Assembly (NCBI RefSeq): GCF_002261335.1
Contig: NZ_NEVL01000004.1
Location: 1 to 64,000 of the forward strand
Reading direction: 5' to 3'
DNA: 64,000 bases
Source: Bordetella genomosp. 1
Lineage (GTDB): Bacteria > Pseudomonadota > Gammaproteobacteria > Burkholderiales > Burkholderiaceae_B
The notes beneath the pieces are model-generated. The model did not search any database and was not told the DNA's origin. It saw only the letters and a list, made by a program, of their open reading frames with translations. Every line of letters starts with the position of its first letter. Within the stretch, counting starts at the first letter, position 1. Below, one piece after another: positions 1 to 64,000 of the stretch. A program made the translations under genes and the position numbers.

Positions 1-1288
1 CCGTGCCGACCTTCGACACCGAGTCCTCGATCAGTACCTTGATTTCCTTGGCGGCCTGGGCGCTGCGCTGCGCCAGCGAGCGCACTTCGCCCGCCACCAC
101 CGCGAAGCCCTTGCCCTGCTCGCCCGCTCGCGCGGCTTCCACCGCGGCGTTCAGCGCCAGGATGTTGGTCTGGAACGCGATCCCGTCGATCACCGACACG
201 ATCTCGGAGATCTTGCGCGAGCTCGCCGAAATCGCTTCCATCGTGCTCACGACCTCCGACACCGCCGAACCGCCGCGCTCGGCCACATCCGAGGCGCTGG
301 CGGCCAGCTGGTTGGCCTGGCGCGCGTTGTCGGCGTTCTGCTTCACGGTCGAGGCCAGCTCTTCCATCGAGGCAGCCGTTTCTTCCAACGAGGCGGCCTG
401 CTGCTCGGTACGCGACGACAGGTCGGTGTTGCCCGCGGAGATCTCGCGCGCACCCACGTTGATCTCGTCCACGCCGCGGCGCACCTGCGACACGGTGCGC
501 GACAGGCTCTCCTGCATGCGCTTGAGCGCGGACATCAGCACGCCGACCTCGTTGCGGCCGTGCGCGTCGACGCGCTGCGTCAGGTCGCCGTTGGCGATGC
601 GCTCGAACTGTTCGCCCGCGCGCTGCAGCGGCCGCACGACGGCGCGCGTCATGAACAGGTAGGCCAGCGCCACCACCAGCAGAATCAGCACGACGAACAC
701 GCCGTACAGAATCATCATGAGGTGGGCGGTCTGGCGATAGTCGGCCAGCGTCTTGTCGCTGACCTTGTCCAGGTTGGCCGAGAACTCGCCGAGCTTGGCG
801 GCGAACGCCCCGCTCGCCGCGCCGGCCTTGTTGTTCTTCAGATCGAGATAGGCGCGGTCGTCGTTGCGGTCGAGCGCCGCCATCATCTCGTCGAGCGCGG
901 CGGCAAAGCCCTTGTAGGCCGCCACCAGCTCCGTCTCGTTCTTGCGGCCGAGTTCGGTGCGCTTGGGGATCTGGGCAAACGCCTCGATCTTCCTGGTCGC
1001 GTCGGCGTGCAGTTCGCGCACGATGCGACCGTTGTCGGCGGCGCCCTTGGCGTCGCCGGCGCGGCGTTGACTGGCCGCGATGTCGGCGCGGATCGTCGCA
1101 CGCAGCATCTGCGTGTAGGTGTCTTTGAGCAGCGTGTTCTGTTGCACGCTCAAGCTATCGATCATGTCCAGCGCGGAGCTCGCCTGGCGCGTGGCATCCA
1201 GGCTCAGACCGATCGACGCCAGCGCACAGAGCGCCAGCACGAGTAAAGCCAGGAGAAGCCCCGTCCGGATCTTCAGGTTGGCCAACAT
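1..1288 (-). CDS. Methyl-accepting chemotaxis protein, C-terminus cut by window edge
   Basis: Transmembrane chemoreceptor that would signal to CheA/CheW. The ATG at 1288 opens a protein of which 429 residues lie in the window; no stop codon is reached at base 1. An N-terminal hydrophobic segment (about residues 10-28), a periplasmic helical region, a second hydrophobic segment (about 177-197), a HAMP region and a signalling helix follow. The hairpin tip reads [19 protein letters not shown], the classic MCP signature. From the HAMP end onward it is almost residue-for-residue identical to the next receptor (1484-3340), while the periplasmic parts differ, so the two should sense different ligands but signal alike. 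The missing part is the last methylation helix and tail. It lies downstream of flgL and the other receptor on the same strand, so it may be read with the flagellar genes. Confidence 0.95.
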
Positions 1289-1420
1289 GGTTGCAGTTCT
1301 CGCAATTGCTTACGTACCAGCCGGACTGCCCGGCCCGCATCCCGCACAACGAATCCACGACCCTCCTGCCGCGAACCCGCCTACTGCTCCTGCTTGCACT
1401 TCCACTGCTACGACTACTGC

Positions 1421-1472
1421 GACCGGGCGCTCAGGAGCGCCCGGTCTGATGTCCGGCCGGCAGCCGCCGGCC
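1421..1472. terminator. Two GC-rich hairpins between receptor genes
   Basis: Two perfect inverted repeats stand side by side: an 11-bp stem (1421-1431 with 1436-1446, 4-nt loop) and a 7-bp stem (1455-1461 with 1466-1472, 4-nt loop). They follow the stop codon of the receptor at 1484-3340 in its direction of transcription. Neither is followed by a T run, so they may be mRNA 3'-end stabilisers or weak terminators rather than classical intrinsic terminators. Confidence 0.5.
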
Positions 1473-1483
1473 AGCGCATCGGA

Positions 1484-3340
1484 TCAGAACGACTCCCAAT
1501 CGTCGTCCGCGGGCGCATTCTTGCGTGCGCTGCTGGCGGGCGGCATGGGCGGCGTCGCGGCGCTCGCGCTCGGACGTCGGACGCTGCGGCGGGCGGCACC
1601 GGCGCTCGCGCCCTCCGCCTTGCTCGCCGCGGCGCTCACGGGCCTGGAGCGGGCGGCGGGCAGGCGCGGGGCCTGCACGGCCGGGGCCGCGGCCGGGGCG
1701 TGCTCCTGGGCCGGCGCGGCAGGCGCCGCCACGCGCGGCGCGGCCGGCGCCTGGGCGGCCAGCTGGCGCGCCGAGACGTCGATCACTTCGCCCGCATTGA
1801 TCTTGAACACCGACACCGCTTCGGCCAGGCGCTGGGCCTGCTCCTGCAGCGAGCCGGCGGCGGCGGCGGCTTCCTCGACCAGCGCGGCGTTCTGCTGCGT
1901 GACCTCGTCCATCTGCGCCACGGCGCGGTTGACCTGGTCGATCCCGCCGGACTGCTCGTCCGAGGCCGCCGAGATCTCGCCCATGATGTCGGTCACGCGC
2001 TTCACCGACGACACGATTTCCTGCATCGTCGCGCCCGCGCGCTCGACCTGCTGCGAGCCCGTGCCGACCTTCGACACCGAGTCCTCGATCAGTACCTTGA
2101 TTTCCTTGGCGGCCTGGGCGCTGCGCTGCGCCAGCGAGCGCACTTCGCCCGCCACCACCGCGAAGCCCTTGCCCTGCTCGCCCGCACGCGCCGCTTCCAC
2201 CGCGGCGTTGAGCGCCAGGATGTTGGTCTGGAACGCGATCCCGTCGATCACCGACACGATCTCGGAGATCTTGCGCGAGCTCGCCGAAATCGCTTCCATC
2301 GTGCTCACGACTTCCGACACCGCCGAACCACCGCGCTCGGCCACATCCGACGCGCTGGCGGCCAGCTGGTTGGCCTGGCGCGCATTGTCGGCGTTCTGCT
2401 TCACGGTCGAGGCCAGCTCTTCCATCGAGGCGGCGGTCTCTTCCAGCGAGGCGGCCTGCTGCTCGGTGCGCGACGACAGATCGGTGTTGCCCGCGGAGAT
2501 CTCGCGCGCACCCACGTTGATCTCGTCCACGCCGCGACGCACCTGCGACACGGTGCGGGTCAGGCTTTCCTGCATGCGCTTGAGCGCGGCAAACAGCTGG
2601 CCGATCTCGTTGTTGCTCTTGACCTCGACACGGCTGGTCAGGTCGCCGCCCGCGATGCGGTCGAAGTGCGCGCCGGCTTCCTTGAGCGGACGCAGCACGT
2701 TGCGCGACACGAACAGGCCGCCGATCACGCACAGCAGCACGGCCAGCGCCACCAGCACGACGGTGACGACATTGGCGCGGCTGTGCGCGGCCATGCCTTC
2801 GGCCACGTAGTCGTCGGTGATCTTGTCGACGTAGCTCAGGTACTCGTTGAGCGCCGTGTTGAAGGTGTTGTTGGCGGCCTGCGCGGCCGGGTTCGACTGG
2901 ATGTATTCGCCGATCGACTGATTGCGCATCAGGTTGGTCTGGCGCTCGGCCACGACCTGATAGGCCTTCCAGGCCACGTCCACCTTGGCGGCGCGTTCCT
3001 GCAGGTCCGGCGTCTTCGGCGTCTTGAGGAAGGCGTCGAAGCGGGCCTGGGCCTGCTTGCCGAGGTCCACGGCGGCCGTGACGGCCTGTTCGGATTCGCG
3101 CAGGCGCCCTTCCTGCAGGTCGATCATGGCCGCGTTCATCGTGAGACGCGTGCGCAGCAGCAGGTTCGACGCCGCATAGGCCGGGATGGCCTGGTCGGTG
3201 AACACATCGTTCACCTGGTTCAACTTCTGGTTGCTGGCATTCAGGCCGAGCCACGCAACGCCGTTCGAAACGAGCATGGCCAGGAAGAAGCTTCCCAGCA
3301 CGATGGCCATGCAAGTGCGTACCTTCAAGTTCGACAACAT
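1484..3340 (-). CDS. Methyl-accepting chemotaxis protein with CheR/CheB docking tail
   Basis: Complete 618-residue membrane chemoreceptor. It shows TM1 (about 11-33), a periplasmic ligand-binding helical bundle (34-189), TM2 (190-212), HAMP (213-265), a coiled-coil signalling domain with the tip motif [19 protein letters not shown], then an Ala/Pro-rich linker. The protein ends in DDDWESF. The last five residues, DWESF, fit the xWxxF pentapeptide by which enteric Tar/Tsr (NWETF) bind CheR and CheB, so this is probably the high-abundance receptor that recruits the adaptation enzymes. The gene follows flgL with a hairpin in the gap and precedes a second receptor. The signalling half is nearly identical in DNA to the receptors at 1-1288 and 27147-28826. 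The ligand is unknown. Confidence 0.95.
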
Positions 3341-3362
3341 GATTTTCCGTTTATTTATCGGA

Positions 3363-3388
3363 CGCGCGCTCCCCGTAGGGAGCGCGCG
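3363..3388. terminator. Hairpin between flgL and the receptor gene
   Basis: An 11-bp perfect stem (3363-3373 with 3378-3388) with a 4-nt loop stands just after the flgL stop. There is no U run; the sequence after it on the minus strand is TCCGATAA, which resembles a sigma-28 -10 element (consensus GCCGATAA), but no matching TAAA -35 lies 11 nt upstream. It may attenuate read-through from flgL into the receptors. Confidence 0.4.
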
Positions 3389-3415
3389 ATGAGAGCCAGA
3401 CCCGCGGCGCCGTGA

Positions 3416-4921
3416 TTAACGGCCGCGGCTGAACAGGCTCGATCCTTCAATGCGCGAGAAAGCCGACGATGCGGCATCCAGCGCCACCTTGCGCAACAGC
3501 AATTCAGTGGTGGCTTCGTAGATATTGACGTCCTCCAGGCCGGACAGCTGCTTCGTGTATTCGAGGCCACGCGCGGCGCCGGTGGCGTCGAGCGCGTCCA
3601 GTTCGTTCATGCGCGCGCCGACCGAGGCACGCACGGTCAGGACGTTGTCCAGCGCCAGCGTGAGCTGCTTGTTGGCGGTGGCGATCTGGTTCACCAGGCG
3701 GGCCGAGGCGACGGGGTCGCCCTGCGACGGCTGCTTGAGTTCGTTGATCAGGTCGTTCATGGCGGAGAACATGTCGGCATTGCCGTTGTTCGCCACGCCG
3801 ATCGCGTAGCTGTCGCCGTCGGCGGGCGCGCCGCTCACCGAGAACGACATGTTGCCGAACTCGATCTTGTCGCCGGCCACGTACGGCACGTTGGCGGGCA
3901 GCGTGGGATCGGGCGGCGTGCTCGTGACCGAGTAGGTGATGTTGCCGGCGCCGTCATCGGCGAACTGGAGCGAGTAGGCCTTGGCGGGATCGACCGAACC
4001 GGTGATCGAGATCGGGCTGAACGCGCCGGTGCCGGTGTTGGCGGCGTCGGGCGTGGCCGTGTAGGCGCGCGCGGCCGGCGCCAGCGTGATGACGTCGCCA
4101 TCGACCGGGGCGCCGCTGACCTGGAACGACACGCTGTCGAACGAGATCTTGTCGCCGCTCACGTACGGGATGTCGGTGGGCAGCGCCGCGTCGGGCGGCG
4201 TGCTCACGACCGAGTAGGTCATGTTGCCGGCGCCGTCGTCGGTGAATTCCAGCGAGTAGGTCTTGGTCGGGTCGATCGGGCCGTTGACCGAGGTCGAGCT
4301 GAACGTGGCCGTGCCGCCGTTGGCCGGGTCGGCCTTGGTGATGTAGGCGCGCGTGCCCGACGAGAAGCTGGCGAAGATGTCCGGACCGACGTCGCTCGAG
4401 GCGATCTGGCGGCTCTGGTCGACCTGCACCGTGCGGGTGCCCACGTCGCCCTGGAACGTGATGTTGCCGGCGGCGTCCTTCACGTACGGCTGGGTCTGGC
4501 CCTTGTAGCCCGAGAACAGGTACTGGCCGTTCCCGTCGGTGGAGTTGGCCAGGCCCATCAGCTGGTCGCGCGAGCTTTCGAGCGCGCTCACCAGCGCCTG
4601 GCGGTCGGCGTCGCTCATGGTGCCGTTGCCGGCTTCCACGACACGCTTGAGCACGTCCTGCAGGGTCGTCACGACCGAGGTCAGGGCGTTGTCTTCCATG
4701 CCCAGCGACTGCGCCGCGCTGTTGCGGTTCGAGCCGTAGGTGCTGTTCATGCTGGCGGTCTGCGACACGTTCACGGCCAGCGAGGCGGCGAGCGGATCGT
4801 CGGCCGGCGTCAGCACGCGCTTGCCGCTGGACATTTGTTCTTGCAGGCGCGACAGGGCCGCTTCCTGGTTCAGGATGCCGTTCAGGCCATTCTGGTAAAT
4901 CAGCGAGGTGCTCAGACGCAT
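3416..4921 (-). CDS. flgL: Flagellar hook-filament junction protein FlgL (HAP3), enlarged
   Basis: Junction protein that links the hook, through FlgK, to the flagellin filament. Both termini are flagellin-like: the N-terminus starts MRLSTSLIYQNGLNGI, and the C-terminal helix contains RASVGARMNELDALD and ends near LLLRKVALDAASSAFSRIE. At 501 residues it is much longer than the 317-residue E. coli protein. The extra length is a surface-domain insertion built of two copies of an 88-residue unit (residues 191-278 and 285-372) that align without gaps. Shared landmarks are RAY at the start, DDGAGN, STPPD, and VSGAP near the end. ATG at 4921 begins a sequence typical of FlgL. It lies 53 bp after flgK and is the last structural gene of the flgB-flgL series. 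Confidence 0.95.
   Translation of the reverse strand: MRLSTSLIYQNGLNGILNQEAALSRLQEQMSSGKRVLTPADDPLAASLAVNVSQTASMNSTYGSNRNSAAQSLGMEDNALTSVVTTLQDVLKRVVEAGNGTMSDADRQALVSALESSRDQLMGLANSTDGNGQYLFSGYKGQTQPYVKDAAGNITFQGDVGTRTVQVDQSRQIASSDVGPDIFASFSSGTRAYITKADPANGGTATFSSTSVNGPIDPTKTYSLEFTDDGAGNMTYSVVSTPPDAALPTDIPYVSGDKISFDSVSFQVSGAPVDGDVITLAPAARAYTATPDAANTGTGAFSPISITGSVDPAKAYSLQFADDGAGNITYSVTSTPPDPTLPANVPYVAGDKIEFGNMSFSVSGAPADGDSYAIGVANNGNADMFSAMNDLINELKQPSQGDPVASARLVNQIATANKQLTLALDNVLTVRASVGARMNELDALDATGAARGLEYTKQLSGLEDVNIYEATTELLLRKVALDAASSAFSRIEGSSLFSRGR
3806..4351 (-). repeat. Tandem duplication inside flgL
   Basis: Two in-frame copies of an 88-codon unit, at 4088-4351 and 3806-4069, encode residues 191-278 and 285-372 of FlgL with a constant 94-residue offset and no gaps. 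The copies have diverged at many positions, so this is not a recent copying error. The unit probably forms one surface-exposed beta-rich domain, present twice. Confidence 0.85.
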
Positions 4922-4974
4922 CGTCGAACTCCGAAATTTAGGGTGCCGTCAGCCGGCGCAATCGAATGGGGTTA

Positions 4975-6627
4975 TCAGCGAATGCCCAGCAGCGTATCGA
5001 ACAGCACGCTGGCCACGTCCAGGATCTTGGCGCTGGCCTGGTACTGCTCCTGGTACACCGACAGGTTGACGTATTCTTCGTTGAGGTTCACACCCGAGAC
5101 CGACAGGTAGGCGGCGTTCTGCTGCTTCACCAGGTTGGCCGACGCGGTGGTCGACGACTTCAGGCTCTGCGTGTCCACGCCCACGGTGTTCACCAGCTGC
5201 GAGAACTGTTCGTTCAGGCTCATGGTGCCGTTGCCCAGCACCTTCTTGGTCTGCAGCTTGGCGAGCTCGAGGCCGTTGTTGCCGTTGGCGCTGCCACCGG
5301 CCGCGTCGGCCAGGGCCAGCTTGGTCGGATCGCTGATGAGCGCCTTCAGGTCGCGCGCGGCGTCGCGCGTGGCCTGCAGCGTCCAGGATTCGCCGGCCAC
5401 CGCCGTGCCGGTGCCGGTCAGCGTCAGGCCGTCGAACTCCAGCGTGTCGGGCGGGGTGCCGGTCGCGGCCAGGTCCGTCACGACGCCGTCGGACAGACGG
5501 GTCACGCGGTAGTTGTCGCCGCCCAGGGCTTCGATCTTGTAGGCGCTGGCGCGGATGGCGTCGGCGTCGGTGAAGGCCGCCTGCCATTCGGCATTTGAGG
5601 TGTTCTTGGCGTTGCGGATCGCAGCGGGCGCGGACAGGCCGAACAGGTCGGTGCCGGCGTCGCCGTTGAGGTCCACGCCCGCGGCGTGCTGTTCGTTCAT
5701 CGCCAGGGCCAGGCCGATGGCGAGCTGGCCGAGCTGGTCCTGCACCGCGTCGAGCGACTGCTTGCGGAACTGCAGCAGGCCGCCGAGCTTGCCGCCCGAG
5801 ACCTTGTCGTCGGCCAGTTCCACGGCCACCGTGGTGCCGGTGCCCGAGGGCAGCGTGTAGGCCACGGCGGTGCGGCGCGGATCCGCTTCCGAGGCCACGG
5901 CCTGCAGCGGATACACGGTCTTGCCCGACAGCAGCGTCTGGCCGCTGGTCAGGGTGATGTTGATGGCGTCGCCCTGCTCATAGGTGCGCACACCGACGAG
6001 CTGGTTCAGTTCGGCCACGGCCTGGTCGCGCTGGTCGAGCAGGTCGTTCGGCGCATGCCCGGTCTTGCCGCGCGCGATCACGATCTGCTGGTTCAGGTCG
6101 TTGATGTTGTTCAGGTAGCTGTTGACCTGCTCCACCGTGGTGGAGATCTGGGTGTTCAGGCCCTGGCGCTGGTTCTCGAGCTGCTGGTACGAGGTGTTGA
6201 TCTGCGTGACCAGCGTGTTCATCTTGCCGATCAGGTCCTGGCGCACGGCCGGGTCGGCCGGGCTGGTCGCGGCGTTGTTGATGCCGGTGAAGAAGCCCGA
6301 CAGCGCGGGCGTGATGCCCACGGTGCGGTCGGCGAACAGGTTGTTGATCGCCGACATCTGGTCGTACTGCGTGGTGAGCTGGGCGTTGCTGCCCTGCGCG
6401 CCCACCAGTTGCTGATACAGGAAGCTGTCGTACTGGCGCTTGACGGTGTCCACCTGGACGCCGCGGCCGAAATAGCCCTGGCCCGTCGCGGTCGCGCCGG
6501 CGGTCGAGGTGATGACGCGCTGGCGGCTGTAGCCGACCGTCGTCGAGTTGTTGATGTTGTGGCTCGTGGTCTCCAGGCCCGCCTGGGAGGCGTTCAGCCC
6601 CGTCATCGCCAAGTTGTACAGATTCAT
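4975..6627 (-). CDS. flgK: Flagellar hook-associated protein FlgK (HAP1)
   Basis: 550-residue junction protein between hook and FlgL. The N-terminus MNLYNLAMTGLNASQAGLETTSHNINN has the conserved rod/hook-family pattern including the GL..SQ..L...S.N.N motif. The C-terminus (VNLNEEYVNLSVYQEQYQAS, then KILDVASVLFDTLLGIR) is the matching helix shared by rod, hook and HAP proteins. Length is close to E. coli FlgK (547). It is exported by the flagellar type III apparatus with FlgN (15420-15908) as its likely chaperone. It follows flgJ by 67 bp and precedes flgL. Confidence 0.97.
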   Translation of the reverse strand: MNLYNLAMTGLNASQAGLETTSHNINNSTTVGYSRQRVITSTAGATATGQGYFGRGVQVDTVKRQYDSFLYQQLVGAQGSNAQLTTQYDQMSAINNLFADRTVGITPALSGFFTGINNAATSPADPAVRQDLIGKMNTLVTQINTSYQQLENQRQGLNTQISTTVEQVNSYLNNINDLNQQIVIARGKTGHAPNDLLDQRDQAVAELNQLVGVRTYEQGDAINITLTSGQTLLSGKTVYPLQAVASEADPRRTAVAYTLPSGTGTTVAVELADDKVSGGKLGGLLQFRKQSLDAVQDQLGQLAIGLALAMNEQHAAGVDLNGDAGTDLFGLSAPAAIRNAKNTSNAEWQAAFTDADAIRASAYKIEALGGDNYRVTRLSDGVVTDLAATGTPPDTLEFDGLTLTGTGTAVAGESWTLQATRDAARDLKALISDPTKLALADAAGGSANGNNGLELAKLQTKKVLGNGTMSLNEQFSQLVNTVGVDTQSLKSSTTASANLVKQQNAAYLSVSGVNLNEEYVNLSVYQEQYQASAKILDVASVLFDTLLGIR

Positions 6628-6694
6628 GCTGTAAAGCCCCGTAGTGACCGTTCCCGGTACAGATACCCGCTTAACGGCAGATATTCACAATAAT

Positions 6695-7699
6695 TTAGAG
6701 ACCGCCCGAAAAATCCGTGCTGGCCACGGACAGACGCATCTGGCCCATGATGTTGATCAGCTTGTCGGCGTAGCGCGGGTCGGTGGCGTAGCCGGCATCC
6801 TGGATGCGGCGCGCCGCCTCGACCTCGTTGCGGGCCTGGGTCACGCCCTCGTAGCGGGGGCTGTTGCCGATCAGGCGGGCATAGTCGGCGAAGGATTCTT
6901 CGTACGAGGCGTAGGCGCGGAAGGGTTGCGTCACCTTTTGCGGCGCGCCGTTCACGTATTCGGTGGTCAACACGTTGACCACCTTGCCCTTCCAGCTCGC
7001 GCCGGCCTTGATGCCGAACAGGTTGTAGCTGGTGCTGCCGTCCGGATGCTTGATCTCGCGCTTGCCCCAGCCCGATTCCAGGGCCGCCTGGCCCAGGATC
7101 AGGCGGGCCGGCACGCCGCTCTGCTCGGCCGCCGCATTGGCGGCGCGCGACATGCGCGACACGAAGTCGACGACGTGCTCCGGCGCGCCCTCGGCCACGG
7201 CCAGGGCGCGGTCGCTGGCGCGGTTGCTGCGCAGCACTTCCAGCAAGGCGTTGACGCTGCGTTCCGGCACCGTATTGGCGTTGCCCAGCGCGTAGTCGCC
7301 GCGCAGGTCGCGGCGCAGCACCGTGTTGCTGCCCGAGCCGGCGCCGCCGATGGCGTTCTCCGGATCGGCGGGCGTGCCCTGGTTCTGTTGCATCTGCGCC
7401 AGCAGCGACTGGGCCAGGCCGATGCCCGGGGTGGCCAGCGACAGCGCCAGCTGTTCGTCGGCCATGCCCTGCGCCATCTGCGTCTGCTGCGAGTCGAACA
7501 TCCCTTCTTTGGGCGTGGCCTCGCGCATGCGCTTGATCATCATCTGCAGGAACAGCGCCTCGAACTGGCGGGCGACCGCTTTCTGCTGCGCGGGGTCGGC
7601 CGGCGCATCGCCGGTCTGGCGCTTCAGGTCGGCCAGCCGGCCCATGTCGAAGATCGACTCCTGGCTGGCCGGGCGCGGGGTGTAGGAAACGAACGACAT
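6695..7699 (-). CDS. flgJ: Flagellar rod assembly protein and peptidoglycan hydrolase FlgJ
   Basis: Bifunctional rod cap and muramidase that opens the peptidoglycan for the growing rod. Residues about 30-110 are the rod-binding domain (FEALFLQMMIKRMREATPKEG, FDSQQTQMAQGMADEQLA). Residues about 180-330 are the glucosaminidase/muramidase domain, with ALESGWGKREI carrying the expected catalytic Glu and SYNLFGIKA plus FRAYASYEESFADYARL as family landmarks. At 334 residues it is slightly longer than E. coli FlgJ (313). It starts 4 bp after the flgI stop, so translation is likely coupled. Confidence 0.96.
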   Translation of the reverse strand: MSFVSYTPRPASQESIFDMGRLADLKRQTGDAPADPAQQKAVARQFEALFLQMMIKRMREATPKEGMFDSQQTQMAQGMADEQLALSLATPGIGLAQSLLAQMQQNQGTPADPENAIGGAGSGSNTVLRRDLRGDYALGNANTVPERSVNALLEVLRSNRASDRALAVAEGAPEHVVDFVSRMSRAANAAAEQSGVPARLILGQAALESGWGKREIKHPDGSTSYNLFGIKAGASWKGKVVNVLTTEYVNGAPQKVTQPFRAYASYEESFADYARLIGNSPRYEGVTQARNEVEAARRIQDAGYATDPRYADKLINIMGQMRLSVASTDFSGGL

Positions 7700-7703
7700 G
7701 GCG

Positions 7704-8834
7704 TCAGATGATCTCGAGTTCGGCGCGCAGCGCGCCGGCGCTCTTCATCGCCTGCAGGATCGCCAGCAGGTCCTGCGGCGTGGCGCCCAGGGCGTTGAGG
7801 CCCTTGACCACGTCGGCCAGGTTGGCGCTGGTCGTCACGCGCTGCAGGGCACCGCCCTCCTGGCGCACTTCGATCTGGGTGTTGGGCGCGACCACGGTCT
7901 GGCCCTGCGTGAACGGCGTGTCGGGCTGGTAGACCTGGTTCTGCTGGTTGATCACCACCGACAGGTTGCCGTGGGCCACCGCCGCTTCCTCGATCATCAC
8001 GGTGCGGTTCATCACGACCGAGCCGGTACGGGCGTTGATGATGACCTTGGCCATGGCCGGCGCGCGCTGCACCTGCATGTTCTCGACGCGGGCCAGGAAG
8101 CCCGGCATCTGGTTCGGATCGAGCGGACCGCGCAGGGCCACGACGCGGCCGTCCATCACGGTCGCGGTGCCCGCGCCCAGGGTGCGGTTGATCGCCTGCG
8201 CCACGTTCTGGGTGGTGCCGAAATCGGTATCGAGCATTTCCAGGTAGACCACGCCGTCTTCGGCGAAGGAGGTCGGCACCGGACGCTCGACGATGGCGCC
8301 GGCGCTGATGCGCCCGCCGTTGAGCTGGTTGATCTGCACGCTCGAGCCGCCGGCCGAGGCGCCCGCGCCGCCGACCAGGATGTTGCCCTGGGCGATGGCG
8401 TAGACCTGCCCGTCGGCGCCCTTGAGCGGCGTCATCAGCAGCGTGCCGCCGCGCAGGCTCTTGGCGTTACCCATCGAGGACACCACCACGTCCACGGTCT
8501 GGCCCGGGCGCGCGAACGCCGGCAGCGTGGTCGTGACCATGGCGGCGGCGACGTTCTTGAGCTGCATATTGCTGCCGGGCGGCACGGTGATGCCGAGCTG
8601 CGACAGCATGTTGGTCAGGCTCTGCTGGGTGAACGGCGTCTGGCGCACCTGGTCGCCGCTGCCATCCAGACCCACCACCAGGCCGTAGCCGATCAGCTGG
8701 TTGCCGCGCACGCCCTGGAAGGTGGCGAGGTCCTTGATGCGTTCGGCATGCGCGGCGCCCATGGCCAGGCTGCCCACCAGGCAGGCCCGCGCCATCAGGC
8801 GCAACACGGAAAGTAGCGTGGTCTGAAGTGTCAT
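7704..8834 (-). CDS. flgI: Flagellar P-ring protein FlgI
   Basis: Periplasmic ring around the rod at the peptidoglycan layer. The 376-residue product begins with a cleavable signal peptide (hydrophobic stretch about residues 8-26, cleavage likely after AHA at 27-29). The mature part opens with [21 protein letters not shown], strongly conserved in FlgI, followed by GLDGSGDQ. Length equals the usual 365-380. It begins 3 bp after the flgH stop and is followed 4 bp later by flgJ, the normal order. Confidence 0.97.
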
Positions 8835-8837
8835 GGT

Positions 8838-9524
8838 TCAGAACGGCGAAGCCATCAGGAAGAAGCGTTGCAGCCAGCCCATGGTCTGGACTTCGTCCAT
8901 GACGCCCTTGCTGCGATATTCGATGCGCGCGTCGGCCACGCGGGTCGACGAAACGCTGTTGGTGCCCGTGATCGAGCGCGGGTCGACGATGCCGGAGATG
9001 CGCACGTACTCGCTGCCGCGGTTGATCGCGATCTGCTTTTCGCCGGCGATCTGCAGGTTGCCGTTGGGCAGCACGCCCATCACCGTGGTGGTGATGGTGC
9101 CGGTGAAGGTGTTGTTGGCACTGCTGGTGCCCTTGCCGTCGGCGGTGTTGGCGCCGGTGATGCCGGTGTTCAGCTTGTCGTTGATCACGCCGTCCATGAA
9201 GCTCGGCGCGGCGGTGACCGCCAGCGAGCCGGCACCGGTGCGGCTGGTGTTCGTGGCGACGTTCTTGGCCGCGTTGGTGCGCTCTTCCAGGACGATGGTC
9301 ACGATATCGCCGACGTTGCGCGGCCGGCGATCCTCGAACAACGGATAGTTGCCGTAGGCCGTCGGCTGGTAGATCGAGCCGTTGGGCCGCAGCGCGGGCG
9401 CGGCGGGCGCCGGCGGCGCGGCCGTGGTCGGCCCGAGCACGATGGGCTCGGGCGGGATCAGGGCGCAACCGGTCAGGGCGCACAGCGCCAGACCGGTCAG
9501 AACACGCAGAACACGAGTCAGCAT
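8838..9524 (-). CDS. flgH: Flagellar L-ring lipoprotein FlgH
   Basis: Outer-membrane ring lipoprotein. The N-terminus is a lipoprotein signal with the lipobox LTGC, so the Cys should be lipidated after cleavage. The conserved FEDRRPRNVGDIVTIVLEE lies near residue 70, and the protein ends with the GLQRFF-like region typical of FlgH. Two starts are possible: GTG at 9527 or ATG at 9524. The ATG is preferred because it forms a TGATG overlap with the flgG stop, a common coupling junction; the product is then 228 residues (E. coli 232). Confidence 0.95.
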   Translation of the reverse strand: MLTRVLRVLTGLALCALTGCALIPPEPIVLGPTTAAPPAPAAPALRPNGSIYQPTAYGNYPLFEDRRPRNVGDIVTIVLEERTNAAKNVATNTSRTGAGSLAVTAAPSFMDGVINDKLNTGITGANTADGKGTSSANNTFTGTITTTVMGVLPNGNLQIAGEKQIAINRGSEYVRISGIVDPRSITGTNSVSSTRVADARIEYRSKGVMDEVQTMGWLQRFFLMASPF

Positions 9525-10309
9525 CACAGTTGCGTCAGGCGAGCCAGCATTTCATCCGAGGTCTTGACGGCCTTGCTGTTCATTTCGTAGGCGCGTTGCG
9601 TGGTGATCATGTTCACCAGCTCCTCGGCCACGTTCACGTTGGACGTCTCGACGTAGTTCTGCAGGATCTGGCCCGCGCCGTCGAGGCCGGGTTGCAGCAG
9701 GTTGGCCGGACCCGACGAGTCGGTTTCCAGGTACAGGTTCTCGCCCACGCTCTGCAGACCGGTGGGGTTGATGAAGGTGGCGACCTGGAGCTGGCCGACC
9801 TGCACGTTCACGCCGGCCGCGCCGGGCTGGGTGATCGACACCGTGCCGTCCTTGCCGATGGTCAGCGACAGCGCGTTGTCGGGGATGTTGATCGGCGGCT
9901 GGATCACGTAGCCGCTCACGGTGGTGAGCTGGCCGTTCTGGTCGACCTGCAGCGCGCCGTCGCGCGTGTAGGCCTGGGTGCCGTCGGGCAGCTCGACCTG
10001 CAGGAAGCCGCGGCCCGTGATGGCGATGTCCATCTCGGCGCCGGTGTTGTTCATGTTGCCCTGCGTGTGGATGCGCTCGGTGGCGGCCACGCGGGCGCCG
10101 GTGCCCAGTTGCAGGCCCGAGGGCAGCTGGTTGGCATCGCCGACCTGGGCGCCGGGCTGGCGCAGGGTCTGGTACATCAGGTCCTGGAACACGGCGCGGC
10201 CGCGCTTGAACCCGTTGGTCTGGACGTTGGCCAGGTTGTTGGAAATGACGTCCATCGAGGTCTGTTGACCCTCGAGGCCCGTCTTCGAAATCCACAGCGA
10301 ACGCATCAT
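9524..10309 (-). CDS. flgG: Flagellar distal rod protein FlgG
   Basis: Main component of the distal rod. The 261-residue product matches E. coli FlgG in length (260) and in landmarks: [26 protein letters not shown] at the N-terminus, [39 protein letters not shown], and the C-terminal [28 protein letters not shown]. Tandem ATG codons at 10309 and 10306 follow an AGGAG about 9 nt upstream. The stop overlaps the flgH start. Confidence 0.98.
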
Positions 10310-10363
10310 GGTGTGTACTCCTGGCGCGCCGCCTGGGCGCGCATCCTGCTAAGCGTTAATGAA

Positions 10364-11128
10364 TCAGCTGACGGCCGACAGAATGCCGTTGGCGCGTTCT
10401 GCATTGCGGTTGGCTTCGGTGATGACCTGCATCTGCATCTCGAACCGGCGCGCGTTGTCGATCATGCCGACCATCGCGCTGGCGGCGCTGACGTTGCTGT
10501 TTTCGAGCACGCCGGAGAGCAGGCGCAGCGCCGGATCGGCCGGCAGGGGCGCGGGCGGCTGCCCGTTTGCCTGCGGCTGGCGGCGGAACAGGCCATCGTC
10601 GCCCCGCACCATCTGCTGCTCGGGCGGGTTCACCATCTTGAGCCGGCCGAGGTTGAGGATGTTGTTGGGCGGATCGCCCGCGCCGATGGCGGTGATCGTG
10701 CCGTCGGAGGCGATCGTCAGCGAGGCCTGGTCGGGCACGTCGATGATGCCGTTCTGGTCGGACAGCACCGGCACGCCGTTGGCCGTCTGCAGCACGCCAT
10801 TCACACCCACGGCGAGGTTGCCGGCGCGGGTGTAGGCCTCCCCTTGCGGGGTCTGGATCGCAAGCCAGCCCGGACCGGCCAGCGCGACGTCGAGGTCGCG
10901 GCCGGTGGTCTGCACGTCGCCCAGCTGGAAGCGCGAGCCGGGCGTGGTGGCGAGCGTCGCCACCCGCGTGGGCAGCGACGTGCCGTCGTTCATGGGCACC
11001 GAGCGGAACATCGAGATCTGCTCGCGAAAACCCGGCGTGTTGACGTTCGCCAGGTTGTTGCTGATCACGGCCTGGTTCTCCGTGATCCGCGCGGCGCCGT
11101 TCATGGCGGTATAGACAATGCGATCCAT
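10364..11128 (-). CDS. flgF: Flagellar proximal rod protein FlgF
   Basis: Proximal rod subunit of the FlgBCF group. The 254-residue product (E. coli 251) starts [37 protein letters not shown], the family N-terminal helix, and has a central AGPGWLAIQTPQGEAYTRAGN motif (GPG...AYTR) seen across rod proteins. The C-terminal helix (SNVSAASAMVGMIDNARRFEMQ) pairs with the N-terminal one. It sits between flgE (23 bp upstream) and flgG (54 bp downstream). Confidence 0.97.
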   Translation of the reverse strand: MDRIVYTAMNGAARITENQAVISNNLANVNTPGFREQISMFRSVPMNDGTSLPTRVATLATTPGSRFQLGDVQTTGRDLDVALAGPGWLAIQTPQGEAYTRAGNLAVGVNGVLQTANGVPVLSDQNGIIDVPDQASLTIASDGTITAIGAGDPPNNILNLGRLKMVNPPEQQMVRGDDGLFRRQPQANGQPPAPLPADPALRLLSGVLENSNVSAASAMVGMIDNARRFEMQMQVITEANRNAERANGILSAVS

Positions 11129-11151
11129 GGCCTGTTTCCGTTACCGGCCGC

Positions 11152-12378
11152 TTAGCGCATGTTCATCAAGACTTGCATGATTTCATCCTGCGTCTTGATG
11201 GTCTGTGCGTTGGCCTGGTAGGTGCGCTGGGCAACGATCATGTTGACCAGTTCCTTGCTCATGTCCACGTTCGAGGCTTCGAGCGCCTGGCCGGCCAGGG
11301 TCGACAGACCGTTGGTGCCCGGCTGGCCCAGCACGGCCTGGCCGGAGTCGGCGGTTTCGGCCCAGGCGTTGTTGCCCACGGGCTGCAGGCCCTGCACGTT
11401 GTTGAAGTTGGCCAGCACGATGGTGCCGATGGTCTGCGACTCGCCGTTGGTGTACTTGGCTTCGAGGCTGCCATCCTTGCCGATCGTGATGCCCGAGAAT
11501 TCGCCGCTGGAGTAGCCGGTCTGGGTCATCTTCGGGTTGAAGTCGCTGCCGTACTGCGTCGTGCCGGCGTAGTTCATCACGATGGCCATCGGCGCGGCCG
11601 GCGAGGTGGTGCCGCCCGGCGTGGCGTAGTTGATCGTCACGCTCGCGGGCGTGGTGGTCATCACGCCGGCGCTGTTGAACGTGAAGGTCGCGTTGGGGTC
11701 GGCGGCGGCGCCCACGGTCATGTCCTGGCCGTCGAGCTGGTAGTACACGTCATAGACGCTCTCGCCGGCGGCGGCGGGACGCTTGACGAAGAACTGCGTC
11801 ATCTGGTGCGAGTTGCCCAGCGAGTCATACACCGTGTACGGCACCGAGGTGGTGTACGTGGTGTTGTCGGTGGCGTCGAACGGCGTGACGGTGCCGTCGA
11901 TGGCCGTGGCGTTGGCGTCCAGGTTGGTCTGCACGGTCATGCCGTCGGTCGCGCGCGGGGCGATGTTGCCCTGCGGCAGCGTCAGGCCCACCGGCGCGGC
12001 GCCGATGCCGCCCGGGGGATAGCCGGTCAGCTGGTAGCCCTGCGCGTTGACGATGCGGAAGTCCTTGTCGATGCCGAATTCGCCGTTGCGCGAGTAGAAC
12101 ACCGAACCGCTCGGGTCGAGCAGGCGGAAGAAGCCCTTGGCGCCGTCGATGGCGATGTCGTATTCGCCGCCCGTGGAGGTGACGTTACCGACCGTGAAAC
12201 GCTGGTTGATGGCCGAAACCTTCACACCCAGACCGACGCGCGAGCTGGCGTACACATCCGCGAACGACGCCGAGCCCGACTTGAAGCCGACGGTGCCCGA
12301 GTTGGCGATGTTGTTGCCAATGACGTCGAGGTTCTGCGAGGCGGCGTTCAGGCCGCTCAATCCTTGTCCGAAACCCAT
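11152..12378 (-). CDS. flgE: Flagellar hook protein FlgE
   Basis: Monomer of the flexible hook. The 408-residue product (E. coli 402) starts MGFGQGLSGLNAASQNLDVIGNNIANSGTVGFKSG and ends SNVDMSKELVNMIVAQRTYQANAQTIKTQDEIMQVLMN, both hallmark helices of hook proteins. The middle contains the long beta domains expected for FlgE. It follows flgD by 69 bp, the longest gap between flgB and flgF. Confidence 0.98.
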   Translation of the reverse strand: MGFGQGLSGLNAASQNLDVIGNNIANSGTVGFKSGSASFADVYASSRVGLGVKVSAINQRFTVGNVTSTGGEYDIAIDGAKGFFRLLDPSGSVFYSRNGEFGIDKDFRIVNAQGYQLTGYPPGGIGAAPVGLTLPQGNIAPRATDGMTVQTNLDANATAIDGTVTPFDATDNTTYTTSVPYTVYDSLGNSHQMTQFFVKRPAAAGESVYDVYYQLDGQDMTVGAAADPNATFTFNSAGVMTTTPASVTINYATPGGTTSPAAPMAIVMNYAGTTQYGSDFNPKMTQTGYSSGEFSGITIGKDGSLEAKYTNGESQTIGTIVLANFNNVQGLQPVGNNAWAETADSGQAVLGQPGTNGLSTLAGQALEASNVDMSKELVNMIVAQRTYQANAQTIKTQDEIMQVLMNMR

Positions 12379-12447
12379 GATTTATCCTGTAGCTCTCAAA
12401 GTTGTAGAAAGCGCCGCACCCTACGCGGCATGAACCAGCCTGTCGTA

Positions 12448-13143
12448 TCAGGTGCCCAAAATCTTGCGAATATCCAGCATGCTGACCTGGCCATTGAGGC
12501 CCAGGTCCAGGCGCAGGCCCTCGGTCGAGTACGCCACGCTCTTGACTTCACCGTAGGTCAGGGCCTCGGCCGTGACCTTCTTGCCGTCGCCGTCGGTGGC
12601 CACCACATTGACCGTGTACTTGCCATCGGTCAGCGGCGTGCCGCCGTCGTTGTTGCCGTCCCACTCGTAGGTGTAGACGCCCGCTTCCATCGCGCCCAGT
12701 TCCTGCGTGCGCACCACGTTGCCGGCGGCGTCGAGGATCTTGACCGTGACCTTCGAGGCGGCGCCCTGCAGGTCGATGCCGTAGGGCGTGGCTTCGCGTT
12801 GCGTGCCGTCGAGCGGGCTGGTGCCCAGCGCGATCTTGTTGCCCGGCACCATCACGCCCTTGCCGATCAGCGCGGCGGCGCTCATCGACTGCGACACGTC
12901 GATCTGGCCGCTGATGGCCAGCATCGTGTTGCGCAGGTTGTTGATGCCTTCCACGGTGGAGATCTGCGCGAGCTGCGAGGTGAGCTCGGCGTTTTCCATC
13001 GGGTTGAGCGGATCCTGGTTGCGCAGCTGCGTCACGAGCAGCGTCAGGAACTGATCCTGGATGCTCTGCGCCGCGCCGGAGCTGCCGGCGCCCAGCTGCG
13101 ACAGGGCCGCGCTGGTGTTGGAGGTGGTGTCGACGGTGGTCAT
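12448..13143 (-). CDS. flgD: Hook capping/scaffold protein FlgD
   Basis: Cap that directs hook polymerisation and is discarded afterwards. The N-terminal half has FLTLLVTQLRNQDPLNPMENAELTSQLAQISTVEGIN, the most conserved block of FlgD, followed by a C-terminal Ig-like/tudor part with FlgD Ig features (DAAGNVVRTQ, EWDGNNDGG). The open frame extends to a TTG at 13161, but a GGGAG lies 7 nt before ATG at 13143, so the ATG start is chosen. The product is 231 residues, equal to E. coli FlgD. Confidence 0.95.
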   Translation of the reverse strand: MTTVDTTSNTSAALSQLGAGSSGAAQSIQDQFLTLLVTQLRNQDPLNPMENAELTSQLAQISTVEGINNLRNTMLAISGQIDVSQSMSAAALIGKGVMVPGNKIALGTSPLDGTQREATPYGIDLQGAASKVTVKILDAAGNVVRTQELGAMEAGVYTYEWDGNNDGGTPLTDGKYTVNVVATDGDGKKVTAEALTYGEVKSVAYSTEGLRLDLGLNGQVSMLDIRKILGT

Positions 13144-13157
13144 GGCGTGCTCCCGGC

Positions 13158-13577
13158 TCAACCCTGACCGATGGTCAGCGTCTTGGCCATCAATTGCTTG
13201 GCGGTATTCAGAACTTCGACGTTGGCCTGGTAGGAACGCGAAGCGGCGATCATGTTGACCGTTTCGGCCACCGGATCGACGTTGGGCATCTGGACGTAGC
13301 CGTCCTGGTTGGCCATCGGGTGGTTGGGGTCGTAGACCAGCTTGAACGGCGACGGATCCTGGACCACGCCGGCGACCTTCACGCCACCGATCTCTTCACC
13401 GAAGCGCTGGCCGGCGGGCGCGTTCACCTGGAACACCACCTGGCGCGCGCGGTACGGCTGGCCGTCCGGGCCCACCACACTGTCGGCGTTGGCCATGTTG
13501 CTGGCCGCCACGTTCATGCGCTGGGACTGCGCAGAGAGCGCGGAACCGGCGATATCGAAAATGCTCAACAAAGACAT
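13158..13577 (-). CDS. flgC: Flagellar proximal rod protein FlgC
   Basis: Proximal rod subunit, 139 residues (E. coli 134). It starts [34 protein letters not shown] and contains YRARQVVFQ and the C-terminal [35 protein letters not shown], as in all FlgC proteins. It lies 46 bp after flgB and 14 bp before the flgD ATG. Confidence 0.98.
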
Positions 13578-13623
13578 AAGAGCAAGCTCCCTGAGTCAGG
13601 CCACACGGCGAACCGTTGGCCGC

Positions 13624-14037
13624 TTATTCCGAAATGGCAGTCTGCAGCGAGCGGATCCGGCCGCTCAGCACTTGCAGCGTGCTCTGGTAGTGCAAGGTGT
13701 TGTCGGCGAACTGGACCCGTTCGATATCCATATCGACGGTGTTGCCGTCCAGGCTGGCCTGGTACGGCAGGCGGTAGGCCAGGTCGGTGGGGCCGGGGCG
13801 CGAAACCGCCTGGGCCGGAATGTGGCGGGCCGAGGTCAGCGCCAGGTTGGTGTCGGGCAGACGCATGCTGCGGCCTTCCAGCGCGCCTTCCATCGCCGCC
13901 TTGAAGTCGAAATCGCGCGACTTGTAGTTCGGCGTGTCGGCGTTGGCGATGTTCGACGACAGCACTTCCTGACGTTGCGCGCGCAGCGAAATCGCCTGTT
14001 GGAAGAATTTGAAGTCTTCGTTGAGCCGGTCTAGCAT
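13624..14037 (-). CDS. flgB: Flagellar proximal rod protein FlgB
   Basis: Proximal rod subunit and first gene of the flgB-flgL series. The frame is open back to 14115, but an AGGG shortly before ATG 14037 and the family N-terminus MLDRLNEDFKFFQQAISLRAQRQEVLSSNIANADTPNYKSRDFDF fix the start there. The product is 138 residues, the same as E. coli FlgB. The C-terminal half keeps NTVDMDIERVQFADNTLHYQ. A candidate FlhDC site in the divergent gap to flgA (14147-14190) fits class 2 control. Confidence 0.97.
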   Translation of the reverse strand: MLDRLNEDFKFFQQAISLRAQRQEVLSSNIANADTPNYKSRDFDFKAAMEGALEGRSMRLPDTNLALTSARHIPAQAVSRPGPTDLAYRLPYQASLDGNTVDMDIERVQFADNTLHYQSTLQVLSGRIRSLQTAISE

Positions 14038-14146
14038 GGGGTTGCCCTTGTTGCCTGAGGTTGTCATCGGCGCAGAGAGCGCCCGACCAGGACAGGCCGA
14101 GGGCTTTTTACGCATGACGGCATCTTAGGGGCCGGGCCCGCAACAC

Positions 14147-14190
14147 AATCAGGTAAATAACCCAATAATTCCAACGCAATTCCGATCTTG
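14147..14190. promoter_or_regulatory. Candidate FlhDC box between flgB and flgA
   Basis: Two 16-nt half sites separated by 12 nt fit the published enteric FlhDC consensus (AAYGS-N3-AAATARCG, 10-12 nt, then its inverse). The left half (14147-14162, containing AAATAACC) matches 10 of 13 defined positions. The right half (14175-14190, beginning CGCAATT) matches 8 of 13. The site is centred in the divergent flgB/flgA gap, where class 2 activation is expected. Scoring was by eye and the betaproteobacterial consensus may differ. Confidence 0.4.
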
Positions 14191-14222
14191 CGGCGGCAGG
14201 CGCACTTCTACAATCATGTTCC

Positions 14223-14963
14223 ATGAACACCGCCCTGCCCTCCGATCCGCGCCCCGCGCCGGCCCGCCGCGCCGCCCTCGCTCTCGCAGCCTGGCTGCTG
14301 GCGTGCAGCCTGCCGGCGGCCGCCAATCCGGGTGCGGTGGCAAGCCAGGATCCCGATGCGGTGGCCCAGGTCGCGCAGGGCTTCCTGCTGGGCCAGCTGG
14401 CTGACCTCGGCGGCGCGCCCAGCATCACGCTGGATCCGGTCAAGACCGACCGGTTGAGCGCCTGCGACAACCTGGTGCCGTTCCTGCCCACGGCCATGCG
14501 CCTGCGGGCCCGCATGACGGTCGGGGTCCGCTGCAACACCCCGCAGGCCTGGACCACCTACGTGCAGGCCACGGTCAGCGTGCCGGGCGAATACTATGTG
14601 GCGGCGCGCCAGATCGGCGCCGGCGCCGCGATCCAGCCCGACGACCTGACCACCAGGGAAGCCGACCTGGTCTCGCTGCCGGCGGGCGCCATCACCGACA
14701 TCAACGCCATCATGGGCATGCAGGCCACCCGCCGCATCGCCGCCGGCCAGGCGATCCGGGGCAATGCGCTGCGCAGCGCGGCCTCGGTCAGCCGCGGCCA
14801 GATCGTGCGGATCACCGCCCGCGGCAACGGCTTCGTGGTCTCGAGCGAGGGCCAGGCCCTCGACGACGCGGCCCCCGGCGCCATGGTCCAGGTGCGCACG
14901 GCCAACGGACAGGTCGTCAGCGGCGTGGTGCGCAGCGCGGGGCTGGTGGAAATCCGGCTGTGA
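14223..14963 (+). CDS. flgA: P-ring assembly chaperone FlgA
   Basis: Periplasmic chaperone for FlgI polymerisation. The 246-residue product has a signal peptide (hydrophobic about residues 18-35, cleavage near AAA/N). The C-terminal two thirds contain the SAF/antifreeze-like fold with GAAIQPDDL, GMQATRRIAAGQAIRGNALR and VSRGQIVRI, all typical of FlgA. Divergent from flgB. No clear Shine-Dalgarno lies before ATG 14223, and a TACAAT hexamer ends only 8 bases before it (14209-14214); if that is the -10 element, the transcript would be nearly leaderless. Confidence 0.95.
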   Translation: MNTALPSDPRPAPARRAALALAAWLLACSLPAAANPGAVASQDPDAVAQVAQGFLLGQLADLGGAPSITLDPVKTDRLSACDNLVPFLPTAMRLRARMTVGVRCNTPQAWTTYVQATVSVPGEYYVAARQIGAGAAIQPDDLTTREADLVSLPAGAITDINAIMGMQATRRIAAGQAIRGNALRSAASVSRGQIVRITARGNGFVVSSEGQALDDAAPGAMVQVRTANGQVVSGVVRSAGLVEIRL

Positions 14964-15003
14964 TTTGTGTTACACATGACACTAATACATTACCTGCCCG
15001 GGC

Positions 15004-15030
15004 TAAAGTTCCCCATTTCCATGTCGTTAC
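15004..15030 (+). promoter_or_regulatory. Sigma-28 (FliA) promoter of flgM
   Basis: TAAAGTTC at 15004-15011, an 11-nt spacer, then GTCGTTAC at 15023-15030. The -35 matches TAAAGTTT at seven of eight positions with the exact class 3 spacing; the -10 matches GCCGATAA at five of eight. It lies 65 bp before the chosen flgM start, where FliA-dependent autocontrol of flgM is expected. Confidence 0.75.
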
Positions 15031-15094
15031 AGAGGCATAACCAGGCAGAGCCGACCTCGCATCGCAGCCAACGCCTTGCCCCGTGGAGAACATA

Positions 15095-15385
15095 TTGAAG
15101 ATCAATCCGACGTCTACCCGCCCGGTAGCAACCAACGCCGTCAGCCGCAATGAGTCGGGGCTGGCGCAGGCTTATGGTTCCTCCAAGGAAGGTGGCGCAG
15201 GGAGCTCGCAGGTGGCGTTGAGCAGTGCATCGCGACAACTTCTCGCCCTCCAGGACGGCAGCGCCGACATCAATGTCGAGCGCGTCAACGCCATCCGCGC
15301 GGCCATCGCCTCCGGCCAGCTGAAGATCGACACCTCCCGCATCGCCGACAGCCTGATCGCCAGCGCCAAGGACTTGCTCAAGTAA
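15095..15385 (+). CDS. flgM: Anti-sigma-28 factor FlgM
   Basis: Small protein that holds FliA inactive until the hook is complete and is then secreted. The C-terminal half (residues about 40-96) has the conserved pattern SSASRQLLALQDGSADINVERVNAIRAAIASGQLKIDTSRIADSLI, the FliA-binding helices. Two starts are possible: GTG 15083 and TTG 15095. TTG is preferred because GGAGA stands 5-6 nt before it and the protein then begins (M)KINPTSTRP, like other FlgM proteins, at 96 residues (E. coli 97). The rare TTG start may keep the level low. It is transcribed from its own sigma-28 promoter and probably also with flgA. Confidence 0.93.
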   Translation: MKINPTSTRPVATNAVSRNESGLAQAYGSSKEGGAGSSQVALSSASRQLLALQDGSADINVERVNAIRAAIASGQLKIDTSRIADSLIASAKDLLK

Positions 15386-15419
15386 CCCGCAACATGGCAC
15401 CGCCAGGTGCCCCGCTTCA

Positions 15420-15908
15420 ATGAACTACGCCGATCAGCTCAAGACCTGTCTCGAACGCGAAGCCGCCCTGGTCGTCGAATTCATCGCCGCGCTCGACGCC
15501 GAAGCCGAAGCGCTGCTCGACCGCAAGGCCTACGAGGCCCTGCATCTGGCCACCCAGCGCAAGGAAGCCCTGACCGAAAAGCTGGTCCAGCTCAGCCAGC
15601 AGCGCGACGCGCTGCTGCTGACGCTCGGCGTGGCCACCGGCCATGCGGGCACCGACGCGGCCGCCGCCATGCATCCCGAGCTCGCGCCCATCTGGGAACT
15701 GCTGCAGGTGCACGCCCAGCAGGCGCGCGAGAAGAACAGCCGCAACGGCACGCTGATCGAGATCAACCTGCGCTCCACCACCGAATCGCTCGAAGCCCTG
15801 CGTGCGCTTGGCGGCGCCAACAGCACCACCTACGACGCCCAAGGCCGCGGCAAGCGCGCCGGCTACGGCCCCACGACCGGCAGCGCGCGCAGCATCGTCG
15901 CCACCTGA
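15420..15908 (+). CDS. flgN: FlgK/FlgL export chaperone FlgN
   Basis: Cytoplasmic chaperone for the hook-filament junction proteins. The 162-residue product is mostly helical: MNYADQLKTCLEREAALVVEFIAALDAEAEALL, then QRKEALTEKLVQLSQQRDALL, and the C-terminal NSRNGTLIEINLRSTTESLEALRALGG that carries the substrate-binding amphipathic helix of FlgN. It follows flgM by 34 bp and ends at a strong terminator. Confidence 0.93.
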   Translation: MNYADQLKTCLEREAALVVEFIAALDAEAEALLDRKAYEALHLATQRKEALTEKLVQLSQQRDALLLTLGVATGHAGTDAAAAMHPELAPIWELLQVHAQQAREKNSRNGTLIEINLRSTTESLEALRALGGANSTTYDAQGRGKRAGYGPTTGSARSIVAT

Positions 15909-15936
15909 GCGCGGCGCCGCCCTCCCCGGCCCCATG

Positions 15937-15970
15937 AAAAAAGGCCGCATGCGATGCATGCGGCCTTTTT
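15937..15970. terminator. Bidirectional intrinsic terminator between flgN and flhF
   Basis: A 10-bp perfect GC-rich stem (15943-15952 with 15956-15965, 3-nt loop) is flanked by six A on one side and five T on the other, so it can stop transcription of flgAMN from the left and of flhBAF from the right. Confidence 0.92.
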
Positions 15971-15991
15971 GCTTGCGCGCGCAACCGGGGT

Positions 15992-18883
15992 TCAGTCGGC
16001 CATCTCCAGCATGGCGAACATCTTCAGCAGCGCCACCGGCAGCAGGCGGCCCGGCAGCTTGCGCTCGTCCGGACCGACCAGGCCGGCCAGCGGCCCGCGC
16101 ACCAGCTCCGCGGACTCGGTGTGGGCCAGTTGCCAGCAGGCGGCCGCCAGCTGGCCGGCCAGCAGCGCGTGCGCCACCAGGCCGTCGGCGGTGTGGACCG
16201 CCGGCAGCGCCGACCAGGCGTGCGGCAGGTAGCGGAACGCGGCCTTGGCCTGCTCCTGCTGCACCAGCCAGCAGGCGATGGTGGCCGCGTCGGCCTGCGC
16301 GGTGCCGAGGTTGGTCAGGCCATAGTATTGCGACAGCACCTGGCCGGTGCGCATGTTGACGATGCGCGCGCAGATCATGCGCAGGCGGCCGCCGTCCTTG
16401 CCGCGCGCCGACAGGCCGATCTCGGTGCCGCAGGCCCACAGCGCCTGTTCGGGCTGGCCCGGCACGGGGCCGGCCGGCAGGTAGCCGAGCTGGCGCGAGA
16501 CCGCGTGCAGCGTCGTCGGGCAGTCCTCGTGCAGGATGCGCAGCGCGCCCGGACTGCGCGCCACCCACAGGTGGCCGTCGGCGCTCAGCGCATGCGACAG
16601 CGCCGTGGTGCCCATGTCGAACAGGTGCACGTGCGGCAGATTGCCCAGCGTGTGGGCGAGGAACTGGGCGCGGGCCAGCAGCGCGTCGGCGGCATTCACC
16701 GGCAGGCTGGTGGCGCCCGGCGCGTGCGTGGCGAGCGAGCCCTGCGGCAGCATGAGCTGCTGCACCGGTGCGGCCAGGGCCGCGCCCCGGTCGCTCATCA
16801 GGAAGGTTGCGTGCGCAACGCCGCCGGGCAGGCCGTCGCCCTTGAGCGCGGCCTTGCCGTGGATCGCGAGCACGTAGCGCTGGCAGGCCGCCGGGAACTC
16901 GCGCCGCACCATGGCCAGCATGGCCTCGCCCAGCGCCAGCTGGCTGGCATCGGCATCCGGCACGCCGCCCTCGTCGACCGCGCCGCTGCGCGCGCGCCAG
17001 GCGGCGCGGGCATGGGCGCAGGCCGGGTCGGCCGCGAGCCAGCCCAGCGCCTGCTCCAGCTCGCCGCCCTGCTCGCCCGCCGAGGCGGGACGCCGCATCG
17101 CGGCGGCCAGCAGGCGGCGGCGCGCCAGCGGATCGCGCTCGGATTGGCCGCCGCTCGCGCTCCACAGCGCGGCCAGGTCGGCCTCGCTGGGCGCGTACAG
17201 GGCGCGGGTCTTGTTCAGGGTGGCCAGGGCCGCGTCGATCAGCGTGTTGCGATCGGCCACGTCGAGGTGCTCGGGCACGCGCTGGCCCTGCGACACGTAA
17301 TGGATCGGCAGGCGGTGGCGGATCGCGGTGTCGAGCGCCGGCGCCAGCCGCGAGGCCTCGTCGAGCTTGGTGATGATGCAGCCCACCACGTCCTCGCCCA
17401 CGCCGTGGCGATAGGCATGCGCCACCTCGTCGAGCGTGTCGCCCTGGCTGGCGGCATTGAGCACCAGCAGGCGGCGCACCGGCTGGCCGGCATTGGTCAG
17501 CAGCGCGGCCTGCTCGGCCACGTTGCGATCGCGCTGGCTGATGCCGGTGGTGTCGATCAGGATGATCTTGCGGTTGCCGAGGCTGGCGAGCGTGCTGCGC
17601 AGCTCGGCGGCGTCGCGCACCGAATGCGCCGGCACGCCCATCAGGCGGCCGTAGATCTGCAGCTGCTCGAGCGCGCCGATCCGGAAATTGTCGGTGGTCA
17701 GCATCGCCACCTGGTCGCGGCCTTCGCGCTGCACGCAGCGCGCGGCCAGCTTGGCCAGCGTGGTGGTCTTGCCCACGCCGGTGGGGCCCACCAGTGCGTA
17801 GACGCCGCCGCCGGCGAAGAAATCATCCTCGGCGCGCAGCACCGGCAGGTGCGTCACGAGTTCGTTGCGGGCCCAGGCCATGGCCTGGCGCGCGTCCAGA
17901 TTCTCGGGCAGGCGCTCCAGCAACGCGCGCACCAGCGGCATCGAGAAGCCGGCCTCGAGCAGGCTGCGGAACAGCCCGGCGTTGACCGGCTCGCGCGCCT
18001 GGGCGCGGTTGCCCCACAGCATGCCGTCCATGCGCGATTCCAGCGCGCCGCGCAGCGCGTCGATGGCCGCCTGCACGCTGGGCTCGGCGCCCAGCGCCGC
18101 GTTCATCGGCAGGCCCGGCAGGCCGGCCGTGCCCGGCATCGGCGCGTCGGGCCGGCGCGCCATCGAGGCGGCCGAACGGTATTCCTGGATCGGCGCCGGC
18201 AGCGCATCGGCGGCCGGGGTCACGTCGCGCAGGTCCTGCGCATGTGGATCCGCGTCCACCACGTCGAAGTCGGCCGGCTGCGCGGGCGTCTCGGCGGCAG
18301 GCGGCTGCGGCTCCGCACGGGCGGCGGTGGCCGCGGGCGGCGCGGGCGGTGCAAACGATTCGAGCGGATCCTCGGGCTGGGCCGAGGTCGCCTCGAACGT
18401 CGCGCCGTAGGTCGCGGCACGGGCGCCGGCCGTGGTGCGCGCCGACATCGGCAGATGCGCGCCGGCCGCGTAGTTCGGCACGGGCGCGGCGGGCGCAGGC
18501 GCGGGGGCCGGCACGGGCACGGGGGCCGGCGAGGCGGCCGCATAGGCGGCGGCGTAGCCATACGAAGAACCCGGCGAACGCACGGTCGGCGCCGCTGCGG
18601 CGACGGGCGCCGGCACGGGCGCGGGCACGGCGGCCGGCACGGGCCGCGCGGGCTCGACAGTGGCCGGGCGCACGGGTGGCGCGGCGGCCGATGCCGCGGC
18701 GGCCGGTGCCGCGGCGGCCGGCGCCTGCATCGCGTCCTCGACGTCGGACTCGACGGTGGCGATGATCTCGATGCCGCCGTCGACGCGGCGATTGGAGACG
18801 ATCAGCGCGTCCTCGCCCAGCGCATCACGGACCAGGCGCATCACCTCGCGGGTGTTGGCGCCGACAAATTTTCTCAGCTTCAT
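15992..18883 (-). CDS. flhF: Flagellar SRP-type GTPase FlhF with long C-terminal extension
   Basis: GTPase that helps place and build flagella. Residues 1-50 are the FlhF N-terminal B domain (MKLRKFVGANTREVMRLVRDALGEDA). Residues about 52-270 are an Ala/Pro-rich linker. The NG domain follows at about 300-560, with P-loop GPTGVGKTTT (366-375), DTTG (444-447) and TKLD (505-508). At 963 residues it is about twice the usual length: some 400 residues (about 560-963) follow the GTPase domain. That extra part has no motif I recognise; it is neither low-complexity nor hydrophobic enough for membrane helices. It overlaps flhA by 4 bp (ATGA). The FlhF partner gene flhG/fleN (a MinD-like ATPase) does not follow; the next gene is convergent flgN. 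Confidence 0.93.
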   Translation of the reverse strand: MKLRKFVGANTREVMRLVRDALGEDALIVSNRRVDGGIEIIATVESDVEDAMQAPAAAAPAAAASAAAPPVRPATVEPARPVPAAVPAPVPAPVAAAAPTVRSPGSSYGYAAAYAAASPAPVPVPAPAPAPAAPVPNYAAGAHLPMSARTTAGARAATYGATFEATSAQPEDPLESFAPPAPPAATAARAEPQPPAAETPAQPADFDVVDADPHAQDLRDVTPAADALPAPIQEYRSAASMARRPDAPMPGTAGLPGLPMNAALGAEPSVQAAIDALRGALESRMDGMLWGNRAQAREPVNAGLFRSLLEAGFSMPLVRALLERLPENLDARQAMAWARNELVTHLPVLRAEDDFFAGGGVYALVGPTGVGKTTTLAKLAARCVQREGRDQVAMLTTDNFRIGALEQLQIYGRLMGVPAHSVRDAAELRSTLASLGNRKIILIDTTGISQRDRNVAEQAALLTNAGQPVRRLLVLNAASQGDTLDEVAHAYRHGVGEDVVGCIITKLDEASRLAPALDTAIRHRLPIHYVSQGQRVPEHLDVADRNTLIDAALATLNKTRALYAPSEADLAALWSASGGQSERDPLARRRLLAAAMRRPASAGEQGGELEQALGWLAADPACAHARAAWRARSGAVDEGGVPDADASQLALGEAMLAMVRREFPAACQRYVLAIHGKAALKGDGLPGGVAHATFLMSDRGAALAAPVQQLMLPQGSLATHAPGATSLPVNAADALLARAQFLAHTLGNLPHVHLFDMGTTALSHALSADGHLWVARSPGALRILHEDCPTTLHAVSRQLGYLPAGPVPGQPEQALWACGTEIGLSARGKDGGRLRMICARIVNMRTGQVLSQYYGLTNLGTAQADAATIACWLVQQEQAKAAFRYLPHAWSALPAVHTADGLVAHALLAGQLAAACWQLAHTESAELVRGPLAGLVGPDERKLPGRLLPVALLKMFAMLEMAD

Positions 18884-20997
18884 TCGCCGTTACCTCCGAT
18901 CAGCGCCGTGACACGCACAACGCGCTCATCGGGAATCTCGGCATTGGAAAGCACGCCCAGCTGGGGCAGGTGGTGACGCAGGAAGCGCGAGAGCGGCGCG
19001 CGCAGCGGCGGCGACACCAGCAGCACCGGCGCGTTGCCCTGCGCTTCCTGGCGTTGCAGCGCCTGCTCGGTTTCGCGCAACAGGGTCTCGGCCAGGCCCG
19101 GCTCGAGGCCGCCGCTGGTCATCATGGCCTGCGACAGCACGCGCTCGAGGCGCACGTCCAGGCCGATCACGCGCAGCTCGCCCTCGCCCGGGAACCATTG
19201 CTGCGTGATGGCGCGGCCGAGCGAGCGGCGCGTCAGTGCGATCAGCTCCTGCACGTCGGGCTGGCCGCCGCTGTTGGCCGCCAGCGCCGCCAGTCGGGGC
19301 GCATGCTCGGACAGCGTGTCGATGATGGTGCGCATGTCGCGGATCGGCACTTCTTCCGAGAGCAGGCCCTGCAGCACCTTCTGCAGCGACGTGAGCGACA
19401 GCGTCTTGGGCACCAGGTCTTCCACCAGCTTGGGCGCGTCGCGGCCCAGGCGGTCGATGAGCTGCTGCACTTCCTGGCGGCCAAGCAGGTTGGCGCCGTG
19501 GCGGTGCATCAGGTGATTCAGGTGGGTCGCCACCACGGTGCTGGCGTCCACCACCGTGTAGCCGGCCACCTGGGCTTGGTCGCGCTGGCCGTTGTCGATC
19601 CAGAGCGCCGGCAGGCCGAAGGCCGGATCGGTGGTGGGCTGGCCCTTGACCTGGATGGTCACGCCGCCCGGGTCGATGGCGAGCCACTGGCCCGGCATCG
19701 CCACGCCATGGCCGATCTCCACGCCCGACAGCAGGATGCGGTAGTCGTTGGGCTTGAGCTCGAGGTTGTCGCGGATGTGCACGACCGGCGGCAGAAAGCC
19801 CACGTCCTGCGCGAACTTCTTGCGCAGGCTGCGGATGCGATGCAGCAGTTCGCCGTTCTGGGCATGGTCGACCAGCGGGATCAGGCGGTATCCCACCTCC
19901 AGCCCGAGCTGGTCCACCATCGACACGTCGTCCCAGCTCGCTTCGGCGGCGGCCGCCTGGGCCTGTGCCTGCGCCTCGGCCGCGGGTTCGGGCCGCGCGG
20001 CCTTGGCCTGCGCGCGCCGCTTGATCATCATGTAGCCGCCGCCGGCCAGCATGCCGGCCAGCGTCAGGAAGGCCAGGTGCGGCATGTTGGGGATCAGCCC
20101 CATGATGCCCACGATGGCGGCCGTCAGGAACAGCACGTTCGGGTTCGAGAACAGCTGGCCCAGGATCTGCTGGCCCACGTCCTGGTCGGTCGACACGCGC
20201 GACACCACCACACCGGCGGCGGTGGAGATCACCAGGGCCGGGATCTGCGCCACCAGGCCGTCGCCGATGGTCAGCAGCGTGTAGACGCGGCCGGCGTCGC
20301 CCATCGACATGTCGTGCTGGGCCACGCCCACGATCAGGCCGCCGATCACGTTGATCACCATGATCAGCAGGCCGGCGATGGCGTCGCCGCGCACGAACTT
20401 GCTCGCACCGTCCATCGAGCCGTAGAAGTCCGACTCCTGCGCCACCTCGGCGCGGCGCTTGCGCGCCTCCTCTTCGCCGATCAGGCCGGCGTTGAGGTCG
20501 GCGTCGATGGCCATCTGCTTGCCGGGCATCGCGTCCAGCGAGAAGCGCGCTCCCACTTCCGCGATACGGCCCGCACCCTTCGTGATCACGATGAAGTTGA
20601 TGATGGTCAGGATCACGAAGATGATGATGCCGACCGTGAAGTTCCCGCCCACCAGGAAGTGGCCGAATGCCTCGATCACCTTGCCGGCGGCGTCCGGGCC
20701 CTGGTGGCCGTTGAGCAGCACCACCCGGGTCGACGCGACGTTGAGCGACAGACGCAGCAGCGTGGCGAACAGCAGCACCGACGGGAAGGCGGCGAAGTCC
20801 AGCGGCTTCTTGGTGAACATCGCCACCAGCAGAATCATGATGGACAGCGCGATGTTGAAGGTGAACAGCAGGTCCAGCAGGAACGTGGGCAGCGGCAGCA
20901 CCATCATGCCCAGGACCATCACGATCAGGATGGGCCCGGCAAGCAGCCGCGCGTTGGCCATGCCATTGGACTTAAAGAGCGTCAGCAGTCCGCCCAT
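18880..20997 (-). CDS. flhA: Flagellar type III export gate protein FlhA
   Basis: Large export-gate subunit in the inner membrane. The 705-residue product (E. coli 692) has about eight hydrophobic segments in the first 330 residues and a cytoplasmic C-terminal domain. The signature block GAGRIAEVGARFSLDAMPGKQMAIDADLNAGLI lies in the loop that defines the FHIPEP family. It starts 3 bp after the flhB stop and overlaps flhF by 4 bp, so the three are coupled. Confidence 0.98.
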   Translation of the reverse strand: MGGLLTLFKSNGMANARLLAGPILIVMVLGMMVLPLPTFLLDLLFTFNIALSIMILLVAMFTKKPLDFAAFPSVLLFATLLRLSLNVASTRVVLLNGHQGPDAAGKVIEAFGHFLVGGNFTVGIIIFVILTIINFIVITKGAGRIAEVGARFSLDAMPGKQMAIDADLNAGLIGEEEARKRRAEVAQESDFYGSMDGASKFVRGDAIAGLLIMVINVIGGLIVGVAQHDMSMGDAGRVYTLLTIGDGLVAQIPALVISTAAGVVVSRVSTDQDVGQQILGQLFSNPNVLFLTAAIVGIMGLIPNMPHLAFLTLAGMLAGGGYMMIKRRAQAKAARPEPAAEAQAQAQAAAAEASWDDVSMVDQLGLEVGYRLIPLVDHAQNGELLHRIRSLRKKFAQDVGFLPPVVHIRDNLELKPNDYRILLSGVEIGHGVAMPGQWLAIDPGGVTIQVKGQPTTDPAFGLPALWIDNGQRDQAQVAGYTVVDASTVVATHLNHLMHRHGANLLGRQEVQQLIDRLGRDAPKLVEDLVPKTLSLTSLQKVLQGLLSEEVPIRDMRTIIDTLSEHAPRLAALAANSGGQPDVQELIALTRRSLGRAITQQWFPGEGELRVIGLDVRLERVLSQAMMTSGGLEPGLAETLLRETEQALQRQEAQGNAPVLLVSPPLRAPLSRFLRHHLPQLGVLSNAEIPDERVVRVTALIGGNGE

Positions 20998-21000
20998 CGA

Positions 21001-22152
21001 TCAAGCTCCTTGTGCGGCCCGTGCCTGCGGGTCCAGTTCGGTGGGGACGGCCAGGGCGCGGGGCGCCTCCGGTTCCATGCCCCAGCCGGCGCGCCAGCTG
21101 CGCAACTGGAAAACCCACGCAAGCACTTCGGCGACCGCGGTGTAAAGTGCCGAGGGGATTTCGTGTCCCACCTCGACGTGTTGATGCAAGGCGCGCGCCA
21201 GCGGCGGCGCCTCCAGCATGGGAATGCGATGTTCGGCGCCGAGCTCGCGGATCTTGGCCGCGATCAGCCCGGTGCCCTTGGCCACCACGCGCGGCGCGGC
21301 CAGTTCCTTTTCGTTGTAGACCAGCGCCACGGCGTAGTGCGTCGGGTTGGTGACGATCACGTCCGCCTTGGGCACTTCGCTCATCATGCGGCGGCGCGCG
21401 GCGGCGCGCTGCTGCTGGCGGATGCGCGCCTTGGTGTGCGGGTCGCCTTCCGATTCCTTGTGCTCCTGGCGCACGTCTTCCTTCGACATGCGCAGCTTCT
21501 TCAGGTGCGAAAAGATCTGCCAGGGCACGTCGATCAGCACGATCAGGAACAGCGAGGCGATGATCAGCGCGCAGCAGATGGCCACCAGCTGCAGCGCGCG
21601 CACCAGCGCCGCCGACGGCGACACGTGCATCAGGCCCAGCATCTGGTCCTGGTAGTGCCAGATCACCGCGCCCGCCACGCCGCCCACCAGCAGGGCCTTG
21701 CCCAGCGCCTTGATCAGCTCGATCACGGTCTGCGCCGAAAACATGCGCTTGATGCCGGACAGCGGGCTGAGCTTGCCCAGGTTCAGTTCCATCGGCTTGG
21801 TCGAGAACACCAGGCCGCCCAGCACCACGCTGGCCAGCACGGCGGTGATCATCAGCGCCACGAACACGGGCAGCAGCGTCCAGATCGCCTGGCCGAAGCC
21901 CTCGACCGCCAGGTTGACCATCACGGTCGTATCCCGGGAAATCCGCTGGTCGAACGCCAGCCCGTTGCGCATCACCCCGGACAGCCCGCGATACAGGGTC
22001 CCGCCGAGCATCCACAGCGAAGCCGCGCCCACGGCGAGCAGCAGGAACGTGCCCAGCTCGCGGGAGCGCGCAATCTGGCCTTCCTCACGCGCCTTTTCCA
22101 GGCGCCTCGGTGAGGCGGCTTCTGACTTTTCGAGATCGCTTTCTTCAGCCAT
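21001..22152 (-). CDS. flhB: Flagellar type III export switch protein FlhB
   Basis: Export apparatus component that switches substrate class from rod/hook to filament. The 383-residue product (E. coli 382) has four hydrophobic segments (about 33-55, 92-115, 142-165, 185-208) and a cytoplasmic domain with the self-cleavage motif NPTH at 269-272, followed by YAVALVYN. First gene of flhB-flhA-flhF; a candidate FlhDC site lies about 80-120 bp upstream. Confidence 0.98.
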   Translation of the reverse strand: MAEESDLEKSEAASPRRLEKAREEGQIARSRELGTFLLLAVGAASLWMLGGTLYRGLSGVMRNGLAFDQRISRDTTVMVNLAVEGFGQAIWTLLPVFVALMITAVLASVVLGGLVFSTKPMELNLGKLSPLSGIKRMFSAQTVIELIKALGKALLVGGVAGAVIWHYQDQMLGLMHVSPSAALVRALQLVAICCALIIASLFLIVLIDVPWQIFSHLKKLRMSKEDVRQEHKESEGDPHTKARIRQQQRAAARRRMMSEVPKADVIVTNPTHYAVALVYNEKELAAPRVVAKGTGLIAAKIRELGAEHRIPMLEAPPLARALHQHVEVGHEIPSALYTAVAEVLAWVFQLRSWRAGWGMEPEAPRALAVPTELDPQARAAQGA

Positions 22153-22232
22153 GCGGGAAGCGGTTGATTCGCGGCCCGCGTATCAAGGTTGCGAGCTGCC
22201 CGCCGAGATTCTAGGCGGAGCCACTGCGGCGC

Positions 22233-22276
22233 GATCATCCAAGAAAAGGGGGGAAATTGGCGTTATTCGCCCCCCC
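22233..22276. promoter_or_regulatory. Candidate FlhDC box upstream of flhB
   Basis: The half site at 22261-22276 starts CGTTATTC, matching 10 of 13 defined positions of the enteric FlhDC half-site consensus. A weaker half at 22233-22248 (7 of 13) stands 12 nt away. flhB is a class 2 gene in enterics, so the location is right, but the match is weaker than that between flgB and flgA. Confidence 0.3.
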
Positions 22277-22295
22277 TGCCGCCCGCTGCGGCAGG
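22275..22295. terminator. Hairpin between soluble receptor gene and flhB
   Basis: An 8-bp perfect stem (22275-22282 with 22288-22295) with a 5-nt loop lies just after the receptor stop codon. It is followed by a G run rather than a U run on the minus strand, so it is a weak terminator at best. Confidence 0.4.
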
Positions 22296-22314
22296 CCCGC
22301 CTGCGCCCGCCCGC

Positions 22315-23862
22315 CTAGGCCGGCACCCAGGCGTGCCGGTCTGCCCCGGCGGCGGCCTCGACGGTGTCGCAGAAACGGGCGAAATCCAGCCCGATCCGCA
22401 CCGCGCCCCAGTGCTCGCCATCCAGGAACAGCGGCACCGACACGTCGTTGACGATCTCGCCCGTGTCGCGCGAGTAGGTCTGGAACAGCAGGCTGCCGGT
22501 GTTGGCCGCGAGCCGCGCCCCGACGGGATCGTCGAAGATCCGCTTGTTGCGGCAGCGCGCCGTGTCCACGGCGCGGTCGCCGCTGGGCGGATGGGAATAG
22601 CGGCTGTTGTGCGCCGGCGCGTAGCCGCGTGCGTCCACCAGCAGGGCGTAGCTGCCGCCCGGCACCGCCTCCAGCATGCGGTCCAGCAGCTCGGTCAGGG
22701 CGGTGTCGATGACCCGGTCGTAGGAGGTGTGGAAGCGCGGCGGATCGCTGGCGGCGATGCGGCGGTAGTCCCGGTCGAACACGTCCAGCCCGCGGGCCCG
22801 CGCCGCGGCCAGCAAGGCGCCCGCCTCGTCGCGAAACGCCAGCACGGCCGCGTTGAGCCGGTCGAACGGCGTGCCGCCCGTGCGCACCTCCGCCAGCACC
22901 TCCTGCATGCCCTCGGTCTGGTGGCGGATGCGGTCGACCTCGCCGGAGATCGCCGCCACCCGCGCCTGCACGTCGGCGGCCAGCGCGGCCACCCGGCTCA
23001 CCTCGCCGCTCATGGCCTGGTTGGTCTGGTCGACCTCGGCGACCGCCCCGACGACCTCGCCGACCTGGCGGTTCATGCCGTCGAAGTCCCGCACGAACCC
23101 GTCGAAATCGTTGCGCGTGCCCGACAGCAGCTCGCCGCACACGCGCACGTCGGCGTCCAGGGTGCCGGTGCGCGCCTGGGTGGTGTCGACCAGCGCCAGC
23201 ATCTCGCCGGTGTGGCGGCCGATGTCGCCGGTGGCCGCGTTGACGCGCTCGGCCAGCCGCCCCACTTCGGTGGCGACCACGGCGAAGCCGCGCCCGGCGT
23301 CGCCGGCGCGCGCCGCCTCCACGCCGGCATTGAGCGCGAGCAGCTGCGTCTGCAGCGCGATGTCCTTGATCAGCCGGCTGATGTCGCCGACCGAGCGCGC
23401 GCGTTCGGTGAGCTGCGCCACGGTGGCGCCGAACTCGGCCATGTGCGAACTCATGCGCTCGAGCCGCTCGTGCACGTCGGCCAGCGCGGCCTGGGCCTGG
23501 CGCGCCGTGTCGAGGTTGTGTGCGCACACATCGGCGATCTCGCGCGTGTGCGCCGAGGTGGTGGCGGACAGGCCCGCGATCTGGCTCGAGCTCGCGGCCA
23601 GCGCCTGGGCCACGCCGGCCTGCTCGCGCGTGAGACCGGCGCACTGGCCAGCCTGGAACTGGGTGCGCGCGGTATTCAGCGCGATATCGATGCTGGCCTG
23701 GCGCACGGTGATGATGCGGGCGCGGATCTGCGCCAGGAAGCGCGACAGCGGCAAGGCCGTCGGGCTCAGCGACCAGGCGCGTTCGGCCAGCGTGGCGCGG
23801 CCCCGGTTGAGACGGCGCAGCAAGCGCCAGAGGCCACCGACGTAAACGGTGCGACTACCCAT
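22315..23862 (-). CDS. Soluble methyl-accepting chemotaxis-type receptor with C-terminal sensor domain
   Basis: 515-residue receptor without any membrane-spanning segment. The MCP signalling hairpin lies at about residues 60-350, with the tip [40 protein letters not shown]. The C-terminal part (about 370-515) contains [43 protein letters not shown] and [18 protein letters not shown], the last resembling the end of Cache-type ligand domains. Sensor after signaller is the reverse of the usual order. The frame extends to 23943, but GGAGGGAG stands 4 nt before ATG 23862, so that start is used. It lies alone between the cheZ terminator and flhB. The stimulus is unknown; a cytoplasmic metabolite or redox cue is an inference. 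Confidence 0.88.
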
Positions 23863-24052
23863 GACTCCCTCCTCTGCCCGCTGCCCGGTGACCTCTGCCG
23901 GGTCGCTCGGACGTCCGGCGCCGCGAGGCGCGTGGACGGGCAATCGTAATGCTGCGCTTGTTTCTTGTTTTTTGTTACAGCAAGTCTAGCGGCGGCCGGG
24001 CGCCCTGACTCTTAGGGAAAGTACGTCCCGGGGCGCCTGGGCAGGCGCCATG

Positions 24053-24097
24053 AAAAACGCGCGCCCGACCGCGGGACAACGGTCAGGCGCGCCTTTC
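24053..24097 (-). terminator. Intrinsic terminator after cheZ
   Basis: A 13-bp stem with one mismatch/wobble (24059-24071 with 24080-24092, 8-nt loop) is followed on the minus strand by five T. It closes the long che operon before the soluble receptor gene. Confidence 0.85.
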
Positions 24098-24109
24098 GGT
24101 AACGCGGGC

Positions 24110-24742
24110 TCAGAAGCCGAGGCTGGCGAGCAGGTCGTCGACCTGGTCCTGGCTGGTCACGATGTCGGCCTTGCCGGTCGGATTGACCTGCGGGCCGTTC
24201 AACAGGCTGTTGGCCTCGTCGCGACGCTCCTGCGGCACGCTGTCGAGCAGCACCTGCAGCAGTTCGCGTTCGATCGCGCCCACCACGTCCATCATGCGCA
24301 TGATGACCTGGCCGGTGAGGTCCTGGAAATCCTGGGCCATCACGATTTCCATCAGCTTGTTCTGCGTGAACTGGGTGTGCTCGGGCACTTCCGCCAGGAA
24401 GGCGCGGGTGTCCTGCACCAGGCTCTTGGCCTCGGGCACTTCCAGCGGCTTGTCGAACCATTCCTGCCAGCGCGCGTCGAGCTCGCGGGCCGAGCGCGCC
24501 ATGCCGTCCTGGACGGGGCCCGCGGCTTCGGTCGCGTTGAGCACGCGGTTGGCGGCCTGCTCCGTCATCTGCGCGACGTAGCGCAGCCGGTCGCGCGCAT
24601 CGGGAATGGCCTGGGCGGCGTCCTTGATGGCCTGGTCCAGGCCGAGTTCGCGCATGCTGTCACGCAGCATCCGCGTGAGCGAGGCGATGCGATGAATCAG
24701 GTCGCCCGATTCGGCCGGTGTGCCGGTTTCCGTCGCGTTCAT
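24110..24742 (-). CDS. cheZ: CheY-phosphate phosphatase CheZ
   Basis: Removes phosphate from CheY-P to end the tumble signal. The 210-residue product (E. coli 214) has the long helical hairpin with [15 protein letters not shown], which carries the catalytic Gln, and ends [14 protein letters not shown], the CheY-binding C-terminal helix. The start ATG 24742 is preceded by GAGG and lies 11 bp after the cheY stop. It is the last gene of the che operon. Confidence 0.97.
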
Positions 24743-24753
24743 GATGCTTGCCC

Positions 24754-25143
24754 TCAGCCGCCGATCTTCTCGAAGATCTTGTTGAGCTTCTCTTCCAGCG
24801 TGGCCGCGGTGAAAGGCTTCACGACGTAGCCATTGGCGCCCGCCTGCGCGGCCGCCACGATGTTTTCCTTCTTGGCCTCGGCCGTCACCATCAGCACCGG
24901 CAGCGACGCCAGGCTGGCGTCGGCACGGATCTGCTTGAGCATTTCCAGGCCGTCGAGGTTGGGCATGTTCCAATCGGACACGACGAACTGGAAGCCGCCG
25001 TTGCGCAGCTTGTCCAGACCCATCTGGCCGTCTTCCGCCTCATCGACGTTCTCGAAACCCAGCTCCTTGAGCAGGTTGCGGATGATGCGGCGCATCGTGG
25101 GGAAATCGTCCACCACGAGAATCTTGAGTCCCTTGTCTACCAT
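24754..25143 (-). CDS. cheY: Chemotaxis response regulator CheY
   Basis: Carries the signal from CheA to the flagellar switch. The 129-residue single receiver domain has the acidic pair D12/D13, phosphorylation site D57 in VVSDWNMP, T87 and K109, all as in E. coli CheY (D12, D13, D57, T87, K109). It lies directly before cheZ and is much closer to enteric CheY than the second regulator at 31654-32031. Confidence 0.98.
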
Positions 25144-25191
25144 CTAAAACTCCAAAAAAAATCGTTCAAGGCGTGGGCGGGGCGCACCACA

Positions 25192-26250
25192 TCAAACACG
25201 GTGGCCGCGATCGCCCACACGCAACAGAATCCGTTCACTCATGTCGCCCAGCGACACCACTTCGTCGGCCCCGCCGATGGCGATGGCCTCGCGCGGCATG
25301 CCGAACACCACGCAGCTGGCCTCGTCCTGCGCCAGTGTGTGGGCCCCGGCCCGGCGCATCGCGAGCAGGCCGGCGGCGCCGTCCTTGCCCATGCCGGTCA
25401 GGATCACCCCGATGGCATTGCGGCCGGCCGCCTGGGCGGCGGAATGGAAAAGCACATCGACGGAGGGGCGGTGCCGGTTGACCGGATCGCCCTGCTCCAG
25501 CTCGATCACATAGTTTGCACCACTGCGGCCCAGCTTCATATGCTGCTCGCCGCCCGGCGCCAGATACACGTGGCCCGGCAGCACGCGTTCGCCGTGCACG
25601 GCCTCGCCGACCGTCACCGCGCACAGGGCGTCGAGGCGCTGCGCGAACGAACGCGTGAAGCCGGCCGGCATGTGCTGGGTGATCAGGATCGCAGGGCTGT
25701 CGGGCGGCAGCGGCTGTAGCACCTCGCGGATCGCCTCGGTGCCGCCCGTGGACGAGCCGATGATAACCAGCTTTTCCGAGCTCGCGAACGGGCTGCGCAG
25801 GCGCACCGGCGCGGGCGCGCCGGCGGCGTGCGGGGTCGGTGCGCGCAGGCGCGCGCGCGAGGCGGCGCGGATCTTCTCGGCGATCAGCTCGGAATAGTCG
25901 AGCAGGCCGTCGCGGATGCCCAGCTTGGGCTTGGTCACGAAATCGATCGCGCCCAGTTCCAGCGCGCGCAGCGTGATTTCGCCGCCGCGCTCGGTCAGCG
26001 ACGACACCATCACGACCGGCATCGGCCGCAGGCGCATCAGCTTCTCGAGGAAGTCCAGGCCGTCCATGCGCGGCATTTCGACGTCCAGCGTCAGGACGTC
26101 GGGGTTGTGCTGCTTGATCAACTCGCGCGCGACCAACGGATCGGGCGCGGTCGCCACGACCTCCATGTCCGGATGGCTGTTGATGATTTCCGTCATCAGG
26201 CCCCGGACCAGGGCCGAGTCGTCAACGCAAAGTACTCTGATTTTCTTCAT
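25192..26250 (-). CDS. cheB: Receptor methylesterase/deamidase CheB
   Basis: Demethylates and probably deamidates receptor glutamates for adaptation. The 352-residue protein has an N-terminal receiver domain with D56 (LTLDVEMP), a linker, and the catalytic domain from about 158 with GSSTGG (S166), ITQHMP (H193) and GMGKDGA (D290) forming the Ser-His-Asp triad. It follows cheR by 46 bp and precedes cheY. No cheD is present between cheR and cheB, unlike in many beta- and gammaproteobacteria, so CheB probably does all deamidation. Confidence 0.97.
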
Positions 26251-26296
26251 GGTCCTGACCCGCTGCAGGGGCGGCTTTCCTGGCGATATTCAGTGG

Positions 26297-27139
26297 TTAC
26301 TGGCCCACGCACTCATAGACCGTCTGGCCCCGCAGCCGGAAGTCCTGGCTGATGTACGTGAAGTTTTCCGAATGCCCGGCGAACAGAAGGCCGCCCGGCT
26401 TGAGCAAAGGCACGAACCGCCGCAGGATCTTGGCCTGCGTCGGCTTGTCGAAATAGATCATCACGTTGCGGCAGAAGATCACGTCGAACTTTTCATTGAT
26501 GGGCCACGACGGCGCCAGCAGGTTGAGCGTCTCGAACTCGACCATCTGCGCCAGCTCGGGACGCACCTTGACCTGCCCTTCGTTGCCGGCCCGGCCGCGC
26601 AGGAAGAAGCGCCGCAGCCGCGCCTCGTCCATCTTGGCCACGCGGTCCCAGGCATAGACGCCGGCGCGCGCGCGGTTCAGGCAATTGGTGTCGATGTCGG
26701 TGGAATACACCCGGCTGCTGGCCGCTTTCGGGCCCAGCGCCTCGGTCAGCGTCATCGCGATCGAATACGGCTCCTCGCCGGTCGAGGCCGCGCAGCACCA
26801 GACCGACACCGGCCCGCCGCGCGTCTTGGCGAAGTCGGCCAGGATCGGGAAGTGATGCGACTCGCGGAAGAAGGCGGTTAGGTTGGTCGTGAGGGCGTTG
26901 ACGAAGTCTTCCCACTCGCCGGCCGCGGGTTCGCGCTCGAGCTCGTCGAGATAGCTGCTGAAGTCGTTCTTGCCCAGCGCCCGCAGGCGCCGCGCCAGGC
27001 GGCTGTAGACCATCTCGCGCTTGTGCGCGCCCAGCGAAATGCCGGCGCGCGCATAGATCATGCTGCGCACGCGCGAAAAGTCGGCATCCCGGAACTCGAA
27101 CTGACGCTCCGCCGAAAAAGACGGGGTGGTGCTCAACAT
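26297..27139 (-). CDS. cheR: Chemoreceptor methyltransferase CheR
   Basis: SAM-dependent methylation of receptor glutamates. The 280-residue product (E. coli 286) has the N-terminal helical domain and the Rossmann domain with CCAASTGEEPYSIAM as the SAM-binding motif, STDID, and FDVIFCRNVMIYFD, all strongly conserved in CheR. The frame runs open to 27163, but GAGGCAGG just before ATG 27139 fixes the start, 7 bp after the stop of the receptor gene. Confidence 0.97.
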   Translation of the reverse strand: MLSTTPSFSAERQFEFRDADFSRVRSMIYARAGISLGAHKREMVYSRLARRLRALGKNDFSSYLDELEREPAAGEWEDFVNALTTNLTAFFRESHHFPILADFAKTRGGPVSVWCCAASTGEEPYSIAMTLTEALGPKAASSRVYSTDIDTNCLNRARAGVYAWDRVAKMDEARLRRFFLRGRAGNEGQVKVRPELAQMVEFETLNLLAPSWPINEKFDVIFCRNVMIYFDKPTQAKILRRFVPLLKPGGLLFAGHSENFTYISQDFRLRGQTVYECVGQ

Positions 27140-27146
27140 GCCTGCC

Positions 27147-28826
27147 TCAATGCTCCAACGCAAACTTTCCGGCGCCCTGCGCGTGGCCGCCGAGGCGCTC
27201 CGCCTGCAGGTCGATCACTTCGCCGCCGTTGATCCGGAACACGGCCACCGCTTCGGACAGGCGTTCGGCCTGCTCCTGCAGCGAGCCCGCCGCGGCGGCG
27301 GCCTCTTCCACCAGTGCCGCGTTCTGCTGCGTCACCTCGTCCATCTGCGTCACGGCGCGGTTGACCTGGTCGATGCCGCTCGACTGCTCTTCCGAGGCCG
27401 CCGAGATCTCGCCCATGATGTCGGTCACACGCTTCACCGAGGCCACGATTTCCTGCATGGTGTTGCCGGCGCGCTCGACCTGCTGCGAACCCGTGCCCAC
27501 CTTGTTGACCGAGTCCTCGATCAACACCTTGATTTCCTTGGCGGCCTGGGCGCTGCGCTGCGCCAGCGAGCGCACTTCGCCCGCCACCACCGCGAAGCCC
27601 TTGCCCTGCTCGCCCGCACGCGCCGCTTCCACCGCGGCGTTGAGCGCCAGGATGTTGGTCTGGAACGCGATCCCGTCGATCACCGACACGATCTCGGAGA
27701 TCTTGCGCGAGCTCGCCGAGATGCCTTCCATGGTGTGCACCACTTCCGACACCGCGGCGCCGCCGCGTTCGGCCACGTCCGAGGCGCTGGCGGCCAGCTG
27801 GTTGGCCTGGCGCGCGTTGTCGGCATTCTGCTTCACGGTCGAGGCCAGCTGCTCCATCGAAGCGGCGGTCTGCTCCAGCGAGGCGGCCTGCTGCTCGGTG
27901 CGCGACGACAGATCGGTATTGCCGGCCGCGATCTCGTGCGAGCCGACGTTGATTTCTTCCACGCCGCGGCGAACCTGCGAGACGGTGCGGGTCAGGCTTT
28001 CCTGCATGCGCTTGAGCGCGGCGAACAGCTGGCCGATCTCGTTGCCGTTGCGCACGTCCACCCGCGCCGTCAGGTCGCCGCCGGCGATGCGGTCGAAGTA
28101 GGTGCCGGCTTCCTTGAGCGGCGCCAGCACGCGGCGGCGCAGGAAGACGTAGGTCATGAAGACCAGCAGCGCGGCGACCACGCCGCCCAGCGCCACGGCG
28201 CCGAGCACGAAGTTGTAGCGCTGTTCGGCCACGGTGTAGGCTTCCTGCACCAGGCTCGCGCGCCAGAAGTCGAACGCCTCGACGGCGCGCGCGAAGCGTG
28301 CCTCCAGCGCGTCCTGCACCATCTGCACGTGGCTCTGGTAGCCCGGCATGTCGGCCTTCTCCAACGCGGCGATCAGCGGCGTCAGGCCCTGGCTCACCAG
28401 CGTGTTGAAGGCGGCGTCGACCTCCTTCATGGACTCGGCGGCGCTGTCGGGATGCGGCAGGCTCTTGTAGTAATCGAATTCGGTCTGCGCCCGGTTCAGC
28501 GACGCCTTGGCCCGCTGCACCAGGCCGGCGGCCTCGGCGGCCAGGCCCTGCTGCACCAGCATGGGCTGGCCGATCGAGCGCACGATGTCGGCGTATTGCG
28601 CGGTGGCGGCGCGGCCCAGGCCGTTGAGCGTGTCCTTGTTGGCGGCGACCACGCGGCCCATCGAGTCGGCCAGGTCCTGGGTCTGCTTGATCTCGACCAG
28701 CGTGCCGTTCGAGATGCGCAGCGACAGGACACCGAGCGCGGCGCCCAGCACCAGCATGAAAGAGAAGAACGCCAGCACGCCCAGCAGGCTGCTGCGTATG
28801 GTCAGGTTCGCCAAGAACGTGCGCAT
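27147..28826 (-). CDS. Methyl-accepting chemotaxis protein inside the che operon
   Basis: 559-residue membrane chemoreceptor. TM1 is about 14-36, a periplasmic helical domain lies at about 37-187, TM2 follows at about 188-212, then HAMP and the signalling domain with the same [19 protein letters not shown] tip. The signalling half is nearly identical to the receptors at the left edge, the periplasmic half is unrelated to them, and the C-terminus ends GKFALEH without the xWxxF docking tail, so its adaptation would depend on receptors that have one. ATG 28826 is used; GAGGAG lies about 11 nt upstream, a long spacing. It sits between cheW and cheR, like tar in the enteric meche operon. Confidence 0.94.
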   Translation of the reverse strand: MRTFLANLTIRSSLLGVLAFFSFMLVLGAALGVLSLRISNGTLVEIKQTQDLADSMGRVVAANKDTLNGLGRAATAQYADIVRSIGQPMLVQQGLAAEAAGLVQRAKASLNRAQTEFDYYKSLPHPDSAAESMKEVDAAFNTLVSQGLTPLIAALEKADMPGYQSHVQMVQDALEARFARAVEAFDFWRASLVQEAYTVAEQRYNFVLGAVALGGVVAALLVFMTYVFLRRRVLAPLKEAGTYFDRIAGGDLTARVDVRNGNEIGQLFAALKRMQESLTRTVSQVRRGVEEINVGSHEIAAGNTDLSSRTEQQAASLEQTAASMEQLASTVKQNADNARQANQLAASASDVAERGGAAVSEVVHTMEGISASSRKISEIVSVIDGIAFQTNILALNAAVEAARAGEQGKGFAVVAGEVRSLAQRSAQAAKEIKVLIEDSVNKVGTGSQQVERAGNTMQEIVASVKRVTDIMGEISAASEEQSSGIDQVNRAVTQMDEVTQQNAALVEEAAAAAGSLQEQAERLSEAVAVFRINGGEVIDLQAERLGGHAQGAGKFALEH

Positions 28827-28926
28827 AACGGTTAGAACTCCTCGACGGGGTCGAATGCCACAGCTGCAATACGGCGGGCGGCGAAGATCATCCGCCGCCC
28901 GGCTAGTCACGCACCTTGCGGAGGGA

Positions 28927-29427
28927 TCAGGAAGCGACCTTCTCGACCAGTTCCATCTCGTCGCTGGTCATGAGCTTCTCGATGTCGACCAGGATCAGCA
29001 TGCGCTCGTCCACGGTGCCCAGGCCCGTCAGGTATTCGGTCGACAGGGTCGCGCCGAATTCCGGCGCCGGGCGGATCTGGCCGGCGTTGAGCATCAGCAC
29101 GTCGGACACGCCGTCGACCACGATGCCGACCACGCGATGATCCAGGTTCAGGATGATCACGACGGTCTGTTCGTTGTATTCGACGCTGCCGAGGTTGAAC
29201 TTGATGCGCAGGTCGATGATCGGGACGATGATGCCGCGCAGGTTGGTCACGCCCTTGATGAACGTGGGCACGTTGGCGATGCGGGTCACCGCGTCGGCGT
29301 CGTAGCCGCGGATTTCCTGCACCTTCAGGATGTCGATCCCGTATTCTTCCGAGCCCAGCGTGAAGACCAGGAACTCGTTGCCCACGTCTTCGACGCGGGC
29401 GCTTTGCGCGTGCGGCTTGGCTGCCAT
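28927..29427 (-). CDS. cheW: Chemotaxis coupling protein CheW
   Basis: Scaffold that couples receptors to CheA. The 166-residue product (E. coli 167) has the single CheW/SH3-like fold with [37 protein letters not shown] and [14 protein letters not shown] 29427 follows GGAGAG by 8 nt; an upstream in-frame ATG at 29472 would overlap cheA and is not favoured. It lies 14 bp after the cheA stop. Confidence 0.98.
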
Positions 29428-29441
29428 GTTAATGCTCTCCG

Positions 29442-31607
29442 TCAATTCAGAATGGCTTCGGGCTGCGACCAACGCTCACGGTTGGCGCGCGCGAGCGCGA
29501 ATACGTCGACGATCAGTGCAACACTGCCGTCGCCCAGGATGGTCGCCGCGGAAATGCCGGGGACCTTGCGATAGTTGGATTCGAGGTTCTTGACCACGAC
29601 CTGGTGCTGGCCGACCAGATGGTCGACGAGCAGCGCGAAGCGGCGCTCCTCGGCCTGCATGATCACGGCGATGGCCTGCGTCGGCTCGGTCTGCGCGCCG
29701 CCGACCGAGAACACCCGGTGCATTTCCACCAGCGGCAGGTACTCGCCGCGCACGTGCATCACGCGCTCGTTGCCGGCCACCGAGTAGATCTGGTCTTCGG
29801 TGGGCTGCAGCGACTCGGTCACGTGGTTCAGCGGCAGGATGAAGGTCTCTTCGCCCACGCGCACCGACATGCCGTCGAGGATCGCCAGCGTCAGCGGCAG
29901 CACGATGCGGGTCGTGGTGCCGTGGCCCGGCGTGCTGGAGAGCTGCACGTGGCCACCCATGTTCTGGATGTTCCGGCGCACCACGTCCATGCCGACGCCG
30001 CGGCCGGAGATGTCGGTCACCTGCTCGGCGGTGGAGAAGCCCGGCGCGAAGATCAGCTGCCAGATTTCCTCGTCGGGCGAGTTTTCGTTGACCGACAGGC
30101 CCTGGGCCTGCGCCTTCTTGAGGATGCGGTCGCGGTTCAGGCCGCCACCGTCGTCGCTCACCTCGATCACGATGTTGCCGCCGTTGTGCTGCGCGGACAG
30201 CACCAGCTGGCCGACCGGATCCTTGCCGGCCGCGACGCGCTTGTCGGGCGTCTCGATGCCGTGGTCCAGGCTGTTGCGCACCAGGTGGGTGAGCGGGTCG
30301 ATGATGCGTTCGATCAGGCTCTTGTCGAGCTCGGTGGCGCGGCCGTAGGTCTGCAGCTCGATCTGCTTGCCCATCTTGCTGGCGATGTCGCGCACCACGC
30401 GCGGGAAGCGCGAGAACACGTAGTCCATCGGCATCATGCGGATCGACATCACCGCTTCCTGCAGGTCGCGCGCATTGCGCTCGAGCTGCTCCATGCCGTT
30501 GAGCAGACGGTCGTGCAGCACCGGATCCAGCGTCGACGCGGTCTGCGCCAGCATGGCCTGGGTGATGACGAGCTCGCCCACCAGGTTGATGATCTGGTCG
30601 ACCTTCTCCACGCCCACGCGGATCGAGGTCGATTCGGTGTTGGCGTGGGCGGCCGGCGCGGCGGCGCGAGCCGGCGCGGCGGGTGCCGCCGGGGCGGCCG
30701 CGGGCGCAGGGGCGGCAGCGGGTGCGGCGGCAACGGGTGCCGGCGCGGCGACGGGTGCAGCAGCGGGTGCAGCGGCGGGCGCAGCGGGCGCGGGGGCAGG
30801 CGCGGCGAAACCGGCGGCGGCGGCCTCGAACTGCTCCACCACGTCGGCGGCGGCGGCCTTGGCCGGCGCGGCTTCGCGGCGGATGTCGAGCTGGTCGCTG
30901 TCGACGATGAAGCAGCACACCGCCTCGATGTCGTCCTGCGAGCAAGTCGTGTCGACCCACACGGTCAGCGCGTCGGCGCTGCGCTCATGATGGTGCACGG
31001 TGCCCAAATTGCCCATTTCCTCGAGCAGCGACTGGGCGTCCTTGTCGGACACCTTGCGGAACTGCACGCGGAACGGCAGGTTGCCGGCGGGTGCGGCCGC
31101 AGGTGCGACCGCAGCGGGCGCGGCCGGTGCCGGGGCGGCGGCCACGGGTGCCGGCGCGGGAGCGGGAGCAGGCGCCGGGGCGGCGGCCGCAGCCGGCGCT
31201 TCGCCCTTGCCTTCGAGGGCGATCTGGCGCAGCACGGCGCAGATGCGTTCGAACACGGCCTGATCGGGCTCTTCGGACGAACGATAAGCGTCCAGTTGGC
31301 TCTTCAGCACGTCTTTGGTTTCCAGGAAAGTATCAACCATATCGGCGCGCAGGTTCATTTCGCCGCGACGGATCGCGTCCAGCAGGTTTTCCAGCAAATG
31401 CGTGGTTTCGGCGAGCTTCTGAAAGCAGCCGAACGTCGCCGCGCCACCCTTGATGGAGTGCGCGGCACGAAAAATGGCGTTGAGCTGCTCGATGTCGGGT
31501 TGCCCCACATCCAGTTCGAGCAGCAGCTGCTCCATCTGCGCGAGCAACTCGTCGGCTTCGTCGAAAAAAGTCTCGTAGAACTGACTGAGATCCAGACCTG
31601 AACTCAT
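29442..31607 (-). CDS. cheA: Chemotaxis histidine kinase CheA
   Basis: Central kinase of the array. Domains: HPt P1 (1-130) with the phosphoryl His at H50 in [13 protein letters not shown]; an Ala/Pro linker (135-175); a P2-like domain (about 176-245); a second, long Ala/Pro linker (about 250-325); dimerisation P3 (about 328-395); the ATPase P4 with NSLDHGIE and [11 protein letters not shown]; and the CheW-like P5 (about 585-720). At 721 residues it exceeds E. coli CheA (654), mostly through the linkers. No Asp-containing receiver is attached. It is flanked by a CheY-like regulator upstream and cheW downstream. Confidence 0.98.
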
Positions 31608-31653
31608 GATGAGCCGTTTGCCTTCATATAGAACACGCCGAGGCGCGTTGACA

Positions 31654-32031
31654 CTAAACCGGCGGCTGCTCTTCGAGCAGCTCGGCGGCCAAATCCACCA
31701 GGGTTTCGGGATCGACGGGCTTGTTGAGCCACCCGCAGACCCCGAGATCGCGGGCAGCCGTCTTGCTGTCCACGTCTTCCTCGGTAGTCAGTACCAGCAC
31801 CGGCACGTCGAGATAACGCTCCTGCTCGCGCAGGCCCCGGATCAGATCCAGGCCGCCCATCACCGGCATGTTCCAGTCGCTCACGACCAGATCGATCTGC
31901 TGGTCGCGCGCGAGGTCCAGTGCCTCCTTGCCGTTGCCAGCCGTCACGACCTGCCAGCCCGCGCCGGTCAGCGCGGCCCGCACGATCATGCGCATCGTTG
32001 CGGAATCGTCCGCCACCAATATCGTCGTCAT
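31654..32031 (-). CDS. CheY-like single-domain response regulator
   Basis: 125-residue receiver with D8/D9, phosphorylation site D52 in VVSDWNMP, T82/T83 and K104. It lacks an output domain. It lies between motB (14 bp) and cheA (46 bp), so CheA is the natural phosphate donor. It differs clearly from the CheY next to cheZ. Possible roles are a phosphate sink or a second switch regulator; the sequence does not decide between them. Confidence 0.92.
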   Translation of the reverse strand: MTTILVADDSATMRMIVRAALTGAGWQVVTAGNGKEALDLARDQQIDLVVSDWNMPVMGGLDLIRGLREQERYLDVPVLVLTTEEDVDSKTAARDLGVCGWLNKPVDPETLVDLAAELLEEQPPV

Positions 32032-32045
32032 GCTCCAGTTCGCTC

Positions 32046-33026
32046 CTAACGTGCAGCCTCGTTGGACGCCGGCGCCGCGGGCGGTTCGGTGGCCGGTGCC
32101 GCCGCTTCATTGCGGTGGGTCACGGCCTGAACCACGCCATTGGCGTCGCGGGCGCTCACTTCTGCCGCCGTCGCGTTCTCGTCCTCGATACGTTTCTGCG
32201 TCTTTTCGTTCAGCACTACCAGGCTGATACGACGGTTAACGGCAGCATACGGATCATCTTTAACCAGACTCATGCTCGAAGACAGGCCCTGCACCCGCAG
32301 CACCTTGCTTTCGTTCATGCCGCCGGCCACCAATTCCTGCCGCGACGCGTTGGCGCGGTCGGCCGACAGCTCCCAGTTGCTGTAGGCCCGCTCGCCGCGC
32401 GCGTACTGCGACGCGTCGGTGTGGCCGGCCAGGCTGATCTTGTTGGGCAGCTCGTTGAGCACGGGGCCGAGCTCGCGCAGGATGTCGCGCATGTACGGCC
32501 GCACTTCGGCGCTGCCGGTGGCGAACATCGGGCGGTTCTGGCTGTCGATGATCTGGATCCGCAGGCCTTCCGTGGTCATGTCGATCAGCAGCTGCGGGCG
32601 GAAGTTCTTCAGCACCGGGCTGGTTTCGATCAGGGTGTCCAGGCGCTGCTTGAGGCGCTCGAGGCGATGGCGGTCGCGCCGCTCGCCGTCGGGGATGTTC
32701 TGGGCCTGCACGCGGTTGCCGTCGGCGCGGCGCACGTTGCCGTCGTCGCGCAGCGGATCGCGCCCGCCGCCAGGGATGGCGCTGGTATCGGCGGAATTGC
32801 TCGGGCCGCCCGCGATCGCCACGCTCAGCGGCATGCGGAAGTACTCGGCGATGCCCTTGAGCTCCTCGCGCGGCACGATGCTGATCAGCCACATGACCAG
32901 GAAGAACGCCATCATCGCCGTGATGAAGTCGGCGTAGGCGATCTTCCAGCTCCCGCCATGGTGGCCCCCGCCGCCGCCACGGCGTTTGCGGCGGACCACC
33001 ACACGGTGGTTATTGACCGTGCTCAT
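32046..33026 (-). CDS. motB: Flagellar stator protein MotB
   Basis: Stator subunit that anchors to peptidoglycan. The 326-residue product has one TM helix (about 28-50, [19 protein letters not shown]) with the proton-binding D33, a plug/linker, and a C-terminal OmpA-like domain (about 150-275) with [12 protein letters not shown] and [10 protein letters not shown] 45-residue Ala/Glu-rich tail follows. It starts 15 bp after motA. Confidence 0.97.
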
Positions 33027-33041
33027 CTAAGAGACTCCCGA

Positions 33042-33920
33042 TCAGGCGCGGCCGGCGGCCGCGCTGCCCTTGGCCTGGCGTACGTGCTCTTCGAGCTCGC
33101 CGAACGACGGACGCACGGCCGAGAAGAGCACCTTGCGGCCGAACTCCACCGCCAGCTGGGGCGGGTAGCCGTTCATGCTGGCCAGCAGGGTCACCTTGAT
33201 GCACTCCAGCACCTTGACCGCCTCGGCGGCCTGGCGCTCGACGCGCGAAGCGAACGGACCCACGAAACCGTAGGCCAGCAGAATGCCGAGGAACGTGCCC
33301 ACCATGGCCTTGGAGATCAGGTCGCCCAGGATCGCGGGCGGCTGGTCCACGGCGGCGAGCGCCTTGATCACGCCCAGCACCGCGGCCACGATACCGAAAG
33401 CCGGCAGGCCGTCGGCCATCGATTGCAGCGCATGCGTCGGGACCTCGCGCTCATGGCGGAAGGTCTCGATTTCCTCGTCCATCAGCGTCTCGATCTCGAA
33501 CGAGCTCATGTTGCCGCTGATCATGATGCGCAGGTAGTCCGTGATGAACTCCATGAGATTCGCGTCCTTCATGATGCGCGGATACTCATTGAAGATCGGG
33601 CTGGACTGCGGATCCTCGATGTGGGATTCGACCGCCATCAGGCCTTCGCGGCGCGCCTTGTTCAGCAACACATACAGGAGCGCCATCAGCTCCATATAGA
33701 GGTCTTTGCTGTAGGGGCCCGTCTTGAAGGCGCGCGGCACGGCCGCCTTCACCAGCTTGAGCGACTTGCGGCTGTTGCCGGCCAGGAAGGCGCCCAGGGC
33801 GCCGCCGCCGATCAGGGTCAGCTCGAAAGGCTGGTAGAGCGCGCCCAGGTGGCCGCCCAGGCCGACAAAGCTGCCGACCACCGCGATGATAACCACCGCA
33901 TAACCGATAACAATCAACAC
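33042..33920 (-). CDS. motA: Flagellar stator protein MotA
   Basis: Proton-channel stator subunit. The 292-residue product (E. coli 295) has four hydrophobic segments (about 2-22, 30-48, 170-190, 203-222) and the conserved cytoplasmic loop. QSMADGLPAFGIVAAVLGVIKAL and VGTFLGILLAYGFVGPFA are family blocks that include the functional prolines. The start is GTG at 33920, preceded by AGAGG; a TTG follows directly and could also serve. Confidence 0.97.
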   Translation of the reverse strand: MLIVIGYAVVIIAVVGSFVGLGGHLGALYQPFELTLIGGGALGAFLAGNSRKSLKLVKAAVPRAFKTGPYSKDLYMELMALLYVLLNKARREGLMAVESHIEDPQSSPIFNEYPRIMKDANLMEFITDYLRIMISGNMSSFEIETLMDEEIETFRHEREVPTHALQSMADGLPAFGIVAAVLGVIKALAAVDQPPAILGDLISKAMVGTFLGILLAYGFVGPFASRVERQAAEAVKVLECIKVTLLASMNGYPPQLAVEFGRKVLFSAVRPSFGELEEHVRQAKGSAAAGRA

Positions 33921-33969
33921 ATCAGGCCTCTGCCATCGTAGTCAAAACTAGTGACAATGATCTCCCGAG

Positions 33970-34006
33970 CTCCCCGCCGCAAAAACGCGGGTTACGGGGA
34001 GTTTTT
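33970..34006 (+). terminator. Terminator-like hairpin in the flhC-motA gap, oriented for the plus strand
   Basis: An outer 7-bp stem (33970-33976 with 33995-34001) encloses a 4-bp inner stem and is followed on the plus strand by five T (34002-34006). On the minus strand, which carries flhC and motA, no U run follows. As drawn it would stop antisense transcription coming out of motA. Confidence 0.5.
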
Positions 34007-34041
34007 CGGGGCTTTTGGGATGTTTGAGTACCCTTAAGAAA

Positions 34042-34626
34042 TCAGGAAGCCTGTTCTGCCTTGGCCGGCGCGGCGGCGTTGGCACGTGCGCGGGCGGCCG
34101 CGCGCGTCTTTCCGGCCCGGGGTGGCGGACGGCAGATGGCGCACACGAAGTCGGTCTGCGGGTCATGCGCGTGGGCGATGAAATGCCCGCCGCACTGCCG
34201 GCACGCCGACAGTTGCAACATGCCGCTGTCGAAGAAGCGCACCAGCATCCAGGCCCGGGTGAAGCTGAGCACCGGCTCGGCGCCGGCGGGCTGGGTGGCG
34301 TCGGCCTGCGCGTGCTCCAGATAGAGACGGTAGGCGTCGATCACGGCGCGCACGTTCTTGCTCGACGTGCGCGTGTTCAAGAAGGAGTAGACGTTGTAGA
34401 ACAACGAGGAATGGATGTTCGGCAACCAGGTCATGAACCAGTCCACCGAAAAAGGCAGCATTCCCTTGGGAGGCGAGCATCCCCGGATCTCACGATACAG
34501 GCGTGCGAGCCGATCGTGGCTGAGGCTGGTTTCGGCTTCTAGCACCTGAAGCCGCGCCCCGAGGGTGATCATCGCACTGGCCAACAGAATCTCGTCGGCT
34601 TCCTGTGACACGCTTTTAACTGGCAT
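34042..34626 (-). CDS. flhC: Flagellar master transcriptional activator FlhC
   Basis: DNA-contacting subunit of the FlhD4C2 activator. The 194-residue product (E. coli 192) has the conserved zinc-binding cysteines C142, C145, C162 and C165 (ACRQC, VCAIC) and core blocks ARLYREIRGCSPPKGMLPFSVDWFMTW and HSSLFYNVY. It ends in a basic Ala-rich tail. It begins 30 bp after flhD. Together they should drive class 2 genes including fliA and the flg and flh operons. Confidence 0.97.
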   Translation of the reverse strand: MPVKSVSQEADEILLASAMITLGARLQVLEAETSLSHDRLARLYREIRGCSPPKGMLPFSVDWFMTWLPNIHSSLFYNVYSFLNTRTSSKNVRAVIDAYRLYLEHAQADATQPAGAEPVLSFTRAWMLVRFFDSGMLQLSACRQCGGHFIAHAHDPQTDFVCAICRPPPRAGKTRAAARARANAAAPAKAEQAS

Positions 34627-34656
34627 ACCGCCTTCCTGCTTTCTTTAGCGGTTGGG

Positions 34657-34980
34657 TCAGGCCAACTCTTCCACTGGCTGCTTCGCCAGCAGAATCGTTG
34701 CGTGCGCTTGCTGCAGGGCGCCGCCCAGCACATCCTGGGTCAGGGCCGACAGCAGGCTGTAGTCGTCGAAGCGGAAGCGGCAAAGCAGGGAACTCGAGCT
34801 CGCCAGTTTGACCAGTTGCGCCGGCGAGAGGCGCATCAGGATGTCGGCAACTTCGTTGCTGAAACCCAGGCGAAACATGGATGCCGCGTAATCGTCTCTC
34901 AGCATCCGCTGCGCGAGCAGCAGATACGAAAGATTGACTTCACGTATATCGGCGAGCAAGGAACTGTCTGCGGTTTTCAC
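34657..34980 (-). CDS. flhD: Flagellar master transcriptional activator FlhD
   Basis: Partner of FlhC. The core [36 protein letters not shown] is typical, and the Cys in LLCRFRFDD matches the disulfide cysteine of enteric FlhD. The frame is open back to 35094, but GGAG stands 8 nt before GTG 34980, and from there the product is 107 residues (E. coli 116), aligned with the family start. The GTG start is therefore chosen. It is first in the flhDC-mot-che series, with a long AT-rich upstream region. Confidence 0.95.
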
Positions 34981-35407
34981 TTTGGTACTCCTGTTACTGA
35001 GGCCAGCCGGGGTGATGAAGTCCAGATCGCGCGCCCCGAAACCCCCGCGCAAATCTGTTTTCGTCTTAATGCGAAATGTATCAGTTGATCGCAATTTGCA
35101 TGCAATTTAACATGCACACTGTCATTTTCTATGACTTTTATGACGAAACATTGATTTTTTTCAGAATTTCTTTAGAAGTGCAGCAGGACCGTTACATTTC
35201 TTGCACCAAGATCGCGCCAAAGACGTAAATAAAAGCGCAAAAAGTTGCGTTCTTCCTCGAATGAAACACCGTCATTTGTCGACAATCCTCATTGAGAGGA
35301 GCGATAGACGTCAGTCATCAGGCCACTGGCCGGCACCCCCGCCGATGTCGTAACAATGCAACACCCATCTCGCGGCCATTCGCGAGACCCCTGCAGACTG
35401 AATCTGA
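34981..35407. promoter_or_regulatory. AT-rich divergent control region between flhD and fliA
   Basis: No gene is seen in these 427 bp. The part from about 35080 to 35280 is clearly AT-rich against its GC-rich surroundings. It contains the palindromes TTGCATGCAA (35096-35105) and TTCTTTAGAA (35168-35177). The second, lying in a TTTCTTTAGAA context, resembles the inverted heptads bound by Bordetella BvgA. No convincing sigma-70 promoter for flhD could be chosen by eye. A candidate FlhDC site for fliA is listed separately. Confidence 0.6.
35222..35263. promoter_or_regulatory. Candidate FlhDC box upstream of fliA
   Basis: Half sites at 35222-35237 (GACGTAAATAAAAGCG) and 35248-35263 (beginning CGTTCTT), 10 nt apart, each match 9 of 13 defined positions of the enteric FlhDC consensus. 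The site is about 145 bp before fliA, in the place expected for class 2 activation, though it is rather far from the start codon. Confidence 0.35.
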
Positions 35408-36154
35408 ATGCCCAACGCAGAAGACAGCTTGGTCCAATACGCACCGCTGGTACGCAAACTGGCGCTGCAGTTGCTGGCCCGCTTGCCGGCCAGCGTGCAA
35501 TTGGACGACCTCATCCAGGCCGGCATGATCGGCCTGCTCGATGCCGTGCGCCGCTATCAGGAAAGCCCGGACGCGCAATTCGAGACCTACGCCACGTCGC
35601 GCATCCGTGGCGCGATGCTCGACGAGCTCCGCAGCCAGGACTGGCTGCCGCGCAGCGTGCGCAGCAAGAGCCGCAAGATCGAGAACGCCATCCAGCGCAA
35701 GGAGCAGCAGCTCATGCGCTCTCCCACCGAAACGGAGATCGCGCAGGAGCTGGGCGTGCCGCTGGACGAGTACCAGAGCATGCTGACCGACGCCCAGGGC
35801 CTGCAGATCGTCCACTACGAAGGCATGGGCGGCGACCAGGAGACGGGCGACGCGGACTGGAGCGAAGGCGCCACCAGCGAGAGCAGCGGCAATCCGCTCA
35901 ACGCGCTGCTGGCCACCGACCTGCGCGCCGCCCTGATCCAGGCCATCGACAAGCTGCCCGACCGCGAGAAGCTGCTGCTGTCGCTCTACTATGAGCAGGG
36001 CCTGAACCTGAAGGAAATCGGCGCCGTGCTCAACGTCACCGAGGCGCGCGTGTGCCAGTTGCGCACGCAGGCCACGGCGCGCCTGCGCGCGCACCTGGCC
36101 GACCATGCCTGGGGCGAACTGCCCGAGCACGGGCTGTTGTCGCAGGTCATCTGA
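35408..36154 (+). CDS. fliA: Flagellar sigma factor FliA (sigma-28)
   Basis: Sigma factor for class 3 genes such as fliC and flgM. The 248-residue product (E. coli 239) shows region 2 (LDDLIQAGMIGLLDAVRRYQ, FETYATSRIRGAMLDELRSQDWLPRSVR), region 3 (SPTETEIAQELGV) and region 4 with the helix-turn-helix LNLKEIGAVLNVTEARVCQLRTQA. Divergent from flhD. No good Shine-Dalgarno precedes ATG 35408. Two promoters matching FliA specificity are present in this window (15004, 36777). Confidence 0.98.
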   Translation: MPNAEDSLVQYAPLVRKLALQLLARLPASVQLDDLIQAGMIGLLDAVRRYQESPDAQFETYATSRIRGAMLDELRSQDWLPRSVRSKSRKIENAIQRKEQQLMRSPTETEIAQELGVPLDEYQSMLTDAQGLQIVHYEGMGGDQETGDADWSEGATSESSGNPLNALLATDLRAALIQAIDKLPDREKLLLSLYYEQGLNLKEIGAVLNVTEARVCQLRTQATARLRAHLADHAWGELPEHGLLSQVI

Positions 36155-36157
36155 CGA

Positions 36158-36178
36158 CGGACGGCCCGCGGCCGTCCG
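36158..36178 (+). terminator. Hairpin after fliA
   Basis: A 9-bp perfect GC stem (36158-36166 with 36170-36178, 3-nt loop) begins 4 bp after the fliA stop and is followed by a pyrimidine-rich C/T stretch without a proper T run. Confidence 0.5.
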
Positions 36179-36776
36179 CCCCTCCCCTCCCCGCCATGTT
36201 CACGCCGCGTCCACGGCGAGCGTCCGGCCGCGCCCGCCGCCGGTGCGATCCGCGCGTGCCCGGCCCGATCGCCCGCATCCTGCCTCGCGCGGCTTGCGCA
36301 GGCCGCGCTCGGCCTGTACACGTCCGTGCCGTGTGTCCACACGCTGCCGGCGGCGCCCCTGCGCTGCCGTTTTCGCCGGATGCGCAAACGCGCACCCCGT
36401 TGCAACAAATGTGGCATCTATTGCGATCATGGATCCTATGAAACGTCGTTTGAAGCGCAACAATCGGTTGCAGCAGGCGCGTATCTCTATATATACGGGC
36501 GGTCTATATGCTCTATGGATATATGGCGGCGGATTATCGGGGTGCAGGGCCGGATTTTTCGCTGCCTGCGCGGCCGCATTTGTAAACGGAAGCGCGCCCG
36601 CTCGAGCGCTCATTTGCAACAGCCTGCGTCCGCCTGCCAGTGCCGCGACGGCGTGGGCGAACGGGAATCCCGACGATCCGCGACGCGCGCCAGGATCCGC
36701 ACCCCGCCAGCCCCCCAGCCTCGCTGCCCGCGCCACGGCCATTTCAAAAAAAAGATGTAACAGGGGCCGAAAGGCC
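36179..36776. other. Long non-coding stretch between fliA and fliC
   Basis: No convincing gene. The short frames present lack ribosome binding sites and family features. Within it, 36481-36526 is a sharply AT-rich patch with repeated TATATA and CTATA steps, out of character with the GC-rich surroundings. It could be a bent or easily melted segment upstream of the fliC promoter. A run of eight A occurs at 36746-36753, and a GGCC-GAAA-GGCC mini-hairpin (36766-36777) abuts the fliC -35 element. Confidence 0.6.
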
Positions 36777-36803
36777 TAAAGAATCGTTTGGCTCCGACGT
36801 TAT
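36777..36803 (+). promoter_or_regulatory. Sigma-28 (FliA) promoter of fliC
   Basis: TAAAGAAT (36777-36784), an 11-nt spacer, then GACGTTAT (36796-36803). The -35 keeps the key TAAAG and the spacing is exact; the -10 matches GCCGATAA at five of eight positions. Expected start of transcription is near 36810, giving a leader of about 100 nt. Confidence 0.75.
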
Positions 36804-36832
36804 CCAGGCAGCGGGACACTGATCGGAGCCAA
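36788..36832. repeat. Inverted repeat across the fliC transcription start
   Basis: TTGGCTCCGA (36788-36797) and its perfect reverse complement TCGGAGCCAA (36823-36832) lie 25 nt apart. The left arm overlaps the sigma-28 -10 element and the right arm lies in the early leader. Only the right arm would be transcribed from the fliC promoter, so the pair cannot act as an RNA hairpin in fliC mRNA; a protein-binding operator is more likely. Confidence 0.7.
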
Positions 36833-36912
36833 AAAGACTCTGACGGATACCGTAAATGTTGGGCGGCCCGGCTGCCCAGTTTGAAGAAGCCTTTCTCTCT
36901 TGGGAGCTATTC

Positions 36913-38424
36913 ATGGCTGCTGTTATCAATACCAACTACCTGTCGCTGGTTGCTCAGAACAACCTGAACAAGTCCCAGTCGGCTCTGGGTTCCGCCATCG
37001 AGCGTCTGTCGTCGGGCCTGCGCATCAACAGCGCCAAGGACGACGCCGCTGGCCAAGCCATCGCCAACCGCTTCACCGCCAACGTCAAGGGTCTGACCCA
37101 AGCCGCTCGTAACGCCAACGACGGTATCTCGATCGCTCAGACGACCGAAGGCGCCCTGAACGAAATCAACAACAACCTGCAGCGCGTTCGCGAACTGACC
37201 GTTCAAGCCACCAACGGCACGAACTCGCAGTCGGATCTGGAATCGATCCAGGCTGAAATCACCCAGCGTCTGGGCGAAATCACCCGCGTGTCGGAACAGA
37301 CCCAGTTCAACGGCGTGAAGGTTCTGGCCGATGACCAAAGCCTGACCATCCAAGTCGGCGCCAACGACAACGAAACCATCACGATCAACCTGCAACAGAT
37401 CAACGCCAGCACGCTGGGTCTGGGCAACCTGGACGTGAGCAACAAGGCTTTCGACACGACCAAGCTGGCCGCTTCGCCGACCACGCAAGTCACCCCCCCG
37501 GGAACGACCGCTTCGGTCAAGCTGACCGCTGTCGACACCGCCACCGCTTCGGGCTTCGACGTCTACGTTGACGACGCCGATCCGGAAAAGCTGTATGTTT
37601 CGAACGACGGCGGCTCGACGCTGTACGCCGTTTCGGGCTACGACAACGCCACCGGCCAACTCGAATTCGACTCGTCGACCTCGGTTTCGGCCACCGCCAC
37701 CGCTGCTGCCGCCGGTCAACAGATCGCCGTGGGCAATGGCGTGACCATCAACGTCGACGACGCCAAGTTCGATGACCAGAACGCTGCCGCCACCCCGGTC
37801 GTGTACCTGGATTCCAACGGCGACTTCTTCGTGTCGACCGACGGTGGTTCGAACGGCTGGAGCGCCACGTTCGCTTCCGACGGCTCCGTGTCGTACGACA
37901 GCTCGGCTGCCGCTACCTCGCTGCCCGCCGATGCTACGGCTCAGCTGACCGACTACGAAATCCCGTCGAACACCCCGGCTGTGACCGCCAACCTGACCGG
38001 CCTGAGCGCTGCTCAAGTGGGCTCGGCTCCCCAGCTGTACGCCAACAGCGAAGGCGGCTACGTCGTCAAGGGTTCGGCCAACGGCGCCGACGTGTACTAC
38101 AAGGCCAACGTGTCCTCGAACGGCACGGTCACGCTGGGCGACAAGCTCAACGCCGACCCGCTGGCTTCGATCGACAAGGCCCTGGCCAGCGTCGACTCGC
38201 TGCGTAGCGACCTGGGCGCGATCCAGAACCGCTTCGAATCGACCATCACGAACCTGAACAACACGGTGAACAACCTGTCCGCCGCCCGTTCGCGTATCGA
38301 AGATGCCGACTACGCCACCGAAGTGTCGAACATGACCAAGGCTCAGATCCTGCAACAAGCTGGCACCTCGGTGCTGGCGCAGGCCAACCAAGTGCCGCAA
38401 ACGGTCCTGTCGCTGCTGCGTTAA
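36913..38424 (+). CDS. fliC: Flagellin FliC
   Basis: Filament subunit, 503 residues. The N-terminal D0/D1 region (AAVINTNYLSLVAQNNLNKSQSALGSAIERLSSGLRINSAKDDAAGQAIANRF) and the C-terminal one (ADYATEVSNMTKAQILQQAGTSVLAQANQVPQTVLSLLR) are canonical. The centre (about 180-410) is the variable, surface-exposed part and is rich in Ser/Thr, suitable for O-glycosylation. ATG 36913 follows GGGAG by 7 nt, so the frame upstream to 36856 is not used. Codon use differs visibly from neighbours (more GCT, GTT, CGT), as expected for a highly expressed gene. Followed by two terminators and then by the modification genes. Confidence 0.98.
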   Translation: MAAVINTNYLSLVAQNNLNKSQSALGSAIERLSSGLRINSAKDDAAGQAIANRFTANVKGLTQAARNANDGISIAQTTEGALNEINNNLQRVRELTVQATNGTNSQSDLESIQAEITQRLGEITRVSEQTQFNGVKVLADDQSLTIQVGANDNETITINLQQINASTLGLGNLDVSNKAFDTTKLAASPTTQVTPPGTTASVKLTAVDTATASGFDVYVDDADPEKLYVSNDGGSTLYAVSGYDNATGQLEFDSSTSVSATATAAAAGQQIAVGNGVTINVDDAKFDDQNAAATPVVYLDSNGDFFVSTDGGSNGWSATFASDGSVSYDSSAAATSLPADATAQLTDYEIPSNTPAVTANLTGLSAAQVGSAPQLYANSEGGYVVKGSANGADVYYKANVSSNGTVTLGDKLNADPLASIDKALASVDSLRSDLGAIQNRFESTITNLNNTVNNLSAARSRIEDADYATEVSNMTKAQILQQAGTSVLAQANQVPQTVLSLLR

Positions 38425-38442
38425 TCGTAGCGACGCCTCGAA

Positions 38443-38505
38443 AGGGACGCTCGCGTCCCTCTCGCTGGATCAAAGCCACCCCGGGCTCGCCCGGGGTGGC
38501 TTTTT
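38443..38505 (+). terminator. Tandem terminators after fliC
   Basis: A first 7-bp hairpin (38443-38449 with 38454-38460) is followed by a strong 11-bp stem (38475-38485 with 38490-38500) with a CTCG loop, flanked by AAA before and five T after. The second is a classical intrinsic terminator and separates fliC from the modification operon. Confidence 0.93.
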
Positions 38506-38640
38506 CCATTTCCGCCCCTTTTTTCGAGCTGCGGAATATAGGCACGAATTCCAAGATTGTTTGCCGGAATGGCCATGGGAGGGTCTCCGTAGAATCCCCT
38601 GCATCTTCAATGGAGCCGCTCACCCGCGCACTTCACGACC

Positions 38641-41600
38641 ATGCTCAACACGGCCCCTTCGCGCCTGGATGCCGCTTCGCGCAGCAAACGGCTGGACTAC
38701 ACCCTCTCCCCCGGTCACCTTCGCGCCACGGCGCACCTGTACGGCATCGACACCGTGCCGCTGGACCGCGCCCGCGTGCTGGAAATCGGCTGCATCGACG
38801 GAGAGAATCTGCTGCCGCTGGCGCAGGCCTATCCGAACGCACGCGTGGTCGGGGTCGACACGAATCCCGAGACCATCGAGCGCGGCCGGCGCTACGCCGA
38901 GCTGCTCAAGCTCGACAACGTGGCGCTGCAGGCACTCTCCCTGGAAGCGCTGCTCGAGTGGCAGAGCGATGCGGCGCCGTTCGACTACATCGTGGTGCGC
39001 GGCCTGTTCAGCACCCTGAGCAATGACGCGCAGCTCGCGCTGCTGCTGTGGTGCCGCAGCGTGCTCTCGCCCGAGGGGCTGGTGTTCGTCGACTACGCCA
39101 CCAATCCCGGCGCCAAGGCTGCCGAGATCGTGCGCGACGCCATCATGCTCCACGCCCACGATGCCACCACCGAAGACGAGGTCAAGTCGAGCGCGCGCGC
39201 CGCGCTCACCCTCTTCCAGAGCGGCATGTCGGGCAGCAATCCGCTGGGCCCCGCCCTGGGCGACATGTCGCAGCTGTTCGCGGGCGAACTCGCCGACGAC
39301 GCCAGCGGCGCCTCGCCCTTCCTGCTCGGCAGCAACGCCTGCTATCTGATCGAGTTCACCGACCGCGCCCAGCAGGCCGGCCTGAGCTACGTGGGCGATG
39401 GCCTGCCGCTCACCGAACTGCCGCAGAACTACGGCCAGAACGTGGCGCTCACCCAGAGCCTGGTGGCACTGGGCCGCGCCAAGGTGGTGCGACAGCAATA
39501 CCTGGACTTCGCCACCGGCCGCGCCGCGCGACGCAGCCTGCTGGTGCACGAGGACCGCGCCGGCGCCATCCAGGCCAGGCCCGACCTGGATCGCCTGCAC
39601 GACCTGCGCTGGGCGACCGGCCTCATGCGCGCGAGCGTGACGGCCGTCGTCGACGGCGTGATCTTCATGAGCCATGGCGGCCAGATCCACAACACCAAGG
39701 ATCCGCTGCAGGTCCTGATGCTCGACACGCTGGCCCATGCCTGGCCCGCCTCGGTGTCGTACGAGGCCCTGCGCGCCGCCGTCGAGCACGGCCTGTCCGA
39801 CCGTCCGTCGCTCTACACCCAGCAGGCGCTCGACGCGGCCTTGCAACAGCTGCTGTACCAGGGCCTGCTGTATTACTGCCTGGAGGCCGGTCCCTACGAT
39901 GTGGCCGAAGATGCCGCGCCGGCCCTGGTGGCCTCGGTCGCGCACAACTTCTCGGCCAGCACCAGCGACCGCATGCCCCAGTTCACGCTATGGCACGAGC
40001 CCACCCTGTGGACGCCGCCGCTGGCCGAACGTGGCGTGCTGGACAGGATCGCCGCCGGCCAGTCCCTGGGCGAGATCGTCGACGCGCTGTGGGACAAGAG
40101 CACCGAGCGCGGCGATCACTTCGGCATGGCCTACGCCGCGCCAGCCGCCACCGTGCTGTCGAACCTGAAGCGCCATGGCGGCCTGCGCGTCGGCGACGCC
40201 GCCTGGCTCGCGTTCCTGCGCACCGGCCTGGCCGATGCCGCGCACCCGGGCCCGTTCTGGCATCTCTACATGGATGCCCACGCGCGAGTCGGTTTCAACC
40301 GCGACGCCGTCTACCTGAGCGAGCCGGTCGCCAACATCAAGGTCACGCCGGCCCTGCAGGCCACCCTGCACAAACTGGCGGAGCTGGCCAACGGTGAATC
40401 GTATGCGGCGGCCATCCCCGAAGCGCGCAAGCTCGCCCGCCGCTATCCCAAGCATTTCCAGGTCTGGGAGATCCTGGTCTACAGCCTGTGCCGCGCCGGC
40501 GACGTGCTCGATGCGTTGCGCGCCGCCGTGTCCATGCTGGACCTGGCGCCGATGCGCTCGCTGGCCTACAACCGCCTGGGCGAATGCCTGACGACCGCCG
40601 GCCGCGCGCTGGAAGCGCTGGCCTGCGGCCGCCGTGCCGTCGAGCTCGATCCGAACAGCGCCGTTGCGCATCTGACGCTGGGCGACGCCCTGCCCGCCAC
40701 CGGCCGCTACGCCGAGGCCGAGATGTCGTGCCGCCGCGCCATCGAGCTCAACCCGAAGCTGAACTCGGCACGCACCAATCTGGTCAACGTGCTGTGCCAG
40801 CGGGGCGATGCGGTGGGCGCGGAGATCGCGGCCGCCGAGGGTCTCGCCGCCTTCCCGACCCAGTCGACGCTGTACAACAATCGCCTGTTCGCGATGAACT
40901 ACGCGCCGGACAAGACCGCCGAAGAGGTGTTCGAGGCCTATCGCGAATTCGAGCGCGCCCTGTGCCAGCCGCTCTACGCCGAATGGAAGCCGTTCCGCAA
41001 CGACCGCAACCCGAACCGCCGCCTGAAGATCGGTTATGTGTCGCCCGACTTCCGCCACCACTCGGGCAACGAGTTCATCGAACCGCTGCTCTCGCACCAC
41101 GACCGCAGCCAGTTCGAACTCACGGCCTATGCCGAGCTGAAGTACGAAGACGGCATCACCGGCCGCTTCAAGACCTACTTCGACAACTGGGTCTCGATCC
41201 GCGGCATGAGCGCCTCGACGCTCACCGAGCGCGTGCGCGCCGACGGCATCGACATCCTGATCGACCTGGCCGGCCACACGGGCCAGAACCGCCTGAGCGT
41301 GTTCGCCCGCAAGCCGGCGCCGGTGTCCGCCACCTGGCTGGGCTTCGGCTACACCACCGGGATCTCCGCGATCGACTACATCCTGACCGACGAGGTGATG
41401 GCCCCGGTCGGCAGCGAGCACCTGTTTGCCGAGAAGCCCTGGCGCCTGGAACACGGCAGCCTGGTCTACCGCGCCAAGGAAGGCATGGGCGAGGTCAGCG
41501 AGCTGCCCGCCCTGAAGAACGGCCACGTCACGCTCGGCACCCTGAGCCGCTCGATCCGCATCAACCATCGCACCGTGCGCGTGTGGTCGGAAATCCTGCG

Positions 41601-42102
41601 CCGCCTGCCCGCGGCGGTGCTGGTGATCGACAGCGGCAGCTTCGGCGAGCCGCACCAGCAGGAAGAGATGGCGGCCAAGTTCGCCGAACACGGCATCGGC
41701 CGCGACCGCCTGCGCATCGGCAAGAACAGCCCGCCGTGGAACGTGCTGCGCAACATGGACATCGGCCTGGACTGCTTCCCGCACAACTCGGGCGTGACGC
41801 TGGTCGAGACGCTGTACATGGGCGTGCCCTACGTGACCCTGGCCGACCGCCCCAGCGTGGGCCGCATCGGCAGTTCGGTCCTGCACAGCGCCGGCCACCC
41901 GGAATGGGTCGCCAGCAACGAAGAGGAATACATCCAGAAGGTGGTCGACCTCGCCCGCGACCTGCCCGCCCTGGCCCGCATCCGTGCGGGACTTCGCGAT
42001 GAGATGTGCGCCAGCCCCCTGATGGACGGCGCCGGCTTCGCCCGCCGCGTCGAGGCCGGCTTCCGTGAAATGTTCAAGACCTGGAGCGAGTCGTCCAAAT
42101 GA
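38641..42102 (+). CDS. Methyltransferase-TPR-OGT (GT41) fusion, probable flagellin modification enzyme
   Basis: 1153 residues in three parts. (1) Residues 1-565: class I SAM methyltransferase with [16 protein letters not shown] (46-61), then [12 protein letters not shown] and a domain (about 225-300) like the 'methyltransferase regulatory domain'. The order and flanking blocks recall the rickettsial protein-lysine methyltransferase family, though its usual YNTYPG block reads YATNPG here. (2) Residues 575-750: TPR-like helices, e.g. [32 protein letters not shown]. (3) Residues 790-1153: O-GlcNAc-transferase-like domain with [42 protein letters not shown] and [25 protein letters not shown]. The TPR-GT41 part resembles Caulobacter FlmG, which glycosylates flagellin. 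The place right after fliC and the sugar genes downstream support the same role (inference). No Shine-Dalgarno is obvious at ATG 38641; the stop overlaps the next gene (ATGA). Confidence 0.9.
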
Positions 42103-42869
42103 AGGCAGTGATCCTGGCGGGCGGCCTCGGCACCCGCATTTCCGAAGAAACCCACATGCGTCCCAAGCCGATGATCGAGATCGGCGGGCGGCCCATCCTG
42201 TGGCACATCATGAAGATCTACTCCCACTACGGGGTGAACGACTTCATCATCTGCTGCGGCTACAAGGGCTACATGATCAAGGAGTACTTCGCCAATTACT
42301 TCCTGCACATGTCGGATGTGACCTTCGACATGGCCAACAACAAGATGGAAGTGCACCAGCAGAAGGCCGAACCCTGGCGCGTCACGCTGGTCGACACGGG
42401 CGAAAACACCATGACCGGCGGCCGCCTCAAGCGCGTGGCGCCGTACCTGAAGGATGAAGAGGCGTTCTGCTTCACGTATGGCGACGGCGTGGCCGACGTC
42501 GACGTGGGCGCGCTGATCGACTTCCACCGCGCCCACGGCAAGGCCGCCACGGTCACCGCCGTGCAGCCCCCCGGCCGCTACGGCGCGCTGCGCATGGACG
42601 GCACGCGCGTGGCCGGCTTCACCGAGAAGCCGCGCGGCGACGGCGGCCTGATCAACGGCGGCTTCTTCGTGCTCTCGCCCAAGGTGCTGCCGCTCATCGA
42701 CGAAGACGCCACCGCCTGGGAAGCCGAGCCGCTCGAGCGCCTGAGCCGCGACGGCGAGCTGCAGGCCTTCCAGCACCTGGGCTTCTGGCAGCCGATGGAC
42801 ACGCTGCGCGAGAAGAACCTGCTCGAATCGCTCTGGAGCAGCGACACGGCGCCGTGGAAGGTCTGGTAA
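42099..42869 (+). CDS. rfbF: Glucose-1-phosphate cytidylyltransferase
   Basis: Makes CDP-glucose from CTP and glucose-1-phosphate, first step of CDP-6-deoxy sugar routes. The 256-residue product (family about 257) begins [38 protein letters not shown], with the nucleotide-binding GGxGTR and the KP lysine. Further blocks are [25 protein letters not shown] and [11 protein letters not shown]. Its ATG overlaps the previous stop (ATGA) and its TAA overlaps the next ATG by one base. Confidence 0.96.
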
Positions 42870-43927
42870 TGCTGCCCTCGCCCGCATTCTGGCGCGGCAA
42901 GCGTGTGCTCCTGACCGGGCACACGGGTTTCAAGGGCGCCTGGCTGGCGTTCTGGCTCGCGCGCCTGGGTGCGCGCGTGACCGGTATCGCGCTGGCGCCC
43001 AACACCACGCCCTCCCTGCACGATGCGCTGCGCCTGGCCGACCACGTCGAGGGCCACCTCTGCGACATCCGCGATGCGGCTGCGCTGGCGGCGCACGTGC
43101 GCGCGGCCGCGCCCGAGATCGTGCTGCACCTGGCGGCCCAGCCGCTGGTGCGCGCCAGCTACCGCGAGCCGGTGGCGACCTTCTCCGCCAACGTGATGGG
43201 CACCGTGCACCTGCTCGAGGCCCTGCGCGGCCTGGACGGCGTGCGCAGCGTGGTGGCGGTGACGACCGACAAGGTCTACCGCAACCAGGAATGGCACTAC
43301 CCCTATCGCGAGACCGATCCGCTGGGCGGCCACGATCCGTACAGCGCCAGCAAGGCGGCCTGCGAGATCGCGATCGCCTGCTATCGCGACGCGTTCCTGT
43401 CGGCCCAGGGCGTGGCGCTCGCCAGCGCGCGCGCCGGCAACGTGATCGGCGGCGGCGACTGGTCGGAAGACCGGCTGATACCGGATGCGGTGCGGGCCTG
43501 GCAGCGCGGCGACACGCTGGAGATCCGCCGGCCCGACGCGGTGCGGCCCTGGCAGCACGTGCTCGAGCCCCTGTCCGGCTATCTGAACCTGGCGCAGGCG
43601 CTCTGGGACGACCCGACCCGGGCCACGGCCTACAACTTCGGTCCCGACGCCGCCGGCGCCGTGCCGGTGCGCGACGTGGTCGAGATCGCCCGCTCGGCCT
43701 ATGGCCGCGGCGCGGTCAGCTACGGCACCGAGATCAGCGGCCCGCACGAGGCCGGCCTGCTGATGCTCGACACCTCGCGCACCCGCGCCGAGCTGCGCAG
43801 CGTGCCGCGCTGGACGCTGGCCACCGCGGTCGGCCGCAGCATGGACTGGTACCGCCAGCAGGCCGAGGGTGCCGACGCCCGTGCGCTGTGCGAGGCCGAC
43901 CTCGCCGCCTACGAGGCCGCGCCATGA
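42869..43927 (+). CDS. rfbG: CDP-glucose 4,6-dehydratase
   Basis: Converts CDP-glucose to CDP-4-keto-6-deoxyglucose. Extended short-chain dehydrogenase fold with NAD motif TGHTGFKGAWL near the N-terminus, HLAAQPLVRASY, the VTTDKVY catalytic Thr region and the YxxxK motif in DPYSASK. NVIGGGDWSEDRLIPD and RPWQHVLEPLSGYL are specific to this dehydratase. ATG 42869 follows GGAAGG by about 8 nt and overlaps the rfbF stop as TAATG; a GTG at 42854 is less likely. 352 residues, usual size. Confidence 0.96.
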   Translation: MLPSPAFWRGKRVLLTGHTGFKGAWLAFWLARLGARVTGIALAPNTTPSLHDALRLADHVEGHLCDIRDAAALAAHVRAAAPEIVLHLAAQPLVRASYREPVATFSANVMGTVHLLEALRGLDGVRSVVAVTTDKVYRNQEWHYPYRETDPLGGHDPYSASKAACEIAIACYRDAFLSAQGVALASARAGNVIGGGDWSEDRLIPDAVRAWQRGDTLEIRRPDAVRPWQHVLEPLSGYLNLAQALWDDPTRATAYNFGPDAAGAVPVRDVVEIARSAYGRGAVSYGTEISGPHEAGLLMLDTSRTRAELRSVPRWTLATAVGRSMDWYRQQAEGADARALCEADLAAYEAAP

Positions 43928-44481
43928 ACATCGTGTTCACCGACACGCCGCTGGCCGGGCTGCGCATGGCGCGCCGGCCCAGGGCGGGCGACAACCGCGG
44001 ATTCTTCTCGCGCCTGTTCAGCCAGGCCGACCTGCAATCCGCCGGCTGGCCGGCCCCGGTGAACCAGGTCAATCACAGCTACACCGCCACGCGCGGCTCG
44101 GTGCGCGGCATGCATTACCAGCACCACCCGCACGCCGACACCAAGCTGGTGCAGTGCGTGCGCGGCGAGGTCTGGGACGTGGCCGTGGACCTGCGCCGCG
44201 CCTCGCCCACCTTTCTGCAGTGGCACGCGGTGCGGCTGTCGGCCGACAACGGCCTGGGCCTGCTGATCCCGGCCGGATTCGCGCACGGCTTCCAGACGCT
44301 GACGCCCGACGCCGAGCTGATCTACTGCCACAGCGCCCCGTATGACCCGGCCAGCGAAGGCGCGCTGCACCACCGCGATCCGCGCCTCGCCATCGATTGG
44401 CCGCTGGCCGTGACGGAAGTCTCCGCACGCGACCAGGGCCACGCTTTCCTCGACCCCGGTTTCCAAGGATTGGACCCATGA
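43924..44481 (+). CDS. RmlC-like sugar 3,5-epimerase (CDP-4-keto-6-deoxyhexose)
   Basis: 185-residue cupin of the dTDP-4-dehydrorhamnose 3,5-epimerase family. Landmarks are RGFFSRLF, VNQVNHSYTATRGSVRGMHYQ with the catalytic His, KLVQCVRGEVWDVAVDLR, PAGFAHGFQTL and CHSAPYDP with the expected Tyr. Its neighbours make a CDP sugar, so the substrate is more likely a CDP-4-keto-6-deoxy sugar than the dTDP one (inference). It may act on C3, C5 or both. Overlaps with genes on both sides (ATGA). Confidence 0.88.
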   Translation: MNIVFTDTPLAGLRMARRPRAGDNRGFFSRLFSQADLQSAGWPAPVNQVNHSYTATRGSVRGMHYQHHPHADTKLVQCVRGEVWDVAVDLRRASPTFLQWHAVRLSADNGLGLLIPAGFAHGFQTLTPDAELIYCHSAPYDPASEGALHHRDPRLAIDWPLAVTEVSARDQGHAFLDPGFQGLDP

Positions 44482-45710
44482 AGTGCCGTCATTGCAGCAC
44501 CGAGCTGCACCTGCCCTTTCTCGACCTGGGCCATGCACCGCCTTCGAATGCATACCTCAAGCCCGAAGACCTGAATCGTCCCGAGGTCACGTTCCCGCTG
44601 CGCCTGCTGGTGTGCGACCAGTGCTGGCTGGTGCAGACCGAGGACTACGCCGGACGCGAGGCGCTGTTCACCGAGGAATACGCCTACTTCAGCTCCTTCT
44701 CGCAGTCGTGGCTGGCGCACTCGCGCCGCTACGTGGAGAAGATGATCGACCGTTTCGCGCTGGACGCCGACAGCATGGTGGTGGAGATCGCCGCCAATGA
44801 CGGCTATCTGCTGCAATACGTGCAGGCCGCCGGCGTGCCCTGCTACGGCGTGGAGCCCACCGCCAGCACCGCCGCCGCCGCGCGCAAGCTCGGCCTGCAC
44901 ATCGTCGAACGCTTCTTCGGCGAGGCCTTCGCCGCCGAACTGGTGGCCGAGGGCCGCGCCGCCGACGTCATCGCGGCCAACAACGTGCTCGCGCACGTGC
45001 CCGACATCAACGACTTCGTGGCCGGTTTCCGCACCCTGCTCAAGCCGGGCGGCGTGGCGACCTTCGAGTTCCCGCACCTGCTGCGCATGGTGGCGGAGAA
45101 CCAGTTCGACACCGCCTACCACGAGCACTATTCGTATCTCTCGCTCACGGCCGTGCAGCGCATCTTCGCCGCCAACGGCCTGGCCGTGTTCGACGTCGAA
45201 CAGCTGCCCACGCACGGCGGCAGCCTGCGCGTGTATGCGCAGCGCAGCGACACCGGCACGCAGGCCGAGGCGCCCGCGGTGGCCCGCCTGCTGCGCGAAG
45301 AGGCCGATGCCGGCGTGACGACCGCGGCGTTCTACCGCGGCTTCCAGCAGCGCGCCGAGGCCGTCAAGAATGGCCTGCTGTCGTTCCTGCTCCAGGCCCG
45401 CGCCGAAGGCAAGCGGGTCGGCGCCTACGGTGCCGCCGCCAAGGGCAACACGCTGCTCAACTTCGCGGGCGTGCGCCCGGACCTGCTGCCCTACGTGGTC
45501 GACCTGAATCCGGCCAAGCAGAACCAGTTCCTGCCCGGCAGCCACATCCCGGTGGTCGACGAGGCCACGCTGCGCGCCGACCAGCCCGACTACGTCGTGA
45601 TCCTGCCCTGGAACCTGAAGGTCGAGATCAGCACGCAACTGGCCTACGCCGCCGCCTGGAAGGGCCGCTTCGTGACCGCCGTGCCGCAGCTCACCATCAC
45701 CCCGGCCTGA
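44478..45710 (+). CDS. Zinc-containing NDP-sugar C-methyltransferase
   Basis: 410-residue SAM enzyme of the TcaB9/EvaC/NovU type, which adds a methyl branch to a ring carbon (usually C3, or C5 in NovU) of a 4-keto sugar. The N-terminal zinc site is C3, C6, C46 and C49 (CRHC, CDQC). The SAM motif VVEIAANDGYLLQY lies at 101-114. The catalytic block YHEHYSYLS follows (the Glu-His pair of TcaB9), and a C-terminal domain contains VGAYGAAAKGNTLLNF. ATG 44478 overlaps the previous stop (ATGA). Product: a C-methyl-branched CDP-6-deoxy-4-ketohexose (inference). Confidence 0.9.
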   Translation: MKCRHCSTELHLPFLDLGHAPPSNAYLKPEDLNRPEVTFPLRLLVCDQCWLVQTEDYAGREALFTEEYAYFSSFSQSWLAHSRRYVEKMIDRFALDADSMVVEIAANDGYLLQYVQAAGVPCYGVEPTASTAAAARKLGLHIVERFFGEAFAAELVAEGRAADVIAANNVLAHVPDINDFVAGFRTLLKPGGVATFEFPHLLRMVAENQFDTAYHEHYSYLSLTAVQRIFAANGLAVFDVEQLPTHGGSLRVYAQRSDTGTQAEAPAVARLLREEADAGVTTAAFYRGFQQRAEAVKNGLLSFLLQARAEGKRVGAYGAAAKGNTLLNFAGVRPDLLPYVVDLNPAKQNQFLPGSHIPVVDEATLRADQPDYVVILPWNLKVEISTQLAYAAAWKGRFVTAVPQLTITPA

Positions 45711-45718
45711 CCGCCATC

Positions 45719-46540
45719 ATGTCCGAACCGGTCACCGTCCTGGGCGCACACGGCTTCATCGGCCGGCACCTGGTCGCCCATCTGGCGCGCCAGGGTGTCG
45801 ACTGCCGGGCGTACGGCCGCGAGCCGCGCGCAAGCTACGCGCGGCCGCTCGGACACGTGATCTACGCGATCGGCCTGACCTCGGATTTCCGCCAGCGCCC
45901 GCTCGACACCGTCGAGGCCCATGTGTGCGTGCTGCGCGCGCTGCTGGCCGAAGGCGGTTTCACGAGCCTGACGTATCTGTCGAGCACCCGCGTCTACGCG
46001 GGCGCCGCCGCCACGCGCGAAGACAGCCGCCTGAGCGTGGACCCGAACGACCCGAGCGATCTCTACAACCTGTCCAAGCTCACCGGCGAGGCGCTGTGCC
46101 TGCATGGCGCCGGCGGCCGCGCCAAGGTGGTCCGGCTCTCCAATGTGGTGGGCCTGCGCGATGGCGTCGACAGCTTCATCGACCAGTTGCTCGCCGAAGG
46201 CGAGCAGCACGGCCGCGTGGCGCTGCAGACCGCGCTCGACTCGAGCAAGGACTACCTCCACGTCGACGACGCCGTGGCGCAGATCGCCGCCATCGCCCAG
46301 GCCGATGCGCGCGGCATCTACAACGTGGCGGGCGGCCAGAACGTCAGCAATGGCGAGATCGCCGCCCAGCTCACCGGCCAGTTCGGCTGGCCCGTCACGG
46401 TCCGTGACGGCGCCCCGGCCTGGCGCTTTCCCGCGATCGATATCCGCAACACGCAAGCGCTGACGGGCCTGCGCGCCCGCCCCTTCGCTGATTACTTCCC
46501 GACCTTTCTCAATCTGTACCGACAGACCAGGGGATTCTGA
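45719..46540 (+). CDS. NAD(P)-dependent sugar reductase/epimerase (SDR), probable 4-ketoreductase
   Basis: 273-residue extended SDR with the nucleotide motif GAHGFIGRHL at about 9-18 and the catalytic YxxxK as YNLSK, preceded by STRVY. YLHVDDAVAQIAAIAQ is the usual substrate-domain block. Being last among the sugar-nucleotide genes, it most likely reduces the C4 keto group of the branched sugar to give the final CDP-sugar; epimerisation is the alternative. 8 bp after the C-methyltransferase; its stop directly abuts the next ATG (TGAATG). Confidence 0.85.
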   Translation: MSEPVTVLGAHGFIGRHLVAHLARQGVDCRAYGREPRASYARPLGHVIYAIGLTSDFRQRPLDTVEAHVCVLRALLAEGGFTSLTYLSSTRVYAGAAATREDSRLSVDPNDPSDLYNLSKLTGEALCLHGAGGRAKVVRLSNVVGLRDGVDSFIDQLLAEGEQHGRVALQTALDSSKDYLHVDDAVAQIAAIAQADARGIYNVAGGQNVSNGEIAAQLTGQFGWPVTVRDGAPAWRFPAIDIRNTQALTGLRARPFADYFPTFLNLYRQTRGF

Positions 46541-47296
46541 ATGTCCTACCTCGAAACCACCCCCGACGCGCATCCTGACTACCGCAAGGAAAAGCAGGCC
46601 CGCATCGAAGGCTTTGCTTCCGACGACGCGTTCCGCGAGCTGTCCATCGCCTGGCGCACCATGGCGCTGGAACGCAAATACATGAACAACTTCTCCTGGC
46701 TCGGCCGTCCGCTGATCCAGCTGCCGCAGGACGCGATGGCGATGCAGGAGCTGATCTGGGCCGTCAAGCCGGACCTGATCATCGAGACCGGCGTGGCCCA
46801 TGGCGGCTCGCTGATCCTGTCCGCCTCGATGCTCGAGCTGATCGGCCACGGCGACGTGGTCGGCGTCGATATCGAGATCCGCCAGCACAACCGCGACGCG
46901 ATCGAGGCCCACCCGCTGGCCAAGCGCATCTCGCTGATCGAGGGCTCGAGCACCGACGCAGGCGTAATCGAGCAGGTCCGTGCGCACGCCAAGGGCAAGA
47001 AGAACGTGCTGGTGTGCCTCGATTCGAACCACACCCACGAACACGTGCTGGCCGAGCTCGAGGCCTACGCGCCGCTGGTCTCGCCGGGCAGCTACTGCGT
47101 GGTGTTCGACACCTTCGTCGAAGACATGCCGGCCGACTACGTCTGGCAGGATCGCGGCTGGGGCAAGGGCAACAACCCCAAGACCGCCGTGTGGGCCTAC
47201 CTCGAGAAGCACCCCGAGTTCGAGATCGATCGCTCGATCGAGGACCGCCTGCTCGTGACGTCCGCGCCCGACGGCTTCCTGCGCCGCAAGGCCTGA
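46541..47296 (+). CDS. CmcI-type SAM methyltransferase
   Basis: 251-residue member of the cephalosporin hydroxylase (CmcI)/rhamnosyl O-methyltransferase family. Family landmarks are KYMNNFSWLGRPLIQLPQDAMAMQELIW, the SAM/metal motif ETGVAHGGSLI, VVGVDIEIR, VCLDSNHTHEHVLAELEAY and GSYCVVFDTFVED. Despite the family name, such enzymes in sugar clusters mostly methylate sugar hydroxyls. Here it probably O-methylates the flagellin sugar before or after transfer. No gap from the previous gene, 7 bp to the next. Confidence 0.88.
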   Translation: MSYLETTPDAHPDYRKEKQARIEGFASDDAFRELSIAWRTMALERKYMNNFSWLGRPLIQLPQDAMAMQELIWAVKPDLIIETGVAHGGSLILSASMLELIGHGDVVGVDIEIRQHNRDAIEAHPLAKRISLIEGSSTDAGVIEQVRAHAKGKKNVLVCLDSNHTHEHVLAELEAYAPLVSPGSYCVVFDTFVEDMPADYVWQDRGWGKGNNPKTAVWAYLEKHPEFEIDRSIEDRLLVTSAPDGFLRRKA

Positions 47297-47303
47297 TCCG
47301 GCG

Positions 47304-47804
47304 ATGATCCGGATCGACCCCGCCGCGCGCGTCTCCGCGCTTGCCGACATCGAGGACTCGACGCGCGGCACGCGCATCGTGATCGAGGCTGGCGCGGTGG
47401 TGGACGCCTTCGTCAAGATCAAGCCCGCGGGCGGCAGCGGCGACGTCGTCATCGGCCCCGACAGCGTGATCAACTCGGGCTGCGTGCTCTATACCGGCAA
47501 CGGTATCCGCATCGGCCGGGGCGTGGCGGTGGCGGCCAACTGCACCTTCGCGCCGACCAACCACGAGTTCCGCCGCCGCGACGTGCCGATCCGGGCGCAG
47601 GGCTTTCGCCCGAGCAAGGGCGGCATCGTGATCGAGGACGACGTCTGGATCGGCGCGAACTGCGTGCTGCTCGACGGCGCCATCCTGCGCCAGGGCTGCG
47701 TGATCGGCGCGGGCTCGGTGGTGCGGGGCGAGATCCCCGCCTATTCGATCCAGGCCGGGAATCCGCTCGCGCTGCTGGGCTGGCGCGAGGAAAGCGGCGT
47801 ATAG
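47304..47804 (+). CDS. Hexapeptide-repeat acyltransferase
   Basis: 166-residue left-handed beta-helix acetyltransferase. Repeating [LIV]-G-x-x-x-x units include VVIGPDSVINSG, GIRIGRGVAVAANC, IVIEDDVWIGANCVLLDGAILRQGCVIGAGSVV, followed by IPAYSIQAGNPLALLGWR, the usual end of sugar O- and N-acetyltransferases. TNHEF carries the likely catalytic His. No aminotransferase occurs in the cluster, so O-acetylation is the better guess. Last gene of the modification operon. Confidence 0.9.
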   Translation: MIRIDPAARVSALADIEDSTRGTRIVIEAGAVVDAFVKIKPAGGSGDVVIGPDSVINSGCVLYTGNGIRIGRGVAVAANCTFAPTNHEFRRRDVPIRAQGFRPSKGGIVIEDDVWIGANCVLLDGAILRQGCVIGAGSVVRGEIPAYSIQAGNPLALLGWREESGV

Positions 47805-47921
47805 TGGCAAGCAACCCCGGCGGCAACGCCTTCGGCTCCGGTCACGCCCGCGTCATGGCGCGGGCCTACATTCCAGATATCACGCCGCCTGATCGCGGCC
47901 CACACGACAAAGGGATACGCC

Positions 47922-48119
47922 ATGGATGACATGTCCGTCAGCAGCACCGTCAACGCCGCCCTCGCGCTGCGCGACGTCAACACGGTCCAGGAAGTGCAGG
48001 TCGCCCTGCTGAAGAAGGTGCTGGCCTCCCAGGCCGACACCATGGCCACGCTGATGCAATCGGTGCAGCCGCTGGCCGTCGACAGCAACCTCGGCTCGCG
48101 CGTCAACACCAGCGCCTGA
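47922..48119 (+). CDS. Small YjfB-like putative motility protein
   Basis: 65-residue protein: MDDMSVSSTVNAALALRDVNTVQEVQVALLKKVLASQADTMATLMQSV and a short tail. The pattern (short N-terminus, VQxxVxxxLLKKxLDxQ helix, LxxxM) fits the YjfB family of putative motility proteins (PF14070), whose function is not well known. AAGGGA stands 7 nt before the ATG. It is transcribed away from the modification operon, 117 bp after it, and is followed by its own terminator. No sigma-28 promoter could be seen before it. Confidence 0.8.
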   Translation: MDDMSVSSTVNAALALRDVNTVQEVQVALLKKVLASQADTMATLMQSVQPLAVDSNLGSRVNTSA

Positions 48120-48141
48120 GCCCGGCCCTGCCGCACGCCTC

Positions 48142-48166
48142 AAAGCCGCCCGCGGGCGGTTTTTTC
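48142..48166 (+). terminator. Intrinsic terminator after the YjfB-like gene
   Basis: A GC stem (48146-48150 with 48155-48159) preceded by AAAG and followed by six T. Confidence 0.8.
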
Positions 48167-48228
48167 ATGCCTGGCCGCCGCGCCGCGAGCCGGTCGCGGG
48201 TGCCACGCCGGCCCACGACTGCGCGCAG

Positions 48229-48265
48229 AAACGACGAGGCCGCTCATCGAGCGGCCTCGTCGTTT
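48229..48265. terminator. Long perfect hairpin after lpdA
   Basis: A 16-bp perfect inverted repeat (48229-48244 with 48250-48265) with a 5-nt loop. Both arms end in AAA/TTT, so it can act as a terminator for the aceE-aceF-lpdA operon on the minus strand; the following bases are not a longer T run. It lies 40 bp past the lpdA stop. Confidence 0.8.
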
Positions 48266-48305
48266 GCAGCGCCTGCCAGGCAGGTGCGGCCCCTGTGACC
48301 AGGGC

Positions 48306-50102
48306 TTACTTCTTGCGCATCGGCGGCAGGTCCGTGCACACGCCTTCGGCGACTTCGGCGGCCATGCCGACGGATTCGCCCAGGGTCGGGTGCGGGTGGA
48401 TCGTCTTGGCGATGTCCACCATGTCGGCGCCCATCTCCACGGCCAGCGCGATCTCGCTGATCAGGTCGCCCGCGTGCGTACCGACGATGCCGCCACCCAG
48501 GATGCGGTGGGTCTCGGCGTCGAACAGCAGCTTGGTGAAGCCCTCGTCGCGGCCATTGGCGATGGCACGGCCGGAGGCGGCCCACGGGAACACGCCCTTC
48601 TCGATCTTGATGCCCTGCTTCTTGGCTTCGTCTTCGGTCAGGCCGACCCACGCCACTTCCGGATCGGTGTAGGCCACCGACGGGATCACGCGCGCGTCGA
48701 AGAAAGACTTCTGGCCGGCGGCCGCCTCGGCGGCCACGTGGCCCTCGTGCACGGCCTTGTGCGCCAGCATGGGCTGGCCCACCACGTCGCCGATCGCGTA
48801 GATGTGCGGCACGTTGGTGCGCATCTGGCGGTCGACTTCGATGAAGCCGCGGTCGGTGACCGCGACGCCCGCCTTGTCGGCACCGATCTTCTTGCCGTTG
48901 GGGCTGCGGCCCACGGCCTGGAGCACCAGGTCGTAGCGCTGCGGTTCCTTGGGTGCGCCCTCGCCTTCGAAGCTGACGTAGATGCCGTCTTTCTTCGCCT
49001 CGGCGCCCACGGTCTTGGTCTTCAACATGATGTTGTCGAAGCGCGGGGCATTCATCTTCTGCCACACCTTGACCAGGTCGCGGTCGGCGCCCTGCATCAG
49101 GCCGTCGAGCATCTCCACCACGTCCAGGCGTGCGCCCAGCGTGGAGTAGACCGTGCCCATCTCGAGGCCGATGATGCCGCCGCCGATGATGAGCATTTTC
49201 TTGGGGATCTCGCGCAGCTTGAGCGCGCCGGTCGAGTCGACGATGCGCTCGTCGTCCGGCAGGAACGGCAGCTTCACCGACTGGCTGCCGGCGGCGATGA
49301 TGGCCTGCTTGAAGCGGATGGTCTGGCTCTTGCCGTCGGCCGCCTTCACCGTGAGGTGATAGGGGTCGGCGAATTCGCCCACGCCGGTCACCACGGTGAC
49401 CTTGCGCGCCTTGGCCATGCCGGCCAGGCCGCCGGTGAGCTTGGCCACCACGCTGTCCTTGTAGCCCCGCAGCTTGTCGAGGTCGATCTTGGGCTCGCCG
49501 AAGCTGATGCCGTGGGCAGCCAGCGCGCGAGCCTCGTCGATCACCGCGGCGTTGTGCAGCAGCGCCTTGGACGGGATGCAGCCGACGTTCAGGCACACAC
49601 CGCCCAGCGTCGCGTAGCGTTCGACCAGCACGGTCGACAGGCCGAGGTCGGCGGCGCGGAAGGCGGCGGAGTAGCCGCCGGGGCCCGCGCCCAGCACCAG
49701 CATGTCGCACTCGATGTCGGCCGAGCCGCTGTACGACGCCGCCTTGGGGGCCGCGGCCTTGGGCGCGTCGGCCTTGGGGGCCTCGGCCTTCGGGGCCTCC
49801 GACTTGGCCGTATCGGCCTTGGCCGGCGCCGCCTTCGGCGCTTCCTGGGCTGCGCCCGCCTCGGCCGCCTCGATCTCGAGGACCACCGAGCCTTCGGCGA
49901 CCTTGTCGCCGACCTTGACCTTGACCGACTTCACCACGCCGCCGGCCGAGGCCGGGATCTCCATCGAGGCCTTGTCGGACTCGACGGTGATCAGGCTCTG
50001 TTCGGCCTTGATGGTGTCGCCTTCGGCCACCAGCACTTCGATGACTTCGACTTCCTTGAAGTCACCGATGTCGGGAACCTTGATTTCCGTGAGTTTGCTC
50101 AT
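48306..50102 (-). CDS. lpdA: Dihydrolipoamide dehydrogenase (E3) with N-terminal lipoyl domain
   Basis: Reoxidises the lipoyl groups of the pyruvate dehydrogenase complex using FAD and NAD. Residues 1-80 are a lipoyl domain (lipoyl Lys K44 in [10 protein letters not shown]), followed by an Ala/Lys/Pro linker (80-125). The E3 body from about 130 carries the FAD motif [13 protein letters not shown], the redox disulfide [13 protein letters not shown], the NAD motif [12 protein letters not shown] and the C-terminal HPHPTLGE His-Glu pair. 598 residues against about 475 for enteric Lpd because of the extra domain, known in several beta- and gammaproteobacteria and Neisseria. Two ATGs stand in tandem; the second (50102) has the better GGGAG spacing. 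Confidence 0.97.
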
Positions 50103-50114
50103 CATGTCTCCCGC

Positions 50115-51791
50115 TTACAGCGCGATGCGGCGGAAGTCCGCCAGCAGCTGGCCGAGGTACGCATTGAAGCGCGCGGCGGAAGCGCCGTCGATCACGCGGT
50201 GGTCGTACGACAGCGACAGCGGCAGCGTCAGGCGCGGCACGAACTGCTTGCCGTCCCAGACCGGCTTCTGCGCCGAGCGCGACAGGCCGAGAATGGCGAC
50301 TTCGGGCGCATTGATGATGGGCGTGAAGTGCGTGCCGCCGATGCCGCCGAGCGACGAGATCGAGAAGCAGCCGCCCTGCATGTCGGCCGGCGAGATCTTG
50401 CCGTCGCGGGCCTTCTTCGCCAGCTCGGAGGTTTCCTGCGCCAGTTCGATGATGCCCTTCTTGTCGGCGTCACGAACCACCGGTACCACCAGGCCATTCG
50501 GCGTATCGGCCGCGAAGCCGATGTGGAAGTACTGCTTGAGCACCAGCGTGTCGCCGTCGAGCGAGGCGTTGAACTCGGGGAATTTCTTCAGGGCGGCAAC
50601 CACCGCCTTGATGACGAAGGCGAGCATCGTGACCTTGACGCCGGACTTCTCGTTTTCCTTGTTCAGTTGCACGCGCAACGCTTCCAGGTCGGTGATGTCC
50701 GCTTCGTCGTTGTTGGTGACGTGCGGGATCATGACCCAGTTGCGGTGCAGGTTGGCACCCGAGATCTTCTTGATGCGCGACAGCGGCTTGGCTTCGATCG
50801 GACCGAACTTGGTGAAGTCGATCTTGGGCCACGGCAGCAGGCCCAGCGCGGCGCCATCGGCCGAACCGGCGGCAGGCGCGGCGGCGCCTGCGCCCCCGGC
50901 GAGCGCCTGCTTGACGAACGAACGCACGTCATCGGCGGTGATGCGGCTCTTCGGACCGGAACCGGTGACCTTGCTCAGGTTCACGCCGAGCTCGCGGGCG
51001 AACTTGCGCACCGAGGGCGAGGCGTGGGGCAGCTGGCCCGGCTTCAGGTTGGCGTCTTCGAGGGCGGCGGTGGGCGACGGGCGGGCGGCGGGCGCCTCGC
51101 TCTGCGTCTGGGCGCGCGGCGCGGCGGCCGCGGCTTCGCGGGCCTCGGCCTTGGGCGCGTCGGCCTTGGGCGCGTCCTGCTTGGCCGAGGCGGCACCGCC
51201 CTCCACCACCAGGATCACGGAACCCTTGGCGACCTTGTCGCCGACCTTGACCTTGATCTCCTTGACCACGCCACCGGCCGAGGCCGGGATTTCCATCGAG
51301 GCCTTGTCGGACTCGACGGTGATCAGGCTTTGTTCGGCCTTGACGGTGTCGCCCACGGCGACCATGACTTCGATGACTTCCACTTCCTTGAAGTCGCCGA
51401 TGTCCGGCACCGAGATCTCGACCGGGCCCGAGCCGCCCTGCGGGGCCGACTCGGCCGGGGCGGCCGCTTTGGGCGCCTCGGCGGCGGCCGGCTTGGCGGC
51501 CTCGGCCTTGGGGGCTTCGGCCTTGGGCGCCGCTTCCTTGGCGCCGGCGTCGGCGGCTTCGATCTCGAGGATCACGGTGCCTTCGGCGACCTTGTCACCG
51601 ACCTTGATCTTGACCGACTTGACCACGCCGCCGGCCGAGGCGGGGATCTCCATCGAGGCCTTGTCGGACTCGACGGTGATCAGGCTCTGCTCGGCCTTGA
51701 TGGTGTCGCCCGGGGCTACCAGCACCTCGATGACTTCGACTTCCTTGAAGTCGCCGATGTCGGGAACCTTGATTTCCACGATATTGCTCAT
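50115..51791 (-). CDS. aceF: Pyruvate dehydrogenase E2, dihydrolipoamide acetyltransferase
   Basis: Core of the pyruvate dehydrogenase complex. The 558-residue protein has two lipoyl domains (about 1-80, K44; about 123-198, K163), Ala/Pro/Lys linkers, a peripheral-subunit-binding domain (about 256-292, [19 protein letters not shown]) and the acetyltransferase domain (about 320-558) with [10 protein letters not shown] carrying the catalytic His. The first lipoyl domain is nearly identical to that of LpdA. 12 bp after aceE and 12 bp before the lpdA start. Confidence 0.98.
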
Positions 51792-51803
51792 GTCTGTCTA
51801 CCC

Positions 51804-54512
<2,709 letters not shown>

Positions 54513-55177
54513 CGTGTGTCTCCTGATTGGGTTTTCGGTAACCACACCCCGGCTTTACAGGTAGCGGGGTTTGATATGCGGGCGCGGCCCGCCATGCCGA
54601 TCCCGCCGGGATCAGGCTCTGACGGACTGCTGAAGCCCGCATTCTAAGAAACAAGAATCGCCGCCTGCAAGCAATATTTCATGTTGCGATACGGCATTTC
54701 ATAATATGAAAATACGGTCATTCGGCACGATCTGCCCGGCACCTTGCGCGTTATATCCCGGCATCTGACGCGTATTCACCGCGAGCCAGGGCGCAAATGC
54801 AGCATTCACCATGCCATGAAACGGGCGACGGCGTCATGTCGCCGCTTTGTCGCGTCGCGCCATTCGAGGGGCCTGCCCAGCCCTCGAACAAGGCGATGCC
54901 CTGGGAACGCCGGGCTGCGCTCTGTATATTGCAGCGCAACATCGATTGTGGCGGCCGCCCCCTTTGCACCGTCGGCTTCGGCGCCGTCGAACCGGACCAT
55001 GGCCGGGCCGGCGCCGCCCCTTGTCGGGGTCCGGCCCGGGTCCGGGTCCGCGCGGCGGCGGGCCGCGCATCGCGAGGCCGGCCCGCTGGCGGCGCACTCC
55101 CAGGCGATCCCGCCCCCAAAACCGCGTCAGCGGCACGGCTTTACCCGTAAAATAGGCAGTCTAACGGCACGAAGTCC
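54513..55177. promoter_or_regulatory. Divergent control region between aceE and the sensor kinase gene
   Basis: No convincing gene in 665 bp. The aceE-proximal part (about 54650-54730) is AT-rich with a 15-bp palindrome and should hold the aceE promoter. The middle (54760-55120) is very GC-rich with no clear features. Near the kinase gene a TAAAAT at 55147-55152 could be a -10 element, without a clear -35. Confidence 0.5.
54697..54711. promoter_or_regulatory. Operator-like palindrome upstream of aceE
   Basis: TTTCATAATATGAAA is a perfect 15-bp palindrome. Read on the minus strand it contains TATTAT, a possible -10 element of the aceE promoter. A further TTTCAT half-like copy lies nearby at 54677-54682. 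The sequence does not match the enteric PdhR site (TTGGTATGACCAATT). The regulator is unknown. Confidence 0.5.
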
Positions 55178-56932
55178 ATGTCCAGCCCGCACAAGTCCAA
55201 CATTCCGAACTCATTCCACGACCACGCCCGCCTGCGCCGGCGTGGGTTGTACTGGGTGACCCCGGCGCTCGTGCTCATCCTCTATATATGTGTGATGGGC
55301 ATGTTCTTCTGGTTGCAGCGCATCCACGACGACAGCGTGATGTTCGTCACGATCGACCAGGAGCTGCGCCAGCAGCGCCTGATCTGGGTCGTGCTGGCCC
55401 TGTCCTGCGTCATCATCATCAGCCTGCTGATGCTGTGGCGCTATACCCGCTTCCGTTCCGAGGCCGAGTCCGCGCTCATCGCCGAGACCGGGTTTCGCCG
55501 CGCCATGGAAAACTCCATGTCCACCGGCATGCGCGTGCTCGACATGGAAGGCCGCATCGCCTACGTCAATCCGGCCTTCTGTCGCATGATCGGCTGGAAC
55601 GAGGCCGACCTGATCGGCCGCAGCCCGCCCTTCCCCTATTGGGTGCCGGGCCGCCACGAGCAGCACCAGCACACGCTCGACGTGCTGACCTCCGGCAAGA
55701 CGCCGTCCAGCGGCCTCGAGGTCGAGGCCCAGCGCCGCGACGGCTCGCGCTTCACGGCGCGCATGTACGTGTCGCCGCTGCTCGACCCCAACGGCAACCA
55801 GATCGGCTGGATGACCTCCATGACCGACATCACCGAGCCCAAGCGCATCCGCGAGGCCCTGACCGCCGCGCACGAACGCTTCATGACCGTGCTCGAGGGC
55901 CTGGACGACGCGATCTCGGTCACGGCCGACACGCACGACGGCCTGGAGCTGCTGTTCGCCAACCGCACCTACCGCCGCGTGTTCGGCGCCCAGACGGGCG
56001 GCCACGACGAACTGCTGGCCGGGCGCCGCGGCCGCTTCACCGACGAGTCGGTCGAGGTGTTCGCGCCTTCCGTGCAGCGCTGGTTCGAAGTGCACCACCG
56101 CATGCTGGCCTGGACCGACGGCCGCCGCGTGCGCATGCAGGTGGCGCGCGACATCACCGAACGCCGCAGCCACGAAGAGGCCTCGCGCGTGCAGCAGGAA
56201 AAGATCCAGCTCACCAGCCGCCTCACCACGATGGGCGAGATGGCCTCGTCGCTCGCGCACGAGCTCAACCAGCCGCTCACCGCCATCGCCAACTACAGCA
56301 TGGGCGCGGTGGCGCTGGTCAAGGCCGGCCACACCAGCCCCAACATGCTGCTGCCCGCGCTCGAGAAGGCCGCTTCGCAGGCCGAGCGCGCCGGCAAGAT
56401 CATCAGCCGCATCCGCGAATTCGTGAAGCGCAGCGAGCCGCGCCGCCAGCGCGTGGCCATCGGCCGCATCGTGGAAAATGCGATCGGCTTCGCCGAGATC
56501 GACGCGCGCAAGCGCCGCATCCGCATCGACAGCTTCGTGCCGTCCAACGCGCCCGACGTGCTGGCCGACCCGATCCTCATCGAGCAGGTGCTGCTCAACC
56601 TGCTCAAGAATGGCCTGGAGGCCATGGAAAAGAGCGAGTCCGACGAGCTCAAGGTCGCGGTGATTCCGCACGACCAGCAGATCGAAGTGGCCGTGGTCGA
56701 CCGCGGCCATGGCCTGGCCGAACCCGAGCGTCTGTTCGAGCCGTTCTTCAGCACCAAGTCCCAGGGCCTGGGCATGGGGCTGAACATTTGCCGTACCATT
56801 ATCGAGTCCCACCACGGTCGTCTGTGGGCCGACCCGAACCCCGCCGGCGGTACTATCTTCCGCTTTACCCTGCCCTGCGCCGCGCCCCTGGCCAATGCGC
56901 AGAATGATCAGTCCGAGGAGTTGCACGCATGA
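55178..56932 (+). CDS. FixL-like membrane sensor histidine kinase
   Basis: 584 residues. TM1 (about 26-46) and TM2 (about 68-87) enclose a loop of only some 20 residues. Then come PAS1 (about 104-222, with NPAFCRMIGWNEADLIGRSPPF and TDITEPKR), PAS2 (about 230-328, ending DITERR), HisKA with the phosphoryl His H361 in SSLAHELNQPLTAIANYSMG, and the HATPase domain (NLLKNGLEAME, VDRGHGL, PFFSTKSQGLGMGLNI). The small periplasmic loop suggests the signal is read by the PAS domains. No heme-binding His is apparent. Overlaps the regulator gene by 4 bp. Divergent from the pyruvate dehydrogenase operon, a possible target (inference). Confidence 0.93.
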   Translation: MSSPHKSNIPNSFHDHARLRRRGLYWVTPALVLILYICVMGMFFWLQRIHDDSVMFVTIDQELRQQRLIWVVLALSCVIIISLLMLWRYTRFRSEAESALIAETGFRRAMENSMSTGMRVLDMEGRIAYVNPAFCRMIGWNEADLIGRSPPFPYWVPGRHEQHQHTLDVLTSGKTPSSGLEVEAQRRDGSRFTARMYVSPLLDPNGNQIGWMTSMTDITEPKRIREALTAAHERFMTVLEGLDDAISVTADTHDGLELLFANRTYRRVFGAQTGGHDELLAGRRGRFTDESVEVFAPSVQRWFEVHHRMLAWTDGRRVRMQVARDITERRSHEEASRVQQEKIQLTSRLTTMGEMASSLAHELNQPLTAIANYSMGAVALVKAGHTSPNMLLPALEKAASQAERAGKIISRIREFVKRSEPRRQRVAIGRIVENAIGFAEIDARKRRIRIDSFVPSNAPDVLADPILIEQVLLNLLKNGLEAMEKSESDELKVAVIPHDQQIEVAVVDRGHGLAEPERLFEPFFSTKSQGLGMGLNICRTIIESHHGRLWADPNPAGGTIFRFTLPCAAPLANAQNDQSEELHA

Positions 56933-57555
56933 ACACCCCCCATCTGTCGAGCACGGTATTCATTGTCGACGACGACGAAGCCGTGCGTGATTCGTTGCGC
57001 TGGCTGCTCGAGGCCAACGGTTACCGCGTGCGGGCGTTCTCCAGCGGCGAAACCTTCCTCGACGAATATGACGCCTCCCAGGTCGGCGTGCTGATCGCCG
57101 ACGTCCGGATGCCCGGCATGAGCGGCCTGGAGCTGCAGGAGCAGCTGATCGCGCGCAACGCGCCGCTGCCCATCGTCTTCATCACCGGCCACGGCGACGT
57201 GCCGATGGCCGTGTCGACCATGAAGAAAGGCGCGATCGACTTCCTCGAGAAGCCGTTCAACGAATCCGACCTGCGCGAGATCGTGGCGCGCATGCTCGAA
57301 CAGGCCGTGCAGCGCGTGAGCAAGCACCAGGCCCAGAAAGACCACGAAGCCATGCTGGCGCGCCTCACCGCGCGCGAGCAGCAGGTGCTGGAGCGCATCG
57401 TCGCCGGCCGCTTGAACAAGCAGATCGCCGACGACCTGGGCATCAGCATCAAGACCGTCGAGGCGCACCGCGCCAACATCATGGAAAAACTCGAAGTGAC
57501 CACCGTAGCAGATCTGATGAAAGTGGCCCTGGCGAAGCCGGAGGCAACCGCATGA
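56929..57555 (+). CDS. FixJ/TodT-like response regulator
   Basis: 208-residue NarL/FixJ-family regulator. The receiver has [14 protein letters not shown], phosphorylation site D58 in [16 protein letters not shown], the [12 protein letters not shown] Thr and KPF Lys. The C-terminal LuxR-type helix-turn-helix (about 143-205) is [43 protein letters not shown]. Coupled to the kinase by an ATGA overlap. folD follows 46 bp later on the same strand. Confidence 0.95.
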
Positions 57556-57601
57556 GCCAGGCAGTGACCCGCGCGGCCCGCCTTCTGGAGGCCTCGTACC
57601 A

Positions 57602-58453
57602 ATGACCGCACGCATCATCGATGGCGCCGCCCTGTCGCAGCGCATCCGTACCGAAGTCGCCGACCGCGTCGCCGCCCTGACCGCGCGCGGCCACCGCCCC
57701 GGCCTGGCCGTGGTCCTCGTGGGTGAAGATCCCGCCTCGCAGGTCTATGTGCGCAACAAGGTCGCCGCCTGCGAAAAGGCCGGCCTGCATTCGGTCAAGG
57801 AACAATACCCGGCCGACATGAGCGAAGCCGAGCTGCTGGCCCGCATCGACACGCTCAACCGCGATCCGTCGATCCACGGCATCCTGGTGCAGCTGCCGCT
57901 GCCCAAGCACATCGACGCGCACAAGGTGATCGAGGCCATCGCGGCCGAGAAAGACGTCGACGGCTTCCACATCAGCAACGCCGGCCTGCTCATGACCGGC
58001 CAGCCGCTGTTCCGTCCGTGCACGCCCTACGGCGTCATGAAAATGCTCGAGTCCGAAGGCACCGTGCTGCGCGGCGCCGAGGCCGTCGTGGTGGGCGCCA
58101 GCAACATCGTGGGCAAGCCCATGGCGATGCTGCTGCTGGCCGCCGGCGCCACGGTCACGCTGTGCAACTCCAAGACCCGTGACCTGGGCGCCCAGACCCG
58201 CCGCGCCGACGTGCTCGTGGTGGCCACCGGCAAGCCCAACATGATCACCGGCGACATGATCAAGCCCGGCGCGATCGTGATCGACGTGGGCATCAACCGC
58301 GGCGCGGACGGCAAGCTCTGCGGCGACGTCGAGTTCGCCAGCGCCAAGGAAGTGGCCGGCGCCATTTCGCCCGTGCCGGGCGGCGTGGGCCCCATGACCA
58401 TCGCCATGCTGCTGGTCAACACGGTCGAAGCCGCCGAACGCGCGGCCGGCTGA
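57602..58453 (+). CDS. folD: Bifunctional methylene-THF dehydrogenase/cyclohydrolase FolD
   Basis: Interconverts 5,10-methylene-, methenyl- and 10-formyl-tetrahydrofolate. The 283-residue product (E. coli 288) has [17 protein letters not shown] with the catalytic Lys, [39 protein letters not shown], the NADP site [16 protein letters not shown] and the C-terminal [12 protein letters not shown]. It follows the two-component genes closely and ends at a hairpin. Confidence 0.98.
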
Positions 58454-58461
58454 CCCCACCC

Positions 58462-58486
58462 GGGGCGCCGCCCGCCGCGGCGCCCC
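58462..58486 (+). terminator. Hairpin after folD
   Basis: A 10-bp perfect GC stem (58462-58471 with 58477-58486, 5-nt loop) begins 8 bp after the stop, followed by TTCCCC. Confidence 0.65.
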
Positions 58487-58587
58487 TTCCCCGCGTGACC
58501 CGCCTTGTTTTCCCCCGATCCGCCCCCAACTCACACGCAAGCCGTCCCGCTCGCGGGTCACCTTTCGACGTTTTCTGGAATCGCGCG

Positions 58588-60654
58588 ATGACCAATCCCC
58601 TGCTCGCACCCGTGGCCGACCTGGTCGACTACGCCGCCGTCAAGCCCGCGCACATCGTGCCAGCCATCGAGGAGCTGCTCGGTCTGGCGCGCAAGGCCGT
58701 CGATCACGCCGCCGATCCGGCGCTGGCCCCCACCTGGGAGGCGGTGGTCGAACCGCTCGACACCACCTCCGAACGCCTGTGGCGCGCCTGGTCGGTGGCC
58801 GGCCACCTCAACGCCGTGGTCAACACCCCCGAGCTGCGCGAGGCGTACAACGCCGCGCTGCCGCTGGTGACCGAGTTCTCGACCTGGGTCGGGCTGCACG
58901 AAGGCCTCTACCGCCAGTACCAGCGCCTGGCCGCCGCGCCCGAGTTTGCCGGCTGGGATCCGGTGCGCCGCCGCGTGGTCGAACTCGCGCTGCGCGACTT
59001 CCGCCTGAGCGGCGTCGAGCTCACCGGCGCCGCGCGCGAACGCTACGCCGCGATCTCCGACCGCGAAGCGCAGGTGTCGCAGAAGTTTTCCGAAAACGTG
59101 CTCGACGCGATCGACGCCTGGTCGCTCTATCTCGACGACGACAGCCGCCTGGCCGGCATTCCGGCCGACGTGATCGCCGCCGCGCGCGAAGAGGCCGAAC
59201 AGGACGGCAAGCCCGGCTACAAGCTGACGCTCAAGATGCCCTGCTTCCTGCCGGTCATGCAGTACGCGCGCGACCGCGCCCTGCGCGAAACGCTGTACCG
59301 CGCCTACGGCACGGTGGCCTCCGAACAGGGCGCGACCGAGTTCGACAACTCGCCGCTGATCGAGGAGCTGCTGGCCCTGCGCGCCGAAGAGGCCGGGCTG
59401 CTCTCCTACGCCAACTTCGCCGAGCTGCGCCTGCAGACCCGCATGGCCCGCGACGCGGCCGAAGTCACCACCTTCCTGCGTGACCTCGCGGCCCGCGCCA
59501 AGCCGCATGCCGTGCGCGATCTCGACGAGCTGCGCGACTTCGCGGCACGCGAGCTGGGGCTGCCCGAGCTGCAATCCTGGGACGTGGGCTTCGCTTCCGA
59601 GCGCCTGCGCGAGGCGCGCTACGCCTATTCCGAAGACGAGATCAAGCAGTACTTCACCGAGCCGCGCGTGCTGGCCGGCCTGTTCGAGGTGATCGAGTCG
59701 CTGTTCGACGTGCGCCTGCGCGAAGTGCCGGTGTCGTCGTGGCACGCCGACGTGCGCGGCGTGCAGGTCGAATCGCCCGAGGGCGCCGTGATCGGCCACC
59801 TCTACCTAGACCTCTACGCCCGCGCCGGCAAGCAGAGCGGCGCCTGGGTCGACAGCGAACGCAGCCGCCGCCGCACCGCCGCCGGCCTGCAGACCCCCAT
59901 CGCCTACCTGACCTGCAACTTCTCGCGCCCGAGCGGCGGCAAGGCGGCGCTCCTCACGCACGACGACGTCATCACGCTGTTCCACGAAACCGGCCACGCG
60001 CTGCATGCGCTGCTCTCCGAGGTGGACGAGCCGGGCGTCGCCGCCTTCGCCAGCGTCGAGTGGGACGCCATCGAGCTGCCCTCGCAGTTCATGGAAAACT
60101 TCTGCTGGGAATGGTCGGTGGTGCAGAAGCTGTCGGCCCACGTCGACAGCGGTGCGGCGCTGCCGCGCGAGCTCTACGACCGACTGGTTGCGGCGCGCAA
60201 CTATCAGAGCGGCATGCAGACCGTGCGCCAGATCGAGTTCGCGCTGTTCGACATGCTGATGCACGATCGCGCCAAAGGCATGCCCATCGCGGACGTGCTG
60301 GCGCTGCTGCAACAGGTGCGCGCCGAGGTCGCGGTGCTGTTCCCGCCGGCCTGGCACCGCCTGCCGCATGCCTTCTCGCACCTGTTCGCGGGTGGCTACG
60401 GCGCGGGCTACTACAGCTACAAGTGGGCCGAGGTGCTGTCGGCCGACGCCTATGAGGCCTTCGAGGAGGCGGCCGCGCGCAAGGGCGACGCGGCCGGCAC
60501 GCTCGACACCGAGACCGGCCTGCGTTTCCGCAAGGAAGTGCTGGCGGTGGGCGGCGCGCGCCCGGCGGCGGAGTCGTTCGCGGCCTTCCGCGGCCGCGCG
60601 CCGCGCATGGATGCGCTGCTGCGCCACAGCGGCATGGGCGAGCAGCCCGCCTGA
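58588..60654 (+). CDS. prlC: Oligopeptidase A (M3 metallopeptidase)
   Basis: Cytosolic zinc peptidase that degrades short peptides such as cleaved signal peptides. The 688-residue product (E. coli PrlC 680) has the zinc motif HExxH in TLFHETGHALHALL, a downstream Glu in the FASVEWDAIELPSQFMENFCWE block, and SHLFAGGYGAGYYSYKWAEVLSADAY near the end. The open frame extends to 58495, but ATG 58588 (MTNPLLAP) fits the family start and has GGAA upstream. Confidence 0.95.
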   Translation: MTNPLLAPVADLVDYAAVKPAHIVPAIEELLGLARKAVDHAADPALAPTWEAVVEPLDTTSERLWRAWSVAGHLNAVVNTPELREAYNAALPLVTEFSTWVGLHEGLYRQYQRLAAAPEFAGWDPVRRRVVELALRDFRLSGVELTGAARERYAAISDREAQVSQKFSENVLDAIDAWSLYLDDDSRLAGIPADVIAAAREEAEQDGKPGYKLTLKMPCFLPVMQYARDRALRETLYRAYGTVASEQGATEFDNSPLIEELLALRAEEAGLLSYANFAELRLQTRMARDAAEVTTFLRDLAARAKPHAVRDLDELRDFAARELGLPELQSWDVGFASERLREARYAYSEDEIKQYFTEPRVLAGLFEVIESLFDVRLREVPVSSWHADVRGVQVESPEGAVIGHLYLDLYARAGKQSGAWVDSERSRRRTAAGLQTPIAYLTCNFSRPSGGKAALLTHDDVITLFHETGHALHALLSEVDEPGVAAFASVEWDAIELPSQFMENFCWEWSVVQKLSAHVDSGAALPRELYDRLVAARNYQSGMQTVRQIEFALFDMLMHDRAKGMPIADVLALLQQVRAEVAVLFPPAWHRLPHAFSHLFAGGYGAGYYSYKWAEVLSADAYEAFEEAAARKGDAAGTLDTETGLRFRKEVLAVGGARPAAESFAAFRGRAPRMDALLRHSGMGEQPA

Positions 60655-60887
60655 TCGGCCCGCAACGCCAGGCCCACGGGCCGGACCTGCCTGCGCGCCG
60701 GTCCGGCCCGTCTGCTTTGCGGCCCCCGCTTGATCTTGCGCAGGGGCGCGGCAGGCGGACCCTGACCAGGGGCGGCGCGCGGCACGCTAGAATCGGGACA
60801 GCCGTGCGCGTCACGCCGGATGCCGCGCGCGGCCGAGCCCGCCACGCCGTCCGCACGACGCCGTCAGCCCCTTTTCCCGAGCCCACC

Positions 60888-61547
60888 ATGTCTGTTGTCG
60901 AGCAGCCCGTGTCGCCGTCCCGTCCTGCCCCCGTCTCCGGCGCGCGCCGCCGCCTCCTGCACGGCGCCGCGGCGCTCTGCGTGGCCGGCCTGCTGTCGGC
61001 CTGCGGCGACCGCAATGTCGACTGGACGCTGTACAACGTGCGCGGCCACCTGCCCGACCTGAAGTTCAGCCTGCAGGCGGCCAACCACCAAACCGTGACC
61101 GAGGCGGCCCTCAAGGGCAAGACGGTGCTGTTGTTCTTCGGCTACGCCAGTTGTCCGGATGTGTGCCCGACCACGATGGCGCAGCTGACCACCGTGCTCA
61201 ACGAGCTGGGCGAACAGGCGCGCGACGTGCGCATCGTGTTCGTGAGCGTCGACCCCCATCGCGACACGCCGGAAATCCTGCAGGCCTACGTGAACGCCTT
61301 CAATCCCCACACGCTGGGGCTGACCGGCAACGAACGCCAGGTCGCCGACCTGGCGCGGCGCTATCGCGTGGCCTACCAGATCGAGAAGCCCAGGCCGGGC
61401 GACGACGCCGAGACCTACGAAGTGACGCACAGCCGTGGCGTCTACATTTTCGACAACCAGGGCCGCGCCCGCCTGCTTGCCTCGGACACCGACACGGTGC
61501 CCGCAATCGTCAAGGATTTGAGACTGTTGCTGGACCAGACGGGCTGA
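60888..61547 (+). CDS. SCO1/SenC copper-chaperone lipoprotein
   Basis: Thioredoxin-like protein that delivers copper to, or maintains, cytochrome oxidase CuA centres. The 219-residue product has a lipoprotein signal (lipobox LLSAC, preceded by RRR and a hydrophobic stretch) and the copper-binding CPDVC in FFGYASCPDVCPTTM, with the partner His in EVTHSRGVYIFD. SVDPHRDTPEILQAY is typical. ATG 60888 (MSVVEQP) is used; the 5' extension of the frame is GC-rich read-through. No oxidase genes are adjacent in this window. Confidence 0.93.
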   Translation: MSVVEQPVSPSRPAPVSGARRRLLHGAAALCVAGLLSACGDRNVDWTLYNVRGHLPDLKFSLQAANHQTVTEAALKGKTVLLFFGYASCPDVCPTTMAQLTTVLNELGEQARDVRIVFVSVDPHRDTPEILQAYVNAFNPHTLGLTGNERQVADLARRYRVAYQIEKPRPGDDAETYEVTHSRGVYIFDNQGRARLLASDTDTVPAIVKDLRLLLDQTG

Positions 61548-61643
61548 TCCGCTCTGGCACCAGTTGTTACACCCACGCCGCGCGGGCGCTGGGTATCATG
61601 ATCTCAACCGGGGGAGGTCCCCGGACGTCTGCCAGGAGGTCGC

Positions 61644-61895
61644 ATGAGCATCATCATCATGATCATCGTCGGTTTCATCGTCGGTTTGATTGCGCGCGCA
61701 ATCATGCCCGGAGACCAGCCCATGGGCATCATCCTGACCACGATCCTCGGGATCGTCGGCGCGGTCGTCGCCGGCTTCCTGGGCCAGACCCTCGGCTGGT
61801 ACGCTCCCGGCGAACCGGCGGGCTGGATCGCATCGGTGATCGGCGCCATCATCGTGCTGTTCGTGGTGGGCATGTTCGCCAAGAAGCGCGGCTGA
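61644..61895 (+). CDS. GlsB/YeaQ/YmgE-family small membrane protein
   Basis: 83 residues with three hydrophobic segments: MSIIIMIIVGFIVGLIARAI, GIILTTILGIVGAVVAGFLG and GWIASVIGAIIVLFVVGMF, ending AKKRG. The GDQPMGIILTTILGIVGA block is the family signature. GGAGG lies about 6 nt before the ATG. Related proteins are linked to stress responses, but the function is not known. It stands alone between the SCO gene and a terminator. Confidence 0.93.
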   Translation: MSIIIMIIVGFIVGLIARAIMPGDQPMGIILTTILGIVGAVVAGFLGQTLGWYAPGEPAGWIASVIGAIIVLFVVGMFAKKRG

Positions 61896-61933
61896 CGCCC
61901 GCGGGGCCGGTCGCGGCCCCGCGCTGAAGCACC

Positions 61934-61970
61934 AAGGCCTGAACCCGTTCCCCGGGCTCAGGCCTTTTTG
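61934..61970 (+). terminator. Intrinsic terminator after the GlsB-like gene
   Basis: A 9-bp stem (61934-61942 with 61958-61966) continued by an inner CCCG/CGGG pair and followed by a T run. Confidence 0.88.
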
Positions 61971-61978
61971 TATGCGTG

Positions 61979-62038
61979 CGCAGCGGCGAGCGCAGCGGCG
62001 AGCGCAGCAGCGGGCGCAGCAGCGAGCGCAGCCTCGGG
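61979..62038. repeat. Five-unit 12-bp tandem repeat
   Basis: Five consecutive 12-bp units of CGCAGCGGCGAG and close variants (61979-61990, 61991-62002, 62003-62014, 62015-62026, 62027-62038). Units 1 and 2 are identical; the others differ at one to three bases. It lies between the terminator of the GlsB-like gene and the convergent aldo/keto reductase stop at 62065, outside any gene. Confidence 0.85.
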
Positions 62039-62064
62039 CGCAAGCGCGCCCGCCGCGCCCCGCC

Positions 62065-63045
<981 letters not shown>

Positions 63046-63086
63046 GGTTTCTCTCGATCGGAGCCGGCGCGCGCGCCGGAAGGAAC

Positions 63087-63106
63087 GCGGCCCCCGCAGG
63101 GGCCGC
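63087..63106. terminator. Hairpin between the two aldo/keto reductase genes
   Basis: An 8-bp perfect stem (63087-63094 with 63099-63106), loop CGCA. A second, 16-bp self-complementary GC palindrome lies at 63064-63079. Neither is followed by a T run. Confidence 0.45.
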
Positions 63107-63124
63107 CGTGGCGTCGCGAGGGCC

Positions 63125-63952
63125 TCAGCCCTTGAAGCGCGCCGGATCGGGGCCGAGCCGGCCGCCTTCGGGGATGGCGTCGATCGCGGCCATGTCGGCC
63201 TCGCTCAGTTCGAAGCCGAACACGTCGATGTTGGCGCGGATGCGCGACGGCGTCACCGACTTGGGAATCACGATCAGGCCGCTCTGCAGGTGCCAGCGCA
63301 GGATGACCTGGGCCGGCGTCTTGTCGAGCCGCTGCGCGATGCCCGCGATCACGCCGTCATGCAGGGCCTCGCCCTGGCCCAGCGGGCTCCAGGATTCGGT
63401 GGCGATGCCGTGCTCGGCATGAAAGGCACGCAGCTCGCGCTGGGCAAAGCCCGGATGCAGCTCGACCTGGTTCACCGCCGGCACCACGCCGGTCTGGTCG
63501 ATCAGCAACTGCAGATTCTCGCGCGTGAAGTTGGACACCCCGATCGAGCGGGCGCGGCCGTCTTCCTTCATCTCGACCATGGCGCGCCAGGCGTCGAGGA
63601 ACTTGTCGCTGCCGGCCACCGGCCAATGGATCAGATACAGGTCGACATAGGCCAGGCCCAGCTTCTGCAGGCTTTCGTCCATCGCGCGCTGCGCGGCCTC
63701 GTAGTCGTGCTTGTCGTTCCACAGCTTGGTGGTCACGAACAGCTCGCGGCGGCCCACGCCCGCCGAACGCAGGCCCTCGCCCACGCCGGCCTCGTTGCCA
63801 TAGATCGCGGCGGTGTCGACCGAACGGTAGCCCGCGGCCAGCGCCTCTTTCACGGCCGCCGACGCCTGGTCGTTGGGCACCTGCCAGACACCCAGCCCCA
63901 GCTGCGGCATCTTGTTGCCATCGTTCAATGTGATTGCGGGGACTTTCGCCAT
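63125..63952 (-). CDS. Aldo/keto reductase, DkgA/DkgB-like
   Basis: 275-residue AKR of the 2,5-diketo-D-gluconate reductase/methylglyoxal reductase type. Tetrad D46, Y51, K76 and H109 in SVDTAAIYGNE, VTTKLWND and LYLIHWPV. GVSNF, NQVELHP and VIPKSVTPSRIRANIDVFGFEL are family blocks. GGAGG stands 5 nt before ATG 63952, so the frame upstream is not used. It is unlike the neighbouring reductase (a different subfamily), so this is not a simple tandem duplication. Confidence 0.95.
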   Translation of the reverse strand: MAKVPAITLNDGNKMPQLGLGVWQVPNDQASAAVKEALAAGYRSVDTAAIYGNEAGVGEGLRSAGVGRRELFVTTKLWNDKHDYEAAQRAMDESLQKLGLAYVDLYLIHWPVAGSDKFLDAWRAMVEMKEDGRARSIGVSNFTRENLQLLIDQTGVVPAVNQVELHPGFAQRELRAFHAEHGIATESWSPLGQGEALHDGVIAGIAQRLDKTPAQVILRWHLQSGLIVIPKSVTPSRIRANIDVFGFELSEADMAAIDAIPEGGRLGPDPARFKG

Positions 63953-64000
63953 TACCACCTCCGGATGCAGTGAGACGCCGGGCACAAACGCTGTGCGGCG

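Follow-up and report, generated by a model that had tools for sequence, protein, structure and literature searches.

A candidate flagellin O-glycosylation operon beside fliC in Bordetella genomosp. 1, with predicted genes for a CDP-linked 3-C-methyl-6-deoxy sugar

Eight genes lie downstream of the flagellin gene fliC in the window, the whole 64,000-nucleotide stretch of Bordetella genomosp. 1 DNA that was analysed. Taken as a whole they are best explained as a dedicated flagellin O-glycosylation system, a reading to which we give a probability of about 0.72. We feel surer still that the flagellin glycan would be built from a CDP-3-C-methyl-6-deoxy sugar, and we put about even odds on the sugar being vinelose itself. 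CDP-vinelose is a nucleotide sugar of the soil bacterium Azotobacter vinelandii that was found in the 1960s, reportedly by Okuda and colleagues in 1967-68. To our knowledge neither its genes nor its role have been known for almost sixty years. If the proposal is true, this orphan nucleotide sugar gains both genes and a use, and a CDP-linked methyl-branched 6-deoxy sugar joins the known flagellin glycans. A literature search of limited coverage found no paper on vinelose, on a 3-C-methyl sugar on flagellin, or linking Achromobacter with flagellin, a glycan and a glycosyltransferase together.

36913..38424, + strand: fliC, flagellin (presumed acceptor), 503 aa from the ATG at 36913; Flagellin_N/C over cut-off
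38472..38503, + strand: terminator-like hairpin between fliC and the fusion gene; 14-bp stem, loop of 4, T tail
38641..42102, + strand: fusion gene, PKMT-like + TPR + GT41; PKMT-like at about residues 14-516, AdoMet site partly lost; GT41/SPINDLY-type at about 565-1153
42099..42869, + strand: rfbF, glucose-1-phosphate cytidylyltransferase; TIGR02623 478 bits, cut-off 300
42869..43927, + strand: rfbG, CDP-glucose 4,6-dehydratase; TIGR02622 463 bits, cut-off 278
43924..44481, + strand: rfbC/rmlC-type sugar epimerase (C5, perhaps 3,5); PF00908; TIGR01221 155.8 bits, cut-off 155.75
44478..45710, + strand: sugar 3-C-methyltransferase (cMT); PF08421, PF13489 and PF08484
45719..46540, + strand: SDR, presumed 4-ketoreductase; PF01370; GAHGFIG and YNLSK in the translation
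46541..47296, + strand: rhamnosyl O-methyltransferase/CmcI-family O-methyltransferase (oMT); PF04989 317 bits; NF045824 97 bits, below the cut-off of 400
47304..47804, + strand: hexapeptide-repeat sugar O-acyltransferase (acT); PF00132; WbbJ and WcaF models below cut-off

The eight open reading frames (38641-47804, + strand) start with ATG, contain no internal stops, and are joined by three ATGA, one TAATG and one TGAATG junctions and by gaps of 8 and 7 bp. The first-pass annotation had claimed eight tightly coupled genes; all are intact, the junctions are as it described, and Pfam and NCBIfam assignments agree with its gene list. It had also reported that genes for an O-antigen flippase, polymerase or aminotransferase were absent, and 0/8 genes match such families in Pfam or NCBIfam.

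PF00669 is matched twice in the genome, more strongly by fliC (156 bits) and more weakly at 4502-4912 on the - strand (89 bits), which we infer to be FlgL. The gap between fliC and the fusion gene is 216 bp. Because it holds the terminator-like hairpin, the operon adjoins fliC and is perhaps not its continuation; the hairpin is a consensus match only, and terminator-like sites number 3 in the region versus a mean of 5.8 in shuffles. The best sigma-28-like site upstream of the fusion gene scores 9/16, the commonest value among 2000 random 217-bp windows. Scores in relatives are 8-11, which is not convincing, and the score upstream of fliC itself is 11. No sigma-70-like site was found in the gap. 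G+C per kb in the operon (0.66-0.74) is about equal to or slightly above that of the flanks (0.59-0.71), with no clear island signal, and searches for tandem repeats and tRNA found none that were relevant.

RfbG is the sole match over the TIGR02622 cut-off in the host genome, and its TTDK and YSASK fit the [ST]DK and YxxxK pattern given for CDP-glucose 4,6-dehydratase (PMC8987622). The RmlC-type protein was aligned with solved RmlC. Sugar 3-C-methyltransferases (5t64, TcaB9, D-mycarose 3-C-methyltransferase) are the top PDB matches of the cMT, whose Zn-binding, methyltransferase and C-terminal domains are all present. Its similarity to the KijD1/TcaB9/D-mycarose-type enzymes is whole-length and includes an aligned Y-x-E-H, of which we take the Glu-His to be catalytic. 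The 3-C-methyltransferases of antibiotic pathways act on dTDP sugars, whereas this operon is predicted to use CDP and has no 2-deoxygenation gene among the eight. PDB matches to the reductase are weak, the top one being GDP-6-deoxy-D-mannose reductase (1.5e-9).

In the proposed pathway, RfbF and RfbG would produce CDP-4-keto-6-deoxyglucose, the cMT would add a methyl group at C3, the RmlC-type enzyme would invert C5 to give an L-sugar, and the SDR reductase would reduce the C4 keto group. The CmcI-family enzyme would then O-methylate, probably at O2, and the hexapeptide enzyme would O-acylate. These steps would yield an acylated 6-deoxy-3-C-methyl-O-methylhexose carried on CDP; vinelose, or a stereoisomer close to it, is the likeliest identity. 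While still in the cytoplasm, FliC would receive this sugar on Ser/Thr from the fusion's TPR-GT41 half, and would be exported afterwards. The PKMT-like half, a homologue of surface-protein methyltransferases with a decayed AdoMet site, would mainly recognise flagellin. The gene order had been read as a plausible biochemical order. The families support the individual steps, but C-methylation precedes C5 epimerisation in the mycarose pathway, and by that analogy it probably does so here, the reverse of the gene order. The mass expected to be added to flagellin is +174.089 Da, or +216.100 Da with one acetyl group, and can be searched for in existing proteomes.

CDP-vinelose carries a 6-deoxy, C5-inverted, 3-C-methyl, C4-reduced sugar of L-talo configuration with an O-methyl at O2. 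By family assignment, the operon holds a candidate gene for every expected step (CDP, 6-deoxy, C5, 3-C-methyl, 4-reduction, O-methyl), and its acyltransferase is extra. One genome (G617) is A. vinelandii itself, with NifD identical to 4nd8 (492/492) and VnfD to 5n6y (474/474). There all seven sugar genes adjoin fliC and a GT41 gene. Their identities to those of the window are 80% for rfbF, 69% for rfbG, 59% for rfbC, 73% for cMT, 44% for the reductase, 56% for oMT and 65% for acT; with a reductase only 44% identical, C4 could differ. The single CDP-glucose 4,6-dehydratase over the cut-off in A. vinelandii lies inside this fliC locus, in which a PhyH and a TylF-like gene also follow. The A. vinelandii glycosyltransferase is a TPR-GT41-GT2 protein and not a PKMT fusion; the glycosyltransferase beside the sugar module is exchangeable between loci. 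In a tree of cMT matches of 330 residues without a stop, from which loci L183 and L053 were also omitted, the A. vinelandii cMT falls among 21 sequences grouped with that of the window, all with fliC nearby (fork support 93, not starred). With the same sugar genes beside A. vinelandii fliC, the old question of what CDP-vinelose is for is now testable, and in a laboratory species that is not a pathogen.

The C-terminal half of the fusion protein has TPR repeats and a Glyco_transf_41 domain over cut-off, with a GT41 fold; a whole-model fold search returned GT41 matches for residues 566-1153. In sequence and in fold the nearest protein is SPINDLY (SPY), and the structure list includes a GDP-fucose complex. 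SPY is a protein O-fucosyltransferase, so a 6-deoxyhexose donor is plausible. The enzyme differs from SPY in its predicted CDP donor, in its PKMT-like N-terminal half, and in an Arg (Arg973) in place of the donor-site lysine conserved in OGT and SPY. Of the 31 fusions, 24 have Arg at this position and 7 have Lys. With the lysine replaced, the protein was not assigned as an OGT or a fucosyltransferase.

Since the whole-model search had returned GT41 matches, the N-terminal half was modelled separately. Folded alone it is specifically PKMT-like, with a fold match over residues 14-516 and sequence similarity over 20-322 to rickettsial PKMT1/PKMT2 and KmtA, which are outer-membrane protein lysine methyltransferases (PMC11784438). 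Unlike these proteins it is fused to a glycosyltransferase, lies beside flagellin and has lost part of its AdoMet site: Asp73 is kept, Arg120 stands at the AdoMet-contact His, and Ile52 replaces Gly/Ala in the glycine loop. With the His and glycine-loop residues replaced, the protein was not assigned as an active PKMT. Six AdoMet-site positions were compared, namely an Asp and a His that PMC11784438 names for PKMT2 and four that we chose from the glycine-loop motif. All six residues are kept in 5/31 fusions versus 21/21 aligned standalone homologues. The aligned homologues come from fetched stretches and were taken from 55 matches, which include three short PKMT fragments (G138, G011, G024); locus L064 was left out of the alignment. 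Invariant GT41 positions were used as a control, a weak one as they were picked from conserved motifs. The loss of AdoMet-site residues suggests that the PKMT-like half is a flagellin-recognition module.

The first-pass annotation had proposed asking whether the eight genes always travel with fliC. In the host's family this is largely so for the cMT gene, which is found no more than 15 kb from flagellin in 24/31 genomes with a cMT. In the other seven, the distance is 15.9 kb (one genome), flagellin is on another contig (three) or there is no flagellin match (three). The fusion gene is within 10 kb of flagellin in 30/31 genomes of the family and on another contig in the 31st. For these counts, PF00669 matches below 116 bits were excluded as FlgL-like, except for a split match (G021). 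A genome of the same genus (G493) has the same operon, with six genes 71-92% identical and rfbF and rfbC adjacent by tblastn. Near the window, the proximity of cMT and fusion to flagellin thus supports the suggested dedicated flagellin-glycan system. The association does not hold generally and weakens in a wider sample, the best 80 of 585 relatives by RfbG similarity, in which fliC is in the fetched flank of 9/37 loci with cMT and 1/43 without (p 0.005, uncorrected for kinship); for loci of at least 15 kb the count with cMT is 8/24. A GT41 gene is found in 16/37 and 1/43 of the same loci, respectively (p 1e-5, uncorrected for kinship), and a paired-trait test of GT41 versus fliC on the tree gave a median p of 0.25, with too few independent pairs. 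Eight loci, some fetched for holding the fusion, have CDP-glucose genes, fliC and GT41 but no cMT. The count that gave these eight, and the transmembrane comparison below, kept L183 and L053 though both are absent from the tree. L183 duplicates the locus L064, and L060 (G029) is entered as lacking fliC although fliC is 15.9 kb away. Genome G088 appears twice, without fliC as L053 and with fliC as the wider stretch L189.

The neighbourhood counts bear on another possibility, in which the operon supplies sugar for O-antigen or some other polysaccharide of the cell surface and its place next to fliC is incidental. CDP-glucose pathways often serve LPS, and 28/37 loci with cMT in the best 80 of 585 have no fliC in the fetched flank, among them rhizobia, Methylobacterium, a cyanobacterium and others; in the Pseudomonas family the sugar module likewise has no fliC in its fetched flank at 11/24 loci. 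Export and polymerase genes were gauged by a crude transmembrane proxy at loci of at least 15 kb; it was alike for cMT loci with fliC (1/45, one genome being counted twice) and without (1/32), whereas polytopic ORFs lie within 9 kb of rfbG in 10/43 loci lacking both cMT and fliC. The eight genes include no flippase, polymerase or further glycosyltransferase, so that the export and polymerisation genes and several glycosyltransferases of an O-antigen cluster are absent from them, and the host genome has a single Wzy_C match, which sits on contig C7 and not with the operon on C5. With cMT near flagellin in 24/31 genomes of the family as well, we regard a polysaccharide role as quite improbable. 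Evidence against a flagellin system had been named in advance: homologous operons found mostly apart from flagellin genes and in the company of genes for O-antigen transport. For this operon and its near relatives that pattern was not seen.

If the sugar does go to flagellin, it could still be some 3-C-methyl sugar other than vinelose, 3-C-methylrhamnose and the D-sugar virenose being examples. Sequence does not reveal the configuration at C4 and C5, and the reductase is the step least conserved relative to A. vinelandii. The RmlC-type enzyme, the O-methyltransferase and the CDP carrier fit vinelose step by step, and in the tree the cMT clusters with its A. vinelandii counterpart; such a substitute is a serious contender, though we lean away from it. 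It is rather unlikely that both halves of the fusion function as enzymes, methylating flagellin lysines (or the glycan) as well as glycosylating. In addition to the Ile and Arg replacements in the window, conservation of the six positions in fusions does not exceed that of random domain positions (5209/20000 random sets as high), but they are conserved beyond random in standalone proteins (40/20000). As 5/31 fusions keep all six residues, some fusions may still have an active PKMT half. Returning to the flagellin system, its fullest version would make CDP-vinelose the flagellin O-glycosylation donor and this operon type the route to it, one that beta- and gammaproteobacteria have passed between them in combination with different GT41 enzymes; in one lineage a flagellin-directed PKMT would have fused to GT41 and decayed into a recognition module. 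We hold this version tentatively, at slightly worse than an even chance.

A glycosyltransferase gene and sugar-biosynthesis genes adjoin the flagellin gene here, as in the flagellin glycosylation islands of Enterobacteriaceae, in which GT41 and nucleotide-sugar/decorating genes are inserted beside flagellin (De Maayer and Cowan 2016, PMC4875605). Also shared are GT41 enzymes bearing methyltransferase domains (194 strains in that paper) and a CDP-4-keto-6-deoxyglucose pathway (one island type, 4 strains). The islands belong to another bacterial family, and in the main text available 'C-methyl' does not occur and the methyltransferase domain is not termed PKMT-like or decayed. In our fusion, a PKMT-like enzyme seems to have been turned into the targeting half of a glycosyltransferase. 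The predicted ancestral activity of this half, methyl transfer to flagellin, would also be that of FliB, the flagellin lysine methylase of Salmonella, which is [4Fe-4S] dependent (PMC8598068). In the Achromobacter family, PKMT-like genes beside flagellin might encode enzymes, distinct from FliB, that methylate flagellin lysines.

As a side observation, the lysine content of flagellin variable regions follows the expected direction, a trend uncontrolled for kinship to which we give no weight. The medians are 5.2% at loci with a standalone PKMT (n=11), 4.8% with both PKMT and fusion (n=10), 4.35% with the fusion only (n=18) and 2.5% with neither (n=13).

Eight intact open reading frames occupy 38641-47804 (+), downstream of fliC, and their junctions are coupled just as the first-pass annotation had described. 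Profile searches classified the genes as follows, in operon order and with two flanking features.

38472-38503, terminator-like hairpin within the 216-bp gap 3' of fliC
38641-47804 (+), operon of eight genes:
gene 1, fusion of a PKMT-like (protein-lysine-methyltransferase-like) half, TPR and GT41 glycosyltransferase
gene 2, RfbF (TIGR02623, 478 bits)
gene 3, RfbG (TIGR02622, 463 bits)
gene 4, RmlC-type epimerase
gene 5, sugar C-methyltransferase (cMT), three domains
gene 6, SDR, presumed 4-ketoreductase
gene 7, CmcI/rhamnosyl O-methyltransferase-family enzyme
gene 8, hexapeptide acyltransferase
47922-48119 (+), small ORF past the operon matching YjfB_motility (PF14070, 31 bits, cut-off 27)

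motA/B, flhD/C, fliA and fliC lie upstream, as read from translations, with a family search for FliC only. An operon promoter was sought upstream and nothing convincing was found. The operon is a variant of the flagellin glycosylation island, a known class. Its proposed dedication to a flagellin glycan is supported by linkage near the window and by the lack of export and polymerisation genes among the eight. The chief interest lies in a link to CDP-vinelose and in the decayed PKMT half of the fusion.

The host's family, which takes in Achromobacter, has cMT in 31/268 genomes. Flagellin lies within 15 kb in 24/31 and at 15.9 kb in one; three have no flagellin match and three have it on another contig. 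A wider sample, the best 80 of 585 relatives by similarity to RfbG, contained 37 loci with cMT. Among these 80, fliC was in the fetched flank of 9/37 cMT loci vs 1/43 others (p 0.005, kinship ignored), or 8/24 vs 1/31 for loci of at least 15 kb (kinship ignored), and a GT41 gene was present in 16/37 vs 1/43 (p 1e-5, kinship ignored). In the family of a Pseudomonas genome, fliC fell inside the fetched 20 kb at 13/24 cMT loci. When fliC presence was mapped onto a FastTree tree of 86 cMT sequences, 12 changes were needed vs 28.9 in shuffles (0/500 as low). A group of 21 sequences (window, its genus, Achromobacter, several Comamonadaceae and both Azotobacter-like sequences) has fliC nearby in 21/21; its support is 93, not starred, and the enclosing starred group has 22/27. 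From these counts, linkage of cMT to flagellin holds as a rule near the window but not universally further away.

At eight loci rfbG and fliC occur with a GT41 gene but no cMT, so C-methylation is not required of flagellin-side CDP-sugars. Other kinds of CDP-sugar may also be used on flagellin, as at loci L047, L051, L054 and L104, where rfbG accompanies fliC and a GT41 gene and a close cMT is missing. At four loci of Beijerinckiaceae, Methylobacterium and Sulfuritalea (L066, L071, L076, L061) a GT41 gene lies immediately 5' of rfbF in a cMT module, with no fliC in the fetched flank.

Alternatively, the operon could serve lipopolysaccharide. Against this, profile searches of the eight genes found no export or polymerisation functions, in agreement with the first-pass annotation. 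The host genome (5.6 Mb) has its sole Wzy_C match on contig C7, apart from contig C5, whose first 64 kb make up the window. C7 also bears a weaker, sub-cut-off 4,6-dehydratase-like match; across the genome, the sole match over the CDP-glucose dehydratase cut-off is the operon gene. Polytopic ORFs near rfbG, scored by a crude transmembrane proxy at loci of at least 15 kb, occurred at 1/45 loci with cMT and fliC, 1/32 with cMT only, 1/8 with fliC only and 10/43 with neither. The proxy thus separates cMT loci from the rest, not fliC loci.

The nearest solved relatives of the cMT are sugar 3-C-methyltransferases (5t64, TcaB9, D-mycarose 3-C-MT), and their alignment with it covers the Y-x-E-H motif. 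Starting from CDP-4-keto-6-deoxyglucose, the pathway is predicted from gene content to yield an O-acylated CDP-6-deoxy-3-C-methyl-O-methylhexose. By the mycarose analogy, C3 methylation should precede C5 inversion. The eight genes include no 2,3-dehydratase; O2 would therefore be retained and open to methylation. Okuda and colleagues reportedly obtained CDP-vinelose, CDP-6-deoxy-3-C-methyl-2-O-methyl-L-talose, from Azotobacter vinelandii in 1967-68. The predicted step list is that of CDP-vinelose. No mention of vinelose was found in the literature searched.

If this reading is right, A. vinelandii should carry these genes. The window's cMT was searched against 248 genomes of the Pseudomonas family and found in 24. 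The top two matches (72 and 73% identity) come from the only 2/24 genomes in which a vanadium-nitrogenase alpha chain scored over cut-off. In one of them, G617 (contig of 5,366,370 bases), NifD aligns with PDB 4nd8 over 492 residues and VnfD with 5n6y over 474, each with zero mismatch in the printed alignment; both entries are A. vinelandii proteins. At the G617 locus the fetched DNA, which starts inside or near fliC, covers the C-terminal part of this gene and a TPR-GT41-GT2 gene. Convergent to these are rfbF, rfbG, rfbC and cMT (80, 69, 59 and 73% identity to the window), acyltransferase, reductase and O-methyltransferase (65, 44 and 56%), then PhyH and TylF-like genes. G617 has eight TIGR02622 matches, and the only one over cut-off is this rfbG. 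If A. vinelandii produces CDP-vinelose by way of a CDP-glucose dehydratase, it therefore does so at this flagellin-side locus, a strong inference rather than proof. A figure legend in a 2008 flagella paper (PMC2885672) places 15.3 kb between fliC and flaG in A. vinelandii.

The A. vinelandii transferase is of the type found in G489, a genome of the window's genus, whereas the window has the PKMT fusion. G489 keeps rfbF-rfbG-rfbC-cMT, with a TPR-GT41-GT2 protein (L172:4226-7900 (+)) replacing the fusion; sugar module and transferase therefore seem to be exchanged independently. Some Achromobacter genomes carry, between rfbF and rfbG, a TylF-like O-methyltransferase gene in opposite orientation (L064:8985-9776 (-)), and the copy at L056:10808-11554 (+) is likewise opposite to its operon.

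In the Achromobacter family, 40/55 standalone PKMT-like matches lie <3 kb from flagellin genes (e.g. L056:17891-19492 (-), L064:562-2529 (+)). All six AdoMet-site positions examined (two named for PKMT2, four of the glycine-loop motif) are retained in 21/21 aligned standalone proteins. The genes beside flagellin are candidate flagellin lysine methylases. The fusion ORF of genome G009 (L196:10588-15663 (-), 1691 aa) overlaps an opposite-strand flagellin match, so its excess length is probably a start-codon artefact.
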